From positions 1 through 64,000 of the forward strand of contig NZ_LUTR01000012.1 of assembly GCF_001597725.1 (NCBI RefSeq): a DNA stretch of 64,000 bases, read 5' to 3'. Below are positions 1 through 64,000 of the stretch, one piece after another. This DNA is from Neptuniibacter marinus. GTDB taxonomy: Bacteria; Pseudomonadota; Gammaproteobacteria; Pseudomonadales; Balneatricaceae. Each line of letters starts with the position of its first letter. Within the stretch, counting starts at the first letter, position 1. The notes under the pieces are model-generated. The model was given only the letters and a program-made list of their open reading frames with translations, was not told the origin of the DNA and did not search any database. The position numbers and the translations under genes were made by a program.

Positions 1-64
1 CGCTCTCTTCACTTTCTGATCAGATAATTCGTGTGAACGCTTGCCAAGATTCGGCTTTCGTTTA
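1..64 (-). other. Start of the 16S-23S internal transcribed spacer (partial)
   Basis: Transcribed after the 16S gene on the minus strand and cut by the window edge. It carries the 3' arm of the pre-16S processing stem at 17-43, complementary to 1752-1778 upstream of the 16S gene. No tRNA lies in these 64 bases; any spacer tRNA, 23S and 5S would be outside the window. Confidence 0.85.
17..43 (-). repeat. 3' arm of the pre-16S RNase III processing stem
   Basis: Positions 17-35 are an exact 19-nt inverted match to 1760-1778 on the far side of the 16S gene. The match continues to position 43 with two positions that pair as G-U in RNA, giving a stem of about 27 bp that encloses the whole 16S. This is the usual bacterial layout in which RNase III cuts a long stem closed by leader and spacer. 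The pairing is read directly from the sequence; RNase III use is family knowledge. Confidence 0.85.
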
Positions 65-1604
<1,540 letters not shown>

Positions 1605-1751
1605 AATCATATAGTGTCACCAGGAATGTGGTGACGGCTCTAGTACTAAACAACCGGATTGCATTCGAAAATGCAAAACCTATTGTAAATCGTTTTAAAT
1701 GAATTCACTTGGTTGCTTGTCTAGAAAATAAAGCTATTTGCTTCATCTCAA

Positions 1752-1778
1752 CAAGCGCCCACACGAATTATCTGATCA
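1752..1778 (-). repeat. 5' arm of the pre-16S RNase III processing stem
   Basis: The inverted copy of 17-43. In the minus-strand transcript it reads TGATCAGATAATTCGTGTG followed by GGCGCTTG, and pairs with the spacer after the 16S. It sits about 150 nt upstream of the mature 16S 5' end, directly downstream of boxA, as in other gammaproteobacterial rrn leaders. Confidence 0.85.
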
Positions 1779-1781
1779 AAT

Positions 1782-1792
1782 TGTTAAAGAGC
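1782..1792 (-). promoter_or_regulatory. boxA antitermination element of the rRNA leader
   Basis: The minus strand reads GCTCTTTAACA, matching the conserved rrn boxA core bound by NusB/S10 in the ribosomal antitermination complex. It lies between promoter P2 and the processing stem, the standard position. Confidence 0.8.
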
Positions 1793-1839
1793 GTTGCTTG
1801 GAACCAACCTAACGCTGCGAAGCGTTTCGTCTCAAGCGA

Positions 1840-1874
1840 GGCGCATATTCTACTTTGCGCCGCTTCAAAGTCAA
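1840..1874 (-). promoter_or_regulatory. rRNA promoter P2
   Basis: On the minus strand TTGACT (1869-1874) is separated by 16 bp from TAGAAT (1847-1852). A GC-rich discriminator (GCGCCTC) follows before a start expected near 1840. AT-rich sequence upstream of the -35 could act as an UP element. The 16-bp spacer and GC-rich discriminator are typical of promoters under ppGpp control, which is inference here. Confidence 0.75.
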
Positions 1875-2035
1875 CCGTTATTTTGTGTTTTTCTGAATTA
1901 ATTCGCAATCAATTCCAACACAACAATCAACTCTAAAACCTTCAAACCAAATCCAACAAAACCAAAGGTTTTCAAGGAGTTAATTCAACCTCAACTTAGG
2001 TCATTCAGCGCTGCTTTGCAGGCCTCCCTTAGCAA

Positions 2036-2072
2036 GGACGGCGAATTATAGACACTTCCCAAACAACGTCAA
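2036..2072 (-). promoter_or_regulatory. rRNA promoter P1
   Basis: On the minus strand TTGACG (2067-2072), a 16-bp spacer and a perfect TATAAT (2045-2050) are followed by a GC-rich start region (CGCCGTCC). The sequence upstream (about 2073-2110) is rich in A/T tracts, as expected of an UP element. It lies about 200 bp upstream of P2, so the operon has the tandem P1/P2 arrangement. Confidence 0.8.
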
Positions 2073-2285
2073 CAGGCAAAACTAAAAAACTGTGAAATAA
2101 AGGCAAAAAAGTGAGATTAAGCGGAAACCGGGGCGAAACTGGTTGTTTTACGATCAAACCAAACCCTCTCCCTTATTAAACAGAGATAAACCCCTAGTAA
2201 TGCACATATATGTTTTATTAACTAATAATAAGACTCGTACTCATTAGGTTATTATTTGTAGATAGAAAGTAACGAACGGATACAA

Positions 2286-2313
2286 AAGCGGCCTTCATAA
2301 TAGAAGGCCGCTT
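2286..2313 (-). terminator. Rho-independent terminator of pssA
   Basis: A perfect 11-bp stem (2286-2296 with 2303-2313, core GCGGCCTTC) with a 6-nt loop begins 4 nt beyond the pssA stop codon. On the minus strand it runs into TTTTGTA. Confidence 0.8.
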
Positions 2314-2317
2314 AAAC

Positions 2318-3073
2318 TTACATACTAGATTTGTGTTTACTCTTTCGCCAAGCCCAAAGCAATGGCCCTGAGATCGCATATGCCAAAAAGAGCATCCACA
2401 GAAATATGGCAGGACTAATAGATATAACACCTACAGCCAACACAATACCTGCGAGGATAAGAAAGGGCACCTTCTCTTTTAGGTTTACATCTTTAAAGCT
2501 GTAATAAAGAACATTACTCACCATCAAAACACCTACGATAGCAACATAAGCAGCGATAAGATAAACATAAGGACCACCGTCTATATCATATTCAGTCGCA
2601 GCCCAGACAAGACCTGCTACGGCCGCGGCGGCGGCTGGGCTAGGCAAACCGATAAAATAGCGTTTATCTGTAGAACCTATCTGGGTATTAAAACGTGCAA
2701 GTCTTAATGCCGCACCAGCCACATACACAAACGCAGCAAACCAGCCCAACTTACCTATATCATCCAAAACCCAATTAAATACCACTAAAGATGGCGCAAC
2801 CCCAAAAGAAACCATATCTGCCAATGAATCATATTCTGCACCAAATGCACTGGAGGTATTGGTCATACGAGCAACCCGCCCATCCAAACCATCAAGTACC
2901 ATAGCAACAAAGATAGCAACTGCAGCATTTTCAAAATGCCCGTTCATACTAGCAACTACGGCATAAAACCCCGAAAAAAGCGCACCCGTTGTAAAGAGAT
3001 TTGGTAAAAGGTAAATACCTCGACTACGCGGCTTAACTGATTCCGGTTTATCTTCATTCTGAAAGTCTGTCAT
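2318..3073 (-). CDS. pssA: CDP-diacylglycerol--serine O-phosphatidyltransferase
   Basis: An integral inner-membrane enzyme that makes phosphatidylserine from CDP-diacylglycerol and L-serine, the first committed step to phosphatidylethanolamine. The 251-aa protein has the CDP-alcohol phosphotransferase signature DG..AR........G...D...D: D64-G65, A68-R69, G78, D82 and D86, with the acidic residues binding metal and substrate. About six to eight hydrophobic segments follow, ending in a basic tail. This is the membrane-embedded type found in Pseudomonas and Bacillus, not the peripheral phospholipase-D-like PssA of E. coli. The gene stands alone between the rrn operon and a patatin gene and has its own terminator. 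The start is the ATG at 3071-3073, with a weak GGTGAT ribosome site upstream. Confidence 0.93.
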   Translation of the reverse strand: MTDFQNEDKPESVKPRSRGIYLLPNLFTTGALFSGFYAVVASMNGHFENAAVAIFVAMVLDGLDGRVARMTNTSSAFGAEYDSLADMVSFGVAPSLVVFNWVLDDIGKLGWFAAFVYVAGAALRLARFNTQIGSTDKRYFIGLPSPAAAAAVAGLVWAATEYDIDGGPYVYLIAAYVAIVGVLMVSNVLYYSFKDVNLKEKVPFLILAGIVLAVGVISISPAIFLWMLFLAYAISGPLLWAWRKSKHKSSM

Positions 3074-3269
3074 TGCTCTTCAAATCACCTAATTAAGCAT
3101 GCAAAAACACATTCTACTGCGCTAGAGGTTAGGAAGCCATGTTATCAAATAAATCAATTTTTCCATTGTTGTTGATCGACAAAAAAACCTTCTACAAATC
3201 ACTCTACTCTCAGACCTGCTGGTAAGTTCACGCTAATTGCTGACAACCAACCTCTATCAAAAACTCTTA

Positions 3270-4268
3270 TTATAAAAATAGAGGTTCTAGATCACAGCTA
3301 GGTTTATTACCAATCTTGTCCCAGTTTTCTACAATCCATCGATCTGCGGTTAAACGCCCTTTTTCTTTTAACTCCTGTAGAAATGTCTGCCGAGTATCGT
3401 ACTTACTCGCTTGCTCTAAAGATGAGAAAACCTCTCCTGATTCAATTAAATGAAAGCGTAGATTCCTAAAACGACGCTCCAATCCATTAAGACTAAAATA
3501 GCAACCTTTTGCTTGCTGCAAGGTATAACTGATCGCACGCATCTCTCGTAAAAAAGTGCTCTGAAAACCAAGCTCTGTTACTCTTTGATTAATTGCTTGC
3601 GACGTAGTGGGCACCTCCCCGCCCTGAAGGGGCTGTAACAAAACCAGTAATATGTCATCTTCTTTACAATCAAATATCAATGGATATACCGCAGGGTTAC
3701 CTGAGAAGCCTCCGTCCCAATAGTAGCTCCCATCAATTTCGATTGCTTTATGCAATGTTGGCAAACAAGCCGATGCTAGAGCATGCTCTACCGTCAACTC
3801 ATTTTCTCTAAACAGCTTGATCTTCCCGCTACTGACGTCCGTAGCAGCAATAAACAGCTTAATTGGCGACGCTTCTTTCAATTTTTCAAAATCAACAAGA
3901 TCCTCTAGTAAATATCGCAAAGGATTAATATCTAGCGGATTAAGATCGTATGGGGAAATATAACGCAACAGATCCATCACCCAACCCGCCATGGACGTCA
4001 TTTGCGTATCATGTAATTGAGAACCTAAAAGCTCCCCTGGAGAATTCAACGAAACCTGTGTCCAAAACTTATCTAATAAGGCTCTTGCACCTTGAGCTTT
4101 ACCTTCCTGCCAACCATGCGCAAGCAATATAGCATTCATAGCCCCCGCACTCGTACCCGTTACAGCCTTTGGCTTAAAATCCTCCTCTAACAAGCGATCA
4201 AGAACCCCCCAAGCAAAGGCACCATGCGCTCCGCCACCCTGTAAGGCCAGATTCAATATCTTTGTCAT
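3270..4268 (-). CDS. Patatin-like phospholipase/acyl hydrolase
   Basis: A 332-aa protein with the three patatin motifs. The glycine-rich oxyanion loop GGGAHG is at residues 11-16, the nucleophile elbow GTSAG at 38-42 (Ser40), and the catalytic Asp in DGG at 185-187. It is predicted to hydrolyse acyl esters of phospholipids or other lipids with a Ser-Asp dyad. No signal peptide is obvious, so it is probably cytoplasmic and not an ExoU-type secreted toxin. The start follows a GAGG-like site. It is transcribed divergently from ilvY, and a 7-bp inverted repeat lies just upstream of its start (4286-4302). Similar proteins in marine gammaproteobacteria are sometimes associated with polyhydroxyalkanoate metabolism, but nothing nearby supports that here. 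Confidence 0.85.
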   Translation of the reverse strand: MTKILNLALQGGGAHGAFAWGVLDRLLEEDFKPKAVTGTSAGAMNAILLAHGWQEGKAQGARALLDKFWTQVSLNSPGELLGSQLHDTQMTSMAGWVMDLLRYISPYDLNPLDINPLRYLLEDLVDFEKLKEASPIKLFIAATDVSSGKIKLFRENELTVEHALASACLPTLHKAIEIDGSYYWDGGFSGNPAVYPLIFDCKEDDILLVLLQPLQGGEVPTTSQAINQRVTELGFQSTFLREMRAISYTLQQAKGCYFSLNGLERRFRNLRFHLIESGEVFSSLEQASKYDTRQTFLQELKEKGRLTADRWIVENWDKIGNKPSCDLEPLFL

Positions 4269-4285
4269 AATGAGCCTCCGGTTTT

Positions 4286-4302
4286 ATTGTGCACCGCACA
4301 AT
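4286..4302. promoter_or_regulatory. Inverted repeat, candidate operator for the patatin gene
   Basis: ATTGTGC-ACC-GCACAAT is a perfect 7-bp inverted repeat with a 3-nt centre. It sits 17-33 bp upstream of the patatin start codon in the divergent patatin/ilvY spacer. The size and symmetry fit a dimeric repressor site. The regulator is unknown; PhaR-type repressors of storage-polymer genes use TGC-N3/4-GCA-like sites, which is only a weak hint. Confidence 0.45.
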
Positions 4303-4393
4303 AGTAGCATAAATATTAAACACTACCGAAAGCAAATAAGCCTAAAAACTAAGATCACTAGTTCCAAATCCCACTAAATAGCATAAACTAATG

Positions 4394-4413
4394 GCAAATA
4401 TTTCAATATTTGC
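4394..4413. promoter_or_regulatory. Palindrome upstream of ilvY, candidate IlvY operator
   Basis: GCAAATATT-TC-AATATTTGC is a perfect 9-bp inverted repeat ending 12 bp before the ilvY start codon. LysR-type regulators usually bind such interrupted palindromes and repress their own genes, and IlvY is known to autoregulate from operators beside its gene. The symmetry is read from the sequence; the binding is inference. Confidence 0.5.
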
Positions 4414-4425
4414 AACAAAGTACAT

Positions 4426-5304
4426 ATGGATATAAAACAGCTACGACAATTTATTCACTTAGCAGACAGCCTACATTTTGGCCGCGCGAGTGAAGCATCT
4501 CACATTAGCCCTTCTGCCTTGAGTAGAAGCATAAAACAACTCGAAGACGAAGTCGGTGTGTCCCTTTTTGATCGGGATAATAGAAGTGTTGCTTTAACCG
4601 CAGAAGGAAATATATTTCTTAGCTATGCTCGGGAGTCCCTAACCCAGTGGAATACCCTAAAAACTCAACTAATGGAACGTACAGGAGAATTACAGGGCCA
4701 AATCAGTATGTACTGCTCCGTTACCGCTAGCTATAGTTTTTTATTTGCCATCCTCAGCGAATTTAGAAGTAACTACCCTAAAATTGAAATAAAACTACAC
4801 ACCGGCGATCCTGAACATGCCATCAATCAAGTTCTTTCAGGTAATGAAGATTTTGCTATCACAGCCAAGCCTGACTCTCTACCGACCGGTCTAGCATTTA
4901 AACCGATTGCGCTATCTCCCTTATTATTCATTGCCCCCAAACAAGGGATTGAAGGCAAACCTAGATCAATTAATAAACTCGATGAAACAGTACCTATGAT
5001 ACTGTCTGAGGAAGGCATTGCCCGAAAGCGCATAGATCGCTGGCTAAAAGAACAAACAATAAAACCACTTATTTATGCCCAAGTTGCGGGTAATGAAGCG
5101 ATTGTCAGCATGGTAAGCCTAGGCTTTGGCGTTGGGGTTGTTCCGCAAATAGTGCTAGACAATAGCCCTCTAGCTAATACTGTCGATATTCTAGACATCT
5201 CCCCAAAACTGAAAGCTTACGAAGTAGGGATCATCACTTTAGAAAAAAAGCTCAAAAATCCTTTAGTTAGCGCATTCTGGGCGCAACTAAAATCTAGCCT
5301 CTAA
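4426..5304 (+). CDS. ilvY: LysR-family activator IlvY
   Basis: A 292-aa LysR-type regulator with an N-terminal winged helix-turn-helix (residues about 1-60) and a periplasmic-binding-like effector domain. The N-terminal MDIKQLRQFIHLADSLHFGR region, the CSVTASYSF and IEIKLHTGD segments and the C-terminal LVSAFW segment match my recollection of E. coli IlvY closely. In E. coli, IlvY activates ilvC (acetohydroxyacid isomeroreductase) in response to acetolactate-type substrates and normally sits divergent to ilvC. Here the divergent neighbour is a patatin gene and ilvC is not in the window, although ilvD lies 56 kb away. The gene ends 8 bp before the convergent fatty-acid-hydroxylase gene. Confidence 0.82.
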   Translation: MDIKQLRQFIHLADSLHFGRASEASHISPSALSRSIKQLEDEVGVSLFDRDNRSVALTAEGNIFLSYARESLTQWNTLKTQLMERTGELQGQISMYCSVTASYSFLFAILSEFRSNYPKIEIKLHTGDPEHAINQVLSGNEDFAITAKPDSLPTGLAFKPIALSPLLFIAPKQGIEGKPRSINKLDETVPMILSEEGIARKRIDRWLKEQTIKPLIYAQVAGNEAIVSMVSLGFGVGVVPQIVLDNSPLANTVDILDISPKLKAYEVGIITLEKKLKNPLVSAFWAQLKSSL

Positions 5305-5312
5305 AGAGCTCA

Positions 5313-6116
5313 TTAACGGCGAAACGGAAGCGAAATCATTCCTTTAAGAGAGCATACCAAGCTCGGTTCTTTAAGTTCAGATAAACCTATATCCATACCT
5401 AAATGACCTTTTTGTGGCTGCGCCGTGTAAGTTGAAAACAAGCGATCCCAGCAAGAAAGAGAGAATCCATAATTACTATCCGTTTCTTGTTGAATCTGCG
5501 AGTGATGCACTCGATGCATATCCGGCGTTACCAAAAACATCCTTACGAACTTATCCACAGTACGAGGAAGTTGAATATTACTATGATTGAACATGGCCGA
5601 TGCATTCAAAAGGATTTCAAAAACAAGTACCGCAACAGCAGGTGCTCCCAACAAAACAATAGCCGCCATTTTGACTAACATTGATAACAAAATCTCTAGT
5701 GGATGGAACCTCGCACCGGTAGTGACATCATAGTCAAGATCAGCATGATGCACTTTATGTAAAGCCCATAACATCGGTATTTTATGAAATAAAACATGCT
5801 GCCAGTAGATCAGCATATCTAAAGTCACAACCGCTATAAACGTACTTAAAAATAGCGGTACCCCCAGTAAATTCAGTAACCCGTATCCCTTCTGCTCAAC
5901 TAGAAGCGCAACCCCAACGGCAGCAACTGGAAACAATATCCTAAGTATCAAACTATTCAGAAAAACCAATGCAAGGTTATTGCTCCACCTATACCATCGA
6001 GTAAAATTAAGTGGACGACAAGGCCTAACTCTCTCCCACAGAGCCATAATCAAAAACACCCCAAAAAAGGCGCCTAGACGCAGATACAGTTCATTAGTTA
6101 ACAACCAGCTTTCCAT
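5313..6116 (-). CDS. Sterol desaturase/fatty acid hydroxylase family membrane protein
   Basis: A 267-aa membrane protein of the fatty acid hydroxylase superfamily, non-heme di-iron oxygenases. The histidine clusters are present: H107..H111 (HVLFH), H120..HH123-124 (HKVHH), H138, H178 and H201..HH204-205 (HRVHH). Four or so hydrophobic segments surround them. I place the start at the ATG ending at 6116. That gives a one-base TGATG overlap with the upstream thioesterase gene, implying translational coupling; an upstream in-frame start would run 45 nt into that gene. The substrate cannot be told from sequence; bacterial members hydroxylate or desaturate lipids and sterol-like compounds. The pairing with an acyl-CoA thioesterase suggests lipid modification. 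Confidence 0.85.
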   Translation of the reverse strand: MESWLLTNELYLRLGAFFGVFLIMALWERVRPCRPLNFTRWYRWSNNLALVFLNSLILRILFPVAAVGVALLVEQKGYGLLNLLGVPLFLSTFIAVVTLDMLIYWQHVLFHKIPMLWALHKVHHADLDYDVTTGARFHPLEILLSMLVKMAAIVLLGAPAVAVLVFEILLNASAMFNHSNIQLPRTVDKFVRMFLVTPDMHRVHHSQIQQETDSNYGFSLSCWDRLFSTYTAQPQKGHLGMDIGLSELKEPSLVCSLKGMISLPFRR

Positions 6117-6511
6117 CACTCCGCCAGCTCGATTAAAGCTTCTATTTCTGGCAATACACAAGGCCTACCACGTTGATTTAACGCAACGCCGATAACAAGA
6201 GCCTCAAGCACGATGGCTCCATCCGAACAAATAACCTGCTGACGAAACCCAAACTTTACTTTACTAATGCGCTCCACATTCACACGCACCTCAAAACAAT
6301 CACCACTGGTCAGCGAGCGTTTGTAATCCATTTCAGAACGAACAACAACCAAGTGTATTTTTTGGGCCGTTAACGCTGCAAAGTTAATCCCTTTAGCAAG
6401 TAAAAATTCATGTCGAGCATGTTCTAAATAATTAAAATAAACACCATTATTTACAATACCTTGCAGATCACACTCATAATCTCGAACTTTAAACGCTAAG
6501 CAAAATGACAT
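6116..6511 (-). CDS. Acyl-CoA thioesterase, YbgC/4-hydroxybenzoyl-CoA type
   Basis: A 131-aa single hot-dog-fold protein. The N-terminal VRDYECDLQGIVNN.VYFNYLEHAR pattern is characteristic of the YbgC/FcbC group. The Asp in DLQGIVNN takes the place of the catalytic Asp17 in 4-hydroxybenzoyl-CoA thioesterase. It is predicted to hydrolyse acyl-CoA thioesters in the cytoplasm; the substrate is not predictable. This one lacks the tol-pal neighbourhood of ybgC and instead overlaps the downstream fatty acid hydroxylase gene by one base, so the two are probably co-transcribed. The ribosome site AAGGAG lies 5-10 nt before the start. Confidence 0.82.
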   Translation of the reverse strand: MSFCLAFKVRDYECDLQGIVNNGVYFNYLEHARHEFLLAKGINFAALTAQKIHLVVVRSEMDYKRSLTSGDCFEVRVNVERISKVKFGFRQQVICSDGAIVLEALVIGVALNQRGRPCVLPEIEALIELAE

Positions 6512-7229
6512 GAATTCTCCTTTTATATTTTTTCACAAAAAATAACCAAGATACTAAACAATACGCAAAACCCATAAAGCACAAGCCACACTCTTGAATA
6601 AAACGACTAAGGACTTAGGATTAATGCATAGTTTTAAATAAGGTTATACAACGATAGTTAACGCGCTCGGCTTAGACACTACAAGCAACAACAAGTTGCC
6701 ATGTACTTCCAATACTACAAAAAAATTGTCGTTGAAATTAAATAATTAAACGATGGTAACCCACAAAGAGAGCCAACCATTTAACGCCACAATCTCTGCG
6801 CCTAAACAGTAAAGAGGATATGTATACCTACCGAGCACTATAAGTGAAGTTGCCTATGTGGTCAGGTTCACTATGAGATAACACCACCTTACTCAACCTT
6901 CCAATATTGCTATTACTCCCGTTGCCGCCAAGCTACAGGCAGCGACCATGCAAGTAATATCATTATTCCGCCATCGTAATTTAATGAACTCAATGTAAAC
7001 CTAACAACCCATATAACCATACTAGATTTTTGACTTCAGCTATCGGCTGGGGAAAACGAAGGAAAAACACTTGCCCATGAATTGCTTAGGTTACATAAAC
7101 AAGAACAAAAAAACAGTTGAAGTAGCAGGTTTCTATACCTTAGCTTTCCCAAAATAGGCATTAGTTATTTAAATATCAGAACACTCAGCGACCTATATTA
7201 AGTCGTGACTGACCGGTTGGCAGGCCCTA
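6512..7229. other. Long intergenic stretch without an intact gene
   Basis: About 720 bp between the thioesterase gene and the yccA terminator. No open frame of convincing length or composition is present on either strand. Near 7030-7160 two + strand frames give short protein-like fragments (LPMNCLGYINKNKK, then VEVAGFYTLAF, ended by TAG at 7155-7157). The second fragment resembles the core strand of GNAT acetyltransferases of the TacT toxin type. This could be gene decay or chance. The part adjacent to 6511 presumably holds the promoter of the thioesterase operon, but I could not pick out clear -35/-10 boxes. Confidence 0.4.
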
Positions 7230-7230
7230 A

Positions 7231-7262
7231 AAGAAAAAAGGCGGCTCTTTGGAAGACCGCCT
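7231..7262 (-). terminator. Rho-independent terminator of yccA
   Basis: Read on the minus strand, AGGCGGTCTT pairs with AAGAGCCGCCT around a short loop with one bulged C, and TTTTTTC follows. It lies 36 bp downstream of the yccA stop codon. Confidence 0.85.
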
Positions 7263-7297
7263 ATAAAATCCCTAACAGGGTTTATTACATAGCTAAT

Positions 7298-7969
7298 TTA
7301 CTCATCTCCACCCAAAAAACCTAAAAGGTGTAACAAACTAGTGAACAAATTGTATATTGAAAGGTACAAAGAAACGGTCGCCATAATGTAGTTTGTTTCA
7401 CCGCCATGAAGGATATTACTTGTTTCATAGAGAATAAAACCGGACATTAACAACACGAACATGGCGGAAACTGCTAAAGATAAAGCAGGCATCTGGAAAA
7501 AGAAGGCCGCTAAGCTCGCAACGACACCTAAAATCATCCCGACCATCAAGAAACCACCCATGAAGCTAAAATTCTTCTTGGTAGTTAAGACATAAGCCGA
7601 CAAAGCCAAAAATATAATCCCCGTCATCCCCATAGCATTCATAACTATAGCGCCGCCACCAGGCATAGAAAGATAGTGCCCAACGATAGGCCCTAAGGTA
7701 TATCCCATGAACCCCGTCAGCGCAAAAACGGAGGGAAGCCCCCAAATACTATTGCTTAATTTAGCGGTTAAGAAAAACAACCCTAAAAAGCCTACTAAAG
7801 AGATAATGATGCCGGGGTGGGGAAGTTGCAGCAATAAAGAACCACCCGCCATAATCGCACTAAATAGCAGCGTAAGGGACAACAATGCATATGTATTGCG
7901 CAGTACCTTATTCGTCTCAATCGCAGATGATTGCGAATAAGTCGCGGAAGAACTCATAGATGTTTTCAT
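7298..7969 (-). CDS. yccA: Bax inhibitor-1 family membrane protein YccA
   Basis: A 223-aa protein with seven predicted membrane segments and almost no loops, as in the Bax inhibitor-1/YccA family. The ETNKVLRNTYALLSLTL start, the SAYVLTTKK segment and the C-terminal ETSNILHGGETNYIMAT block resemble E. coli YccA, an inner-membrane substrate and modulator of the FtsH protease that also protects SecY from FtsH degradation. The acidic/polar C-terminal residues are conserved. A strong ribosome site, AGGAGGGG at 7974-7981, fixes the ATG at 7967-7969. It is monocistronic with its own terminator and divergent from nhaR. Confidence 0.9.
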   Translation of the reverse strand: MKTSMSSSATYSQSSAIETNKVLRNTYALLSLTLLFSAIMAGGSLLLQLPHPGIIISLVGFLGLFFLTAKLSNSIWGLPSVFALTGFMGYTLGPIVGHYLSMPGGGAIVMNAMGMTGIIFLALSAYVLTTKKNFSFMGGFLMVGMILGVVASLAAFFFQMPALSLAVSAMFVLLMSGFILYETSNILHGGETNYIMATVSLYLSIYNLFTSLLHLLGFLGGDE

Positions 7970-8063
7970 AACACCCCTCCTAAAAAAAAATTAACCAAAA
8001 GCCTATAAAGGCCTTCCGGCACCAACCTTAACAAACTAAACGGCTTCCAAATTCAACTAAAGT

Positions 8064-8087
8064 CGATTATTCTTAAATAAATAATCG
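8064..8087. promoter_or_regulatory. Inverted repeat upstream of nhaR
   Basis: CGATTATT-N8-AATAATCG is a perfect 8-bp inverted repeat ending 16 bp before the nhaR start codon, followed by six T. It could be a LysR-type operator used for autoregulation or a weak AT-rich hairpin. Its place just before a LysR gene favours the operator. Confidence 0.4.
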
Positions 8088-8103
8088 TTTTTTACGAGTA
8101 CTT

Positions 8104-8994
8104 ATGATTAATTACAAACATCTTCACTATTTTTGGATGGTGGCTAAAGAGGGAAGCATAGTTGCAGCAGCTGAGCGCCTGAACGTCACACCACATACCA
8201 TTAGCGCGCAACTAGGCTTATTAGATGATTATTTAGGCTGCTCCCTATTTACCAAAGTTGGCCGACAATTAGAGCTCACAGAAACAGGTCATATGGTACT
8301 AAGTTATGCCACTGATATATTTTCATTAGGTGGTGAACTAGAAGAGCGCGTACGCAATTTAGATAAAAATCGCCCACTGGTCTTTAAAGTTGGTGTCGTT
8401 GATGTCGTTCCGAAGTCTATTGCCTACCTTCTGCTTTCTCCAGCTATAGATGATATAAAAAATATACGCATGATCTGCCACGAAGGCGATGCTAACGAAC
8501 TGCTCGCACAACTCGCACTCCATCGCCTCGATCTTGTTATTTCCGAATCTCCGATCCCTACCGACGTTAGTATTAACGGCTTTAGCCACAGTTTAGGGCG
8601 ATGCGGTAGCAGTTTTATGGCACATCCAGACGTAGCAGCTCAACTTAGCGATGACTTTCCAAACAACCTGAATGGTAGTCCTATGCTGCTTCCAGGAGAA
8701 ACCACTATTGTACGCAGTCAGCTTTTACAATGGTTCAGCAAAAACCGAATCCACCCGAGAGTCATCGGCGAATTTGACGATAGCGCTCTCATTAAAGCGT
8801 TCGCAAATGCTGGCAAGGGTATTATGGTCGTACCTACACCGATCAAAGACGAGGTCACTGCTCAACTGGGATTAATCAGCCTAGGAGAGACAGATGAAAT
8901 TGTGAATAACTTTTATGCCATTTCGATCGAACGAAAAATATCTCATACCGCCGTCGAGAAGATTACAACATCAGCGAGAGACTGGTTAGACTAG
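8104..8994 (+). CDS. nhaR: LysR-family transcriptional regulator NhaR
   Basis: A 296-aa LysR-type activator. The N-terminal helix-turn-helix region (INYKHLHYFWMVAKEGSIVAAAE) and the effector-domain blocks LVISESPI and IGEFDDSALIKAF closely resemble E. coli NhaR, which activates the sodium/proton antiporter gene nhaA in response to Na+ and also osmC and pga. No nhaA is adjacent, so the regulator is an orphan in this window. It runs into a bidirectional terminator shared with fba. A marine lifestyle would make Na+ sensing relevant, but that is inference. Confidence 0.82.
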   Translation: MINYKHLHYFWMVAKEGSIVAAAERLNVTPHTISAQLGLLDDYLGCSLFTKVGRQLELTETGHMVLSYATDIFSLGGELEERVRNLDKNRPLVFKVGVVDVVPKSIAYLLLSPAIDDIKNIRMICHEGDANELLAQLALHRLDLVISESPIPTDVSINGFSHSLGRCGSSFMAHPDVAAQLSDDFPNNLNGSPMLLPGETTIVRSQLLQWFSKNRIHPRVIGEFDDSALIKAFANAGKGIMVVPTPIKDEVTAQLGLISLGETDEIVNNFYAISIERKISHTAVEKITTSARDWLD

Positions 8995-9022
8995 ACTAGC
9001 CTATATTACGCAACCCTCCCAT

Positions 9023-9052
9023 AAAAAAACCGCTAATATTAGCGGTTTTTTT
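9023..9052. terminator. Bidirectional terminator between nhaR and fba
   Basis: A perfect palindrome, seven A, CCGCTAAT/ATTAGCGG, seven T. It gives an 8-bp GC-containing stem followed by a T-tract on both strands, and sits midway between the convergent nhaR and fba genes. Confidence 0.9.
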
Positions 9053-9070
9053 ATCAACCAATAACGACAA

Positions 9071-10135
9071 CTAAACGATCTTTGGATTTAACGCGCCAGC
9101 CTCATATTGCTCAGCCATATCTTCAAGAGAGATCGCAGTCATTTTAGATGCATTACCCGCCGTACCAAACGCTTCATAACGCGCAATACAAATATCAGTC
9201 ATCGCATCCATTGTCTTCTTCAAATATTTACGCGGATCAAACTCAGCTGGATTTTCCGCCATAAATTTACGGATTGCGCCAGTAGATGCCAAGCGCAAAT
9301 CAGTATCTATATTGACTTTACGCACACCATATTTGATACCCTCAACAATCTGCTCAACGGGCACACCATAGGTTTCAGGAATCTCTCCACCGAACTCATT
9401 AATGACAGCCAACCATTCTTGAGGAACAGAAGATGAACCATGCATAACAAGATGAGTACCAGGGATACGATCGTGAATCGCTTTAATGCGGTCAATAGCT
9501 AAAATATCGCCAGTAGGTGGGCGAGTGAATTTATAAGCGCCATGGGAAGTGCCGCAAGCAATTGCCAATGCATCTACGCCTGTTTTATTCACAAAATCAG
9601 CAGCTTCATCAGGATCAGTCAACATCTGCTCTTGCGAAAGCGTACCTTCAGCACCAACACCATCTTCTTCACCTGCTTGTCCAGTCTCTAGTGACCCTAG
9701 GCAACCTAGTTCCCCCTCGACAGAAACACCACACGCATGTGCCATCTCAACCGTACGGCGAGTAACATCAACATTATACTCATAGCTTGATGGCGTTTTA
9801 CCATCAGACATAAGAGAACCATCCATCATTACGGATGAGAAACCCATTGCTATTGAACGTTGGCAGATAGCAGGCGACGTACCGTGATCTTGGTGCATAC
9901 ATACAGGGATATGAGGAAACTCAGCGATAGCTGCTTCAATCATATGACGCAAGAAATTGGAGCCTGCATATTTACGCGCACCGGCTGATGCCTGAACAAT
10001 CACTGGAGAATTTGTTTTATTTGCGGCTTCCATAATTGCGCGCATCTGTTCCAGGTTGTTCACGTTAAATGCTGGAATGCCATAGTTGTACTCAGCAGCA
10101 TGATCCAGCAGCTGACGCATGGAAATTAAAGCCAT
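9071..10135 (-). CDS. fba: Class II fructose-bisphosphate aldolase
   Basis: A zinc-dependent cytoplasmic enzyme that interconverts fructose-1,6-bisphosphate with dihydroxyacetone phosphate and glyceraldehyde-3-phosphate. The 354-aa length and long central insertion fit the Calvin-cycle-type class II aldolase also used for glycolysis and gluconeogenesis in pseudomonads. The HQDHG block holds the catalytic Asp83 and zinc ligand His84; the second and third zinc His are in the GTSHG and VMHGSSS blocks. It is the last gene of the tkt-epd-pgk-fba cluster, 79 bp after pgk. That spacer holds a small hairpin (ATTGCC-GTCA-GGCAAT, 10162-10177) without a T-tract, perhaps an RNA-processing site. Confidence 0.96.
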
Positions 10136-10214
10136 TTTGTCACCCTTTTATGTCCGTTAATATTGCCGTCAGGCAATAAGATAGGCGCAGTGTAACACCC
10201 ATCACTTATTAAAA

Positions 10215-11378
10215 TTATGAATTCTTCGTTTCTAAGGCTGCCACAGCAGGCAATATTTTCCCTTCTACGAACTCAAGGAACGCACCACCACCTGTAGAGA
10301 TATAAGATACTTTATCAGCGATATCATACTTATCAACAGCCGCAAGGGTGTCACCACCACCCGCAATGGAAAAACCTTGGTTTTCAGCAATTGCTAAAGA
10401 TAAAGCTTTGGTACCTTCACCAAACTGATCAAACTCAAAAACGCCCACAGGGCCATTCCAAATAATCGTACCTGCAGTTTTTAATAGCTCAGCTAACTGC
10501 TTAGCCGATTGTGGACCTATATCTAAGATCATGTCATCTTCGGCCACATCATCAACCAGCTTAACCGTTGCTTCAGCTGTTTCAGAAAAATCTTTAGCAA
10601 CCACGACATCGACCGGCAGAGGAATATTTGTCTTTTCCATGAGTGCTTGCGCAACCGGAATTAAATCATGCTCACACAAAGATTTACCTACGGGCTTACC
10701 TGCAGCGGCAAGGAAAGTATTCGCAATACCCCCACCGACAATCAGCTGATCTACATTAGCCGACAGCGCATTTAAGACTTCTAATTTGGTTGAAACTTTA
10801 GAACCACCAACTATTGCTGCAAGCGGAGGCGTCGGTTTGTCTAGCGCTTTACCTAAAGCCTCAAGCTCTCCTGCCAGTAAAGGTCCAGCACACGCAACTT
10901 GTGCAAACTGAGCCACACCATGAGTAGAAGCCTGTGCACGATGAGCCGTACCAAATGCATCCATCACATATACATCGCACAAGGCTGCCATCTTTTTAGC
11001 TAGCAACTCATCGTCTTTCTTTTCGCCAACATTAAAACGCACATTTTCAAGAAGGGCTAAGCCACCCTCTTTAACGTCAAAACCACCATCTAACCAATCT
11101 TTAATTAATGGAACATCACGCCCCAATAATTTAGCTAAATGGTTAGCAACGGGTTGCAGAGAGAACGCTTCGTTATATTCGCCTTCCGTTGGACGACCTA
11201 GGTGAGACATGATCATCACCTTAGCACCTGCTTCTAGCGCCAGCTCAATTGTAGGAAGCGCTGCACGAATACGTGCATCTGATGTTACTTCACCATTTTT
11301 TACTGGAACATTTAGGTCTTCACGGATCAAAACGCGCTTGCCGTTTAGATCCAGTTCACTCATTTTTAGTACGCTCAT
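10215..11378 (-). CDS. pgk: Phosphoglycerate kinase
   Basis: Transfers phosphate between 1,3-bisphosphoglycerate and ADP in glycolysis and in reverse in gluconeogenesis. The 387-aa monomer shows the N-terminal substrate loop REDLNVP (residues 19-25), the HLGRP block, the [12 protein letters not shown] hinge region and the C-terminal GGGDTLAA nucleotide-binding loop. The length is standard. It lies between epd and fba in the same order as in E. coli. The 102-bp gap to epd contains an imperfect hairpin (11433-11454) without a T-tract, so read-through is likely. Confidence 0.97.
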
Positions 11379-11480
11379 GACGTGCCCTAATTATATTTAA
11401 AAATTAAGATTGAAAAATTGTCGCTACTCGAACCTGTAGATCTTATCTATCAGGCTCAATTGAAATTTTACTTTCTACAA

Positions 11481-12500
11481 TCAAGCCAATTGTAACCAAT
11501 GTTTAGCTACATCTAGCATTCGATTGGCAAAGCCCCATTCATTATCAAACCAACAAACCACTTTAACTAAATGCCCTTCAGATACTTTAGTTTGAGTACC
11601 ATCCACAACAGCAGATCGAGCATCACGATTGAAGTCTACCGATGCATGGGGCTCTTCGGTATAGCCCAATAGTCCTTTTAAAGCACCCTGCATCGACGCT
11701 TGAAGTAATATCTGATTAACCACCTCAACTGAGGTCTCTTTATCAACATTAATCGACATATCCATCATCGATACATTAATCGTAGGAACACGAATATGCA
11801 GGCATTGAAACTTACCTTCTAAATGCGGCAGCAAACGATCAATACCTTTATCTAAACCTGTATCAACCGGCACTATAGAATGCATTGCACTACGGGTTAA
11901 TCGCAGATCGGTTTGATGATAACTATCGATTACCGGCTGATCATTCATCGCTGAGTGAATCGTTGTCGTCACGCCATTCTGAATACCTAGTTCTCTATCT
12001 AGCAGATCCAAAACAGGGATAATACAGTTAGTGGTACAAGATGCAGCAGAGACAATCTGATGCTCAGCTCTTAACTCTTGTTCATTCAAACCATAAACAA
12101 TTGTTGCATCCACATCTGTCGTAGCGGGCTGCGAAAAAAGCAACCTTTTTGCGCCCTGCTTCAGGTGTTCATCTGCAGCCTCTCTAGATTTAAAAGACCC
12201 AGAACATTCAAAAATAAGATCTATATCTAGCTCAGACCAAGGCAGGTTTTTAACCTCAGATTCATTAATAACATCAATTTTATCGCCATTGATGATTAAT
12301 TTCTTACCATCATGCTCCACTGAGGCGGGAAAGCGTCCATGGGTCGTATCATAACGCGTTAAATAAGTTACCGTTTCTATATCGGAAAGCTCGTTGATAA
12401 CAACGACCTTAAAAATATTTTGTAGGCCATTCTCATAGATTGCTCGCAGTACACATTGACCGATTCGACCATAGCCATTTATTGCAACGCGATAGTTCAA
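11481..12500 (-). CDS. epd: D-erythrose-4-phosphate dehydrogenase (GAPDH-like)
   Basis: A 339-aa member of the glyceraldehyde-3-phosphate dehydrogenase family. The Rossmann motif AINGYGRIGQ is at residues 6-15, the catalytic Cys155 in SAASCTTNC and the base His182 in TTIHSAMNDQ. The HSAMNDQPVIDSYH block and the position between tkt and pgk match Epd, which oxidises erythrose-4-phosphate toward 4-phosphoerythronate for pyridoxal phosphate synthesis. True GAPDH usually has a different sequence after the catalytic His. A role as a general GAPDH cannot be excluded, and no second copy is visible here. A strong palindrome separates it from tkt. Confidence 0.85.
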   Translation of the reverse strand: MNYRVAINGYGRIGQCVLRAIYENGLQNIFKVVVINELSDIETVTYLTRYDTTHGRFPASVEHDGKKLIINGDKIDVINESEVKNLPWSELDIDLIFECSGSFKSREAADEHLKQGAKRLLFSQPATTDVDATIVYGLNEQELRAEHQIVSAASCTTNCIIPVLDLLDRELGIQNGVTTTIHSAMNDQPVIDSYHQTDLRLTRSAMHSIVPVDTGLDKGIDRLLPHLEGKFQCLHIRVPTINVSMMDMSINVDKETSVEVVNQILLQASMQGALKGLLGYTEEPHASVDFNRDARSAVVDGTQTKVSEGHLVKVVCWFDNEWGFANRMLDVAKHWLQLA

Positions 12501-12530
12501 TCTATTTACCTATATAGTAGATTAAAATAG

Positions 12531-12561
12531 AACAGAAAAGGCCCAGTCTAGACTGGGCCTT
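12531..12561 (-). terminator. Palindromic terminator or attenuator between tkt and epd
   Basis: A perfect 24-bp palindrome (12538-12561, half-site AAGGCCCAGTCT) begins 16 bp after the tkt stop codon and continues on the minus strand into TTTTCTGTT. It should terminate part or all of the tkt transcript. With only about 30 bp before the epd start, epd-pgk-fba would then depend on read-through or on an internal promoter. Confidence 0.75.
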
Positions 12562-12577
12562 AAGTTTCAATAGGTGA

Positions 12578-14572
12578 TTAAAGTACTGATTTAACGGTAT
12601 CTACAACATTTTCTATTGTAAAACCAAAGTACTTAAATAAGTCACCCGCCGGAGCCGACTCACCAAAGGTACGCATACCCACAATCGCTCCATCCAATCC
12701 TACATACTTGTACCAGAAATCAGCTTGCGCAGCCTCAACAGCAACACGTGCTGTGATTGCTGAAGGCAGAACCGATTCGCGATATTCCGCACTTTGTTTA
12801 TCAAACAAGTTAGTTTCAGGCATTGAAACTACACGAACCTTAGTTCCTTCCGCTGCTAAAGCGTCTGCAGCATCCATAGCTAAACCGATTTCTGAACCTG
12901 TCGCTATAAGAATAGCATCAGGCTGACCATCAGTATCACGAAGGATATAACCACCTTTCCTAATATTCTCTATCTGTTCCGCTGTACGCAGTTGATGGGG
13001 TAAATTCTGACGTGAGAACACCATCGCTGTAGGGCCATCAACGCGCTCTAATGCAGCTTTCCAAGCAACCGCAGACTCAACTGCATCGCATGGACGCCAG
13101 CAGCTCATATTTGGAGTATGACGAAGGTTTGAGATCTGTTCAATCGGCTGATGGGTCGGGCCATCTTCGCCCAGACCTATAGAATCATGGGTATACACAT
13201 GTATTGCACGCAGCTTCATCAATGCCGCCATACGTAAAGCATTACGTGCATATTCCATAAAGACTAAGAACGTCGCGCCGTAAGGAATAAAGCCACCATG
13301 AAGAGCAATACCATTCATGATTGCGGACATACCAAATTCACGAACACCGTAGAAAAGGTAATTACCATTAGGATCATCTTTAGTCACACCTTTACAGCCA
13401 GACCAAAGGGTCAAGTTAGAACCCGCAAGGTCAGCAGAACCACCTAAAAGTTCAGGCAATAATGGGCCATAGGCATTCAGTGCGTTCTGAGACGCTTTAC
13501 GAGAAGCAATCGTTTCGCCTTTCTCATTAATTTCGTTGATCCAAGCATCCGCTTTATCAGAGAAATCGGCTGGAAGATCGCCTGAAATACGACGTAGAAG
13601 TTCAGCGGCCTCTTCAGGGTATTCTGCACGATAAGCAGCAAAACGATCATTCCACTCATTCTCTGCATGAACACCCGCTTCTTTTGCATCCCAATCCGCC
13701 GCTATATCTTCAGGAATTTCAAAAGCAGGATGTGTCCAACCTAAACGTTCACGAGTCAACGCGATTTCATCGTCGCCTAAAGGAGCGCCGTGGCAATCTT
13801 CTTTGCCTTCTTTATTAGGTGAACCAAAACCGATCACTGTTTTACAACAAATCAAAGTCGGCTGTTCTGTATTTTCTTGGGCTTGGGTAATCGCAGCACG
13901 GATCTGGTCAGCATCGTGTCCATCAACCGCAGGAATTACCTGCCAGCCATATGCTTCAAAACGTTTAATGTTATCATCCGTATACCAACCTTCAACTTCA
14001 CCATCGATAGAGATGCCGTTGTCATCCCAAAAAGCGATCAACTTACCAAGACCTAAGGTTCCCGCAAGAGAACAAGCTTCATGGGAGATCCCTTCCATCA
14101 TGCAACCATCGCCCATAAATACATAGGTATTATGATCAACGATCTGATGACCTTCACGGTTAAACTGCGCCGCTAAGGTTTTTTCAGCAATGGCAAAACC
14201 AACTGCATTAGTCACGCCCTGGCCTAAAGGACCGGTCGTTGTCTCAACGCCGGGGCAGTAACCATATTCAGGATGTCCTGCGGTTTTAGCATGTAATTGG
14301 CGAAAATTCTTAAGATCTTCAATGGAGACATCATAGCCCGTTAAATGTAACAGACTGTAGATCAGCATAGAGCCATGTCCGTTAGACAAAATGAAACGGT
14401 CACGATCAAACCATTGTGGGTTAGTTGGGTTATGTGTCATGAAATCGTTCCATAACACTTCGGCGATATCAGCCATACCCATAGGGGCACCCGGGTGACC
14501 AGATTTTGCTTTCTGTACGGCATCCATGCTCAGCGCGCGGATCGCGTTGGCAAGTTCTCTACGAGAAGACAT
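12578..14572 (-). CDS. tkt: Transketolase
   Basis: A thiamine-diphosphate enzyme of the pentose phosphate pathway that moves two-carbon units between sugar phosphates. The 664-aa protein has the transketolase start with SGHPGAPMG (His26), the diphosphate-binding GDG at 154-156 with the N (DDNGISID) some 30 residues on, and the central pyrimidine-binding domain with [11 protein letters not shown]. The C-terminal domain is present, so it is full length. A good AGGAG ribosome site lies 8 nt before the ATG, and a small GGGC/GCCC hairpin sits immediately upstream of it. It is first in the tkt-epd-pgk-fba cluster and divergent from metK. It supplies the erythrose-4-phosphate on which Epd acts. Confidence 0.97.
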
Positions 14573-14883
14573 TAACTAAGCTCCTGGGCAGATAGCCCAA
14601 TTTGAAGATTCAGGATAATTTGCGCGCAATTTTCTCGCAGATAGCGACTCGCATCAAATAAGATTTAGCATTTATTGACAAAAATGAGTGTTTTTCATGC
14701 AAAAAGTTAAAATTCTCACCATAAGAGCCTCTTAATAATATGCATTTGGCTAATCTCACGAGTAGAATACGTCCTTAATTTTTAGGCAGGCTCATACGGC
14801 CAGACTGTATTTCTTCTTTAAACTCTCTTTTGAGTATGAAATTGAGCCGACCTTGACCACTTGTTCACAAAGGTATTTTAACG
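14573..14883. promoter_or_regulatory. Divergent tkt/metK promoter region
   Basis: A 311-bp spacer that must hold the promoters of both genes. On the tkt side a GGGC-N5-GCCC hairpin (14586-14598) abuts the AGGAG ribosome site and could mask it. On the metK side a perfect TTGACA (14675-14680) has no good -10 at 16-18 bp, and a TAGAAT (14763-14768) lacks a good -35. The metK leader has complementary segments (GGCTCATAC near 14790; GTATGA plus GAGCC near 14836-14850) that could fold. I recognise no known SAM riboswitch class. Confidence 0.5.
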
Positions 14884-16074
14884 ATGAGCGAATACAGCTT
14901 ATTTACATCAGAATCTGTTTCCGAAGGCCATCCGGACAAGATTGCCGACCAGATCTCTGATGCCGTACTTGATGCAATCATTGCTGAAGACAAATATGCC
15001 CGTGTAGCCTGCGAAACCATGGTAAAAACAGGTGTAGCTGTAGTATCAGGCGAAATAAGCACATCCGCTTGGGTAGATCTTGAAGACCTTGTCCGTAACG
15101 TTATCTGCGACATCGGATACACGTCATCCGATGTTGGTTATGACGGTGAAACCTGCGGCGTTATCAATATTATTGGTAAACAATCTATCGATATTGCCCA
15201 AGGTGTTGACCGCTCAAGACCAGAAGATCAAGGCGCGGGCGACCAAGGCCTTATGTTCGGTTACGCATCAAACGAAACGGATGTATTGATGCCGGCACCT
15301 ATTACCTATGCGCACCGTCTGGTCGAGCGCCAAGCAGAAGCGCGTAAGTCCGGCTTACTGCCTTGGTTACGCCCAGATGCAAAATCACAGTTAACGTTCC
15401 GCTATGAGAATGGTAAGCCGGTTGCAGTCGATGCTTTAGTGCTTTCTACACAGCACAATCCTGAAGTATCTCAAGCTGATTTACGCGAAGCGGTAATGGA
15501 ACTTATAGTAAAACATGTAATCCCTCCGGAATGGATCACCAAAGACACAAAATTCCATATAAACCCAACCGGTAACTTTGTTATTGGCGGCCCTGTTGGT
15601 GATTGTGGCTTAACCGGTCGTAAGATCATTGTTGATACTTATGGGGGTATGGCGCGTCATGGTGGTGGTGCTTTCTCCGGCAAAGACCCTTCAAAAGTGG
15701 ACCGTTCTGCTGCCTATGCAGGCAGATACGTTGCTAAAAATATTGTTGCGGCAGGTCTTGCCGATCGTTGTGAAATCCAAATTTCATACGCTATAGGCGT
15801 TGCTCAACCAACATCCGTCGCAATTAATACATTTGGAACTGGAAAAATATCTGATGAGAAGATTATCCAACTCATCAATGAACACTTTGACCTACGCCCT
15901 TATGCTATTACCACTATGCTGGATCTACTACATCCAATGTATCAGGCAACAGCAGCTTACGGTCACTTCGGTCGTAACCCATTTGAGATGGAATATAAAG
16001 GCGAGTCCTTTACCACGTTTACATGGGAGCGCACGGATAAGGCTGATGCACTACGTCAGGCTGCAAACCTATAA
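14884..16074 (+). CDS. metK: S-adenosylmethionine synthetase
   Basis: Makes S-adenosylmethionine from methionine and ATP in the cytoplasm and supplies every methylase and radical SAM enzyme in the window. The 396-aa protein has the three-domain MetK pattern: [21 protein letters not shown] at the N-terminus (His17 region), the [10 protein letters not shown] block and the [19 protein letters not shown] nucleotide/phosphate loop. The length is normal. An Rho-independent terminator follows. It is divergent from tkt, and metX/metW lie 14 kb downstream. Confidence 0.98.
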
Positions 16075-16104
16075 AAAAGTGCGAATACATAGATTTAATT
16101 AATT

Positions 16105-16129
16105 AAAAGCACCTTTCAGGTGCTTTTTT
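16105..16129 (+). terminator. Rho-independent terminator of metK
   Basis: A-tract, GCACCT-TTC-AGGTGC stem-loop, then TTTTTT, 31 bp after the metK stop codon. Confidence 0.9.
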
Positions 16130-16196
16130 ATTGCCTACATATTTTTATATGTCAATAATGGTAGCTTAATGCTTAATAGACAACTTGCTGTAAGTG

Positions 16197-18326
16197 ATGA
16201 CGCTAAGTAACTTTACAATAAGACAAAAATTAATAGGCCTCGTACTAATCCTTGCTTTAGGAATAGTCACGACCTCGTGCTTAGCCTTTTACTTTTCATA
16301 CCAAGACACCCGATCTGGAAAACAAGAACAGATCCGAAGCATCGTTCAATCCGCTACAAGTCAGATCATATTACTTAATCAACGAAAACGATCACTTGAA
16401 ATAAGCGCAGAAGAATTTGATACACGTCTACATGATCTAATTTACAGTACAGCCTACGGTCAACATGGCTACCTATACTTGCTAAAAAATGAGACTCAAA
16501 TATATCTACACCCTAAGCGTAGTGATCTTGAAGGGCAGTATATAGGACAGCTGGATAGCCCAGTTGATAGCACATTGATGCTTGATGGGTTAAAACAACT
16601 CAAGGAAAAGACTGACAAATCCCATAGCTGGCTTGTCTATTGGCCAAAACCTAACAGCCAAGTCCCAGTTGCTAAACTCATCTACGCACAGCATATACCT
16701 GATACCGACTTTATACTCGGCACGGGTGTATATATAGATGACCTCTTACCTCTCTATATAAAACGCGCGTTAAGCTACTTAATCATTACCCTTACTGTAT
16801 TACTCGCATCCATTGCCGTAGCCCTACTTATCTCACGGAACATTGTTCGTCCAATCATTAATTTATCATCTCAAATGGAAAAACTATCGGAAGGAGATAC
16901 CGATCAAACCGTCAGATTCACTAACCACCGTGATGAAATTGGGCAGATGGCACGAACTCTTGAACGATTCAGAGAATATTTAATTGAAAACAAACGCCTC
17001 AGATATGCCCAAGAGCATGTTCAATTTCTAGAGAACTTCGACCCTGTAACACGTTTGTATAACCGTCGAGCTATGGGCGAATCATTAGAACGTGAAATCA
17101 TTCGAAATTCCGAGACACAAGGACAAATCTACTTTCTTTTCATCCGTTTAGATCTACTCAGAAATTTAACAATAGAGTTAGGCGATGAACAAAGAGACCA
17201 GATCTTAATTGAAACAGCAAACCGACTTAAAGGGATCCTATCTATAAACCATCGTTTAGCTAGACTTTCAGAAGGTTGTTTTGGCTTGATGCTCATAAAC
17301 AAACCAGAAGAAACAAAAGTTGATGATTTAATAGAAACGATACTCCAAGCCATAGAGTGCCCGATTAAACTGCAAAACCTGCATATTCAGATAGTCGCTC
17401 GTATAGGGGTCACCTCTTATCCTGAAGATGGTGATCAGCAATTTGAGCTTATTGGCCGCTCTGAAATCGCAGCTAAAACTGCCCGTAAACAAGAACAAAG
17501 CTGGTTGTATTTCAGCCAAATAAAGGGACAGCAGGTCGAGACAAAAATGGAACTATGGCAGGACCTATCAACCGCTATAGATGAAGACCAGTTATATCTA
17601 GTTTTTCAACCATTGTTTGATCTGAATAACAATGCAGCCCTCTCTGCAGAAACGTTATTACGCTGGAACCATCCCGATTTAGGGCCCATATCTCCAGCTG
17701 TATTTGTTCCCCTTGCTGAACAAAGTGGACTCATCTCCCGTTTAGATGACTGGGTACTTGATGCCGTTGCCAAGCAATGCAGAAAATGGCTAAATACCGA
17801 CTTAGTCTTTCCAAAAATTGCTATCAACCTATCAGGCATTAGTTTCTTACGCAGTAATTTTGAGAATAAGCTCCACAATATATTCAAGCAATATAACGTA
17901 CCTCTTCAACATATAGAGCTAGAGCTTACTGAAGGCGTCTTAATTGAAGATCTTGCTCGTATTCAAGACAAACTCCATCGGGTAAGAGAAACTGGCGCTA
18001 GCATCTCAATTGATGATTTTGGTACTGGTTATTCATCTCTAAGCCGTATTAAGAATCTACCTATAGATCATATTAAAATTGATAAGTCTTTTATTGATGA
18101 TCTGGATGTAGATACTCAAGATCTGAAAATAGTTCAGGCCATCATACTGATGGCTCAAGGGCTACAACTTAAAGTAGTTGCAGAAGGCGTAGAAACTGAA
18201 CTACAACTATCTATTTTACGTGAAGCGAAATGCGATATAGTTCAAGGCTATCTACTCAGCCGCCCCCTTTCGGTTTCTGACTTTGAAGCATTGATCGATG
18301 AAGACCTTATTATTGAAGGCGACTGA
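16197..18326 (+). CDS. Membrane c-di-GMP phosphodiesterase: Cache-HAMP-GGDEF(degenerate)-EAL
   Basis: A 709-aa sensor protein. Transmembrane helix 1 (about 12-34) is followed by a periplasmic single-Cache region to about 185 (Y.QHGYLYLL...LHP pattern), helix 2 (about 192-214) and a HAMP segment (to about 265). Next come a GGDEF-like domain and a C-terminal EAL domain (about 455-705). The GGDEF signature is replaced by SEGCF (about 358-362), so cyclase activity is unlikely. The EAL domain keeps its ligands: Glu485 (in ETLLRW, an ETL variant), Asn544, Glu576, Asp606-Asp607 in IDDFGTGYSSL, Lys630 and Glu663. It is therefore expected to hydrolyse c-di-GMP, tuned by a periplasmic ligand. An in-frame GTG one codon upstream is an equal alternative start; neither has a clear ribosome site. 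Confidence 0.88.
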   Translation: MTLSNFTIRQKLIGLVLILALGIVTTSCLAFYFSYQDTRSGKQEQIRSIVQSATSQIILLNQRKRSLEISAEEFDTRLHDLIYSTAYGQHGYLYLLKNETQIYLHPKRSDLEGQYIGQLDSPVDSTLMLDGLKQLKEKTDKSHSWLVYWPKPNSQVPVAKLIYAQHIPDTDFILGTGVYIDDLLPLYIKRALSYLIITLTVLLASIAVALLISRNIVRPIINLSSQMEKLSEGDTDQTVRFTNHRDEIGQMARTLERFREYLIENKRLRYAQEHVQFLENFDPVTRLYNRRAMGESLEREIIRNSETQGQIYFLFIRLDLLRNLTIELGDEQRDQILIETANRLKGILSINHRLARLSEGCFGLMLINKPEETKVDDLIETILQAIECPIKLQNLHIQIVARIGVTSYPEDGDQQFELIGRSEIAAKTARKQEQSWLYFSQIKGQQVETKMELWQDLSTAIDEDQLYLVFQPLFDLNNNAALSAETLLRWNHPDLGPISPAVFVPLAEQSGLISRLDDWVLDAVAKQCRKWLNTDLVFPKIAINLSGISFLRSNFENKLHNIFKQYNVPLQHIELELTEGVLIEDLARIQDKLHRVRETGASISIDDFGTGYSSLSRIKNLPIDHIKIDKSFIDDLDVDTQDLKIVQAIILMAQGLQLKVVAEGVETELQLSILREAKCDIVQGYLLSRPLSVSDFEALIDEDLIIEGD

Positions 18327-18357
18327 ATAAAAAAGACCGGCCGGACAATACACCTCT

Positions 18358-19086
18358 ATGAGAATACCTAGATTTTACGACCCTCAACCACTCTCAGAGG
18401 GCGATGACATTGAATTAAGTGACGACGTAGTTCAACACGTCTCCAGAGCACTGCGCATGAAACCGGGCGAATACATCATTCTATTTAATGGTGACGGATT
18501 CGAATATAAAACTAAGCTCACCCATGTTGAAAAACGTACAGTTCATGCCCATATACAATCATTAATAACCGTCCATACTGAAAGCCCGCTACAAATAAGC
18601 ATTGGACAATGCATATCCCGTGGCGAACGCATGGACTATGCCGTTCAAAAAAGTACAGAGATGGGAGCACAGGCAATTTCACCTCTGTTTTCAGAGCGCT
18701 GTGAAGTCAAATTACCAAAAGAGCGGCAAGCTAAACGTATTAGCCATTGGACCCAAATTGCAGTTAGCGCGTGCGAACAGTCTGGTCGCGTATCGCCTCC
18801 GGAAATTACAGCACCTACGCAATTAAAAGAATGGTTACTCCTGCAAGATGCAGAACTTAAACTTGTTCTACATCACCATAGTGAACAACCTTTGCAGGAG
18901 ATGGAAAAACCTAATTCGGTAGCCCTGCTAATAGGCCCTGAAGGCGGATTAACTGAAGAAGAAGTTGAACTAGCCGTCAGTCATGGGTTCAAACCGCTGA
19001 CATTAGGCCCGAGAGTGATGCGCACAGAAACGGCACCGGTCGCTGCGCTAACCCTACTAAATTATCTATGGGGCGATTTAAGTTAA
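18358..19086 (+). CDS. rsmE: 16S rRNA (uracil-1498-N3)-methyltransferase
   Basis: A SPOUT-class methyltransferase that methylates U1498 in the decoding region of 16S rRNA in assembled 30S subunits. The 242-aa protein has the N-terminal PUA-like domain and the C-terminal knot motif LLIGPEGGLTEEE...LGPRVMRTETA (about residues 195-230), which binds SAM. It lies 31 bp after the EAL gene and 58 bp before gshB; rsmE-gshB adjacency is also found in E. coli. Confidence 0.95.
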   Translation: MRIPRFYDPQPLSEGDDIELSDDVVQHVSRALRMKPGEYIILFNGDGFEYKTKLTHVEKRTVHAHIQSLITVHTESPLQISIGQCISRGERMDYAVQKSTEMGAQAISPLFSERCEVKLPKERQAKRISHWTQIAVSACEQSGRVSPPEITAPTQLKEWLLLQDAELKLVLHHHSEQPLQEMEKPNSVALLIGPEGGLTEEEVELAVSHGFKPLTLGPRVMRTETAPVAALTLLNYLWGDLS

Positions 19087-19144
19087 CTTCCTCGCCTCAG
19101 CCTTACCTGCTTGAAGCTAGGTAATCAAATAGGACTTATAACAA

Positions 19145-20092
19145 ATGGCAATTAAACTTGGCATAGTGATGGACCCGATTGATGACATCACTTTCAAAAA
19201 AGACAGTTCATTAGCAATGCTCTGGGCAGCTCAACAAAAAGGTTGGGAGCTGTGGTATATGGAACAACACCATCTATTTTCTCTGAATGGCAAAGCCCAA
19301 GCCAAAATGGCCCCCCTTTCCGTCGCCATGAATGAAGATGACTGGTTCACCCGCCAAGAGTACCAAACACGGGATCTATCGGATCTAGATGTTATCTTAA
19401 TGCGCAAAGACCCTCCGTTTGATAATGAATTTATCTACACCACCTATCTACTTGAACAGGCAGAGAAAGAAGGCACATTAATTGTTAATAAGCCTCAAAG
19501 CTTACGTGACTATAATGAAAAGCTATTTGCCACACATTTTCCAGAGTGCTGTCCACCGGTATTAGTTAGCAAACACGATGAGCTATTACGTGCGTTCCAT
19601 AAAGAGCACGGTGATGTCATATTCAAACCACTCGATGGTATGGGCGGCTCTCAGATCTATCGCATCAAAGAGGATGGATTGAATTTAGGGGTAATCATAG
19701 AGGCACTTACTGATCATGGCAAACAAACGATCATGGCTCAAAGGTATATCCCTGAAATTGTAGACGGCGATAAACGTATTCTGATGATAGATGGCGAACC
19801 CATCCCTTATGGGCTTGCGCGTATCCCAACCAATGGTGAAACACGGGGCAACTTAGCTGCGGGAGGCCGCGGAGAAGGAAGAGAGCTGACTGACCGAGAA
19901 TATTGGATCAGCAAGCAAATTGCTCCAATTTTAAAAGAAAAGGGATTATTATTTGTAGGCTTGGATGTGATCGGTGATTATTTAACAGAGATAAATGTCA
20001 CCAGCCCTACATGTATTCGAGAGATCGACAACCAATATGGTCTTGATATTGGGATGCAGTTAATGGATGCCATCGAAGCAAAATTAAGCTAA
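19145..20092 (+). CDS. gshB: Glutathione synthetase
   Basis: An ATP-grasp ligase that joins gamma-glutamylcysteine and glycine, the second step of glutathione synthesis. The 315-aa length and the segments MDPIDDI..KKDSSLAML, NKPQSLRDYNEKLFA, FKPLDGMGGSQIYR and GLDVIGDYLTEINVTSPTC are those of GshB. It is the first of the run gshB-tonB-yqgE-yqgF-pyrR-pyrB-pyrC', the order known from Pseudomonas aeruginosa. Confidence 0.97.
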   Translation: MAIKLGIVMDPIDDITFKKDSSLAMLWAAQQKGWELWYMEQHHLFSLNGKAQAKMAPLSVAMNEDDWFTRQEYQTRDLSDLDVILMRKDPPFDNEFIYTTYLLEQAEKEGTLIVNKPQSLRDYNEKLFATHFPECCPPVLVSKHDELLRAFHKEHGDVIFKPLDGMGGSQIYRIKEDGLNLGVIIEALTDHGKQTIMAQRYIPEIVDGDKRILMIDGEPIPYGLARIPTNGETRGNLAAGGRGEGRELTDREYWISKQIAPILKEKGLLFVGLDVIGDYLTEINVTSPTCIREIDNQYGLDIGMQLMDAIEAKLS

Positions 20093-20124
20093 ATACTAAT
20101 CGGACAAAAAAGGCTATATAAAGA

Positions 20125-21072
20125 GTGAATACCGCTGCGACACAGACCGCTTCAGTTACTGAACGTTTCGGTTTCATTCTTTTCTTTGCCACTGCCCTTC
20201 ACGCTATTGCTATCATTGGCATCACCTTTTCTGCGGACAACTACACACCTCCTCAAAAAACCATTGAGATAACCTTAGCTCAACACCAGCAAAAAGAAGC
20301 ACCTAAGGAAGTTGATTTTATTGCCCAAGCCAATCAAACCGGCAGCGGTCAAAGCCTCAATAAACATCTTCCCACTAGCAATCAACAAGCAGACTTTCAA
20401 GATTTAAAAATCAATCCGCAAGCTGCTCAGCAAACTGCAATTTCGCCCGCTAAGGCGGAAATACAATCCGCCCCGATTGAGAAAAAGACTGTATCTAAAG
20501 AACAAAAGAAACCTCTACATACAAGTCAGGTGAAGAAAAAAGTCGTTACCACAACTCAACCGAGTCAGAAGAAAATTGCAAAAAAATCACAAAAACCACA
20601 AACGCAACAACCGGCACCAGCAACACCGGTAGGCTCAACCTCACTACTCGCTCGGAGCTTAGAGATAGCGAGCTTACAAGCCGAGATAGATAATCATCGT
20701 CAACTCATGGCTAAGCAGCCCAAAATTAGACGACTGACCTCCGCCTCTACAAAGAAAAGAGAAGACGCCCTCTATTTAGAAAATTGGCGTAAGAAGATAG
20801 AAAGCATTGGTAATTTACACTACCCAGAAGAGGCACGGCGTAACAAAATGTATGGTAGTTTGCGCCTATTAGTAGCGATAAAGCCTGATGGTGCAGTTAA
20901 AAGCATTGAGGTACTCGAATCCTCCGGCCAACCCATTCTTGATGATGCAGCCATTCGCATCGTGCGGCTGGCGGCTCCCTTCCAGCCCTTCCCTGTAGAA
21001 ATGAGAAAAAGCACCGATCTTCTTGAGATAATTCGTACGTGGAAATTTGAGAAAAAAGCATACGTATACTAA
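20125..21072 (+). CDS. TonB-family energy transducer protein
   Basis: A 315-aa inner-membrane-anchored periplasmic protein. One N-terminal helix (about 15-36) is followed by a long Gln/Lys/Pro-rich linker (40-200) and a C-terminal TonB domain from about 233 to the end (YPEEARRNKMYGSLRLLV...). It has no ExbB/ExbD partner nearby. Its place between gshB and yqgE is that of P. aeruginosa TonB3, which has been linked to twitching motility and type IV pilus assembly; pilT and pilU lie 4 kb downstream. The start is GTG. The helix lacks the SHLS motif of iron-transport TonB1, so a non-transport role is plausible but unproven. Confidence 0.82.
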   Translation: MNTAATQTASVTERFGFILFFATALHAIAIIGITFSADNYTPPQKTIEITLAQHQQKEAPKEVDFIAQANQTGSGQSLNKHLPTSNQQADFQDLKINPQAAQQTAISPAKAEIQSAPIEKKTVSKEQKKPLHTSQVKKKVVTTTQPSQKKIAKKSQKPQTQQPAPATPVGSTSLLARSLEIASLQAEIDNHRQLMAKQPKIRRLTSASTKKREDALYLENWRKKIESIGNLHYPEEARRNKMYGSLRLLVAIKPDGAVKSIEVLESSGQPILDDAAIRIVRLAAPFQPFPVEMRKSTDLLEIIRTWKFEKKAYVY

Positions 21073-21107
21073 GCCTTAATACAGTGCATTTAATATGAGC
21101 CTCACCT

Positions 21108-21680
21108 ATGACCTCTTCATGCTACTGTTTACGTAATCATTTTTTAATTTCAATGCCCCATTTAAATGACCTTAACTTCTCACAAACCGTCACTTATATT
21201 TGCGACCATAGTGAGTATGGCGCTCTTGGCTTAGTTGTTAATCGCCCTATTGGTTTAACCCTGATTGAACTATGCAAACACCTCAACCTACCCTACTCCT
21301 CACTGCCTGACCAACAAACAGAGATTTATAGCGGCGGCCCTCTCCACAGTGATCGAGGCTATGTATTACATAAAGCAAACTCTCCTTTAGAGTGGACATC
21401 AAGCCATCTTATTGCCGACGATATCTGTCTCAGCACATCAACAGAATCAATAGAAGCGGCGGCAAAAGGCCACTTCAATCATCATTACTTAATCGCTTTA
21501 GGCTGCGCGAGTTGGGGGCCGAATCAATTGGAAGAAGAGATGATTGATAATGTATGGTTAAGCTGCCCCGCAAATTCAGATATACTATTCGATATGCCTG
21601 CAAGTAAACGGCTGCAGGCAGCAGCATCCATTTTAGGCGTAGATCTTGACCTACTGTCAACACATTCGGGGCACGCTTAA
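21108..21680 (+). CDS. yqgE: YqgE/AlgH family protein (UPF0301)
   Basis: A 190-aa cytoplasmic protein of the YqgE/AlgH family, recognised by NHFLISMPHLND..FSQTVTYICDH, GLVVNRP and IYSGGPL. Pseudomonas AlgH influences alginate regulation, but the biochemical role is not settled. It is conserved directly upstream of yqgF in most gammaproteobacteria, including E. coli. The C-terminal LLSTHSGHA end resembles Pseudomonas AlgH. Confidence 0.9.
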   Translation: MTSSCYCLRNHFLISMPHLNDLNFSQTVTYICDHSEYGALGLVVNRPIGLTLIELCKHLNLPYSSLPDQQTEIYSGGPLHSDRGYVLHKANSPLEWTSSHLIADDICLSTSTESIEAAAKGHFNHHYLIALGCASWGPNQLEEEMIDNVWLSCPANSDILFDMPASKRLQAAASILGVDLDLLSTHSGHA

Positions 21681-21736
21681 GACTGATCATTATAGCGCAA
21701 CTTAGTTGAGCCACTGTTTTAAGGTTTTAAGCATAA

Positions 21737-22213
21737 ATGAGCAATTCTGTTAAACAGGCATTGGCCTTTGACTTCGGCACTTTACGTATAGGTATAGCAA
21801 CGGGCCAATCCATTACTGGCACCGCGACCCCACTTGAACCTATAGCAGCTAGAGACGGCATCCCCAACTGGGAGCAATTAGCCAAAATAATCTCAGATTG
21901 GGCTCCTGATGCGCTGATCGTAGGTATCCCTCTCAACTATGACGGGACAATCAGCGATATGGCCTACCGTGCCCGTAAGTTTGCAAACCGCCTAAATGAA
22001 CGCTACAAAATTCCATGCTTCTTGATGGATGAGCGTCTATCAACCGCCGAAGCCAAAGAGATACATTTCGCCGCAGGCGGTAGCGACAATTTCAAAAAAG
22101 AATCCGTCGATGGAATTGCTGCTCAACTTATTCTAGAAAGCTGGTTTAATTGCGATATTCACATTCCTAGCCATACTCGTTTGGAAGAAGTATATGATCT
22201 CAAGCACCCTTAA
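21737..22213 (+). CDS. yqgF: Putative pre-16S rRNA nuclease/Holliday junction resolvase-like YqgF
   Basis: A 158-aa RNase H-fold protein. The N-terminal ALAFDFGTLRIGIA carries the first catalytic Asp, DALIVGIPLN is the middle strand, and MDERLSTAEA and KKESVDGIAAQLILE carry the acidic C-terminal residues. The family processes the 5' end of 16S rRNA in E. coli and was first named RuvX for its resemblance to Holliday junction resolvases. It overlaps pyrR by 20 bp. Confidence 0.93.
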   Translation: MSNSVKQALAFDFGTLRIGIATGQSITGTATPLEPIAARDGIPNWEQLAKIISDWAPDALIVGIPLNYDGTISDMAYRARKFANRLNERYKIPCFLMDERLSTAEAKEIHFAAGGSDNFKKESVDGIAAQLILESWFNCDIHIPSHTRLEEVYDLKHP

Positions 22214-22709
22214 CACCTCAGCACTGCTAGATAAAATGAAGCAGGAACTTACCGATCTGCTAGCCAAAGACAACAAAACTGACCCTCTGATGATCGGTAT
22301 ACATACAGGAGGCGCATGGCTAGCTCAAAAGCTGCATCAAGACTTAGGCATCAAGAGCCCCCTTGGCACTTTAGATATATCATTTCACCGTGATGACTTT
22401 GATCAAGCGGGTTTAAACCCCAAAGTTCAACCATCTAACCTTCCCTGCACAACAGAAGGCCGACACATTTTACTCGTCGACGATGTTATTATGAGCGGTA
22501 GGACAATCCGAGCAGCGCTAAACGAACTATTCGATTACGGACGCCCAGCCTCCGTTACCCTTATTACACTGCTTGATCTGCAACAACGCGAACTTCCTAT
22601 ACAAGCCGATATCATCGGCGGGAACTTAGTGATAAATCCAGATCAAATAGTAAAACTTACCGGTCCAGAGCCTCTTGCCCTGGAAATCCGTAACAGATCA
22701 AAAGACTGA
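22194..22709 (+). CDS. pyrR: PyrR: pyrimidine operon regulator/uracil phosphoribosyltransferase
   Basis: A 171-aa PRTase-fold protein with the PRPP loop LLVDDVIMSGRTIRAA at about residues 94-108. In Gram-positive bacteria PyrR binds pyr mRNA; in Pseudomonas it sits ahead of pyrB and influences pyrimidine gene expression by a mechanism that is less clear. The 20-bp overlap with yqgF and the immediate abutment to pyrB show co-transcription. I see no attenuator hairpin between pyrR and pyrB, and there is no room for one. Confidence 0.92.
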   Translation: MISSTLNTSALLDKMKQELTDLLAKDNKTDPLMIGIHTGGAWLAQKLHQDLGIKSPLGTLDISFHRDDFDQAGLNPKVQPSNLPCTTEGRHILLVDDVIMSGRTIRAALNELFDYGRPASVTLITLLDLQQRELPIQADIIGGNLVINPDQIVKLTGPEPLALEIRNRSKD

Positions 22710-22718
22710 GTGAACATC

Positions 22719-23723
22719 ATGCTTGAACACACGGATCCTAGTCAGGTTCAACTCACTAAAGATGGCGAGTTAAAACACTTCATTACAACGGAACACCTCT
22801 CTCGAGAGGTGTTAACTGAAATTCTAGATACCGCCGACTCTTTTGTAGATCTGGGTGCCAAACAGGTAAAAAAGGTTCCTCTGTTACGCGGAAAAACCGT
22901 CGTAAACCTATTTTTTGAGGCCAGTACCCGCACGCTATCAACTTTTGAACTCGCGGCTAAACGACTCTCTGCCGATGTACTTAATCTCAATATAAGCACC
23001 TCATCCACATCAAAAGGGGAAACATTAAAGGACACCTTAATGACCCTCCATGCGATGCACTCGGATATGTTTGTTGTACGCCATTCAAGCAGCGGAGCGG
23101 CCCATTTTATCGCGGAGCATGTTACCCCAGACGTTGCCGTAATTAATGCAGGGGATGGTCGCCACGCTCATCCAACCCAAGCAATGTTAGATATGCTTAC
23201 CATTCGCCAAGCAAAAGGTGCATTTGAGCCGCTATCTGTTGCTATTGTCGGCGACATTCTGCACTCACGGGTTGCTCGCTCACAAATTCACGCTCTCCGC
23301 ACATTAGGCGTGGAGGACATTCGCGTCATTGCACCGAATACTTTACTCCCTCACCATATAGAAAGTCTTGGCGTAAAGGTCTACACCAACATGCAACAAG
23401 GCATTAAAGATGTAGATGTAGTAATGATGCTTAGACTACAAAAAGAACGTATGAATAGCGCGCTATTACCAAGCGAAAGTGAATTTTACAAACTGTACGG
23501 TTTAACTATGGATAAATTAGCTCTAGCTAAGCCAGATGCGGTTGTAATGCACCCCGGCCCCATTAATCGCGGTGTCGAAATTGCCTCATCAGTGGCCGAT
23601 TGTGATCGATCATTGATTCTCGACCAAGTAACCAATGGCATTGCCGTTAGAATGGCTGTGATGTCTATGGCTGTAAGCGGACAAACAAAGAGCCGTTCCA
23701 ATAATAATGGGACGGAGGTATAA
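22719..23723 (+). CDS. pyrB: Aspartate carbamoyltransferase catalytic subunit
   Basis: Condenses carbamoyl phosphate and aspartate in pyrimidine synthesis. The carbamoyl-phosphate loop ASTRT lies near residue 70, and HPTQAMLDM and HPGPINRG are conserved. At about 334 aa it has the N-terminal extension of the Pseudomonas-type enzyme, whose active form is a dodecamer with a dihydroorotase-like partner. That partner follows 5 bp downstream. No pyrI is present. A GTG nine bases upstream, touching the pyrR stop, is an alternative start. Confidence 0.95.
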
Positions 23724-23728
23724 GATTC

Positions 23729-25006
23729 ATGAATATCCTTATTAAAAACGGACGACTCATCGATCCAGCCAATAAGATCGATAGCATTACTGATCTCTAT
23801 ATTTCTAATGGTCATATTGCCAGCATAAACACAGCGCCTGAAGGCTTTGTAGCTGATCAGTTAATCGATGCCAGTGATAAAATTGTCTGCCCCGGTTTAA
23901 TTGATATATGCGCCCACGCTCGTGAGCCAGGCCCATCTCAGAAAGGTTCTATAAAAACAGAATCAATGGCAGCGGTTGCCGGTGGGATCACTACGATGAT
24001 CACCCCACCCACAACCAATCCAATTATCGACACACCCGCCGTTGCCAAGCTCATTAAAGATCGCTGCACAGAGGCTGGAAAACTTACGATTCATCCCATG
24101 GGTGCTTTAACAAAAGCACTTGAGGGTGAGCAACTCTCACCTATGCATGCACTTGCCTCCTCAGGCTGCATAGCTTTTACAAACAGCCGCAACGCTATTG
24201 CTAACTCCCTTGTGCTTACCCGCTGTTTAGAGTACGCAGCAACTCATGACTTCTTAGTCGTATTTCAAGCTCAAGATGCAGCGTTAGCACAGGGTGGTTG
24301 TATGCATGATGACAGTACTTGTACTCGTCTGGGCCTCAATGGTATCCCTGAGTCTACAGAAACCGTCGAAGTCGCTCGCTGCTTGCTGTTAACAGAGCAA
24401 ACCGGCGTAAGAGCACACTTTGGACAGCTTTCCTGTGAACGCTCCGTACGCATGATCGCAGAAGCGCAAGAGAGAGGACTTCCAGTCACTGCCGATGTAT
24501 CTATTCAAAATTTATTGTTAACTGATGAAAACGTTAATGGCTTCAATAATAATTTCCACCTAATACCTCCGCTTCGCAGTCAATTGGACAGAGCCGGTTT
24601 GATCCAAGGTTTAATAAGCGGCACAATTCAAGCAATCTGTTCCGACCATCAGCCCCACGAGCGAGCTGCAAAAGAAGCGCCCTTTGCTGATACAGAGCCA
24701 GGTATGATTGGGCTTGAAACTTTACTATCTTTATCTTTATGGCTTGTAGAGCAAGAGATGTTAGACCTGCCACAACTGATTGAGAAACTAACACTAGCGC
24801 CAGCGGCTATATTAGGTTTAGACGCAGGTAATTTAGCCATTGGACGTAAAGCAGACATATGTATTTTCGATCCTAAAGCGGAATGGATGCTGACACCTGA
24901 AACAAGCTACTCCCGAGGCAAAAACACCCCGTTTATGGACCATCCTCTAAAAGGGAAAGTAACTAATACGCTTCATAATGGCCAAGTTGTCTATTCAGCC
25001 AATTAG
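23729..25006 (+). CDS. pyrX: Dihydroorotase-like, catalytically degenerate subunit PyrC' (PyrX)
   Basis: A 425-aa amidohydrolase-fold protein aligned with class I dihydroorotase but missing several metal ligands. The normal HxH after PGLID is C61-A-H63 (IDICAHAREPG). The His of the HAED block is Gln180 (FQAQDAAL). The second His of the HxxH block is Gln233 (HFGQLS). The final Asp306 (SDHQPHE) remains. This fits the inactive PyrC' subunit that Pseudomonas aspartate carbamoyltransferase needs for assembly; a separate active PyrC should exist elsewhere. It is paired with pyrB in one transcript and followed by a terminator. Confidence 0.9.
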   Translation: MNILIKNGRLIDPANKIDSITDLYISNGHIASINTAPEGFVADQLIDASDKIVCPGLIDICAHAREPGPSQKGSIKTESMAAVAGGITTMITPPTTNPIIDTPAVAKLIKDRCTEAGKLTIHPMGALTKALEGEQLSPMHALASSGCIAFTNSRNAIANSLVLTRCLEYAATHDFLVVFQAQDAALAQGGCMHDDSTCTRLGLNGIPESTETVEVARCLLLTEQTGVRAHFGQLSCERSVRMIAEAQERGLPVTADVSIQNLLLTDENVNGFNNNFHLIPPLRSQLDRAGLIQGLISGTIQAICSDHQPHERAAKEAPFADTEPGMIGLETLLSLSLWLVEQEMLDLPQLIEKLTLAPAAILGLDAGNLAIGRKADICIFDPKAEWMLTPETSYSRGKNTPFMDHPLKGKVTNTLHNGQVVYSAN

Positions 25007-25032
25007 ACCTGTAAGTTATATAAGTGACACAC

Positions 25033-25062
25033 AAAAAAGCCGGAGTGATTACGCCGGCTTTT
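25033..25062. terminator. Bidirectional terminator between pyrX and pilU
   Basis: AAAAAGCCGG (25033-25042) and CCGGCTTTTT (25053-25062) form a perfect 10-bp stem around a 10-nt loop, with T-tracts on both strands, between convergent genes. Confidence 0.9.
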
Positions 25063-25085
25063 TACAACATACAACCTATTAAAAG

Positions 25086-26249
25086 CTACATCCCGCTGAC
25101 GTTAGCATCACCTTCATTATGAAGATAATCTTCCTCTTCCTGAAGATGGAAAGACTGCCCATCATCCACACCTAAACCCGGATTTGTATCTGAATTGAGT
25201 TTAATCATCAAGCGAAGATCATTAGGTGAGTCTGCATGGGCCAAAGCTACGTCATAAGTAATTTCACCATCTTTATAGAGCGCAAAAAGAGCCTGATCAA
25301 ACGTCTGCATCCCCAAGTTTGTAGATTTTTTCACCACCTCTTTTATCTCATGGACTTCACCTTTACGGATAAGGTCTTGAATCAAAGGTGTGTTAATCAA
25401 GACCTCAATCGCGGCTCGACGTCCCTTACCATCCTTAGTCGGTAGGAGTTGCTGAGCTATAATCGCTTTCAGGTTCAATGATAGATCCATCCACAACTGA
25501 TCATGGTGTTCTGCTGGAAAGAAACTAATCACTCGATCTAACGCTTGGTTGGCATTATTCGCATGTAGCGTGGCCAACGTAAGATGACCTGTTTCAGCAA
25601 ATACAATACCATGCTGCATCGTTTCTCGCGTACGAATTTCCCCCATCAAAATGACATCAGGAGCCTGACGCAGCGTATTTTTCAACGCAGTATCAAAAGA
25701 TTCTGTATCTATACCCACTTCACGCTGAGTAATAATACTTTGCTTATGCTCATGGATATATTCAATCGGGTCTTCGATCGTAATGATATGTCCGCGATGA
25801 TTGGTATTACGGTAATCAATCATTGAAGCTAGGGAAGTAGATTTACCGGTTGAGGTCCCCCCCACAAACAGAATCAAACCGCGCTTTGTCATGGAAAGAT
25901 CACGGAGAATAGGAGGGAGATTTAGCTCTTCTAAAGAGGGGATATGATTATTAATCTTCCTAAGGACCATACCGGCAGAGTTTCGCTGAAAAAAGGCTGA
26001 CACACGGAAACGACCTAAACCCGGTGCACTGATCGCAAAGTTACACTCATGCGAACCTTCAAACTCGGCCAGCTGTTTGTCGTTCATCGTACTATAGACT
26101 AACGCCCGTGCCTGAGACGGCTTTAACGTATCTTTAGTTAACGGCTTTAACGTACCATCGACCTTTATCGTCGGACGCGCACCCGCAGTCACGAAGAGAT
26201 CCGAAGCATCCCTTTCTACCATTACTTTCAGTAATTGCGTAAAATCCAC
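25086..26249 (-). CDS. pilU: Type IV pilus retraction ATPase PilU
   Basis: A 387-aa PilT-family ATPase that acts with PilT at the inner-membrane base of type IV pili. The Walker A is GGTSTGKST (about 130-138; the usual PilU form is GGTGTGKST), followed by the Asp/His boxes (TIEDPIEYIHEHKQS and TLATLHANN). The C-terminal acidic tail is longer than in PilT, as expected for PilU. It lies 33 bp after pilT and is probably in one operon with it. Confidence 0.93.
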   Translation of the reverse strand: MDFTQLLKVMVERDASDLFVTAGARPTIKVDGTLKPLTKDTLKPSQARALVYSTMNDKQLAEFEGSHECNFAISAPGLGRFRVSAFFQRNSAGMVLRKINNHIPSLEELNLPPILRDLSMTKRGLILFVGGTSTGKSTSLASMIDYRNTNHRGHIITIEDPIEYIHEHKQSIITQREVGIDTESFDTALKNTLRQAPDVILMGEIRTRETMQHGIVFAETGHLTLATLHANNANQALDRVISFFPAEHHDQLWMDLSLNLKAIIAQQLLPTKDGKGRRAAIEVLINTPLIQDLIRKGEVHEIKEVVKKSTNLGMQTFDQALFALYKDGEITYDVALAHADSPNDLRLMIKLNSDTNPGLGVDDGQSFHLQEEEDYLHNEGDANVSGM

Positions 26250-26282
26250 GCTCTTCTCCTAAACTCCAGATAAGCCACGTAC

Positions 26283-27317
26283 TTAAAACTGCTGCGGATT
26301 TGCTGCACGTTCTCGGGCCGTTTCTCGGGATATCATACCTTTTTGAACCAATTCTTGCAGAGATTGATCCAATGTCTTCATACCAAACGAAGCACCCGTT
26401 TGTATCGCTGAATACATCTGCGCAACTTTAGCCTCACGAATTAAGTTACGAATGGCAGGCGTACCAATCATAATTTCATGGGCAGCAACACGCCCCCCTT
26501 TAGGTTTTTTCAATAGCGTTTGGGAGATAACGCCCATCAGCGACTCAGATAACATTGAGCGGACCATATCTTTCTCTGCTGCTGGGAAAACATCGATCAC
26601 ACGGTCAATTGTTTTAGCCGCCGAGGTGGTATGTAGTGTTCCAAAGACGAGATGCCCCGTTTCTGCCGCAGTTAAAGCAAGACGAATAGTTTCTAAATCT
26701 CGCATCTCACCGACAAGAATAATATCCGGATCTTCACGTAACGCTGAGCGCAATGCATTTGCGAAACTATGGGTATCTCGATGCACTTCTCGCTGGTTGA
26801 CTAAACATTTCTTACTTTCGTGCACAAACTCGATGGGATCTTCAATAGTAAGAATATGATCGGCGCGGGTGTCGTTCACATAATCAATCATTGCCGCTAA
26901 GGTTGTACTCTTACCCGAACCTGTGGGCCCAGTCACAAGTACAAGTCCCCTTGGAAGCTCAGATAGGTCTCTGAAAACTTTCCCCATATCGAGGTCATCT
27001 AGCGTCAATACTTTACTCGGGATTGTACGAAAAACAGCGCCCGCACCACGGTTTTGGTTAAACGCATTAACACGAAAACGTGCAAGACCTGGCACCTCAA
27101 ACGAGAAATCAGTTTCAAGCGTATCTTCATACTCTTTACGCTGTTTATCGTTCATAATGTCATAAATCAGCGTATGCACCTGTTTATGATCTAAAGAGGG
27201 AAGTTTAATACGACGAACCTCGCCATCAACACGAATAATGGGAGGCATACCAGCAGAAATATGTAGGTCAGACGCGCCTTGCTGTACGGTAAATGATAAA
27301 AGTTCGGTAATATCCAT
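26283..27317 (-). CDS. pilT: Type IV pilus retraction ATPase PilT
   Basis: A 344-aa hexameric ATPase that depolymerises type IV pili and powers twitching. The Walker A is GPTGSGKST (130-138), with TIEDPIEFVHE, a Walker B near ILVGEMRD, the His box FGTLHTTSA and the AIRNLIRE motif (near 290) needed for retraction. The adjoining yggS-proC-yggT block is divergent, as in P. aeruginosa and E. coli (yggR). Confidence 0.97.
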   Translation of the reverse strand: MDITELLSFTVQQGASDLHISAGMPPIIRVDGEVRRIKLPSLDHKQVHTLIYDIMNDKQRKEYEDTLETDFSFEVPGLARFRVNAFNQNRGAGAVFRTIPSKVLTLDDLDMGKVFRDLSELPRGLVLVTGPTGSGKSTTLAAMIDYVNDTRADHILTIEDPIEFVHESKKCLVNQREVHRDTHSFANALRSALREDPDIILVGEMRDLETIRLALTAAETGHLVFGTLHTTSAAKTIDRVIDVFPAAEKDMVRSMLSESLMGVISQTLLKKPKGGRVAAHEIMIGTPAIRNLIREAKVAQMYSAIQTGASFGMKTLDQSLQELVQKGMISRETARERAANPQQF

Positions 27318-27403
27318 AACGTTCCTGTAAACCGGAGCTGCTTTTATTTATGTTAGTTCTAGCAGAAAGCCGCGCGCAATCCAATCGCTTAGGTCACAAA
27401 TAT

Positions 27404-28093
27404 ATGTCAAGAATAGCAGAGAACCTGATTCAAGTTCGCCAACAATTGGAAATAAACGCTCAAAACGCCCACAGAACAGCCAGTGAAATAACCCTGCTCG
27501 CAGTCAGTAAAACACGCCCATCAGGAGATCTGAGAGAAGCTTATCAACAGGGACAGCGAAATTTTGGTGAGAATTATCTACAAGAGAGCCTCGATAAAAT
27601 TGCAGAATTAACTGACCTCGATATCTGTTGGCATTTCATTGGTCCTATCCAATCCAATAAAACCAAAGCGATTGCAGAAAATTTCACCTGGGTGCATACA
27701 ATAGAACGCTTAAAAATAGCACAGCGCCTTTCAGCGCAACGTCCAACAGCACTTCCACCACTGAATATCTGCATACAAGTTAATATTAGCGAGGAAGAGA
27801 GTAAATCCGGCTGTTTACCTGAGGAGTTACCCACTCTAGCCGCTGATATTCACAGATTACCTAACCTCTGTTTACGAGGTTTAATGGCTATTCCGAAAGC
27901 AACCGATAATATTAATGAGCAAAAAGCAGCCTTTGCTAAAATGAAATCCTTGCAGCTTGAATTACAAGCGGTTTACCCTCACCTTGATACATTATCTATG
28001 GGTATGTCTGGCGATATGGATACAGCCATTGCAGAAGGTGCAACCATCGTTAGAATAGGCACTGCCATTTTTGGTCAACGGCCAAAAAACTAG
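27404..28093 (+). CDS. yggS: YggS family pyridoxal-phosphate homeostasis protein
   Basis: A 229-aa PLP-binding TIM-barrel protein that buffers pyridoxal phosphate and has no known catalytic reaction. The PLP lysine is Lys36 in LLAVSKTRP; FGENYLQE and MGMSGDMDTAI are also family blocks. I use the ATG at 27404 (MSRIAENL...), which gives the normal family length and has an AGG site upstream; an open frame extends 54 nt further upstream. It leads the run yggS-proC-yggT-yggU. Confidence 0.93.
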   Translation: MSRIAENLIQVRQQLEINAQNAHRTASEITLLAVSKTRPSGDLREAYQQGQRNFGENYLQESLDKIAELTDLDICWHFIGPIQSNKTKAIAENFTWVHTIERLKIAQRLSAQRPTALPPLNICIQVNISEEESKSGCLPEELPTLAADIHRLPNLCLRGLMAIPKATDNINEQKAAFAKMKSLQLELQAVYPHLDTLSMGMSGDMDTAIAEGATIVRIGTAIFGQRPKN

Positions 28094-28154
28094 TAAAAGT
28101 AAGCTCTGTATTTGAGATGAATACCCCATTAAATTTATAAGTAAGGAATTAACT

Positions 28155-28982
28155 GTGAACTCACAACCCATTCTTGCATTTATCGGTGTTGGCAATATGG
28201 CTCGTGCTATTATTGGCGGCTTACTTAGTAATGGCTACCCAGCAGATAAGATATGGGCAAGTGAGCCAGATATCAAAGGCTTAGCCGATCTTGCCAAGCA
28301 GGGCTTACACACGACATCAGATAATAATGCAGCTGTCGCCGCCGCTGATTTAGTTGTCTTAGCCGTTAAACCTCAAGTATTAAAGACAGTTGCACAGGGT
28401 ATTGCAGCAACAGTTCAGACACAGAAACCGTTAATCGTTTCTATTGCTGCCGGCATTCTTGCTCCAAGTATTGATAAATGGCTAGGCAGTGACATTGCCA
28501 TTGTACGTTGCATGCCAAATACACCCGCCTTGGTAAAAACAGGTGCGAGTGCTCTATACGCCAACCATCAAGTTTCCCCAGAACAACGCTTACAAGCAGA
28601 AACCGTGCTGCAAGCTATAGGCATCGCAATTTGGGTTGAACAGGAATCACAACTGGATGCCGTCACCGCAGTATCAGGCTCTGGCCCTGCTTACTACTTC
28701 CTAGTGATGGAATCGATGATTGCTGCGGGTAAAAACTTAGGCTTATCCGATGAGACAGCGACTCAACTTACACTACAAACTGCACTCGGCGCTGCAAAAA
28801 TGGCCTTAAATAGTGATGTAGATCCAGCTGAACTCCGTCGTCGTGTCACATCACCTAAAGGTACCACTGAGCAAGCTATATTACGTTTTATAGAGGGCGG
28901 CTTACCGGACCTGTTTGATACGGCAATGAAAGCCTGTAATGATCGCTCAGTTGAACTGGCTGAAGAACTGGGCAAAGATTAA
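28155..28982 (+). CDS. proC: Pyrroline-5-carboxylate reductase
   Basis: Reduces pyrroline-5-carboxylate to proline with NAD(P)H in the cytoplasm. The 275-aa protein has the N-terminal Rossmann motif FIGVGNMARAIIGG, the CMPNTPALV block and the C-terminal signature AVSGSGPAYYF...RRRVTSPKGTTEQAI. The start is GTG at 28155, 6 nt after an AAGGA site. Confidence 0.97.
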   Translation: MNSQPILAFIGVGNMARAIIGGLLSNGYPADKIWASEPDIKGLADLAKQGLHTTSDNNAAVAAADLVVLAVKPQVLKTVAQGIAATVQTQKPLIVSIAAGILAPSIDKWLGSDIAIVRCMPNTPALVKTGASALYANHQVSPEQRLQAETVLQAIGIAIWVEQESQLDAVTAVSGSGPAYYFLVMESMIAAGKNLGLSDETATQLTLQTALGAAKMALNSDVDPAELRRRVTSPKGTTEQAILRFIEGGLPDLFDTAMKACNDRSVELAEELGKD

Positions 28983-29103
28983 CATACGAAACCTAATATA
29001 AATTTCAACTCGATGAGACAAGCTTCTATACTCTTATACTTTTATACTGTTGCAAAACAGGGGCTTGTTCTCTTTAACTTAATTTAGTCATATAGGAATT
29101 ATC

Positions 29104-29649
29104 ATGGCACAGGATCCAATCATTTTGATTATCCGAACACTAGGCGAGATGTACGCATTTATCGTTGTCCTTCGCTTTTTGTTACAGGTATCCCATGCTG
29201 ACTACTACAATCCGATTTCACAAGCGATTGCCAAATTAACCAATGTTCCTATTATCGCGATAGGTCGCATCATTCCACGGATAGGTAAAATTGATCCCTC
29301 GGCCCTGCTTTATGCTGTCGCCGTGAAGATGGCCGTAGTTTCTCTGCTTGTTCTTGTATCAGGCTTAGCTATGCCTAATATCCTACAATTATCAATGTAT
29401 TCTGTTGTAGGTGTCATCGATGCTATCTTAAATATCTACTTTTGGGCTGTACTAGCCTCTGTAGTTATCAGTTGGATTGCTCCAGGAAGCTACCATCCGG
29501 GTCCTCAGTTGATTCAACAGTTAACAGAACCCGTCTTCTCTTTAGCCCGAAAAGTGATCCCACCTATTGGTGGTTTAGATTTATCGCCTATTCTAATCTT
29601 TATCGTCATCCAAATTTTACAGTCTCAATTAGGCAGGTTGCTCTATTAA
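29104..29649 (+). CDS. yggT: YggT family membrane protein
   Basis: A 181-aa inner-membrane protein with two YGGT repeats (about residues 10-85 and 105-180), each two hydrophobic helices with a conserved NPI/IPPI...DLSP-type end. Homologues are implicated in membrane or cytokinesis-related functions and osmotic tolerance, without a defined activity. An AGGAA site precedes the ATG. It ends one base before yggU. Confidence 0.9.
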   Translation: MAQDPIILIIRTLGEMYAFIVVLRFLLQVSHADYYNPISQAIAKLTNVPIIAIGRIIPRIGKIDPSALLYAVAVKMAVVSLLVLVSGLAMPNILQLSMYSVVGVIDAILNIYFWAVLASVVISWIAPGSYHPGPQLIQQLTEPVFSLARKVIPPIGGLDLSPILIFIVIQILQSQLGRLLY

Positions 29650-29650
29650 T

Positions 29651-29941
29651 ATGAACTGGTACCAATGGCAGTCAGATAACCTTTTACTGAACTGCCATTT
29701 ACAACCTAAAGCAAGTAAAGATGAGTTCTGCGGTTTACATGGCGATAGCCTAAAAATTCGCATTACCGCTCCCCCAGTGGATGGCAAAGCAAACGCTCAT
29801 CTTATTAAATTCCTTGCTAAACAGTTTGGCGTAGCTAAGAATGCAGTAAGTGTTATCAAGGGTGAGCTTGCACGTCAAAAACGCGTTAAAATAGCTCAAC
29901 CAAAGAAAATTCCTGAACAACTGAATATCGAGATTCAATAA
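29651..29941 (+). CDS. yggU: DUF167 family protein YggU
   Basis: A 96-aa small basic protein with the DUF167 pattern LQPKASKDEFCGLHG..LKIRITAPPVDGKANAHLIKFLAK and the later KGELARQKRV block. Its function is unknown. The start lies one base after yggT ends, so it is translationally coupled. Confidence 0.92.
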   Translation: MNWYQWQSDNLLLNCHLQPKASKDEFCGLHGDSLKIRITAPPVDGKANAHLIKFLAKQFGVAKNAVSVIKGELARQKRVKIAQPKKIPEQLNIEIQ

Positions 29942-30080
29942 CGTGGCTGCATTATCTTACATCCCTCTCAATCACCTGCTCATCTTTTATGAGATGTGAC
30001 GCTCGCCTAAAGAAAATGGATAAGCTTAAGGTCATTACATGGCCTGTTGATAGATAGTATTTAAAGAGTCGAGTTGAGAA

Positions 30081-31250
30081 ATGCCAGCTGTTATTCCAGA
30101 AGATTCTGTTGGAATCGTCCAACCTCAAAAAATTGATTTTAATGAACCCTTACAACTCAGTTGCGGCCGAGTACTTGATAGCTACCACCTTATGGTCGAA
30201 ACCTATGGCGAGCTAAACGCAGACTGTTCCAACGCTATTTTGATCTGCCACGCACTCTCTGGAAACCATCATGTTGCTGGATACCACAGTCACGAAGATA
30301 AAAAACCCGGCTGGTGGGATTCTGCTATAGGTCCAGGCAAAGCGATAGATACAAATAAGTTTTTCGTTATCGGCCTTAACAACCTTGGTGGTTGTCATGG
30401 TTCCAGTGGCCCAAATCAACCCAATCCTGAAACTGGTCAGCCTTACGGCCCGGATTTCCCAATCATCACCGTTGATGATTGGGTAGAGAGCCAAGCCCGT
30501 TTAGCTGACCATTTTGGGATCGAACAATTTGCAGCCGTTATCGGCGGAAGTTTAGGCGGCATGCAAGCGTTACAATGGTCGATCAATTACCCAGACCGTC
30601 TTCGCCATTGTATGGTCATCGCCGCTGCAGCCAAGCTCTCTGCACAAAATATCGCCTTTAACGAAGTGGCAAGACAAGCAATCAGTAAAGACCCACAGTT
30701 TCATGATGGCCATTACTATGCTCAAGATGAAGTGCCGAAAGTTGGCTTAATGCTCGCTCGCATGCTGGGGCATATTACCTACCTTTCTGATGATGGTATG
30801 CGGAGTAAATTTGGTCGAGAACTTCGATCAGGTCAAATTAGTTATGATTTCACCCCTCAATTTGAGGTGGAATCTTACCTTCGCTATCAAGGAGAGCGCT
30901 TCTCTACTGAATTTGATGCCAATACTTATCTGCTTATGACAAAAGCATTGGATTACTTTGATCCAACCGCTACAGAGGGCAAGCCCTTGTCTGAGGTGCT
31001 GGCAAAAGCAAAAGCGAAATTTATGGTGATCTCTTTTACCACTGATTGGCGCTTCTCTCCTGAACGCTCACGAGAGATTGTGGACGCCTTAGTTGATGCC
31101 GATAAACAGGTTAGTTATGCGGAAATCGAAGCGGCGCAAGGCCATGATGCTTTCTTAATCCCGATTCCTCGCTACCTTGATGTCTTTAACGCCTATATGC
31201 AACGGGTAGAAGCTGACACTAACAGCCTGACCAGCAAGGAGCCCTCATAA
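30081..31250 (+). CDS. metX: Homoserine O-acyltransferase MetX (succinyl or acetyl)
   Basis: Activates homoserine for methionine synthesis. The 389-aa alpha/beta hydrolase shows the nucleophile Ser157 in [12 protein letters not shown], the Asp in FTTDWRF and the His in QGHDAFL, plus the [14 protein letters not shown] and [11 protein letters not shown] blocks of the MetX family. MetX enzymes of Pseudomonas-type gammaproteobacteria mostly use succinyl-CoA while many others use acetyl-CoA; I cannot decide without comparing the acyl pocket residues. It overlaps metW by one base. Confidence 0.93.
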
Positions 31251-31840
31251 TGCGCGCAGATCTAGATTTAATTAAAGATTGGGTAGAGCCCGGAAAGCGA
31301 GTTCTCGACCTCTGCTGTGGTGATGGTGAGCTTCTACACTATTTACATAGTGAAAAACAAGCATCCGGTTACGGCTTAGAAATAGGCCCAGAGAACATTA
31401 CCGAATGTATAGGCAAAGGCGTTAACGTTATTGAAAAAGATATCGAGGAAGGCCTAGCCTCAATCAAAGATAATACTTTTGACACCGTCATCATGACCCA
31501 AGCGATTCAAATCATGATGCGTCCCGATGAAATCATTGATGAAATGCTGCGCATAGGCAAAGAATGTATCGTCACTTTTCCAAATTTCGGCCATTGGCGA
31601 GCACGAGGCTACCTTGCATTCCGCGGAAAAATGCCTGTTTCTAAGTTCCTACCCTATACTTGGTATAACACACCCAATACCCACTTCTGTACATTTAAAG
31701 ACTTTGAGCGACTATGTGTAGAACGCAATATATATATCATGGAACGAACAGTTGTAGATAATGAACACCAGCATCGTTGGTGGATTCATCTATGGCCAAA
31801 TATGCTGGGTGAAATTGCTATTTATAGAATCACAAAATAA
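31250..31840 (+). CDS. metW: Methionine biosynthesis protein MetW
   Basis: A 196-aa class I methyltransferase-fold protein with the SAM-binding motif VLDLCCGDGELLHYL (about 19-33) and the MetW hallmark FPNFGHWR..RGYLAFRGKMPVS. It always follows metX in this group and is needed for full MetX activity or methionine prototrophy in several genera; its own reaction is not established. The TAATG overlap shows coupling to metX. Confidence 0.93.
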   Translation: MRADLDLIKDWVEPGKRVLDLCCGDGELLHYLHSEKQASGYGLEIGPENITECIGKGVNVIEKDIEEGLASIKDNTFDTVIMTQAIQIMMRPDEIIDEMLRIGKECIVTFPNFGHWRARGYLAFRGKMPVSKFLPYTWYNTPNTHFCTFKDFERLCVERNIYIMERTVVDNEHQHRWWIHLWPNMLGEIAIYRITK

Positions 31841-31851
31841 ATGGGGAAATT

Positions 31852-32301
31852 ATGAATCAACTAGCTAAATGGGCAGTTACGACACTACTAGCAGTGGTCA
31901 CTTTAATCAGCCAACCGCTATTTGCAGATCAATATGTATCCCATGGAAACTATGAGATACATTACAACGCCTTTAATAGCACCTTTATACAACCTGATGT
32001 TGCTAAAAACATTGGCATATCACGAAGCAAACGCAGAGCATTAATCAACGTCTCAGTTCTTAAAGTTGACGGCAATCAAAAAATACCTGTACAAGCAGTT
32101 GTCACCGGAACAGCCACTAACCTGGCGGATCAACCTCAGAAACTAGCGTTTAAAAAAATAGATGAAGGTAGCGCAATCTACTATTTAGCTCATTTTGGAT
32201 TCACCAACAGCCAAGTCTTTCGTTTGGCTCTAGATGTACAGCCCGATCCAAATCAACCCGCCTTCACGGTTAAGTTTGAACAACGTTTTTACGAAGACTA
32301 A
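31852..32301 (+). CDS. Periplasmic DUF4426 protein
   Basis: A 149-aa exported protein. A signal peptide of about 25 residues ends in PLFA-DQYV, and the mature part is the beta-rich DUF4426 domain (HGNYEIHYNAFNSTFIQPDVAKNIGI). The function is unknown; it is regularly found between metW and rdgB in Pseudomonas-like genomes. It starts 11 bp after metW and is followed by a terminator, so it closes the metX-metW transcript. Confidence 0.85.
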   Translation: MNQLAKWAVTTLLAVVTLISQPLFADQYVSHGNYEIHYNAFNSTFIQPDVAKNIGISRSKRRALINVSVLKVDGNQKIPVQAVVTGTATNLADQPQKLAFKKIDEGSAIYYLAHFGFTNSQVFRLALDVQPDPNQPAFTVKFEQRFYED

Positions 32302-32319
32302 ACTTCACTAAAGGTCATG

Positions 32320-32350
32320 AAAAAGTGTGCATATCATGCACACTTTTTTT
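32320..32350 (+). terminator. Rho-independent terminator after the DUF4426 gene
   Basis: An A-tract, GTGTGCA-TATCA-TGCACAC and seven T: a perfect 7-bp stem 24 bp after the stop codon. Confidence 0.9.
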
Positions 32351-32399
32351 GTATACCCCCACTTAATTAAAAGCGCTACATAAGAAAAAGGCAGCAAAC

Positions 32400-33020
32400 A
32401 TGGTCCAGAAGATTGTTTTAGCTAGTGGAAATAAAGGGAAACTAAATGAGTTCAACCACGCACTAAGTGAACTCAATGTAGAAGTCATTCCACAAGCCCA
32501 ATTTGATGTCCCCGATGCCGACGAAACAGGTCAAAGCTTTGTTGAAAATGCAATTTTAAAAGCCCGTCATGCCGCAAAAATTACCGGTTTACCTGCACTA
32601 GCAGATGATTCAGGTCTTGAAGTCGATGCCCTCAATGGAGCCCCGGGAATCTATTCTGCCCGTTTCTCAGGTTTAGATGCCAACGATGCAAAAAATAATG
32701 CATTGCTATTAGAAAAACTAACTGGTTTAGGGGCAGAGCAACGCAGCGCACGTTTTCGCTGTGTACTTGCCTTTATGCGCCATGCAACCGATCCCACCCC
32801 TTTAATTTGCCAAGGAACCTGGGACGGCATCATTCTTGAAAAAGAATGCGGAGAACAAGGCTTTGGTTATGATCCGCTGTTTTGGGTGCCTGAATTAAAT
32901 AGCGCATCAGCTCAACTAAGCCCAACACAGAAAAACAAAGTCAGTCACCGTGGGCAAGCTGTAGCACTGCTCAAAAAGACGATAGCTCCTTATTTAGCAT
33001 CGATTAAAACATCGAACTGA
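32400..33020 (+). CDS. rdgB: dITP/XTP pyrophosphatase
   Basis: Removes non-canonical purine triphosphates (ITP, dITP, XTP) from the nucleotide pool. The 206-aa HAM1/RdgB protein has the N-terminal ASGNKGKLNEF, PDADETGQSFVENAILKARHAA, the catalytic-region ADDSGLEVDALNGAPGIYSARFSG and C-terminal GFGYDPLFWVPE. It pairs with hemW as in E. coli. Confidence 0.96.
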   Translation: MVQKIVLASGNKGKLNEFNHALSELNVEVIPQAQFDVPDADETGQSFVENAILKARHAAKITGLPALADDSGLEVDALNGAPGIYSARFSGLDANDAKNNALLLEKLTGLGAEQRSARFRCVLAFMRHATDPTPLICQGTWDGIILEKECGEQGFGYDPLFWVPELNSASAQLSPTQKNKVSHRGQAVALLKKTIAPYLASIKTSN

Positions 33021-33036
33021 GCGATTAATATCTCCT

Positions 33037-34173
33037 ATGAGCCTTCTACTCCCACCACTCTCACTTTATATACACGTACCATGGTGTGTGCAGAAATGCC
33101 CCTATTGTGACTTTAATTCCCATGCTCAGCGTGAGGCTTTACCCGAAGCCGGTTATATTAAAACACTGCTTGATGACTTAAATGACGAGCGCCAATTTGC
33201 CCAAGGCCGTGAGATACAGAGTATCTTTATTGGTGGAGGAACCCCCAGCTTATTCAGTGCCGATAGCTATAAACACTTACTACAGAAAATCCACACTATC
33301 ATTCCTATCCGCACCGACGCAGAAATTACTCTGGAGGCAAATCCAGGTACTTTTGAGAGAAATAAATTTATTGGCTACAGAGAAGCAGGCATCAATCGCC
33401 TGTCTATCGGCATCCAAAGCTTTAATGATTCACAGCTAACAGCCCTAGGACGTATTCATTGTGCAGACGAAGCGATAAAAGCAGCAGCCTTAGCGCGTGA
33501 GCTCTTCCCTAAGCTGAATTTAGATCTTATGCACGGTTTACCCAACCAAACAGAAGATGATGCCTTAGCCGATCTACAGCAAGCTATTGATCTTCAACCC
33601 GATCACCTTTCGTGGTATCAGCTCACCATCGAGCCAAATACAGAGTTTCATGCCAAACCACCTCAACTTCCGGTGGATGAAACACTATGGTCCATTCAAG
33701 AAAAAGGGCTCCAGCACATCCAACAAGCAGGATTCGAACAATATGAAATATCCGCTTACACTAAAGGGAATACTCCATCACAACATAACTTAAACTATTG
33801 GACCTTCGGTGATTACATAGGCATAGGGGCAGGTGCCCACGGCAAAATTACTTTATTAGAAGAACAACAAATTATTCGTCGTTGGAAACAGAAACAACCT
33901 AAAGCTTATATGCAACCTAGTAGCCGACTGGTAGGTCATGAGCTTATAGAACAAGGTGATCGTGCTTTTGAGTTTATGTTGAACGCCCTGCGCTTACATA
34001 AAGGAGTACCTAAACAGTTATTTTCTGAACGTACAGGTATCCCACTAACCACACTATCGCCGCTGCTTGATAGCGCAATAAAGAGAGGGCTACTAAGCGC
34101 ATCCCATAATCGCTTAGTACCGACTCAACAAGGCCGCTTATTCTTAAATGATCTGCTAGAGATATTTCTTTAA
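33037..34173 (+). CDS. hemW: Radical SAM heme chaperone HemW
   Basis: A 378-aa radical SAM protein of the HemN-like group. The 4Fe-4S motif is C17-VQK-C21-PY-C24, followed by GGGTPSLF (SAM binding), EANPGTFE and HNLNYW. The extra N-terminal Cys of true coproporphyrinogen dehydrogenase HemN is absent. HemW binds heme and inserts it into respiratory proteins. It follows rdgB by 16 bp and ends at a bidirectional terminator. Confidence 0.94.
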   Translation: MSLLLPPLSLYIHVPWCVQKCPYCDFNSHAQREALPEAGYIKTLLDDLNDERQFAQGREIQSIFIGGGTPSLFSADSYKHLLQKIHTIIPIRTDAEITLEANPGTFERNKFIGYREAGINRLSIGIQSFNDSQLTALGRIHCADEAIKAAALARELFPKLNLDLMHGLPNQTEDDALADLQQAIDLQPDHLSWYQLTIEPNTEFHAKPPQLPVDETLWSIQEKGLQHIQQAGFEQYEISAYTKGNTPSQHNLNYWTFGDYIGIGAGAHGKITLLEEQQIIRRWKQKQPKAYMQPSSRLVGHELIEQGDRAFEFMLNALRLHKGVPKQLFSERTGIPLTTLSPLLDSAIKRGLLSASHNRLVPTQQGRLFLNDLLEIFL

Positions 34174-34298
34174 GCTAGATAGCAAAGGCAATAATGACCT
34201 TAGCTTGTCGATTAAAAATCAAGTCACCATCAGTCCAGATAAGCCCCCATAACAGCCTACGTTGACCTACATTTGCAGCGACATAAACTGTTACACAT

Positions 34299-34328
34299 AA
34301 AAAAAGCGTGGCATACCACGCTTTTTTT
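34299..34328. terminator. Bidirectional terminator downstream of hemW
   Basis: An A-tract, AGCGTGG-CATA-CCACGCT and a T-tract: a 7-bp perfect stem between convergent hemW and the 34351-34974 gene. Confidence 0.88.
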
Positions 34329-34350
34329 ATACCCATCTGCTGAGTCTTTG

Positions 34351-34974
34351 TTAAACCTTATCCGCTCGTCTTTTGCTAATTACTTGCCACAAAAGTTCCA
34401 CTGCTGCGATAACCAGCAACGAATAACCCATTAACTCTGTACCTTCTTCCGCTATATTTTTTACCACTCGCACATAACCATCACCCATGACAGCTTCCCA
34501 AAACGAACCTCGGCCAAACAATCTTGAGAAGGCCAAAACAACCAGAATCCCGCTCAGAAAAATACCAGCACTGGCAGAACGGGAAAATTCAATCAAGGAT
34601 TCCTTGATGGGATAAGACTGCTTAAACAAGTAAAATGCCGACGCCGCGATAGAACTGTAAACTAATACTTGCCAAGCGCCATCAAAAAGCTCCTCATCTA
34701 AAAATGCATCAAGCTCTCGAATAAACATTAAACCAACTAATGTCGCCACCACTACAAGTGCAGGCCTGAGCGACTGGCTTAATTTTGCCGCTATAAAAAA
34801 CACCACACAGCTAATAAATGCAAACGCGTCATGCATATATTCAGTGGTCGAATGCTCACCATAATCACTGTTCCTCAATTGGGAGTAGCCTTCCATTGAA
34901 AAAACGTGCACTACACCCACAATAAATAATAAATAAAACAGAGAGCGTAGCATTAGCATTGCAAATGACTGCAT
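34351..34974 (-). CDS. Hypothetical integral membrane protein
   Basis: I do not recognise this 207-aa protein. It has about six hydrophobic segments (near 5-25, 48-66, 70-90, 102-120, 133-152 and 180-200). Charged motifs sit at the membrane edges: FIRELDAFLDEELFD (about 84-98) and EEGTELMGYSLLV (about 175-187). The acidic RE.D..LDE and EEG.EL patterns suggest a conserved family with an ion- or ligand-binding role, but no function can be given. It is monocistronic, ends at the hemW terminator, and has a 225-bp upstream spacer in which I see no gene. Confidence 0.72.
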   Translation of the reverse strand: MQSFAMLMLRSLFYLLFIVGVVHVFSMEGYSQLRNSDYGEHSTTEYMHDAFAFISCVVFFIAAKLSQSLRPALVVVATLVGLMFIRELDAFLDEELFDGAWQVLVYSSIAASAFYLFKQSYPIKESLIEFSRSASAGIFLSGILVVLAFSRLFGRGSFWEAVMGDGYVRVVKNIAEEGTELMGYSLLVIAAVELLWQVISKRRADKV

Positions 34975-35199
34975 TACAATAATCCATTTAATTCAAATAG
35001 CTAGAAAGAATACACCATACCCCGAGTCTGAAGTTAGCAACGTACCGCTGCCTTTGGTGCACTAAAGTGGAGCTCATTTTATAGGAAACTGCACTTAAGA
35101 CAAAAGAATTAATAAATTGTTCACAGTAAAGTAAGAAAACTGACATTAAAAAAGGATAGGACAACAGGTTGTACTTTATAATCCATTTGGAATGGATAC

Positions 35200-35919
35200 T
35201 TACAAAACCACCTTATTAACAGCCTCCTCACTAATTTCTTCAACTTTTACCACTATTTCACTCAAGCAATTTACTTCTTTGCTGGCATTTGGGATATGAG
35301 CGTCTTGCTTCAGGTTAACCCAGATTGTCCACAAACCTGCGGCTTCAGCTCCCACAATATCATGCTCTGGGTTGTCACCTACATGTACAACTTGCTCGGG
35401 ACGCAAGTTTGTATACGCTAACATCTGCTCAAACATGAGCGGGTGGGGCTTCATCGCACCTACATCATCGGCTTTGAACTGAAAATCCATAAGATCTGAC
35501 AAACCCACTTTATGTATATCTGCATTCCCATTACTTAACGCACCCAGTAAATAACCTTGTTCCTTTAACGCCGACAACATCTCGCGGGCATGTTCAAAAA
35601 AACTAATTTGCTGGCGCGCATGTAAAAAAACATCAAAGGCTTGCTCTGTTAATAACTCAACATCTTGCGCCGAATAGCCCGCCTTCTCTAAACCAAAGCG
35701 TAATTGAGCCATTCTAATTTGAGTCACACTATGGGCAATATCAGGCTGTTCTGACAAAACAATCGTTCTTAATAGGGCTAAATCCTTTAACTGATAGCAG
35801 CGAGTAAACGCAGGCGCATATTGAGCCAACCAATCAAACATTGTCTGATTGGCCTGTTTTATAACGGGATCAACAGCCCATAAAGTGTCATCAAGATCAA
35901 AGGTTATACATTTAATCAT
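35200..35919 (-). CDS. yigB: HAD-superfamily hydrolase, YigB-like
   Basis: A 239-aa haloacid-dehalogenase-type phosphatase. Motif I is FDLDDTLW (nucleophile Asp8, acid/base Asp10), motif II is in GALSNGN, motif III Lys is in MKPHPLMF and motif IV is HVGDNPEHDIVGA. E. coli YigB dephosphorylates FMN and other small phosphates and lies at the same place after xerC. It overlaps xerC by four bases (ATGA). Confidence 0.9.
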   Translation of the reverse strand: MIKCITFDLDDTLWAVDPVIKQANQTMFDWLAQYAPAFTRCYQLKDLALLRTIVLSEQPDIAHSVTQIRMAQLRFGLEKAGYSAQDVELLTEQAFDVFLHARQQISFFEHAREMLSALKEQGYLLGALSNGNADIHKVGLSDLMDFQFKADDVGAMKPHPLMFEQMLAYTNLRPEQVVHVGDNPEHDIVGAEAAGLWTIWVNLKQDAHIPNASKEVNCLSEIVVKVEEISEEAVNKVVL

Positions 35920-36815
35920 TTCTTTGCCTTTTTATGTGCCCTAGGATGCGCACCTTCATAAACCTGCATTAAATGCTGAAAATCTAAGTGAGTATAGATC
36001 TGGGTCGTGGAGATATCTTCATGCCCCAAAAGTTCTTGCACAGCACGTAGATCTCCACTGGATTCCAACATGTGACTCGCAAAACTATGTCTCAAGCGAT
36101 GAGGGTGAACTTTGCCTTGCAGCCCTAACCGTTTACCCCAGTAATCCATACGCTGCTGCACGGCCCTAACCGAGATACGACTACCCCGTTTGCTAACAAA
36201 AAGCGCACTCTCGCTATAATCGGCCAGCTCATGCCGATAATCCAACCAGCGATCAATCGCCGCAATCGCTTTACCGCCAATAGGCAACATACGCATTTTA
36301 CTGCCTTTACCGGTAACTCTTAAGCTATGGTCCGCTAAATCGATACTATGCATATCTAAGCTAACAAGTTCAGAGATACGCAAACCCGATGAATAGATCA
36401 ACTCCATAATTGCAGCATCTCTAGCAGACACTGCGTCAATAATAGGAATATCTAATAACTGGACCATCTGATCTGCATCCAGTGTACTAGGAAGTTTACG
36501 TGATGATTTTGGCGCCTGAACCGCAAGCGCAGGGTTTTGCTCGACTAGGCGCTCTCGGGCAAGAAAACGATAAAAACTACGCGTAGCAGACAGCGCCCGT
36601 TGAATACTAGCGCCAGATAGCCCCTGCCGATGAATTTTAGCCACAAACTGGCGAACGTGTTTGGCTTCTACATTAGCCCACTGAGATAGGTCCTGCTCAT
36701 CAATGAAGTCACTAAACTTTGCAAGATCACGTGCATAGTTATCTAGCGTATGATGAGACAGTTGCTTTTCAGTAGAGAGATAGTGCAAAAACTGCTCAAG
36801 CTGAGCTTCCTTCAA
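35916..36815 (-). CDS. xerC: Tyrosine recombinase XerC
   Basis: A 299-aa site-specific recombinase that acts with XerD at dif to resolve chromosome dimers at cell division. An N-terminal SAM-like DNA-binding domain (1-100) is followed by the catalytic domain, with Arg146 (GLRISEL), Lys170, His239 and Arg242 (HPHRLRHSFA), His265 and the nucleophile Tyr274. It lies in the lptM-lysA-dapF-DUF484-xerC-yigB operon, as in E. coli, which distinguishes it from XerD. Confidence 0.95.
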   Translation of the reverse strand: MKEAQLEQFLHYLSTEKQLSHHTLDNYARDLAKFSDFIDEQDLSQWANVEAKHVRQFVAKIHRQGLSGASIQRALSATRSFYRFLARERLVEQNPALAVQAPKSSRKLPSTLDADQMVQLLDIPIIDAVSARDAAIMELIYSSGLRISELVSLDMHSIDLADHSLRVTGKGSKMRMLPIGGKAIAAIDRWLDYRHELADYSESALFVSKRGSRISVRAVQQRMDYWGKRLGLQGKVHPHRLRHSFASHMLESSGDLRAVQELLGHEDISTTQIYTHLDFQHLMQVYEGAHPRAHKKAKK

Positions 36816-36845
36816 ACTATCTTCTCCATCTTGTTGTGTGAAAAT

Positions 36846-37529
36846 TTAATATTCCTGTTGGCGCATAATCCGATAAGCAACACGACTTAACACTTCACCA
36901 ACGTAACTAAGCAAAACAGTTCCTTGACTACTTGTGAAATAATTAGGATCAAAACTACCGACAGCCAATAAACCTAAAGCCTCTCCCTGAACTAAAGGCA
37001 CTACCGCCGCAGATTGCACTTTGATCGCGTCAGCCGCAAAAATAAACTCGTTTTCAGCCTTACTTAATTGTCCACAGCTCGGAAGATTGGTACTCATCAA
37101 CCCACTGATAACACTAGCGCTATCTTGATCCATCAGACGCAAATTATTGACATCCAAAGGTTTATGGGTAAATAAAATCAATGAGGTTGTATCACTCGCA
37201 AAATCCTGACAAAGACTTTCATCAATAGCGACCGCTATATCATCTAATGTTTCAGATTCGAGCAAGGCAAGTACCATGCGTTTAGTTTTTTCAAACTGAA
37301 CATCATTATGACGAGCAATATCGATCAGATCTGAAAGATGTGACGTAAGATTCTGATTTTTCTCGCGCAATACAGTCGTCTGGCGCTCGACTAACGAAAC
37401 AGCTCGACCTGTATCATGAGGTACATATAACTTTTCTAGCAACTTAGCATTACGAGTAAAAAAGTCCGGATTCTGCTGTAAAAAATCAGCAACCTTTGCC
37501 TCTGTCAGCTGTTCTAATTGATCACTCAT
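36846..37529 (-). CDS. DUF484 family protein (GAF-like)
   Basis: A 227-aa cytoplasmic protein with the DUF484 N-terminus ([34 protein letters not shown]), a coiled-coil-like stretch (about 50-80) and a GAF-like C-terminal part. The function is unknown; it is the usual neighbour between dapF and xerC (YigA position). The start overlaps the dapF stop by four bases. Confidence 0.9.
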
Positions 37530-38368
37530 ATAAAAACCTGTCCTTCAAAAACCGTTGTTGCAGGCCCAGTCATAATAACGGGCTGTTCCTCACCATGCCA
37601 TTCAATCTGTAAATCACCACCAGGTAGATGCACAGTAACTGGCATATCAAGCTTACCACGCAATGCCCCTGCAACAACGGCTGCACAGGCACCTGTGCCA
37701 CAAGCTTGGGTCTCCCCTACGCCACGCTCAAATACACGTAGATTAACTTCATTACGATTAAGTACCTGCATAAAGCCAATATTAGCTTTGGCTGGGAACC
37801 GTGGGTGAGCCTCCAAAAGCGGCCCCAAGACTTCTACCGGGGCTTCATCTGTACTATTAACCAACAAAACAGCATGAGGGTTACCCATAGAAACAGCACT
37901 CAGCTCAACAGTCTGTGTCTCACCTTTCACATCCAGATCAACGGAATAGGTAATTGCCTGCTGATTAGCTACAAATGGAATAGCCTCCGGTTGAAGAATA
38001 GGCGCCCCCATATCCACTTCAACCTTTTTATCGGGATGAACCTTCAGTTGTGCACGTCCATTGGCCGTCTGCACAGTAATAGTCGTTTTACCTGTAAGCC
38101 GTTTATCACGCACAAACTTAGCAAAACAGCGAGCGCCATTACCGCAGTTTTCAACCTCCGAGCCATCTTGGTTAAAAATCCGATAACGAAAATCAACATC
38201 GGGCTCTGTCGGCGGCTCAACAATGAGTAGCTGATCAAAACCAACACCTAAGTGCCGGTCACTGAGCTTTTTTACAAGTTTAGGTGTCACTTTAATACGC
38301 TGAGTAACAAGATCCAGCACCATAAAGTCATTACCTAACCCATGCATTTTAGTGAAACGAACTAACAT
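37526..38368 (-). CDS. dapF: Diaminopimelate epimerase
   Basis: Converts LL- to meso-diaminopimelate, the lysine precursor and peptidoglycan cross-linker, by a cofactor-free two-cysteine mechanism. The 280-aa protein has Cys75 in ENCGNGARC and Cys223 in ACGTGACAA, the two catalytic thiols, and the N-terminal [12 protein letters not shown]. It lies 11 bp after lysA. Confidence 0.97.
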
Positions 38369-38379
38369 AGATAAAGCTC

Positions 38380-39636
38380 CTAACGATCTTTAGGTAAAAG
38401 TTGCTCACCTCTAACAAGATCCGTCAAAGTTTCACGTTTCCGAATAAGATAGTGCTGACTATCATCAACCATCACTTCAGCTGGGCGACCACGGCTGTTG
38501 TAATTAGATGCCATCACAAAACCATAAGCACCGGCAGAGCAAACCGCCAACAGGTCACCTGGCTCTAAATTTAGAGCGCGATCTTTACCTAAAAAGTCAC
38601 CCGTTTCACAAACCGGGCCCACTAGATCCCAAGATTTAGTTTCTCCACCCTCCCGCAAAAGGGCTGGAATAATATCTTGATAAGCACTGTATAGCGCAGG
38701 GCGTATAAGGTCATTCATTGCGCCATCAATTATGGCGAAGTTTTTCTCATCCGTGCACTTCAAAAACTCAACTCGCGTTAGCATCACGCCAGCATTTGCA
38801 GCAATCGAACGGCCCGGCTCAAAAATCAACCCTAACTCACGATCACCTAATTTCTCTAAAACAGCAGCGATATACTCTTGCGGAGTAGGCGGTTCTTCGT
38901 CGGTATAACAAACACCAAGTCCCCCACCTAAATCTAAATGTTTAACCTTAATGCCTTCTTCAGCCAACTTATCAACTAAAACCAAAACACGATCAAGAGC
39001 ATCCAAGAATGGCGCAACTTCAGTCAACTGGCTACCGATATGGCAATCCATACCGACAATATCAACATTACTCATCTCTGCTGCGCGCTTATAAATGCGT
39101 ACAGCTTCATTAATATCAATACCAAATTTATTATCTTTTAACCCTGTAGATATATAAGGGTGTGTACCCGCATCAACATCAGGATTTACACGAAATGATA
39201 TAGCGGCAATTTTATCTTCAGCAGCAGCCACATCATTAACACGAACTAATTCAGCTTCTGACTCAATATTAAAACAGCGGATCCCCGCATTAAGCGCTTG
39301 AATAATCTCGTAAGGCTGTTTGCCTACCCCTGAAAAAACGACTTTAGAAGCATCGCCACCCGCTCTTAAAACCCGTTCAAGCTCACCTGCAGAAACAATA
39401 TCAAAACCAGCGCCTAAACGAGCTAATACATTCAATACTGCAATATTAGAATTCGCTTTTACTGCATAGCATACGAGAGCATCTCGCCCTTCTAAAGCTT
39501 CTGCATAAGCAAGATAAGCGCGTTCTAGTGCATCTCTTGAATAAACATAGGTTGGGGTGCCAAACTCTTCAGCAATTTGCGTCAAAGCCACTTCTTCACA
39601 GCAAAGCTGTTCGTTTCTATACTCAAATGTATCCAT
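38380..39636 (-). CDS. lysA: Diaminopimelate decarboxylase
   Basis: A PLP enzyme that makes lysine from meso-diaminopimelate. The 418-aa protein has the PLP lysine Lys60 in CYAVKANSN, the [12 protein letters not shown] loop and the [11 protein letters not shown] phosphate site, and the C-terminal [11 protein letters not shown] with the active-site Cys. It lies 18 bp after lptM and 11 bp before dapF, so substrate production and use are co-expressed. Confidence 0.97.
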
Positions 39637-39654
39637 TAAAAATCTCTTAACATT

Positions 39655-39783
39655 CTATTTCTGCTGTGAATTTTTATCTGCTTCTTCACTAGGCAGATAC
39701 AAAGGGCCTTTTTGACCACAACCACCCAAGATAAGTAAGCTTAACAACATGACCAACCCAATACATTTCGTCTGTGCTTTCAC
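39655..39783 (-). CDS. lptM: LPS translocon maturation chaperone LptM (YifL-type lipoprotein)
   Basis: A 42-aa lipoprotein starting at GTG (39781-39783) and ending at TAG (39655-39657). A basic N-terminus (MKAQTK) and hydrophobic stretch lead to the lipobox LGGC with lipidated Cys22, then the family hallmark GQKGPLYLP. LptM stabilises the native disulfide pattern of the LptD/LptE outer-membrane LPS translocon in E. coli. Its place just upstream of lysA/dapF and divergent from cyaY is the same as E. coli yifL. A GGGGA stretch precedes the GTG; an internal ATG at codon 12 would remove the signal peptide. Confidence 0.9.
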   Translation of the reverse strand: MKAQTKCIGLVMLLSLLILGGCGQKGPLYLPSEEADKNSQQK

Positions 39784-40028
39784 AGCAGATTTCCCCAAAT
39801 AAACGGCATAATCTATCGATTATACCTATAACCAGAAATATTCATAAAACCGTTTTCAAATTTAGTTAAAAAAACCTTCTTTAAAGACAAATAAAATAAC
39901 CTTTTTTAGCTAAATGCAGGCAGAAACACGACGGTATAATGAGAATCATTCTTCGGATTTTCAGTTTAGCTTGATATACTCCTATGCCATAGCCCATGTT
40001 TGAAGGCTTTAACTAGCCGGAGTGAGAA
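39784..40028. promoter_or_regulatory. Divergent promoter region lptM/cyaY
   Basis: A 245-bp AT-rich spacer between divergent lptM and cyaY. It must hold both promoters. TTGATA (39972-39977) is a possible -35 toward cyaY, but I see no convincing -10. A GATAATGAGAATCATT-like stretch (about 39935-39952, AATGAGAATCATTC) has dyad symmetry resembling part of a Fur box, which is of interest because CyaY binds iron, but it is only a partial match. Confidence 0.4.
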
Positions 40029-40361
40029 ATGACTGAGAGTGAATTTAACGATCGTGTTGACGCAACCTTAGAACAAATTGAAGAGATTCTAGATGAAGCT
40101 GAAACAGATATAGATGTACTACAAGGTGGTGGCATACTGACCATTATCTGCGAAAACAAAACTCAGCTTATTTTCACCCGACAAGCTCCTGTTAAACAGC
40201 TCTGGCTTGCCACTAAAAGCGGCGGTTACCATTTTGACTATGATGCGGAACAAGCTAGCTGGGTATTAGACAGTAATGGAGAGCAACTCAGTCCCTTCCT
40301 GACCCGCGCATTTAGTGAACAAGCGGGCGAAACCCTTGAATTTGATTTGGCAGGGGCGTAA
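40029..40361 (+). CDS. cyaY: Frataxin-like iron-sulfur cluster protein CyaY
   Basis: A 110-aa cytoplasmic iron-binding protein that modulates IscS-dependent Fe-S cluster assembly. The N-terminal acidic helix (ESEFNDRVDATLEQIEEILDEAETDID) and the beta-sheet segment with PVKQLWLATKSGGYHFDY fit the frataxin fold. The divergent lptM context is as in E. coli. It is followed two bases later by gmhA, an unusual partner suggesting shared transcription only. Confidence 0.94.
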   Translation: MTESEFNDRVDATLEQIEEILDEAETDIDVLQGGGILTIICENKTQLIFTRQAPVKQLWLATKSGGYHFDYDAEQASWVLDSNGEQLSPFLTRAFSEQAGETLEFDLAGA

Positions 40362-40363
40362 AC

Positions 40364-40930
40364 ATGTCATTTGATAATGCATTGCAGCGCCACTTCGATA
40401 CGTTTAACAAACTACAAACAATCAAAGCTGAAACCGAGCAACTGGTAGAGCAGATCGATCTTTGCCTTCAAAAAGGCGGTAAACTTATTTTTATGGGCAA
40501 TGGCGGTAGCGCAGCTGACAGCCAACATTTAGCCGCCGAATTTGTTGTTCGTTACAAAGCCGAAAGAAAGCCTTTATCAGCCATCGCCCTGACGGTAGAC
40601 ACATCAATACTGACCGCCCATAGTAATGATTACAGCTTTGACACTGTTTTTACCCGCCAAATTCAAGCATTAGCTAAACCAGAAGATCTCATCATTGGTA
40701 TATCTACATCAGGTAATAGCGCAAATATTATTGATGCCATCAAAGCAGCATCTGAAATAGGTTGCAAAACATGGGCTTGGACGGGTTCTCATGGCGGCCA
40801 ACTCAATGAGATTGCTGATCATCTCATCCGTATACCATCCGATGAAACCGCACGCATCCAAGAAGCTCATATTTTTATCGGCCACTGGTTATGTGAAGAG
40901 ATGGATCGCCGAACGTCAGAAAACACTTAA
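40364..40930 (+). CDS. gmhA: Sedoheptulose-7-phosphate isomerase
   Basis: Makes D-glycero-D-manno-heptose-7-phosphate, the first step to ADP-heptose for LPS inner core. The 188-aa SIS-fold protein has MGNGGSAADSQHLAAEFVVRY, IGISTSGNSANI and the C-terminal EAHIFIGHWLCEEMD catalytic-His helix. The stop overlaps the convergent waaA stop by four bases. Together with hldE (44358-45791) it covers three of the heptose precursor activities. Confidence 0.94.
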   Translation: MSFDNALQRHFDTFNKLQTIKAETEQLVEQIDLCLQKGGKLIFMGNGGSAADSQHLAAEFVVRYKAERKPLSAIALTVDTSILTAHSNDYSFDTVFTRQIQALAKPEDLIIGISTSGNSANIIDAIKAASEIGCKTWAWTGSHGGQLNEIADHLIRIPSDETARIQEAHIFIGHWLCEEMDRRTSENT

Positions 40931-42204
40931 TCCTTTAAGCAGTATTCATCCGTCAGGGCGTATAGTTTCTCTAATGCGCCCTGATTTTGCATAACAAATT
41001 GATACCCTGCCTGCCCCTGGCTGCTCAACAGCTCCGTATCGTCTAATAGACGCCTTAGCTCGCCAGCAAGTCCATCAGCATCACTCACAACGGTTAAGCC
41101 ACCAGCCTGCTGAAGGGAGTCGCAGATCAACTGAAAGTTAAAATAGTGAGGCCCCATAATAACCGGCTTTTTTAACACCGCAGGTTCCAGTGGGTTATGT
41201 CCGCCACGCTCAACCAAACTGCCGCCAACAAAAGCGATATCTGCAGCAGCCAATAGTTTCATTAACTCTCCCATAGTATCGCCCAGATACACTTGTGTGC
41301 GACTCTCCGGTTGCTGCCCTAAACTACGCCTCGCTAATTTCAGACCAGCTTGCTTAATTAGCTCTGCTACCCGATCAAAACGTTCAGGATGACGAGGCAC
41401 AACCACTAATAAAAGATCGGGGTAATCGGATAGTAGTTGCTGATAAACCGCAATCAATTCTGATTCCTCTCCCTCATGGGTGCTCGCACCAATGAGGACT
41501 TTCCGTGATTCGCCCCACATCTGGCGCAATGCGTAGGCCAAACGTTCACTTCCTTCTGGCGCTTTAACATCAAATTTGATTGACCCAGTGACCGACATAG
41601 AGCGAGAAGGCAGACCTAAATCTAAAAACCGTTGGCCATCAATCTCATTTTGTACGGCTATCATATTGATCTGTTCTAACATCTGCCGCGCCAATGTACT
41701 AAATCGCATATAACCTCTAGCTGAGCGTTCAGACAACCGTGCATTCGCAACCAGTAAAGGAATAACACTGTGTGCGCAACTATTAACAAGATTCGGCCAT
41801 AGCTCAGTTTCTACAATTACGCAGGCCCGAGGATTTAGCTTTTTAATAAAACGTTTGAGAGCACAAGGCAGGTCATATGGACAGTAGTAGTGGGTCACAG
41901 TATCAGCAAAACTTGCCTTTACTCGTTCAGCCCCTGTCGGCGTCATAGTTGTCATCACAATAGGTATATCTGGATAACGCGCCTGAATCAGCTTAACCAG
42001 AGGCACTATAGCTAGAACCTCACCGACAGAAACAGCATGAATCCAGAGCGGCTGCTTGCCCATCTTGTTTTTAGGTTTAAACAAACCCAACCGTTCTAGC
42101 CAGCGCTCTCTATAAGCGGGTGCTTTCAAACCTCGCCACCATAACCGGCCTAAAATAAAAGGCAGCGCGAGATAAAATAAAAAGGTATAGAGCAGACGAT
42201 TCAT
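40927..42204 (-). CDS. waaA: 3-deoxy-D-manno-octulosonic acid (Kdo) transferase
   Basis: A GT30 enzyme that adds Kdo from CMP-Kdo to lipid IVA at the inner membrane. The 425-aa protein has an N-terminal membrane anchor, the HAVSVGEVLA block with the catalytic Glu region, the WPNLV segment, IGASTHEGEE and the CMP-site PRHPERF and GHNPLEPA motifs. The length is normal for WaaA. It is convergent with gmhA. Confidence 0.96.
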   Translation of the reverse strand: MNRLLYTFLFYLALPFILGRLWWRGLKAPAYRERWLERLGLFKPKNKMGKQPLWIHAVSVGEVLAIVPLVKLIQARYPDIPIVMTTMTPTGAERVKASFADTVTHYYCPYDLPCALKRFIKKLNPRACVIVETELWPNLVNSCAHSVIPLLVANARLSERSARGYMRFSTLARQMLEQINMIAVQNEIDGQRFLDLGLPSRSMSVTGSIKFDVKAPEGSERLAYALRQMWGESRKVLIGASTHEGEESELIAVYQQLLSDYPDLLLVVVPRHPERFDRVAELIKQAGLKLARRSLGQQPESRTQVYLGDTMGELMKLLAAADIAFVGGSLVERGGHNPLEPAVLKKPVIMGPHYFNFQLICDSLQQAGGLTVVSDADGLAGELRRLLDDTELLSSQGQAGYQFVMQNQGALEKLYALTDEYCLKD

Positions 42205-42359
42205 TACAGTTTTTCAGCCACAAACAAAAGACAGCAATTATATCATGCTTACATGGTTTCTATACCTTAAGTCATTTTTCTCATCAATCCTGATAACCTA
42301 GCCAGCGCCCCCTGCACTTGCCTATAATGGCCCACTAAACTTTTGCAACGAAGCCTTTT

Positions 42360-43547
42360 ATGAACACCCTAAAGCTTGACCTAATTATTATAGGTGGCGG
42401 TATCGCGGGCCTATGGACATTAAATCGTGCAGTTAACGCAGGTTTTAATGCTATTTTGCTGGAAAAAAGCACCTTAGGTGGAGGGCAATCAATACGCTCT
42501 CAAGGCATTATTCATGGCGGCACCAAATACGCACTGAGCGGTGTTCTGACACAGGCCTCAAATACAATTAAAGAGATGCCTCAACGCTGGCGTGACTGCT
42601 TAGATGGCCAAGGTGAGATCAACCTAAACGGTGTAAATATCCTTTCAGATGCCCACTATATGTGGTCAAAAGGCTCTCTTGGCTCTCGCATGACAACATT
42701 CTTTGCGACCAAAGCTTTTAGAGGGAGGGTTGAAGAAGTTTCCGCTAATGAGCGCCCACAGGTATTCAAAAACAAACAGTTCAAAGGTTCGCTATATCGT
42801 CTAAATGAGCTGGTTTTAGACATCCCTAGTGTCATCAACAAGCTACGCCAACCAGTAGAAAATAGAATCTATCAGGCCGATATCACTAACGCTCAGATTA
42901 AGAGCGACGGTAAAACCATCAAAGGAATTTTCTTTCCTACCCAAAATCTCCACTTAGAAGCTAATAATTTAGTACTCACTTCAGGTGAAGGTTTTGAAGC
43001 ACTAGCTAAAACACTAGATATCCGCCAACCCGAAATGCAGCGTCGCCCTTTGCATATGGTAATGGTTAAACACCAATACGACCTACCAACCTATGCCCAC
43101 TGTATTGGCACTGGCAGTAAACCTGTCGCAACCATCACAACCCATCCCTGTAAGGATGGTCAGCATATATGGTATTTAGGGGGTAACGTCGCAGAAACTG
43201 GCATGGATCGTACAGAGCAAGAACAGATAGCCTTTGCAAAAAAGGAGCTTACTACCCTGCTGCCTTGGGTTGATCTATCTCAGGCGGAATGGGCAGCGTT
43301 TCACATTAACCGTGCAGAACCGAAACAATCAGCACTGGTAAGGCCAGATTCCGCTTATGCAGAAAAAGTAGGTAACTGTATTGTGGCTTGGCCCACTAAA
43401 CTAGCGCTCTCTCCCGACCTTGCCGATCAAGTATTATCTTTATGTGATCAACCTAGCCAAACAGTAGAAAGTAATAGCTTACAGCCCCTACAAATACTGC
43501 CAAAACCTGAAACCGCAGAGCCTGTTTGGGAGACTCTATTTTGCTAA
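42360..43547 (+). CDS. FAD-dependent oxidoreductase (DAO family)
   Basis: A 395-aa flavoprotein with an N-terminal dinucleotide-binding motif (IIIGGGIAGLWTLNRA, residues 9-24) and the DAO-like SIRSQGIIHGGTKY segment reminiscent of glycerol-3-phosphate dehydrogenase and L-2-hydroxyglutarate oxidase. The substrate is unknown. A homologous pair, with an aldo/keto reductase, lies between waaA and hldE in P. aeruginosa (PA4991-PA4992 region, from memory), so the context is conserved. It overlaps the next gene by about seven bases. Confidence 0.82.
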   Translation: MNTLKLDLIIIGGGIAGLWTLNRAVNAGFNAILLEKSTLGGGQSIRSQGIIHGGTKYALSGVLTQASNTIKEMPQRWRDCLDGQGEINLNGVNILSDAHYMWSKGSLGSRMTTFFATKAFRGRVEEVSANERPQVFKNKQFKGSLYRLNELVLDIPSVINKLRQPVENRIYQADITNAQIKSDGKTIKGIFFPTQNLHLEANNLVLTSGEGFEALAKTLDIRQPEMQRRPLHMVMVKHQYDLPTYAHCIGTGSKPVATITTHPCKDGQHIWYLGGNVAETGMDRTEQEQIAFAKKELTTLLPWVDLSQAEWAAFHINRAEPKQSALVRPDSAYAEKVGNCIVAWPTKLALSPDLADQVLSLCDQPSQTVESNSLQPLQILPKPETAEPVWETLFC

Positions 43548-44338
43548 AACGTCAGTTGGCTAATACGGGTTTAAATATCTCCCCCCTTGGCTTGGGAACC
43601 GTCAAGCTCGGCAGAAATCAGGGCGTAAAATATCCTACACATTTTGTATTGCCTAGCGATAAGGAAGCCAGCGATCTTATTGCTCTAGCTAAAGAGTTAG
43701 GGATTAATTTAATCGATACAGCGCCCGCTTATGGCAATAGTGAAGAGCGTTTAGGTAAGTTACTCAAAGGACAGCGGCAAGACTGGATTATCTGTTCAAA
43801 AGCAGGCGAAGAGTTTGATAACTCAACAGGTCAATCCAGCTATATTTTCACCCCTGAACATCTGCAATTTAGTGTAGAACGTAGCTTAAAACGCCTTGAT
43901 ACCGATTATATTGATATGTTGCTAATCCATTCCGACGGTAATGATGTAGAAATCATAGAGCGCTACGGCACACTTCAAGCGTTAAATGAGTTAAAAGCTC
44001 AAGGAAAGATACGCGCAAGCGGGATGTCGACCAAAACTATCGAGGGTGGACTTTTAGCGCTGCAACAATCAGATTGTGCAATGGTCACGTATAACTTAGA
44101 TCACACAGAGGAGGAACCTGTGCTTGATTATGCTGCACAAAATAACAAAGGTATTTTACTAAAAAAGGCACTCGCATCAGGGCATATTTGTGCGGCTTCA
44201 AACGGAGACCCTGTACAAGCCAGTTTTGACTATATCTTTGCTCATCCAGGCGTAACATCCGCGATTATTGGCACCATCAACCCTGACCATTTACGCAAGA
44301 ACATAGCTGCAGCAGAGAACGCTATCAACCGAAGATAG
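43541..44338 (+). CDS. Aldo/keto reductase
   Basis: A 265-aa NADPH-dependent TIM-barrel oxidoreductase. GLGTVKLGR at the start, the catalytic Asp in LIDTAPAYGNSEERLG (D-x3-Y form), Lys in ICSKAG, His in MLLIHSDG and the C-terminal AIIGTINPDHLRKN cofactor segment are visible. I choose the TTG at 43541: GGGAG at 43528-43532 lies 8 nt upstream and the start overlaps the FAD gene stop. A TTG 15 nt earlier is the alternative. The substrate is unknown; coupling to the flavoprotein suggests a shared metabolite. Confidence 0.85.
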   Translation: MLKRQLANTGLNISPLGLGTVKLGRNQGVKYPTHFVLPSDKEASDLIALAKELGINLIDTAPAYGNSEERLGKLLKGQRQDWIICSKAGEEFDNSTGQSSYIFTPEHLQFSVERSLKRLDTDYIDMLLIHSDGNDVEIIERYGTLQALNELKAQGKIRASGMSTKTIEGGLLALQQSDCAMVTYNLDHTEEEPVLDYAAQNNKGILLKKALASGHICAASNGDPVQASFDYIFAHPGVTSAIIGTINPDHLRKNIAAAENAINRR

Positions 44339-44343
44339 CGTTC
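44317..44343. terminator. Hairpin over the aldo/keto reductase stop codon
   Basis: GAACGCTATC (44317-44326) and GATAGCGTTC (44334-44343) form a perfect 10-bp stem with a 7-nt loop. The TAG stop of the reductase gene (44336-44338) lies inside the 3' arm. There is no good T-tract on either strand, so it may act as a transcript-end stabiliser or a weak terminator between convergent genes. Confidence 0.55.
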
Positions 44344-44357
44344 CTACCCTTTACGGT

Positions 44358-45791
44358 TTATGCGTCGCTATCTTGCTGAATTTTTTCTACTATTGCCGTT
44401 GTCGAGCAATCATCAAGAAATGACAGTACTTTGACTTCACCGCCATAGCCACGCACAAATTCCCCACCTACAACGCCTTCAATACCGTAATCACCGCCTT
44501 TAACAAGTACATCAGGACGAACCCGTTCTAATAAGCGTTCAGGTGTGTCTTCATCAAAATAAAGCACCCAATCCACCGCCTCTAAACCGGAGAGAACGGC
44601 CATTCGCCGTTCGACAGGGTTAATAGGCCGACCTGGGCCTTTGAGACGACTCACTGACTCATCGCTATTTATCGCTAATACAAGACGATCACCTTGAGCA
44701 CGGGCTTGCGCCAAATAACCTACATGGCCAGCATGAAGAATATCGAAGCAACCATTAGTGAAAACGATGGACTCCCCTGCCGCTCGAGCATCAGCTAAGG
44801 CTATAAGTAGCTGCTCTTCAGTCACGACCCCTTTCTCTGCACCTTGCTCCTTGCTAACCTCTCGACGAAGTTCTGGCGCACTAATCGCCGCTGTACCCAG
44901 CTTACCAACAACAATACTGGCAGCAATATTAGATAGCGCAACGGCATTAGGGAGATCTTCACCTGAAGCCAATGCAGCCGCTAACGTTGAGATGACGGTA
45001 TCCCCCGCACCTGTCACATCAAACACTTCTCGAGCACGTGCAGGAAAATGTAACTCTTCTTTATTAGCACGAATGAGTGTCATGCCCTGTTCACTGCGAG
45101 TAATCAGTAACGCTTCAAGGTCCAACTCTTTAACGAGTGCCTGACCTCGTGTGACCAACTCCTCTTCTGTTTTACAAACACCAACAATCGCCTCAAATTC
45201 AGAAAGATTGGGCGTTAGCAGTGTGGCTCCTTTATAGCGACTAAAATCACACCCTTTAGGATCCACCAATATAGCTACATTATTACTTTTAGCATCACGA
45301 ATCAGGCTCTGACAATCAGATAACGTCCCTTTCCCATAATCAGACAGCACCAAAACACCAACATTCTCTAAAAGAGACGAAGTAGCATTGGCTAGCTGCT
45401 CACTATAGTCATGGGAAAAAGGTTCTTCAAAATCCAACCTAATCAATTGCTGATGGCGACTAATCACGCGTAGCTTAGTAATTGTCGGCTCATTCTCCGC
45501 CTTAGAAAAAGCACAGTGTACACGGGCCGATTGCAACTGTTTTTCAAGCGCTACCCCCGCCTCATCATCACCTACCAACCCTACCAGTGAAACACCGGCA
45601 CCTAGTGCGGTGACATTAAGGGCGACGTTTGCTGCCCCACCGGGACGATCTTCATGCTGTTCCACTTTTACAATAGGTACAGGCGCTTCAGGAGAGATGC
45701 GTGAAGTCGGCCCCTGCCAATAACGATCAAGCATCAGGTCACCAACCACAAGTACCTGAGCTTTATCAAAACGTGGCATATGGATTTTCAT
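44358..45791 (-). CDS. hldE: Bifunctional heptose-7-phosphate kinase/heptose-1-phosphate adenylyltransferase
   Basis: A 477-aa two-domain LPS heptose enzyme. The ribokinase-like N-terminal kinase (about 1-320; GGAANVALNVTALGA and the C-terminal DVTGAGDTVISTLA with catalytic Asp) is joined to a C-terminal cytidylyltransferase-like domain (about 345-477; FTNGCFDILHAGHVGYL with the HxGH motif). It works between GmhA and GmhB to make ADP-heptose. It overlaps msbA by four bases. Confidence 0.96.
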   Translation of the reverse strand: MKIHMPRFDKAQVLVVGDLMLDRYWQGPTSRISPEAPVPIVKVEQHEDRPGGAANVALNVTALGAGVSLVGLVGDDEAGVALEKQLQSARVHCAFSKAENEPTITKLRVISRHQQLIRLDFEEPFSHDYSEQLANATSSLLENVGVLVLSDYGKGTLSDCQSLIRDAKSNNVAILVDPKGCDFSRYKGATLLTPNLSEFEAIVGVCKTEEELVTRGQALVKELDLEALLITRSEQGMTLIRANKEELHFPARAREVFDVTGAGDTVISTLAAALASGEDLPNAVALSNIAASIVVGKLGTAAISAPELRREVSKEQGAEKGVVTEEQLLIALADARAAGESIVFTNGCFDILHAGHVGYLAQARAQGDRLVLAINSDESVSRLKGPGRPINPVERRMAVLSGLEAVDWVLYFDEDTPERLLERVRPDVLVKGGDYGIEGVVGGEFVRGYGGEVKVLSFLDDCSTTAIVEKIQQDSDA

Positions 45792-47575
45792 TCAATATCT
45801 CCAGTACTTTCTTTTGAGGACCCTGCAGTTTCACTAAACTGTTTTTTATATAAACCGGCATAGGTACGTCCCATGGCCAATAACTCCTTATGAGTCCCTT
45901 GCTCAATGATCTGACCTTGTTCCATCACCACAATCTGGTCTGCGGACTCTATGGTCGATAACCGATGTGCTATAACCAAAGTGGTTCGTCCTTGCATCAC
46001 ATTTTCCAATGCCGCTTGAATATGCCGCTCCGACTCAGTATCTAAAGCCGATGTTGCCTCATCAAGAATAAGCACTGGGGCATTTTTAAGAATAGCCCGC
46101 GCTATAGCAATACGTTGACGTTGCCCACCGGACAATTTAGTGCCTTTCTCACCCACTTCCGTGTCCAAGCCGTCACTCATTCTGGCCACAAATTCCATTA
46201 CATGAGCGGCTTCCGCGGCGGCAAGAATATCTTTCTCACTCACATTAGGCATGGCACCATAAGCAATATTGTCTCGAATTGTGCCATCAAAGAGAACTAC
46301 ACTCTGCGTCACTAATGCAATCTGGCTTCGTAATGAGGCTAAGTCATACTCGGCAAGGGATTGACCATCCAGCAAGATATCACCTGAAGTTGGCTCATAA
46401 AATCGAGGCAACAAATTTGCTAAGGTAGACTTACCACTGCCCGATTTACCGACAAAAGCCACTGTTTGTCCAGGAGCGATCGACAGATTAAGGTTGGTCA
46501 ATACCGGTTTATTGGGCAGGTAAGAGAAACTTAAATTCTGCAGTTGCAAGCGACCTTCACCTCGCTCACTCACTAACGAACCACTATTTTTCTCTGTTTC
46601 CTCGTCAATGAGTTCAAAGATACTCTGCGCAGCAGCAATACCTCGCTGAATTGCGCCATTAACTTCAGTTAGCGAGCGCAAGGGTTTAGCGATCAAACCG
46701 GCGGCGGTAATAAAGGCAATAAACTGCCCCGCACTCATACCGGTGCTCATTAGCGGGTGTAACGCGAGAAATATCAGGAGCGCTAAAGCACTCGAAACAA
46801 TGAGCTGTACAATGGGCGTGCTCAGCGCTTCAGTGGTTGCCATCTTCAAGCTCTGACGCAAGTTTTGCCCACTTGCTTGTTCAAAACGGTGGCGCTCTTT
46901 ATCGCTGCCACCAAAGATACGCACTACCTGCACACCCTGTACGTTTTCAGACGCTACATGGGTTACTTCTCCCATGGAATCTTGAATACGGTGACCTAAA
47001 CGGCGAAAACGTTTAGAGGCAACAGCCACGACGAGCGCAATAAATGGGGACACAGCGGCAAAAACTAAAGTTAATTGCCAATTGAGATACAACAGGTATA
47101 CAAGCAAACCGATCACAGTCATGCCTTCCCTGACACTAATTTTTAACGACTCCGTTGCAGCATTAGTGACTTGCTCAACGTTATAGGATATTTTAGAAAG
47201 AATATGACCTGATGCATTATTGTGATAATAATCTAAAGGGATAACGAGCAGCTTATCAAACATCACTACGCGTAGTTGATGGACAATATTCCTCGCTACA
47301 TAAGCGGTAAAATAGTTACCCATAAACGTCCCTAAACCGCGAGCAAAAGCGATCCCTATTAATGCAAGCGGCCCATATATATAGGCATCCTCTTTCTGCT
47401 CACCTATAGCATCAACAAGATATTCCATAAGGGCAGCAAACCCAGTTTGCGTCGCGGCATAAATAATAAAACCGATAATACCTAGGGAAAAAGGCAGCCA
47501 GTATGGCCGTACGTATGCAAGGAGACGAAGGTATATCTTCATCCCTGTTCCTGATGCTGGAACCTGATCAGTCAT
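45788..47575 (-). CDS. msbA: Lipid A export ABC transporter MsbA
   Basis: A homodimeric ABC exporter that flips core-lipid A across the inner membrane. The 595-aa half-transporter has six transmembrane helices in the first 320 residues and a nucleotide-binding domain with Walker A GKSGSGKST, Q-loop, signature LSGGQRQRIAIARAIL, Walker B VLILDEATSALD and the H-loop AHRLST. The hldE-msbA linkage is also seen in Pseudomonas. No lpxK is adjacent, unlike E. coli. Confidence 0.93.
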   Translation of the reverse strand: MTDQVPASGTGMKIYLRLLAYVRPYWLPFSLGIIGFIIYAATQTGFAALMEYLVDAIGEQKEDAYIYGPLALIGIAFARGLGTFMGNYFTAYVARNIVHQLRVVMFDKLLVIPLDYYHNNASGHILSKISYNVEQVTNAATESLKISVREGMTVIGLLVYLLYLNWQLTLVFAAVSPFIALVVAVASKRFRRLGHRIQDSMGEVTHVASENVQGVQVVRIFGGSDKERHRFEQASGQNLRQSLKMATTEALSTPIVQLIVSSALALLIFLALHPLMSTGMSAGQFIAFITAAGLIAKPLRSLTEVNGAIQRGIAAAQSIFELIDEETEKNSGSLVSERGEGRLQLQNLSFSYLPNKPVLTNLNLSIAPGQTVAFVGKSGSGKSTLANLLPRFYEPTSGDILLDGQSLAEYDLASLRSQIALVTQSVVLFDGTIRDNIAYGAMPNVSEKDILAAAEAAHVMEFVARMSDGLDTEVGEKGTKLSGGQRQRIAIARAILKNAPVLILDEATSALDTESERHIQAALENVMQGRTTLVIAHRLSTIESADQIVVMEQGQIIEQGTHKELLAMGRTYAGLYKKQFSETAGSSKESTGDIE

Positions 47576-47707
47576 ATAGATCTATCTTATATTACAAATA
47601 ATTAGTCGTATTGTACCTTGCTAGCCTCTGTTGCCCAACCTTCCATCTAGCTGAGTATTGCTGACATAGGTATAATCCCCTACTGATTCTAGAGACATAC
47701 ATAAATC

Positions 47708-48625
47708 GTGAATACATCAACTTCTTTCTTTGCACCCAAATACTGGCCAACATGGCTAGGCATTCTAGTATTAAGGCTACTTGCCTTGCTGCCCTATAGG
47801 CTAGGCTTGGGCTTTGGCCGATTAATCGGTATTACACTGTATTATCTACTACCTAAACGACGTCATGTTACCGACGTTAACTGTAAACTATGCTTCCCCG
47901 AATTAACGCCCCAAGAACGTGAGCAGTTCGTAAAAGATGTATTCAAAAATAACGGTATAGGTATCGTTGAAACCGCATGGGCCTATTGGGGTAACAAAAA
48001 AAGGCTCATCGCGCGTACCGAATACAGAGGTTTCGAACTCCTCGATGACGCCCTTAGCCTTGGCCGCGGTGCGATTTTACTCGGGGGACATTACTCACAA
48101 CTCGACTTGGGCGGTCTATTGTTTTCAGTTTACAAAACCCCAATAGCGACCACTTATAGGGAGCATAACAATCCTCTTATGGATACAATGATCACTAAAG
48201 GGCGTTCCTCTTTTAGCATCCCTGTCGAACGAAAAAAAATACGCGAGATAATCAGAAAGCTAAAACAGAACCTCATTATCTGGTACGCCCCTGATCAGGA
48301 CCTTGGGCGAAAAAACTCTGTATTTGTGCCCTTTTTTGGCCAAACAGCCGCAACAATCACAGCCACCACTAATATGGTTAGGTTTAACAATTCGCCGATT
48401 GTTTGTTTGCATCTACGCAGAAAAGAGGATGATTCAGGCTATATTATGGAGATTGTTCCTGTTCCAGACTTTCCCAGTGGCGATGAAGTTGAAGACGCGC
48501 GTTTAATGAATTTAGCGATAGAAGCGGGAGTAAGGAAAGCACCCACCCAATACATGTGGGTACATAAACGTTTCAAAACACAGCCCGACGGCGACCAAAA
48601 ACTATATAACACGAAAGAACGCTAA
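47708..48625 (+). CDS. Lipid A biosynthesis acyltransferase (LpxL/HtrB family)
   Basis: A 305-aa inner-membrane acyltransferase that adds a secondary acyl chain to Kdo2-lipid IVA. It has an N-terminal membrane segment (about 15-48) and the HX4D catalytic motif H128-YSQL-D133, followed by REHNNPLMD and the APDQDLGRKNSVFVPFFG block typical of LpxL/LpxP. Which position and chain it uses is not predictable. The start is GTG. It is divergent from msbA, across 132 bp, and begins a + strand LPS run. Confidence 0.9.
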   Translation: MNTSTSFFAPKYWPTWLGILVLRLLALLPYRLGLGFGRLIGITLYYLLPKRRHVTDVNCKLCFPELTPQEREQFVKDVFKNNGIGIVETAWAYWGNKKRLIARTEYRGFELLDDALSLGRGAILLGGHYSQLDLGGLLFSVYKTPIATTYREHNNPLMDTMITKGRSSFSIPVERKKIREIIRKLKQNLIIWYAPDQDLGRKNSVFVPFFGQTAATITATTNMVRFNNSPIVCLHLRRKEDDSGYIMEIVPVPDFPSGDEVEDARLMNLAIEAGVRKAPTQYMWVHKRFKTQPDGDQKLYNTKER

Positions 48626-48640
48626 TTTTAGGAGACGCGT

Positions 48641-49504
48641 GTGAAAGTCAGTGGCTTTACTTTTTTAAAAAACGGTTCGACACTAGGCTACCCTTTTGTA
48701 GAGAGTATTCGCTCAGCCCTACCTTTATGTGATGAGTTTATTATTGCATTAGGGGACTGCGATGATGATACAGAAGCGCTCCTAAATAAAATTGACGATC
48801 CGAAAATCCGCATTATCCATACAACATGGAATGATAAAATGCAGGACCGCGGCTACGTCTATGGCCAGCAAAAAATGATTGCCCACTTCAACTGTACAGG
48901 AGACTGGGCCCTGTATATTGAAGGCGATGAAGTCTTACACGAAAACGAGATCAAAACGATTCGTGGCAATATGGAAAAATATCTCGATGATCCAGAAACT
49001 GAAGCATTCTACTTTGATTTCTACCACTTTTATGGACGACCGGATCAAGTAGGTATTTCAGGATACCGTCGAGCGCCCCGTATTATTAGAAACTCAATTC
49101 GTAGCTATGCGCCAGATGGTTTGTTCTTTGTTGTACTCGATAAAAACAAACGTGGTCGCTATCCAAAAGCCCGCCATGCAGGCGGTAATGTCTACCATTA
49201 TGGACATGTAAGAAACGTTGCAAAGATGCAAGAAAAGATCAACCAAGTTTCCCAATACTGGAATGAAAAGCCTGCACCTTTTCCTGGATATGGTGATATA
49301 GACCCTGCGGTTCTGCGACCTTTTAAGGGTACTCATCCAGCGGTCGTAGAAGATTGGCTAAAAACCGATGCCGAATGGGATTTCAAACCTAACCCAGATT
49401 ACACACTAACCAAACGTGACAAGAAAGTTCGTTTAAAGCTAAAAATTGAAGATATGTTTGGTCTTGAGATCAGCAAAAAACACTATACCGATCTGGATAA
49501 GTAA
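48641..49504 (+). CDS. Glycosyltransferase family 2 protein, LPS region
   Basis: A 287-aa cytoplasmic GT-A-like protein. The N-terminal sequence FTFLKNGSTLGYPFVESIRSALPLCDEFIIALG is a family 2 variant and the acidic EGDEVLHE near residue 105 takes the DxD place. The middle has many aromatic and basic residues. It is probably involved in core or O-antigen sugar transfer, judged from its neighbours. The GTG start has AGGAG at good spacing. Acceptor and donor are unknown. Confidence 0.82.
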   Translation: MKVSGFTFLKNGSTLGYPFVESIRSALPLCDEFIIALGDCDDDTEALLNKIDDPKIRIIHTTWNDKMQDRGYVYGQQKMIAHFNCTGDWALYIEGDEVLHENEIKTIRGNMEKYLDDPETEAFYFDFYHFYGRPDQVGISGYRRAPRIIRNSIRSYAPDGLFFVVLDKNKRGRYPKARHAGGNVYHYGHVRNVAKMQEKINQVSQYWNEKPAPFPGYGDIDPAVLRPFKGTHPAVVEDWLKTDAEWDFKPNPDYTLTKRDKKVRLKLKIEDMFGLEISKKHYTDLDK

Positions 49505-49507
49505 CCC

Positions 49508-50560
49508 TTGAATATACAAACATCTTCAATCCACATTGTTCGTCGATATGGCCCTGTTGGCGGTATGGAACGCTATGTGTGGGAGCTTACCCATGCATTA
49601 GCCAAGCAGGGACAAAGCGTAAAAATCATTTGTGAGCGTGCTTATGAACAGTGCGACAATAATATAGACGTTATAGAACTCGGCGAGGTAAAACCAAAAC
49701 CTCGTTGGCTTGCTATGATCAAGTTTTCTAATCGTGTTTCTAAATATCTTAACAGCATAGATACAGATAAATGGGTGATCCACAGCCATGAACGTTGCGC
49801 AGAACACCACGTGACTACGTTCCATGGCCCCTCTATCTTAATGCGGAAGAAAAGGGCTTTAGATTTTATTTCCCCCCGTATTGCAACTTGGGAATATTTA
49901 GAAAAGCGTGAGCTGTTTGGTAAAAATGTTTATACTGTATTGCCTAACTCACTGCTCGTTTCAGATCAGCTAGCTAAATTATATCCCGCAGCAGCACATA
50001 AACTTGGCTTTCCCGCCTACCCAGGCGTGTCAGAACAATTTACTCAACTCTCACGCAAATCCAACGGTCATACCATTGGTTTTATTGGTAAAGAGTGGCA
50101 GCGAAAAGGATTAGAATTTGCCGTCAAGGTGGTTAAATCCTTAATCGACCAAAACCCTCAAATAACATTTATTGTGACTGGGCCTGAACCAGAAGAGATA
50201 GAACATCTATTTACCGATTGGCCTAAGGACAACTACCAGCTAAAAGGCTGGCAACGCTCAGAAGATACATTGCCGTATATAGACCTTCTTATTCATCCTG
50301 CAGAGGTCGAACCCTTTGGAATGGTTGTGGCAGAAGTAAACGCAGCAGGCTTACCTGTTGTAATATCGGACTGCTGTGGTATTGCAGAATTGATCCAAGA
50401 GCAACATGGCTTAGTACTACCATTAAATCAGACCGAAGCTTGGCAGCAAGCTCTATTAAAACTAATGACTGAACAAAAAGTCGATTCATTAAAATTAACT
50501 TGGGATAACCTAAGCTTTCAGCATCAACAGCTTTATTTGAAAATTGCGCAGGGAAAATAA
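49508..50560 (+). CDS. Glycosyltransferase family 4 protein, LPS region
   Basis: A 350-aa GT-B retaining glycosyltransferase. The glycine-rich N-terminal RRYGPVGGMERYVWEL and the C-terminal donor motif HPAEVEPFGMVVAEVNAAGLPVV (E-x7-E) are characteristic of the WaaG/GT4 group. The TTG start lies four bases after the preceding stop. It is likely to act in outer core or O-chain synthesis. Confidence 0.87.
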   Translation: MNIQTSSIHIVRRYGPVGGMERYVWELTHALAKQGQSVKIICERAYEQCDNNIDVIELGEVKPKPRWLAMIKFSNRVSKYLNSIDTDKWVIHSHERCAEHHVTTFHGPSILMRKKRALDFISPRIATWEYLEKRELFGKNVYTVLPNSLLVSDQLAKLYPAAAHKLGFPAYPGVSEQFTQLSRKSNGHTIGFIGKEWQRKGLEFAVKVVKSLIDQNPQITFIVTGPEPEEIEHLFTDWPKDNYQLKGWQRSEDTLPYIDLLIHPAEVEPFGMVVAEVNAAGLPVVISDCCGIAELIQEQHGLVLPLNQTEAWQQALLKLMTEQKVDSLKLTWDNLSFQHQQLYLKIAQGK

Positions 50561-50565
50561 CCCTT

Positions 50566-51792
50566 ATGTCATTCGATCATTCAGAAAGCCCGCGAACTCA
50601 GCCTATTCTAATAACTCTAGGGGCTTGGATTTTAATAGCGGGTATTTTTAGTATTCCATTATTAGGGAACGCCGCCCACAATATACTTTTAGGCCTTCCT
50701 GTTATATTTTTACTCTTCACAAAAAATATTACTACATATCCAGCACTGTTAAAAAACAACCAAACCGCGCTGCTTGCCACACTGCTCTTTATCTGGCTCG
50801 CAATCAGCCTCTTATGGTCAAGTGCGGAAACAAACTATAGTGGAAAGATACTGTCAAAATACCGGGAATTTTTACTCATCCCTCTATTTATGATCTATTT
50901 CTCCATTGACAAATATCGCAAAAATGCCTTAGTAGCACTCTATGCAGCATTATTCCTCTCTTTATTTTTTTCCTACCTTATACATTACGATCTGATACAT
51001 TATTGGGACAATCCAAATAGTATTAAAAACCGTATATTTCATGGCATATCTATGTCTGTTTTTGCTTATATAAACTTACAAGCAGCAGCTATATCAAAAA
51101 GATATAGAGCAATTTTTATCGCTTTATTTATTATCACTTTTCATAATTTATTCTTTATTGAGAATGGCCGCCTTGGATACCTATTAATCTGCATACTCAG
51201 CGCTTTATTTTGTTGGCAACAGTGGCGGGTCAAAGGCTTAATAGCCATGATCGCTCTTGGTAGCCTCAGTACTATAGCGCTCTTACTTTTTGCAGATTTA
51301 TCACAATTAAGAATCATAGGACGCTTAGATGTTATAAGTAACGCCAGCGAAATAAATCTATCCGTATTACAAGCAGCAGATATCCGTCTTGAATTTTATA
51401 TTTTGTCGCTCTACTGTTTTATGGATAGTTGGCTACTAGGACATGGACTAGGCAGTTTCCCCGAAGTTTATGCCCTACAACATGAAGCAATTCAAACCTA
51501 TTGGAAAACAACCGTAAATCCACATAATGAGTTTTTACAAATTTCAGTTCAAACCGGTATCATAGGTTTACTTCTCTTTATCTCTTTTCTGATCAGCTTT
51601 CTGACACAAAAAAACCAACCTGCTTTACAAAAACAATGTAAAACAGCACTCTTTTTCACCGTGTGTCTTTCCTGCATGTTTAATTCATCGTTTATGGATC
51701 ATGGTGATGGTGCGCTCTTTATGATCCTAATCGCTCTAGTGACCGGTTCGACATGGAAGACGGCTAATAACTATTCTGATACTACTAAATAA
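50566..51792 (+). CDS. O-antigen ligase/polymerase-like membrane protein
   Basis: A 408-aa polytopic inner-membrane protein with about ten to twelve hydrophobic segments and one larger periplasmic loop. It carries the Wzy_C/WaaL features NGRLGYLLI near 200 and NPHNEFLQISVQTGIIGLLLF near 325, where the His is expected to be essential. WaaL joins undecaprenyl-linked O-antigen to the lipid A core. Local AT content is higher than in the flanking genes, as is common in LPS loci. A polymerase role cannot be excluded. Confidence 0.83.
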   Translation: MSFDHSESPRTQPILITLGAWILIAGIFSIPLLGNAAHNILLGLPVIFLLFTKNITTYPALLKNNQTALLATLLFIWLAISLLWSSAETNYSGKILSKYREFLLIPLFMIYFSIDKYRKNALVALYAALFLSLFFSYLIHYDLIHYWDNPNSIKNRIFHGISMSVFAYINLQAAAISKRYRAIFIALFIITFHNLFFIENGRLGYLLICILSALFCWQQWRVKGLIAMIALGSLSTIALLLFADLSQLRIIGRLDVISNASEINLSVLQAADIRLEFYILSLYCFMDSWLLGHGLGSFPEVYALQHEAIQTYWKTTVNPHNEFLQISVQTGIIGLLLFISFLISFLTQKNQPALQKQCKTALFFTVCLSCMFNSSFMDHGDGALFMILIALVTGSTWKTANNYSDTTK

Positions 51793-51851
51793 TAAAGGTG
51801 GGAGCTTTAGCCTCTCACTCTTGAACCTTTTAAATCCATGAAGATACTTTG

Positions 51852-52598
51852 ATGCTTTCAATCATTATTATCACTAAAAACGAAGCCCATAATATCCAAG
51901 ACTGTCTCGACTCAGTTTCATGGGCAGATGAGATCATTGTTGTAGACTCAGGCAGTGAAGATGGCACCCAAGAGATCTGCCATAAAACAGCTAACTGTAC
52001 CTTAGTAGAAACAGATTGGCCGGGGTTTGGTGAACAGAAAAATAGGGCCTTAGCACTGGCAAACAATGAATGGGTGTTATCTATAGACGCTGATGAAAGA
52101 ATTGATAATGCCTTAAAGGATGAGATATTAAACGCCATCGAACAAACCCAATACGATGGTTTTAAGATCCCCCGCCATTCGCAATATTGTGGCCGTTTTA
52201 TTGATCATTCCGGCTGGACGCCTGATTATGTACTTCGTTTATTCAAACGAGAAAAAGCTGTGTTTTCTGATGACAAAGTCCATGAACGGGTAATTTTAAA
52301 CGGAAAAACTCATAAACTTTCTAACCCGATGCAGCACTATTCGTACGAAAACTTAGAACAAGTTTTACGTAAAGTTGATCAATACTCAACCTTAGGCGCT
52401 GAGCAATTATACGCCCGCGGGAAACGATGCGGACTAGGCACTGCACTGTACAAGTCCTTCTGGGCTTTTATACGAACTTATCTTCTTCGTCGAGGCTTTC
52501 TTGATGGAAAACACGGTGTAATGTTGGCTATTTCTAATGCAGAATCAACCTATTACAAATATGCCAAGCTCGCATTAATGTCAGAGAAAGCCCAATAA
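51852..52598 (+). CDS. Glycosyltransferase, WaaE/KdtX family
   Basis: A 248-aa inverting family 2 glycosyltransferase. MLSIIIITKNEAHNIQDCLDSVSWADEIIVVDSGSEDGT, the DADERI metal site and the GWTPDYVLRLFKREKAVFSDDKVHERV block resemble WaaE/KdtX, which adds a sugar to the LPS inner core heptose. I use the ATG at 51852; the codon before it is a TTG. It has a 56-bp gap to the ligase gene and is probably in the same transcript. Confidence 0.87.
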   Translation: MLSIIIITKNEAHNIQDCLDSVSWADEIIVVDSGSEDGTQEICHKTANCTLVETDWPGFGEQKNRALALANNEWVLSIDADERIDNALKDEILNAIEQTQYDGFKIPRHSQYCGRFIDHSGWTPDYVLRLFKREKAVFSDDKVHERVILNGKTHKLSNPMQHYSYENLEQVLRKVDQYSTLGAEQLYARGKRCGLGTALYKSFWAFIRTYLLRRGFLDGKHGVMLAISNAESTYYKYAKLALMSEKAQ

Positions 52599-52683
52599 TG
52601 ACACTCAACTTAGTCTGATTATTGAACTTATTTTCCAATATAAGTGACTAATTGATCAATAACTTTCTTTGAGAACACTGTTG

Positions 52684-54819
52684 ATGAAAAAATTACCTCT
52701 TATATTGACGATTGCGTTAGCCATCACGGCCTTTTTCTTTTTTGACATAGACCAATACTTAAATTTAGACTTTCTCAAAGCGAATCAAACTAAATTTGAC
52801 CAGCAATACGCAGAAAACCCTCTAGCCACCGCAGCAATTTTCTTTGGGCTTTATATACTCGTGGCGGGCTTATCCCTCCCTGGTGCAGCAATAATGACAC
52901 TTGCGGCGGGCGCCCTATTTGACTTAACAACGGGGTTACTTCTTGTATCCTTTGCCAGCTCAATTGGGGCAACGCTCGCTTTTCTTTTCTCCCGTTTTAT
53001 CTTGCGCGACAGCATCCAAAATCGCTTTGCTAGTCAATTATCCGCTATTAATAAAGGCATCGAGAAAGAAGGCGCATTTTATCTATTCACACTTCGCTTG
53101 GTTCCTCTATTTCCTTTTTTCGTTATCAACTTAGTCATGGGAGTTACTCCCATAAAAACATGGACATTTTATTGGGTAAGCCAGCTAGGAATGTTAGCGG
53201 GAACAATTGTCTTCGTTAATGCAGGCACTCAACTAGGCCAACTAGAAAGCCTATCCGGAATATTATCCCCCAGTATGCTGGCATCCTTTACCCTCCTTGG
53301 CGTTTTCCCATTGATTGCAAAGAAAATAATCGAGCTGCTACAAAGCAGAAAAGTTTACGCAGGCATCAAAAAACCAACAAAATTCGATACGAATATCGTT
53401 GTTATTGGCGCAGGTTCAGCAGGCTTAGTAACGTCGTATATTGCGGCGGCGATAAAAGCAAAAGTCAGCTTAGTCGAGAAAAACCTGATGGGAGGCGACT
53501 GTTTGAATACTGGTTGCGTACCGTCAAAAGCACTCATTCGCTCAGCCCGGTTTGTATCAGACAATAAACGCTGTAAGGAATACGGTATAGAAAAGAGCGA
53601 AGTCAGCTTCAATTTCGCAGACGTGATGGAACGAGTTCAAGAGGTTATTAAAACAGTAGAACCCCACGATTCAATTGAACGTTACACAGGTCTAGGTGTG
53701 GATTGCATTCAAGGTACTGCAACTATATTGAATCCCTATGAAGTCGTGGTGAATGGCGAAATTATTACAACCCGCAATATTGTTATCGCGACAGGTGCTC
53801 GCCCACGTATGCCCGCCGTTAAAAATATAGAAGCGATGAATCCTCTTACATCAGATAACTTATGGAAAATTCGTGAACTGCCTAAACGCTTATTAGTGAT
53901 CGGTGGTGGTCCGATTGGCTGTGAATTAAGTCAGTGTTTTGCTCGCTTTGGTTCTGAAGTCAGTATCTTACTGCCCGATGGGCGGATCATGTCGAGAGAA
54001 GATGAAGATGTTTCAGCCCTAGTAACTGAACGCTTCAGCGCAGAAGGTATTAATATCTTAAATGATAGAAAGATGCGTGAATTTATAGAACGCGATGGCG
54101 AAAAGATTTTGATCAGCGAATATAAAGGGCAAATCGAAGAAATCCCGTTCGACCAACTTCTCGTGGCGATAGGAAGACAAGCCAATATTGAAGGTTTCGG
54201 CCTAGAAAATCTTAATATAGATATCACAGGCAACGGTACAATTGATGTAAATGAATACCTACAAACAAGATTCCCTAATGTTTATGCCTGTGGAGATGTC
54301 GCTGGTCCCTTCCAATTTACTCATGCCGCAGCACATCAAGCGTGGTACGCAGCGGTCAACGCATTGTTTGGCAAATTTAAGAAATTCAAAGTCGATTATT
54401 CCGTTATACCTGCAGCAACCTTTACGGACCCTGAGGTCGCGCGCGTCGGTCTAAACGAGCAAGAAGCAAAAGCACAAAATATAGCTTATGAAGTCACTCG
54501 CTTTGATTTAGCGGAGCTTGATCGCGCTATTGCAGATAATGATGCCCACGGTATGGTAAAAACACTCACAGTGCCCGGCAAAGATAAAATCTTAGGTGCA
54601 ACTATTGTTGGACCACACTCCGGTGAGTTAATCACTGAGTTCGTCACTGCGATAAAACATGGCTTAGGTCTTAACAAGTTACTAGGGACGATCCATATTT
54701 ATCCAACCTTAAGTGAAGCGAACAAATATGCAGCGGGAGAGTGGAAGCGAGCTCATGCGCCTCAGAAAGTTTTACAGTGGTTAGAAAAGTTTCATCGCTG
54801 GCAGCGTGCTGAGAAATAG
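52684..54819 (+). CDS. Fusion: VTT-type membrane domain plus FAD disulfide oxidoreductase
   Basis: A 711-aa two-part protein. Residues about 1-225 form a TVP38/TMEM64 (VTT, DedA-related) membrane domain with a conserved FTLRLVPLFPFFVINLVMG segment. Residues about 235-711 form a pyridine-nucleotide disulfide oxidoreductase: the FAD motif IGAGSAG (241-247), the redox pair C273-LNTG-C278, the NAD motif VIGGGPIGCE, the second FAD motif VYACGDVAG and a dimerisation domain ending HPTL-like (IHIYPTLSEANKYAAG). It resembles the mercuric reductase/dihydrolipoamide dehydrogenase class without a metal-binding N-terminus. The start is the ATG at 52684. The role is unknown; the fusion implies redox chemistry at the inner membrane. 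Its 3' end overlaps the convergent next gene by 28 bp. Confidence 0.87.
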   Translation: MKKLPLILTIALAITAFFFFDIDQYLNLDFLKANQTKFDQQYAENPLATAAIFFGLYILVAGLSLPGAAIMTLAAGALFDLTTGLLLVSFASSIGATLAFLFSRFILRDSIQNRFASQLSAINKGIEKEGAFYLFTLRLVPLFPFFVINLVMGVTPIKTWTFYWVSQLGMLAGTIVFVNAGTQLGQLESLSGILSPSMLASFTLLGVFPLIAKKIIELLQSRKVYAGIKKPTKFDTNIVVIGAGSAGLVTSYIAAAIKAKVSLVEKNLMGGDCLNTGCVPSKALIRSARFVSDNKRCKEYGIEKSEVSFNFADVMERVQEVIKTVEPHDSIERYTGLGVDCIQGTATILNPYEVVVNGEIITTRNIVIATGARPRMPAVKNIEAMNPLTSDNLWKIRELPKRLLVIGGGPIGCELSQCFARFGSEVSILLPDGRIMSREDEDVSALVTERFSAEGINILNDRKMREFIERDGEKILISEYKGQIEEIPFDQLLVAIGRQANIEGFGLENLNIDITGNGTIDVNEYLQTRFPNVYACGDVAGPFQFTHAAAHQAWYAAVNALFGKFKKFKVDYSVIPAATFTDPEVARVGLNEQEAKAQNIAYEVTRFDLAELDRAIADNDAHGMVKTLTVPGKDKILGATIVGPHSGELITEFVTAIKHGLGLNKLLGTIHIYPTLSEANKYAAGEWKRAHAPQKVLQWLEKFHRWQRAEK

Positions 54820-55523
54820 CGCTGCTTTAACAGCTTAAGTAATTCAGGAATTGCCTGCCTTATCCATAAATATTGATAACGGCAGGTAAGATACCACCAG
54901 CCTTTGTCTCTGTATTTTCTAGCACTCGTTTGCAGATATTGAGTACAACATTTTAACTTTATTCCCCGCTGCCTTGCGTACCACACAAACAGATGGTCTT
55001 CCCCATAAGATGCATCTTCAGGATAGCCTCCCACTTGTGCGAAAAGCGTTTTACTAATCGCAAAGCCTTGATCTCCAAACGGTATGCCTAATAGCCGAGA
55101 GCGCAGATTAGCGCCCCAACCATTTAACGCCATACCATTAGAACCATCCGCCAAAAACTGTAATAAACAGTAATGCAGTTTATCCGGTGCCCTCGATAAA
55201 TTAACCCATAAGCTTTCGACTAACTCAACGCTAAAGCGACTATCGACATGCAGAAACCAAATGAACTCACCTTGCGCCGCTTGGGCACCATAATTCATCT
55301 GCACTGCCCGCCCTTGACCTGATTCAAGCCAACTTACCTGAAAAGGCGCCAAGGTTGCCACAATATCTTGCTTATATTGGTCATCGAATCGTTGATGACA
55401 GACAACAAAGATAATTTCACTTGCAGAAGGGATTGCTCGAAGGTCCTCGATCAACCCCACAGGAATAATGGACTCCGCAGGCCCGATGGGAATAACAATA
55501 GAAACAGATAGAGAGTGCTCCAT
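54792..55523 (-). CDS. TIGR04283-type glycosyltransferase (arsenosugar-type)
   Basis: A 243-aa family 2-like glycosyltransferase with the marks of the TIGR04283 group: SWLESGQGRAVQMNYGAQAAQGEFIWFLHVDSRF (GRA.QMN and LH.D), GIPFGDQGFAISKTLF, GGYPEDASYGEDHLF and TSARKYRDKGW. The group is usually beside radical SAM genes and is named after arsenosugar biosynthesis or rSAM/selenodomain association. It is the last gene of the 54792-58051 operon, two bases after the phosphorylase gene. It could transfer the ribosyl-phosphate product onto an acceptor. Confidence 0.82.
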   Translation of the reverse strand: MEHSLSVSIVIPIGPAESIIPVGLIEDLRAIPSASEIIFVVCHQRFDDQYKQDIVATLAPFQVSWLESGQGRAVQMNYGAQAAQGEFIWFLHVDSRFSVELVESLWVNLSRAPDKLHYCLLQFLADGSNGMALNGWGANLRSRLLGIPFGDQGFAISKTLFAQVGGYPEDASYGEDHLFVWYARQRGIKLKCCTQYLQTSARKYRDKGWWYLTCRYQYLWIRQAIPELLKLLKQRYFSARCQR

Positions 55524-55525
55524 AC

Positions 55526-56374
55526 TTAGGAACTTAACACCTCGAGTAAAGAGCGTTGCTCGGCGTTTAACGCGTCTTTAGGGGTCAACACTGCAGCCGC
55601 TAAACTGGTTCGGCAAGTGCAAGTATATTCCACTTCATCTTGATCAATAAAAGCAGTCAGTAAGGTTTTAGCTTTTTCTAAACTTGCTCCATAACGGGCA
55701 ATAACCTGCTCTACTGATACATGCTGATCAGGATCATCCAACCAGCAATCATAATCGGTAGCTATAGCGATAGTGCAATAGCAAAGTTGTGCTTCACGCG
55801 CTAAAAAGACCTCAGGCACATTGGTCATTCCAACCAAATCACAACCTGCGGCCCCTCTCAGAAAGAAACTCTCTGCTCGTGTACCTAAACGCGGCCCATC
55901 GACACAACCATAGGTTTTATCAGTATGAAGTTTTATATCAACGCTTTCACCTGCAGCAACTAAACTTTCTGACAAACAATGGCATGTAGGTTCTGCTGTT
56001 GAAACATGTGCAGCCAAACCTTTACCAAAAAAAGTTTTCTCTCGATTCCCTTTTACAAAATCAAAATACTGACTAGGGAGTGACAGATCTCCCGGCGCAA
56101 TCTCTTCTTGCAAACTACCCACTGCAGAAAGACCAACAACCTGAGTCACACCTAAAGACTTTAACGCCCAAATATTAGCGCGATAATTTACCTCAGAAGG
56201 AAGAAGCTGATGTTGGCGACCGTGTCGAGGTAAAAAGAACAAGGTTCTGCTTCCCCTTTTACCCTCAATAATCGGTGCTGACGGTTTCCCAAAAGGCGTA
56301 TCAACATCGTGCTCGCTAACAACTTCTAAACCCTCTAATTGATAGATCCCTGTACCACCAATAATTCCTAACAC
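55526..56374 (-). CDS. S-methyl-5'-thioadenosine phosphorylase family protein
   Basis: A 282-aa purine-nucleoside phosphorylase of the MTAP type. IGGTGIYQLEG at the N-terminus, PRHGRQHQLLPSEVNYRANIWALKSLGV, the phosphate/ribose site SAVGSLQEEIAPGD, GMTNVPEVFLAREA and ATDYDCW are present. The two Asp in DYDCW bind adenine, so an adenosine-type base is expected. MTAP normally cleaves methylthioadenosine in methionine salvage, but no mtn salvage genes are near. It is co-transcribed with a radical SAM gene, so its substrate could be a 5'-modified adenosine or 5'-deoxyadenosine. A 45-bp gap separates it from the radical SAM gene. Confidence 0.88.
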   Translation of the reverse strand: MLGIIGGTGIYQLEGLEVVSEHDVDTPFGKPSAPIIEGKRGSRTLFFLPRHGRQHQLLPSEVNYRANIWALKSLGVTQVVGLSAVGSLQEEIAPGDLSLPSQYFDFVKGNREKTFFGKGLAAHVSTAEPTCHCLSESLVAAGESVDIKLHTDKTYGCVDGPRLGTRAESFFLRGAAGCDLVGMTNVPEVFLAREAQLCYCTIAIATDYDCWLDDPDQHVSVEQVIARYGASLEKAKTLLTAFIDQDEVEYTCTCRTSLAAAVLTPKDALNAEQRSLLEVLSS

Positions 56375-56419
56375 TTATGTCCCCTTATTTAAATGAATCA
56401 TCATTAACATCTCAAATAG

Positions 56420-57331
56420 CTACGCCTCGCTACATGAGGAGCCATAAGCAAAACAACTATAGCAACGATGATGTTTCATGCTAATTCTTTCACTTAAACT
56501 TTCAGTTAAACTAAACCCTTGATCATACTCTTCATCATCATCCACCAGCGTACAAGCATACACTTTCATCTGCCCCTGCTTTTTCACAACCATTTTGCTA
56601 AAAGCACACATAAAGTCCTTCCGGCTCTTTTCGGTCTGATAAGTAGTCATACAACTTGTCGTCACTTGAGGGACATGAGGTAAGCTTCCAGGGGTAGCAA
56701 AGTCAGGGAAAGCAACAATATGCAGATCTTCCGGTAAACCGTAAGCAATAAACAGGTCACGGTAAGACGCCTCAACCTCTTCACGCTGTTCCTCTTTTTC
56801 CATATGTCGTGCAACAGAAACGGAGAACCCTAAATCGTATAATGCTTTAAGGCCTTCCATCGCTTTATCAAAATTACCCTCTCCTCGTCCAGCATCATGC
56901 TGTTTCGCAGCAGCGTAATCTATACTAATACGAAAACTAACAGGGTGTTCAGCATCTTGCAGTGAACGCACTTCATCCATTCTTTGCTGAAGGGCATCGG
57001 TACCATTAGTGAGCACAAGGCAAGGTTTAAACTTAGCCGCGTAAGCTAAAATTTGTACAAGTTGCTTTGCGAGAAAAGGCTCTCCGCCGGTAAAAGAAAA
57101 TTGCTCTACCTCTAAGGTTAATGCTTCATCAATCAGCGGTTTAACATCCGCAAACTTGACTAAATCTAATCGGGTGTCACCAGGCCCTGAACCTTCCAAA
57201 CAAAAAGAACATTGTAAGTTACACGCAGTGCCGGTATGAAACCAAAGTTCTCGTAGCGCATGAGGCTCTATATAACCTCTAGGTTTTCCATCAGGCGTGA
57301 TAAACCAGTTATCTGTATGAATACGTTGCAT
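56420..57331 (-). CDS. Radical SAM protein with Cys-rich C-terminus (SPASM/twitch-like)
   Basis: A 303-aa radical SAM enzyme. The 4Fe-4S motif is C37-NLQ-C41-SF-C44 and the SAM-binding segment is TGGEPF (81-86). A C-terminal part has Cys at 227, 242, 260, 290, 293 and 300, ending CYSCFAYGSSC, which fits one or two auxiliary clusters of twitch/SPASM type. The substrate is unknown. Proteins like this occur beside TIGR04282/TIGR04283 glycosyltransferases and MTAP. It differs from the ArsS (TIGR04167) enzyme of arsenosugar synthesis in lacking a clear DUF3641 C-terminal domain. Confidence 0.82.
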   Translation of the reverse strand: MQRIHTDNWFITPDGKPRGYIEPHALRELWFHTGTACNLQCSFCLEGSGPGDTRLDLVKFADVKPLIDEALTLEVEQFSFTGGEPFLAKQLVQILAYAAKFKPCLVLTNGTDALQQRMDEVRSLQDAEHPVSFRISIDYAAAKQHDAGRGEGNFDKAMEGLKALYDLGFSVSVARHMEKEEQREEVEASYRDLFIAYGLPEDLHIVAFPDFATPGSLPHVPQVTTSCMTTYQTEKSRKDFMCAFSKMVVKKQGQMKVYACTLVDDDEEYDQGFSLTESLSERISMKHHRCYSCFAYGSSCSEA

Positions 57332-57352
57332 TTTTTAATCGCCTAACTGGGG

Positions 57353-58051
57353 TTAACTTGTCACTTTAATAGTGTCGTTATGAGTAATAGATTGAACAAG
57401 CCTTAACAAGGCTTGCCGTGATGGTCTTACATCACCAGCTAAATCTACTATTAACTTGTGCAGGTCTTTCTCGTAATCAATATCATAACTTGGTGGAGCA
57501 TAGGCAACTGAACGTTTAGCATCGATGCAAACATGATAAAGAGCCTCACCTAAACGATCGGTACTCCAAGGAAGGTCAGCAATTTCAGGCCAATGGCTAT
57601 TGCTTCCCATTAAAGTGACCCCCCCATCTTCGGCGGCACTAAAAGTAACATCTTGGGTTTTTAAGGCATCCAAAGCACAGCTAAAAATCCTCTCATTTAA
57701 GATAGGAGCATCAGTACCTATAATAATTATTTTTTTATGGCCTTGATCACGTAACTGCTGATCAACTGCCATGATCCGTTGCCCTAAACTACCCTGCGGC
57801 TGGGCAAGTACCTCAGCGCCTGTTAAGAGACCTTGCGCCCACTCAACCTCTTCTGGGCCTGCTGGCGATAGCACTACAGGACCTCTCCACTTAGTGGCGT
57901 CTTCCAATGCACAATTCAACAAAGCAGATGCCAGATTAAACGCTGTCTCAGCTCCCAGTGTGGCAGCTATTCGTTGCTTCCCCTGATTGAGTCTCGGTTG
58001 TTTACAAAATACGAGCAGGGTGGCGCCTTCCTGTTGATACTTATTATTCAC
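57353..58051 (-). CDS. TIGR04282-type glycosyltransferase/nucleotidyltransferase-like protein (DUF2064)
   Basis: A 232-aa GT-A/nucleotidyltransferase-fold protein of the DUF2064/TIGR04282 group. It has VFCKQPRLNQGKQRIAATLG, GSLGQRIMAV, IIIIGTDAPILNERIF and DGGVTLMGSN..WPEIADLPWSTDRLGEA. The group is paired with TIGR04283 and radical SAM proteins and is thought to make or transfer an activated sugar; in this copy the usual GD(S/A)P-type motif is GTDAP. It is the first gene of the four-gene operon, divergent from nfsA across 189 bp. Confidence 0.82.
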   Translation of the reverse strand: MNNKYQQEGATLLVFCKQPRLNQGKQRIAATLGAETAFNLASALLNCALEDATKWRGPVVLSPAGPEEVEWAQGLLTGAEVLAQPQGSLGQRIMAVDQQLRDQGHKKIIIIGTDAPILNERIFSCALDALKTQDVTFSAAEDGGVTLMGSNSHWPEIADLPWSTDRLGEALYHVCIDAKRSVAYAPPSYDIDYEKDLHKLIVDLAGDVRPSRQALLRLVQSITHNDTIKVTS

Positions 58052-58240
58052 TAATTATATTTCCACGCAAAACAGTTAAGCTATTGACCTAAGCATAAAC
58101 GGATAGTTCAAAATGGGAGAAAGAATGACCCAATGCAACACTGCTTAGCTATAAGGCTTCTTCTAGCTATAACCCTATGTTACAAATAGCACTTTAAAAG
58201 TTTTATTCACTACAATCTTTTTAATATTCTATGGGCAATT
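58052..58240. promoter_or_regulatory. Divergent promoter region of the radical SAM operon and nfsA
   Basis: A 189-bp AT-rich spacer with no gene. On the + strand TTGACC near 58085 has a weak -10 17 bp downstream (TTCAAA). No inverted repeat of operator quality was found. Confidence 0.35.
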
Positions 58241-58978
58241 ATGAATACAGTTATCGAGCTACTTAACTCCCATCGCTCTATCAGAAAATTTAAAGATCAA
58301 AAGATCGAGCAATCATTAATCAATAACGTTATTCAAGCAGGACAAGCCGCAGCAACCTCCAGTTTCATTCAGGCTTGCACCGTTATTCAAGTAAATGACG
58401 ATGGGAATAGAGCAAATATTGCGGAGTGGGCAGGCAATCAAACTTACGTTAACGACGCTCCAACCTTTCTCATTTTTTGTGCCGATATGAATCGTCATAA
58501 AATAAGCTGTGATATGCATGATGCAGAGATGTTATCGGGCTTCACCGAACAGTTTATTACCGCTACTGTTGATTGCGCGCTCTTCGCCCAAAACGTTGCA
58601 ATCGCTGCCGAATCAGAGGGATTAGGTATCGTCTATATTGGCGGGATTCGTAACAAGATAGATTTAGTTTCTGAAACCTTAAATTTGCCCGAGCTCGTTT
58701 ATCCAGTTTTTGGTATGTGTTTAGGCTATCCTGACCAAAACCCTGAAGTTAAACCCCGATTACCCTTAGATATGGTATTAAAACAAGATACCTATAATAG
58801 CACTCAAGACAAAGAACTCATCAGCGAATATGACCATAAAGTCCGTGAATATTATTTAAATAGGACCGGTGGTCAAAAAGATATGACATGGAGTGAACAG
58901 ATCTCTAGCATGTTACAAAAAGAAGCAAGACCGCATATGCTCGCATTTCTACAAAATCGTGGTTTTTTACAGAAATAA
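58241..58978 (+). CDS. nfsA: Oxygen-insensitive NADPH nitroreductase NfsA
   Basis: A 245-aa FMN flavoprotein of the nitroreductase family, which does two-electron reduction of nitroaromatics and quinones. The start HRSIRKFKDQKIEQSLINN is the FMN-binding signature, followed by NVAIAAESEGLGIVYIGGIRN and VFGMCLGYPDQNPEVKPRLP, typical of the NfsA/Frp subgroup. The C-terminal W...I...LQK..RPHMLAFL end is also NfsA-like. The length matches E. coli NfsA (240 aa). It is monocistronic. Confidence 0.92.
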   Translation: MNTVIELLNSHRSIRKFKDQKIEQSLINNVIQAGQAAATSSFIQACTVIQVNDDGNRANIAEWAGNQTYVNDAPTFLIFCADMNRHKISCDMHDAEMLSGFTEQFITATVDCALFAQNVAIAAESEGLGIVYIGGIRNKIDLVSETLNLPELVYPVFGMCLGYPDQNPEVKPRLPLDMVLKQDTYNSTQDKELISEYDHKVREYYLNRTGGQKDMTWSEQISSMLQKEARPHMLAFLQNRGFLQK

Positions 58979-59030
58979 GCATAAACAAAGATATAATTAT
59001 TAATATACGTATACAGCTAAGGAACCGAGA

Positions 59031-60257
59031 ATGACAGATAGTATTGATGCAGATGAACCAATGGATCTCCTATTAGCCCGTCAGCCTGTATTTAATAAAA
59101 GTCAGGACGTTGTTGCGTATTTGCTACTTTATCGTAATGACGATAACTCTGTAACAATTAATGATCATCTGGCTACTTCCTCAGTAATCCTTAATACCTA
59201 TACGAGCATCTGCCAACATGGTCAAGTTCGCTCATTACCCTGTTATCTGAAATTAACCGACACAACCTTAATGGCGGAAAATTTCCCTGAATTACCCAAA
59301 GAAAATTTCATTCTTGAAATATTAGGTCATTCAGAAATCACCCCGGAACTTGTTGAGCGCGTAAAAGAATTAGGCGAGCAGGGCTACCGTTTAGCACTAT
59401 CAGATTATAAGCCAGAACCTAAATTTGAGCCTCTTCTTAACCTCGTTCATATTCTTAAACTTGATCTACGATCCATAGGCTTAGATGCTTTACCTGCTGT
59501 TGTTAAACATCTTCGTCCGTATAACCTAGAATTACTAGCAGACAAAGTCGAGACAAAAGAAGAGTTTCGTCAGTGCTATGAACTCGGCTTTGCGCTTTTT
59601 CAAGGGTATTTTTTAAGTAAGCCAGAGCCTGTCAAAGGTAAAAAACTAGGCAGCAGCAAGGTTCTACTCTTACAGATGATGGTGGAGCTACAAAGCCCTC
59701 AAGCAACAGCTCAATCGGTTGAACAGATCGTTATTAATGATCCTTTACTCACCTATCGAATCTTACGCGTGGTCAACTCTGCGGCATTCAATTTTCCAAG
59801 AGAGATCGAATCTTTATCTCATGCGATTAGCTTATTGGGATTTGATCAAATTCGTAAATGGGTCAGCCTCTTCTTGGTCACTGACACCCAAGAAAAACCG
59901 GAAGAATTAACTCGCTCTATGCTAGTAAGAGGACGTATGTGCGAGTTGCTTGCCGAAATGCTTGGCAGAGAGCAACCTATTAATAACTTTATTGCAGGGT
60001 TATTTTCCAAACTTGATGCACTACTCGATATGGAGATGCCTGACCTGCTAACACAAGTCTCTCTTCAGAACGATGTTAAAGCTGCACTGCTAAACCACGA
60101 AGGTCAATTAGGGCAGATCTTAGAGCAAGTTTGCCAATATGAAAGTGGTGAATTTGATAAAATGACCTTTCTACTAGATAAAGCCTACTATGAGACCGCT
60201 TATCGACATAGTTTAAACTGGTCTCAGCAAGTGATGACATCACTTAGTGATAAATAA
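59031..60257 (+). CDS. EAL-like/HDOD domain signalling protein (YuxH type)
   Basis: A 408-aa cytoplasmic protein. The N-terminal half (1-200) is an EAL-like domain whose start LLARQPVFNKSQDVVAYLLLYR has Leu where a catalytic EAL has Glu; DKVET and FQGYFLSKPE are kept, so it probably binds or senses and does not hydrolyse c-di-GMP. The C-terminal half (about 205-400) is an HDOD domain (NDPLLTYRILRVVNSAAF, LSHAISLLGFDQIRKWV) used for protein interactions in signal pathways. AAGGA precedes the ATG. It is followed 17 bp later by the TauE-type gene. Confidence 0.87.
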   Translation: MTDSIDADEPMDLLLARQPVFNKSQDVVAYLLLYRNDDNSVTINDHLATSSVILNTYTSICQHGQVRSLPCYLKLTDTTLMAENFPELPKENFILEILGHSEITPELVERVKELGEQGYRLALSDYKPEPKFEPLLNLVHILKLDLRSIGLDALPAVVKHLRPYNLELLADKVETKEEFRQCYELGFALFQGYFLSKPEPVKGKKLGSSKVLLLQMMVELQSPQATAQSVEQIVINDPLLTYRILRVVNSAAFNFPREIESLSHAISLLGFDQIRKWVSLFLVTDTQEKPEELTRSMLVRGRMCELLAEMLGREQPINNFIAGLFSKLDALLDMEMPDLLTQVSLQNDVKAALLNHEGQLGQILEQVCQYESGEFDKMTFLLDKAYYETAYRHSLNWSQQVMTSLSDK

Positions 60258-60274
60258 CACCTTTTCGAACTCTA

Positions 60275-61018
60275 ATGCACTTATTAGATAATATTGAGTT
60301 ATCCCTACTCCTAATCCTATCTTCTGCAGTAACTTCATTTATAACTGCAGCGATGGGAATAGGCGGAGGTGTGCTTCTCTTAGCTATTCTAGCCTCAGTT
60401 CTCCCGCCCGCAGCCCTTATACCTGTCCACGGCCTCGTCCAGCTTGGTTCAAATGGAAACAGGGCTTGGATGACCAAACAGCATACCGACTGGACTATGG
60501 TTAAATTCTTCTCCATCGGCGCGTTGCTAGGTGCCCTTTGCGCCTCATTTATTGTGATTCAGCTTCCACTTGTTTTGATTCAATTGAGCGTAGCGTTCTT
60601 CATTTTATATCTAATTTGGGGACCAAAACCAAAACAGCAGCAGATGGGTAATAAAGGCTATCTATTGGCAGGGTTAGGGACAACACTGATCTCAATGTTT
60701 GTTGGTGCAACCGGCCCCCTTGTTGCAGGTTTTGTGCATCGCCAAAGCTACGATAAATTTACCACGACCAGCACCTTTGCAACCTGCATGAGCCTGCAAC
60801 ATCTTCTAAAAATACTTGTATTTACATTTGTTGGCTTTGCATTTTGGGAGTGGCTACCTTTAGCCATATTAATGATTTTAGGTGGCATCTTCGGCACTTG
60901 GCTAGGACTGAAAATGTTACATAAAATACCCACTAAGTACTTTTCCAATATTTTTAGAGTCGTGATTACCTTGCTCGCCATACGCTTACTGTGGCAAGCG
61001 GTTGAGAGCTTACTCTGA
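60275..61018 (+). CDS. TauE/SafE family (sulfite exporter-like) permease
   Basis: A 247-aa inner-membrane protein with about eight hydrophobic segments. It contains the two TauE/SafE repeats, seen by FITAAMGIGGGVLLLAIL and SMFVGATGPLVAGF, each with a small glycine/proline-rich motif. Family members export sulfite, sulfoacetate or related anions; the substrate here cannot be read. It follows the HDOD gene by 17 bp and converges on ilvD. Confidence 0.88.
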   Translation: MHLLDNIELSLLLILSSAVTSFITAAMGIGGGVLLLAILASVLPPAALIPVHGLVQLGSNGNRAWMTKQHTDWTMVKFFSIGALLGALCASFIVIQLPLVLIQLSVAFFILYLIWGPKPKQQQMGNKGYLLAGLGTTLISMFVGATGPLVAGFVHRQSYDKFTTTSTFATCMSLQHLLKILVFTFVGFAFWEWLPLAILMILGGIFGTWLGLKMLHKIPTKYFSNIFRVVITLLAIRLLWQAVESLL

Positions 61019-61041
61019 TAAAAAAATCATAAACTAAAGAC

Positions 61042-61074
61042 AAAAAAGGGCCGATGGAATATCCACCAGCCCTT
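61042..61074 (-). terminator. Rho-independent terminator of ilvD
   Basis: On the minus strand AAGGGC-TG-GTGGA pairs with TCCAT-CG-GCCCTT around a short loop and runs into TTTTTTG. It lies 20 bp after the ilvD stop codon. Confidence 0.8.
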
Positions 61075-61093
61075 ATTAGATTGTGCAAAAACC

Positions 61094-62926
61094 TTAATCG
61101 AGCAGGCTTAAATCGCGGACTGCACCCGTGTCAGCAGAAGTAACCAACTTAGCGTAAGCCTTCAATGCCGCCGAGACTTTACGCGGCCGCGCTTCTGCAG
61201 GCTTCCAACCCAGCTTATCTTGCTCAACACGACGGGCTGCTAACTCTTCATCAGACAGCAAAACATCAATTGTTCGGTTAGGTATATCAATACGAATTAT
61301 ATCCCCATTACGCACCAAACCAATGGCGCCACCCGCTGCCGCCTCAGGTGATGCATGACCGATCGATAAACCAGAAGTACCACCAGAGAAACGACCGTCA
61401 GTTAGCAGTGCGCATGCTTTGCCTAAGCCTTTAGACTTAATGTACGACGTTGGATACAACATCTCCTGCATGCCTGGCCCTCCTTTAGGACCTTCATAAC
61501 GGACAATAACAACATCTCCGGCTTTTACTTTATCATCCAGAATATTAGCAACCGCTTCATCCTGAGATTCCGTAATATGTGCAGGACCTTCGAACACAAG
61601 AATTGATTCATCCACACCCGCAGACTTAACCACACAGCCATCCAAAGCAATGTTACCGTGCAATACAGCTAAACCACCTTCTAAAGAAAAAGCATGCTCG
61701 ATAGAACGGATACAACCGTGCTCACGATCACCATCCAATGTAGGCCAACGAGTTGCTTGACTAAACGCAGTCTGTGTTGGAATACCCGCAGGACCTGCTT
61801 TATAAAACTCCATCACGTCAGGTGTTGGGTTTCGCATAATATCCCACTCATCCAGCGCATCTTTAAGCGTTGGCGCATGTACGGTTGGTACATCAGTATG
61901 CAGTTTACCGGCTCGATCAAGCTCACCCAAAATACCCATAATACCGCCCGCACGGTGTACATCTTCAATATGATATTCCGGCGTATTAGGTGCGACTTTA
62001 CATAACTGCGGTACTACTCGTGACATACGATCAATATCTTTCATCGTAAAATCAATCTCAGCTTCCTGAGCAATCGCCAGTAAATGCAAGATGGTGTTAG
62101 TAGAGCCTCCCATGGCAATATCAAGCGTTATACAGTTTTCAAACGCTTTTAAACCAACAGAGCGTGGCAATACGCTTTCATCATCCTGTTCATAATAACG
62201 CTTTGCTAGATCAACAATCGTGCGACCAGCTTTAAGGAAAAGCTTTTCCCTATCAGCATGGGTAGCGACTACAGTACCGTTACCCGGTAAAGCCAGACCG
62301 AGGGCTTCTGCAAGGCAATTCATTGAATTCGCCGTGAACATACCGGAGCAAGAACCACAAGTAGGGCAAGCTGAACGCTCAACTGCATCCACTTCTTCAT
62401 CTGACGCTTTCGGATCGGCTGCCAACACCATCGCATCAACCAGATCCAGCTTATGCTCTGCGAGTTTAGTTTTACCCGCTTCCATTGGGCCGCCGGTTAC
62501 AAAAATAACAGGGATATTCAGGCGCATCGATGCCATGAGCATTCCCGGTGTTATTTTATCGCAATTAGAGATGCACACGAGCGCATCGGCACAATGGGCA
62601 TTCGCCATATACTCAACAGAGTCGGCAATAATATCTCGGGACGGCAAAGAATAAAGCATGCCGTCATGACCCATTGCGATACCATCATCCACCGCAATCG
62701 TATTAAATTCTTTTGCTACGCCACCCGCCTTTTCAATTTCGCGTGCAACAAGCTGTCCCATGTCTTTAAGATGTACGTGACCTGGAACAAATTGAGTAAA
62801 CGAGTTAGCCACAGCAATAATAGGCTTGTGGAAATCCTCATCCTTCATACCGGTCGCACGCCATAGCGCACGCGCACCCGCCATATTACGACCCGCAGTC
62901 GATGTCTTAGAGCGATATTGAGGCAT
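61094..62926 (-). CDS. ilvD: Dihydroxy-acid dehydratase
   Basis: A 4Fe-4S cytoplasmic dehydratase that makes 2-keto acids for valine, isoleucine and leucine. The 610-aa protein has the [11 protein letters not shown] cluster region (Cys122), [18 protein letters not shown] (Cys193 as ligand), [10 protein letters not shown] and the C-terminal [12 protein letters not shown]. The length is normal for the E. coli type. No other ilv genes are near, but ilvY is in the same window. Confidence 0.97.
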
Positions 62927-63063
62927 TTGATTGACCTTTGAAGTTATAAAGTTTTATTTAGCTAATTGCCGATTATAGCAGAATGCGCCGTTAAGCAACC
63001 TGCCTATACATTGTTTTCTATGCAACAGAACATGCCAATAATTGATTTACCCATTCTTTGTCT

Positions 63064-63092
63064 AAACTGTAAATAAATAAACTGTAAATAAA
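63064..63092 (+). repeat. Tandem direct repeat upstream of ald
   Basis: AAACTGTAAATAAA occurs at 63064-63077 and again at 63079-63092, a 15-nt period, ending 22 bp before the ald start. It might be a duplicated regulator site or a slippage product of AT-rich sequence; no function is known. Confidence 0.4.
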
Positions 63093-63114
63093 GAAACAAG
63101 AGGAAGGTAATATT

Positions 63115-64000
63115 ATGCGTATTGGCATTCCTAAAGAAATTAAAGTCCATGAGTATCGCGTTGGACTCACCCCATCCGGTGTAAAATCACTCACCCAAGA
63201 AGGGCATACTCTTTTTATCGAAACAAACGCGGGTGAACAAATAGGCTTTAGTGATCAGCAATACCAACAAGCTGGCGCAACGATCTGTCACCAAGCAGAG
63301 GAGATATGGAAGCATGCTGAGCTTATCGTTAAGGTAAAAGAACCACTTAGTTCCGAAATACCCTTTTTACGCCCAGATCATGTTTTATTTACCTATCTAC
63401 ACTTAGCCGCCAACCAGCCTCTTACCGATGCCCTTTTAATCTCCGGATGTACAGCTATCGCCTATGAAACAATCACGGATAAAAACAACCGATTACCTTT
63501 ACTAGCCCCCATGAGCGAAGTCGCCGGTCGAATGTCCATTCAAGCCGGCGCCCACTGTTTAGAAATATCTCAACAAGGTCGGGGCGTTTTGCTCGGAGGC
63601 GTTCCTGGGGTGGCAGCAGGAAAAGTTGCAATTCTAGGTGGTGGTATGGTGGGAACGAACGCTGCGATGATGGCCTTAGGCTTAGGCGCAGATACTACTA
63701 TTTTCGATAATTCACCAGATAGACTGCGTGAACTCGATACACTCTTCCACGGCAGATTAAAAACCCAATACGCAACGAGTGATAGCATATATAAAGCCGT
63801 TACCCACAGCGATCTAATTATCGGCGCGGTCCTTATTCCTGGCGCAGCCGCCCCTAAGCTAGTGTTAAATGATCATCTAAAAGATATGCAAAAGGGAACA
63901 GTGTTAGTTGATGTTGCTATAGACCAAGGAGGATGTTTTGAAAGTAGCCATGCCACAACCCATACAGAACCCACATTCACAAAAGAAGACATAGTACATT
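63115..64000 (+). CDS. ald: Alanine dehydrogenase (partial at window end)
   Basis: The first 295 codons of an NAD-dependent L-alanine dehydrogenase, which oxidatively deaminates alanine to pyruvate. The frame is open from the ATG at 63115 to the window edge. It shows MRIGIPKEIKVHEYRVGLTP (Arg15), the pyruvate-binding region with Lys74 and His95 (VKVKEPL, YLHLAAN), APMSEVAGRMSIQAGA and the NAD motif ILGGGMVGTNAA (about 174-185). AGAGGAAGG provides a good ribosome site 8 nt upstream. It is divergent from ilvD. Confidence 0.95.
   Translation, partial: MRIGIPKEIKVHEYRVGLTPSGVKSLTQEGHTLFIETNAGEQIGFSDQQYQQAGATICHQAEEIWKHAELIVKVKEPLSSEIPFLRPDHVLFTYLHLAANQPLTDALLISGCTAIAYETITDKNNRLPLLAPMSEVAGRMSIQAGAHCLEISQQGRGVLLGGVPGVAAGKVAILGGGMVGTNAAMMALGLGADTTIFDNSPDRLRELDTLFHGRLKTQYATSDSIYKAVTHSDLIIGAVLIPGAAAPKLVLNDHLKDMQKGTVLVDVAIDQGGCFESSHATTHTEPTFTKEDIVH

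Follow-up and report, generated by a model that had tools for sequence, protein, structure and literature searches.

Arsenosugars and arsenolipids are arsenic compounds widespread in seafood and seaweed. As far as I know, it has yet to be established which genes carry out the steps that follow ArsS. Canonical ArsS (TIGR04167), described as adenosylating arsenic, carries a DUF3641 domain (195.1 bits in the canonical ArsS of locus L179). A second described arsenic system with a radical SAM enzyme is the arsinothricin cluster arsQML, whose ArsL is described as transferring an aminocarboxypropyl group (PMC8552651, available part of the text).

A Neptuniibacter-like genome contains a four-gene operon, all on the minus strand at 54792-58051 of the window (the whole 64,000-nucleotide stretch that was analysed), that probably encodes a variant arsenosugar-type pathway. 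The operon and its neighbour consist of:

57353..58051, minus strand: gtA, a TIGR04282/DUF2064 CofC-like protein
56420..57331, minus strand: radical SAM protein gene (Pfam Radical_SAM), with CxxxCxxC and six conserved C-terminal cysteines
55526..56374, minus strand: MTAP-type phosphorylase gene (TIGR01694)
54792..55523, minus strand: gtB, a TIGR04283/GT2-like transferase
52669..54819, plus strand: VTT membrane domain fused to an FAD disulfide oxidoreductase (VTT_dom, Pyr_redox_2)

The original prediction had placed four minus-strand open reading frames here with intergenic gaps of 21, 45 and 2 bp, and every coordinate was borne out. Because of these gaps, the four genes would be expected to form one transcript; a promoter scan of the window returned 5 promoter-like sites against 7.0 expected. 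The VTT-FAD gene, an addition to the four genes predicted, recurs in the operon neighbourhood, and here it is convergent with the operon and shares 28 bp with the 3' end of gtB.

The radical SAM protein scores 61.9 bits against Pfam Radical_SAM (cut-off 29.5) and reaches the cut-off of no NCBIfam family among the 25 of 52 matches listed. Its top score there is 109.3 bits, to the Rv1681 family (NF049973, residues 28-201), below the cut-off of 380, and it scores 57.2 bits against TIGR04167, below the curated cut-off of 300. It had been predicted to lack DUF3641 and to end in a six-cysteine C-terminus. Indeed, the Pfam scan found no DUF3641 domain, and six C-terminal cysteines (227, 242, 260, 290, 293 and 300) are invariant in 19 of 19 aligned orthologues, the orthologues being 54-98% identical to the window protein. 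Together with the cluster cysteines of CxxxCxxC (C37, C41 and C44) these make nine, which are present in all 77 of the 80 proteins in which they could be read (best 80 of 510 loci). The tail ends in CYSCFAYGSSC, and the motif CYxCx(3-4)GSSC is common to the window protein and canonical ArsS, where it takes the form CYGCTAGQGSSC.

Profile comparison between window-type radical SAM proteins and canonical ArsS gave P 97.9 and E 4.9e-13; with a larger alignment, the whole-length match spans 143 columns only, at 29% identity (E 7.8e-15), all in the radical SAM core, and it is on this core that the profile likeness rests. The C-terminal part by itself matched ArsS at E 0.0014 over 14 columns with a score of 25.65, higher than all of 100 column shuffles (highest 20.79), which is weak evidence for homology in the tail. 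The alignment of canonical ArsS (A3) kept 14 of 15 rows, with L188 left out; selenocysteine in L188 was considered and rejected, as its stop codon is the natural gene end. Thus, I read the window protein as a putative second ArsS-type adenosyltransferase, not a member of TIGR04167, with a core homologous to that of ArsS. The open-access titles and abstract openings among the matches listed, a set with subscription papers and preprints outside it, contain no description of the window-type family.

The core scores higher against the peptide maturases WgkB (66.9 bits) and StsB (61.7) than against ArsS (57.2), which would suit a different explanation: that the phosphorylase does no more than recycle the 5'-deoxyadenosine released by the radical SAM enzyme, and that the operon modifies a peptide or other small molecule with no link to arsenic. 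MTAP enzymes are able to use 5'-deoxyadenosine, also in its favour. However, MtnN (336.4 bits in this genome) is already present for such recycling, no conserved small precursor gene was seen (open reading frames of at least 70-80 amino acids mapped), and the operons of relatives hold ArsM- and ArsC-like genes while canonical ArsS occurs among the same partners. I regard this explanation as very unlikely.

Neighbourhoods of the window-type gene were counted in the best 80 of 510 confirmed loci, so that close relatives weigh more heavily in the counts; flanking sequence reaches 4 kb or more on both sides in 52 of the 80 named loci and falls short of that on one side in the other 28. The radical SAM gene has gtA within 5 kb in 63 of these 80, gtB in 56, MTAP in 29, VTT-FAD (whole or half) in 33, and an ArsM-like gene in 28 (on the same strand in 22). 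No MTAP lies that close in 51 of the 80, among them 28 of the 52 with the longer flanks, and in 4 of the 52 gtA, gtB, VTT-FAD, MTAP and ArsM are all missing. The four-gene set is conserved beyond the genus, so the co-occurrence on which the original prediction depended is found elsewhere. The order in a same-genus locus (L040, Gpa_13) is gtA-ArsM-radical SAM-MTAP-gtB, and in Motiliproteus (L041, L043), Endozoicomonas (L071) and Enterovibrio (L104) it is gtA-ArsM-radical SAM-ArsC-MTAP-gtB. Five operon-linked ArsM-like proteins have NF008823 as their best family (163-193 bits), and the ArsM-like proteins keep Cys 24, 52, 145 and 195 in 14 of 14 aligned.

ArsM adjoining a radical SAM enzyme is also the layout of arsQML (PMC8552651, as far as the available text goes), and an MTAP would suit the MTA by-product of an arsinothricin-type route. 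Nevertheless, two sugar-type enzymes recur in the operon, whereas neither sugar enzymes nor a phosphorylase are described for arsQML in the available part of that paper. Furthermore, a related phosphorylase adjoins canonical ArsS, the enzyme described as adenosylating arsenic, and no ArsL family occurs among the 25 of 52 NCBIfam matches listed for the radical SAM protein (family matches only, with no ArsL sequence compared). I consider an arsinothricin-type reading of the operon highly improbable.

The reading as a variant arsenosugar-type pathway gains support from these ArsM- and ArsC-like genes, which some of the relatives carry within the operon. It gains further support because canonical ArsS has the same partner genes and no genome holds both radical SAM families. 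In the canonical ArsS loci (20 fetched of 28 genomes), the partners are gtB in 16, gtA in 15, VTT-FAD in 14 and a long MTAP in 5; wide flanks were fetched for these 20 of 28 and for 20 of 26 other window-type genomes, some ending at contig ends. Among 96 related genomes, 27 have the window-type radical SAM (counting that of G007, 71 residues at a contig end), 28 have canonical ArsS and none has both (Fisher p 1.3e-5). Class-wide, the respective numbers are 5 and 137 of 274 genomes, with no overlap (p 0.03). The exclusion is weak by genus, with 9 against 19 of 52 genera and one shared (p 0.08).

No ArsM was found in searches of the window's genome, in agreement with the original prediction. A hidden divergent ArsM was rejected, as the matches at E up to 0.001 were read by eye as UbiE-like, BioC-like and other methyltransferases. 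As a mark of this operon, however, the absence did not stand: it is not peculiar, because 18 of the 28 canonical ArsS genomes in the set of 96 also lack ArsM, as do 20 of the 27 with the window-type radical SAM. By presence in the same 96 genomes, ArsM occurs in 7 of 27 with the window-type radical SAM versus 11 of 69 others, which is not significant (p 0.26). Class-wide, when every NF008823 match with an E of 1e-25 or lower counts as ArsM, however short, 101 of 137 canonical ArsS genomes have ArsM, and it adjoins the window-type gene in 3 of 4 class genomes besides the window's own. The gaps of ArsS loci without ArsM were also considered as a place for a different methyltransferase, and this was rejected; the two gap genes scanned are a DUF547 protein and a fatty-acid hydroxylase, and the rest were judged by eye.

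What might the enzyme act on where ArsM is missing? The same module could serve an acceptor other than methylated arsenic, with the radical SAM enzyme adenosylating another soft nucleophile (arsenite, or a selenium or sulfur compound) to give a different 5-modified riboside conjugate. Such an acceptor would explain why ArsM is missing in many genomes of the order, on the counts above. Also consistent with it, linked ArsM comes and goes repeatedly across the tree of radical SAM proteins, with 14 changes of which at least 10 are forced (best 80 of 510 loci; genes up to 5 kb away were scored as linked, as were those of L048 and L090, and L098, whose ArsM-like gene is some 8 kb off, was scored as unlinked). 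However, no position clearly separates radical SAM proteins with and without linked ArsM, since even the largest frequency distance (0.62, position 217) is confounded with kinship, and the ArsM- and ArsC-like genes inside relatives' operons argue for methylated arsenic. I consider another acceptor unlikely.

The phosphorylase scores 277.9 bits against TIGR01694, over the cut-off of 274.85, has the predicted DYDCW site, and is 43-45% identical to the phosphorylase adjoining canonical ArsS. All 18 long MTAP-type phosphorylases in the 96 related genomes adjoin the window-type radical SAM or canonical ArsS (long meaning at least 226 bits, a division drawn after the scores were known). Methionine salvage, the role that would have undone the original prediction, was rejected: of MtnA and MtnN, the two genes looked for, the genome has MtnN and no match to MtnA, so that a salvage role for the phosphorylase appears unlikely.

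The predicted role of the sugar enzymes was that one or both glycosylate. For gtB a transferase role is kept (TIGR04283 156.4 bits, cut-off 182; Glycos_transf_2 26.5, cut-off 23.3). gtA scores 122.3 bits against TIGR04282 (cut-off 134), 68.6 against DUF2064 (25.8) and 25.4 against CofC (22), and in the PDB its profile, built from 32 relatives, finds 3cgx and two guanylyltransferases; going by these matches, gtA appears closer to a nucleotidyltransferase than to a glycosyltransferase. Thus, the original arsenosugar-like reading is supported in part, by the linked ArsM and ArsC, the shared ArsS partners and the mutual exclusion, with the role of gtA changed and the lack of ArsM no longer distinctive.

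In the arsenosugar-type pathway that I infer from sequence, the radical SAM enzyme would transfer the 5'-deoxyadenosyl group from SAM onto a methylated arsenical in the trivalent state. From the resulting 5'-arsino-5'-deoxyadenosine the dedicated phosphorylase would remove adenine to leave a 5-modified ribose-1-phosphate. gtA, as a CofC-like nucleotidyltransferase, would activate this as a nucleotide sugar, and gtB would pass the activated sugar to an acceptor, for example glycerol or the head group of a phospholipid. A possible role for the VTT-FAD protein is to keep the arsenical trivalent, and the product would presumably contain arsenic. In part of the relatives, methylated arsenic could come from ArsM within the same operon; in the window's organism, since ArsM was not found, it probably comes from the environment or from an enzyme not recognised as such. 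That it is scavenged is plausible. Going further, it is possible, though I hold this only tentatively, that in marine bacteria these proteins form a second ArsS family, so far unrecognised, which builds arsenosugars or arsenosugar lipids on methylated arsenic taken up from seawater. Some organisms would then methylate arsenic and others assemble the arsenosugar, with the steps after ArsS carried out by the phosphorylase, gtA and gtB.

The conserved genes around two alternative radical SAM families provide a short, testable list for those steps: a phosphorylase, a nucleotidyltransferase and a transferase. Furthermore, where genomes of the order have an ArsS-type enzyme but ArsM goes undetected, one has to ask which organisms supply the methylated arsenic.

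Compared with known families, gtA and gtB have the arsenosugar biosynthesis glycosyltransferases TIGR04282 and TIGR04283 as their best named families, but both fall below the curated cut-offs, and the glycosyltransferase label of TIGR04282 is at odds with the match of gtA to guanylyltransferases of solved structure. The phosphorylase resembles MTA phosphorylase in score and in its DYDCW site but differs in sitting within this operon, in a genome without MtnA; it also has a CTC tail motif that the five copies adjoining canonical ArsS lack. The likeness of the radical SAM protein to the Rv1681 family is confined to the core. Relative to canonical ArsS, it has no DUF3641 and falls far below the family cut-off (57 bits against 300), its cluster motif is CNLxCxFC rather than CNxxCxHCHV, and its type has six invariant C-terminal cysteines instead of five. 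Nevertheless, the two share the radical SAM core, the CYxCx(3-4)GSSC end motif, and the partner genes gtA, gtB, VTT-FAD and, at times, MTAP and ArsM.

The original prediction of an arsenosugar-like pathway is partly borne out, in modified form: the presence of ArsM-like (arsenite methyltransferase) and ArsC-like (arsenate reductase-like) genes in the operons of some relatives, together with neighbours commonly found beside ArsS, the arsenosugar radical SAM enzyme, favours a variant with a second ArsS-like family, although the radical SAM protein itself is not a member of TIGR04167. This is the best reading of the operon and, judged on sequence, probably the right one. ORF coordinates bear out the predicted head-to-tail arrangement.

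Features of the operon, with family-scan results
54792-58051, minus strand: four-ORF operon, head to tail, intergenic gaps of 21, 45 and 2 bp
within the operon, minus strand: gtA, CofC/DUF2064-like protein gene (TIGR04282/DUF2064)
second gene of the operon, minus strand: radical SAM gene (radical SAM domain)
within the operon, minus strand: MTAP-type phosphorylase gene (TIGR01694, above cut-off)
within the operon, minus strand: gtB, GT2-like protein gene (TIGR04283/GT2)

Of the 25 NCBIfam families that the scan listed for the radical SAM protein, not one reached its cut-off. A gene for a VTT membrane domain fused to an FAD oxidoreductase (VTT-FAD) converges on the operon and shares 28 bp with gtB. 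The gene at 60275-61018, some 2.2 kb from the operon, resembles by eye a TSUP-type permease; a homologue of it (46% identity) is found immediately upstream of canonical ArsS in genome G065 (locus L179).

Among 96 related genomes, 27 carry the window-type radical SAM gene: the window's own, 25 with orthologues (54-98% identity) and one with a copy truncated at a contig end. A search of named genomes confirmed at least 510 relatives, the best 80 of which span Oceanospirillales, Alteromonadales, Vibrionaceae, Alphaproteobacteria and a few other phyla (the latter as MAGs), the closest being six Neptuniibacter loci (radical SAM proteins 77-98% identical to the window's). The co-occurrence of the four genes elsewhere, on which the original prediction was staked, is upheld: in these best 80 of at least 510 loci, the radical SAM gene has as neighbours, up to 5 kb away, gtA (63), gtB (56), VTT-FAD, whole or half (33), MTAP (29), ArsM-like genes (28, 22 of them on the same strand) and ArsC-like genes (13). 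Where at least 4 kb was available on both sides, 48 of 52 loci had at least one of gtA, gtB, VTT-FAD, MTAP and ArsM, and 24 had MTAP. In Marinobacterium, Amphritea and relatives (e.g. loci L046, L058 and L063) the set lacks an MTAP gene in the surrounding 5 kb and is preceded by a cysteinyl-tRNA synthetase-like gene, identified by eye.

In some relatives a methyltransferase gene separates gtA from the radical SAM gene (two of these, L040 and G007, belong to the window's genus), and in some the radical SAM gene and MTAP flank an arsenate reductase-like gene. The best family for all five operon methyltransferases scanned was arsenite methyltransferase NF008823, at 163-193 bits, none above the cut-off of 263; cysteines 24, 52, 145 and 195, which I take to be the catalytic cysteines of ArsM, are retained in all 14 aligned operon-type proteins. 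The ArsC-like protein of L041 matched TIGR02691 at 131.9 bits, below the cut-off of 174.3, and that of L048 had no family match at E 1e-20.

The lack of arsM noted in the window extended to the genome-wide search, with no match to NF008823 (E <=1e-25) or to the operon-type ArsM profile (E <=1e-30) in the window's genome; weaker methyltransferase matches appeared by eye to be UbiE-like, BioC-like or other methyltransferases and were rejected. Across the 96 genomes, ArsM occurs in 7 of 27 with the window type and 10 of 28 with canonical ArsS, versus 1 of 41 with neither, and therefore accompanies ArsS-type enzymes in this set (p 2e-4), although most carriers lack it and the window type alone shows no significant association (p 0.26). 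In a class-wide sample of 274 genomes, an NF008823 match at E <=1e-25 was found in 101 of 137 canonical ArsS genomes versus 15 of 132 with neither family, so that carriers without recognisable ArsM (18/28 canonical ArsS genomes among the 96 versus 36/137 class-wide) are typical of the sampled order, not of ArsS generally. Several strong class-wide matches contain one in-frame stop (TGA, TAG or TAA; e.g. genomes G221, G109, G298, G286, G150 and G231), some of which may reflect a match overrunning the natural gene end. ArsM adjoins the radical SAM gene in three of the four class-wide window-type genomes other than the window's (G227, G233 and G234); it was not found in G314, a window-type genome that is 82% complete.

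ArsM linkage changes 14 times across a tree built from 80 radical SAM proteins, and well-supported branches force at least 10 of these changes. Nine cysteines were read in 77 of the 80, the other three being unresolved at one or two, and no position clearly marks the proteins without linked ArsM. Together these observations fit one conserved reaction whose substrate comes from differing sources. By its title, Xue 2017 reports that ArsM is involved, its role being to provide DMA. Scavenging of methylated arsenic would be a plausible, if on balance doubtful, extension of the arsenosugar-type reading.

A role for the phosphorylase in methionine salvage is unlikely, since the window's genome contains MtnN and no MtnA was found there. 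That genome also gave no second MTAP-type match (E <=1e-20). Long MTAP-type proteins (at least 226 bits against the window's) occur in 18 of the 96 genomes, all 18 no more than about 2.3 kb from a window-type radical SAM gene (13) or canonical ArsS (5); the remaining matches at E <=1e-20 score at most 164 bits. The phosphorylases next to canonical ArsS share 43-45% identity with that of the window and lack its CTC tail motif, which points to two phosphorylase subtypes, one for each setting. The 32 aligned gtA proteins from both settings share invariant P19, K25, R27, G112, D114, DGG 142-144, D190, D192 and D196. Their profile matched five PDB sequences, namely 3cgx (a putative nucleotide-diphospho-sugar transferase), a 3-phosphoglycerate guanylyltransferase, a 2-phospholactate guanylyltransferase, a hypothetical protein and, weakly, a KDO cytidylyltransferase, and on these matches I propose that gtA would be a nucleotidyltransferase acting on a sugar-1-phosphate. 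gtB had no PDB match at E <=0.01.

How does the window-type enzyme relate to canonical ArsS? The two occur in 27 and 28 of the 96 genomes, respectively, and never together (Fisher p 1.3e-5, with relatives non-independent); by genus they occur in 9 and 19 of 52, one genus having both (p 0.08), and class-wide in 5 and 137 of 274 with no overlap (p 0.03). Their settings are shared: among 20 genes of each type with flanks, the window type has gtA in 17, gtB in 17, VTT-FAD in 12, MTAP in 10 and ArsM in 2, and canonical ArsS has gtA in 15, gtB in 16, VTT-FAD in 14 (one further copy lies about 7 kb away), long MTAP in 5 and ArsM in 1. Canonical loci (L184, L186, L189; L191, L194-L197) often also contain a DUF547 or fatty-acid hydroxylase-like gene, between VTT-FAD and gtB or adjoining ArsS (two identified by Pfam scan, the remainder by eye), a hint that the product may be a lipid.

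Profile comparison indicates that the cores of the two enzymes are homologous (E 7.8e-15). When the whole proteins were compared, 272 columns aligned at first (P 97.9, E 4.9e-13), but only 143 in a second comparison with more sequences and no realignment (E 6.3e-13). In the C-terminal parts, similarity is confined to the CYxCx(3-4)GSSC end (E 0.0014), where the match scored 25.65 against a maximum of 20.79 across 100 column shuffles. Given the shared setting without co-occurrence and the homologous core, the window-type protein appears to work in place of ArsS while standing outside TIGR04167, the family of the canonical enzyme.
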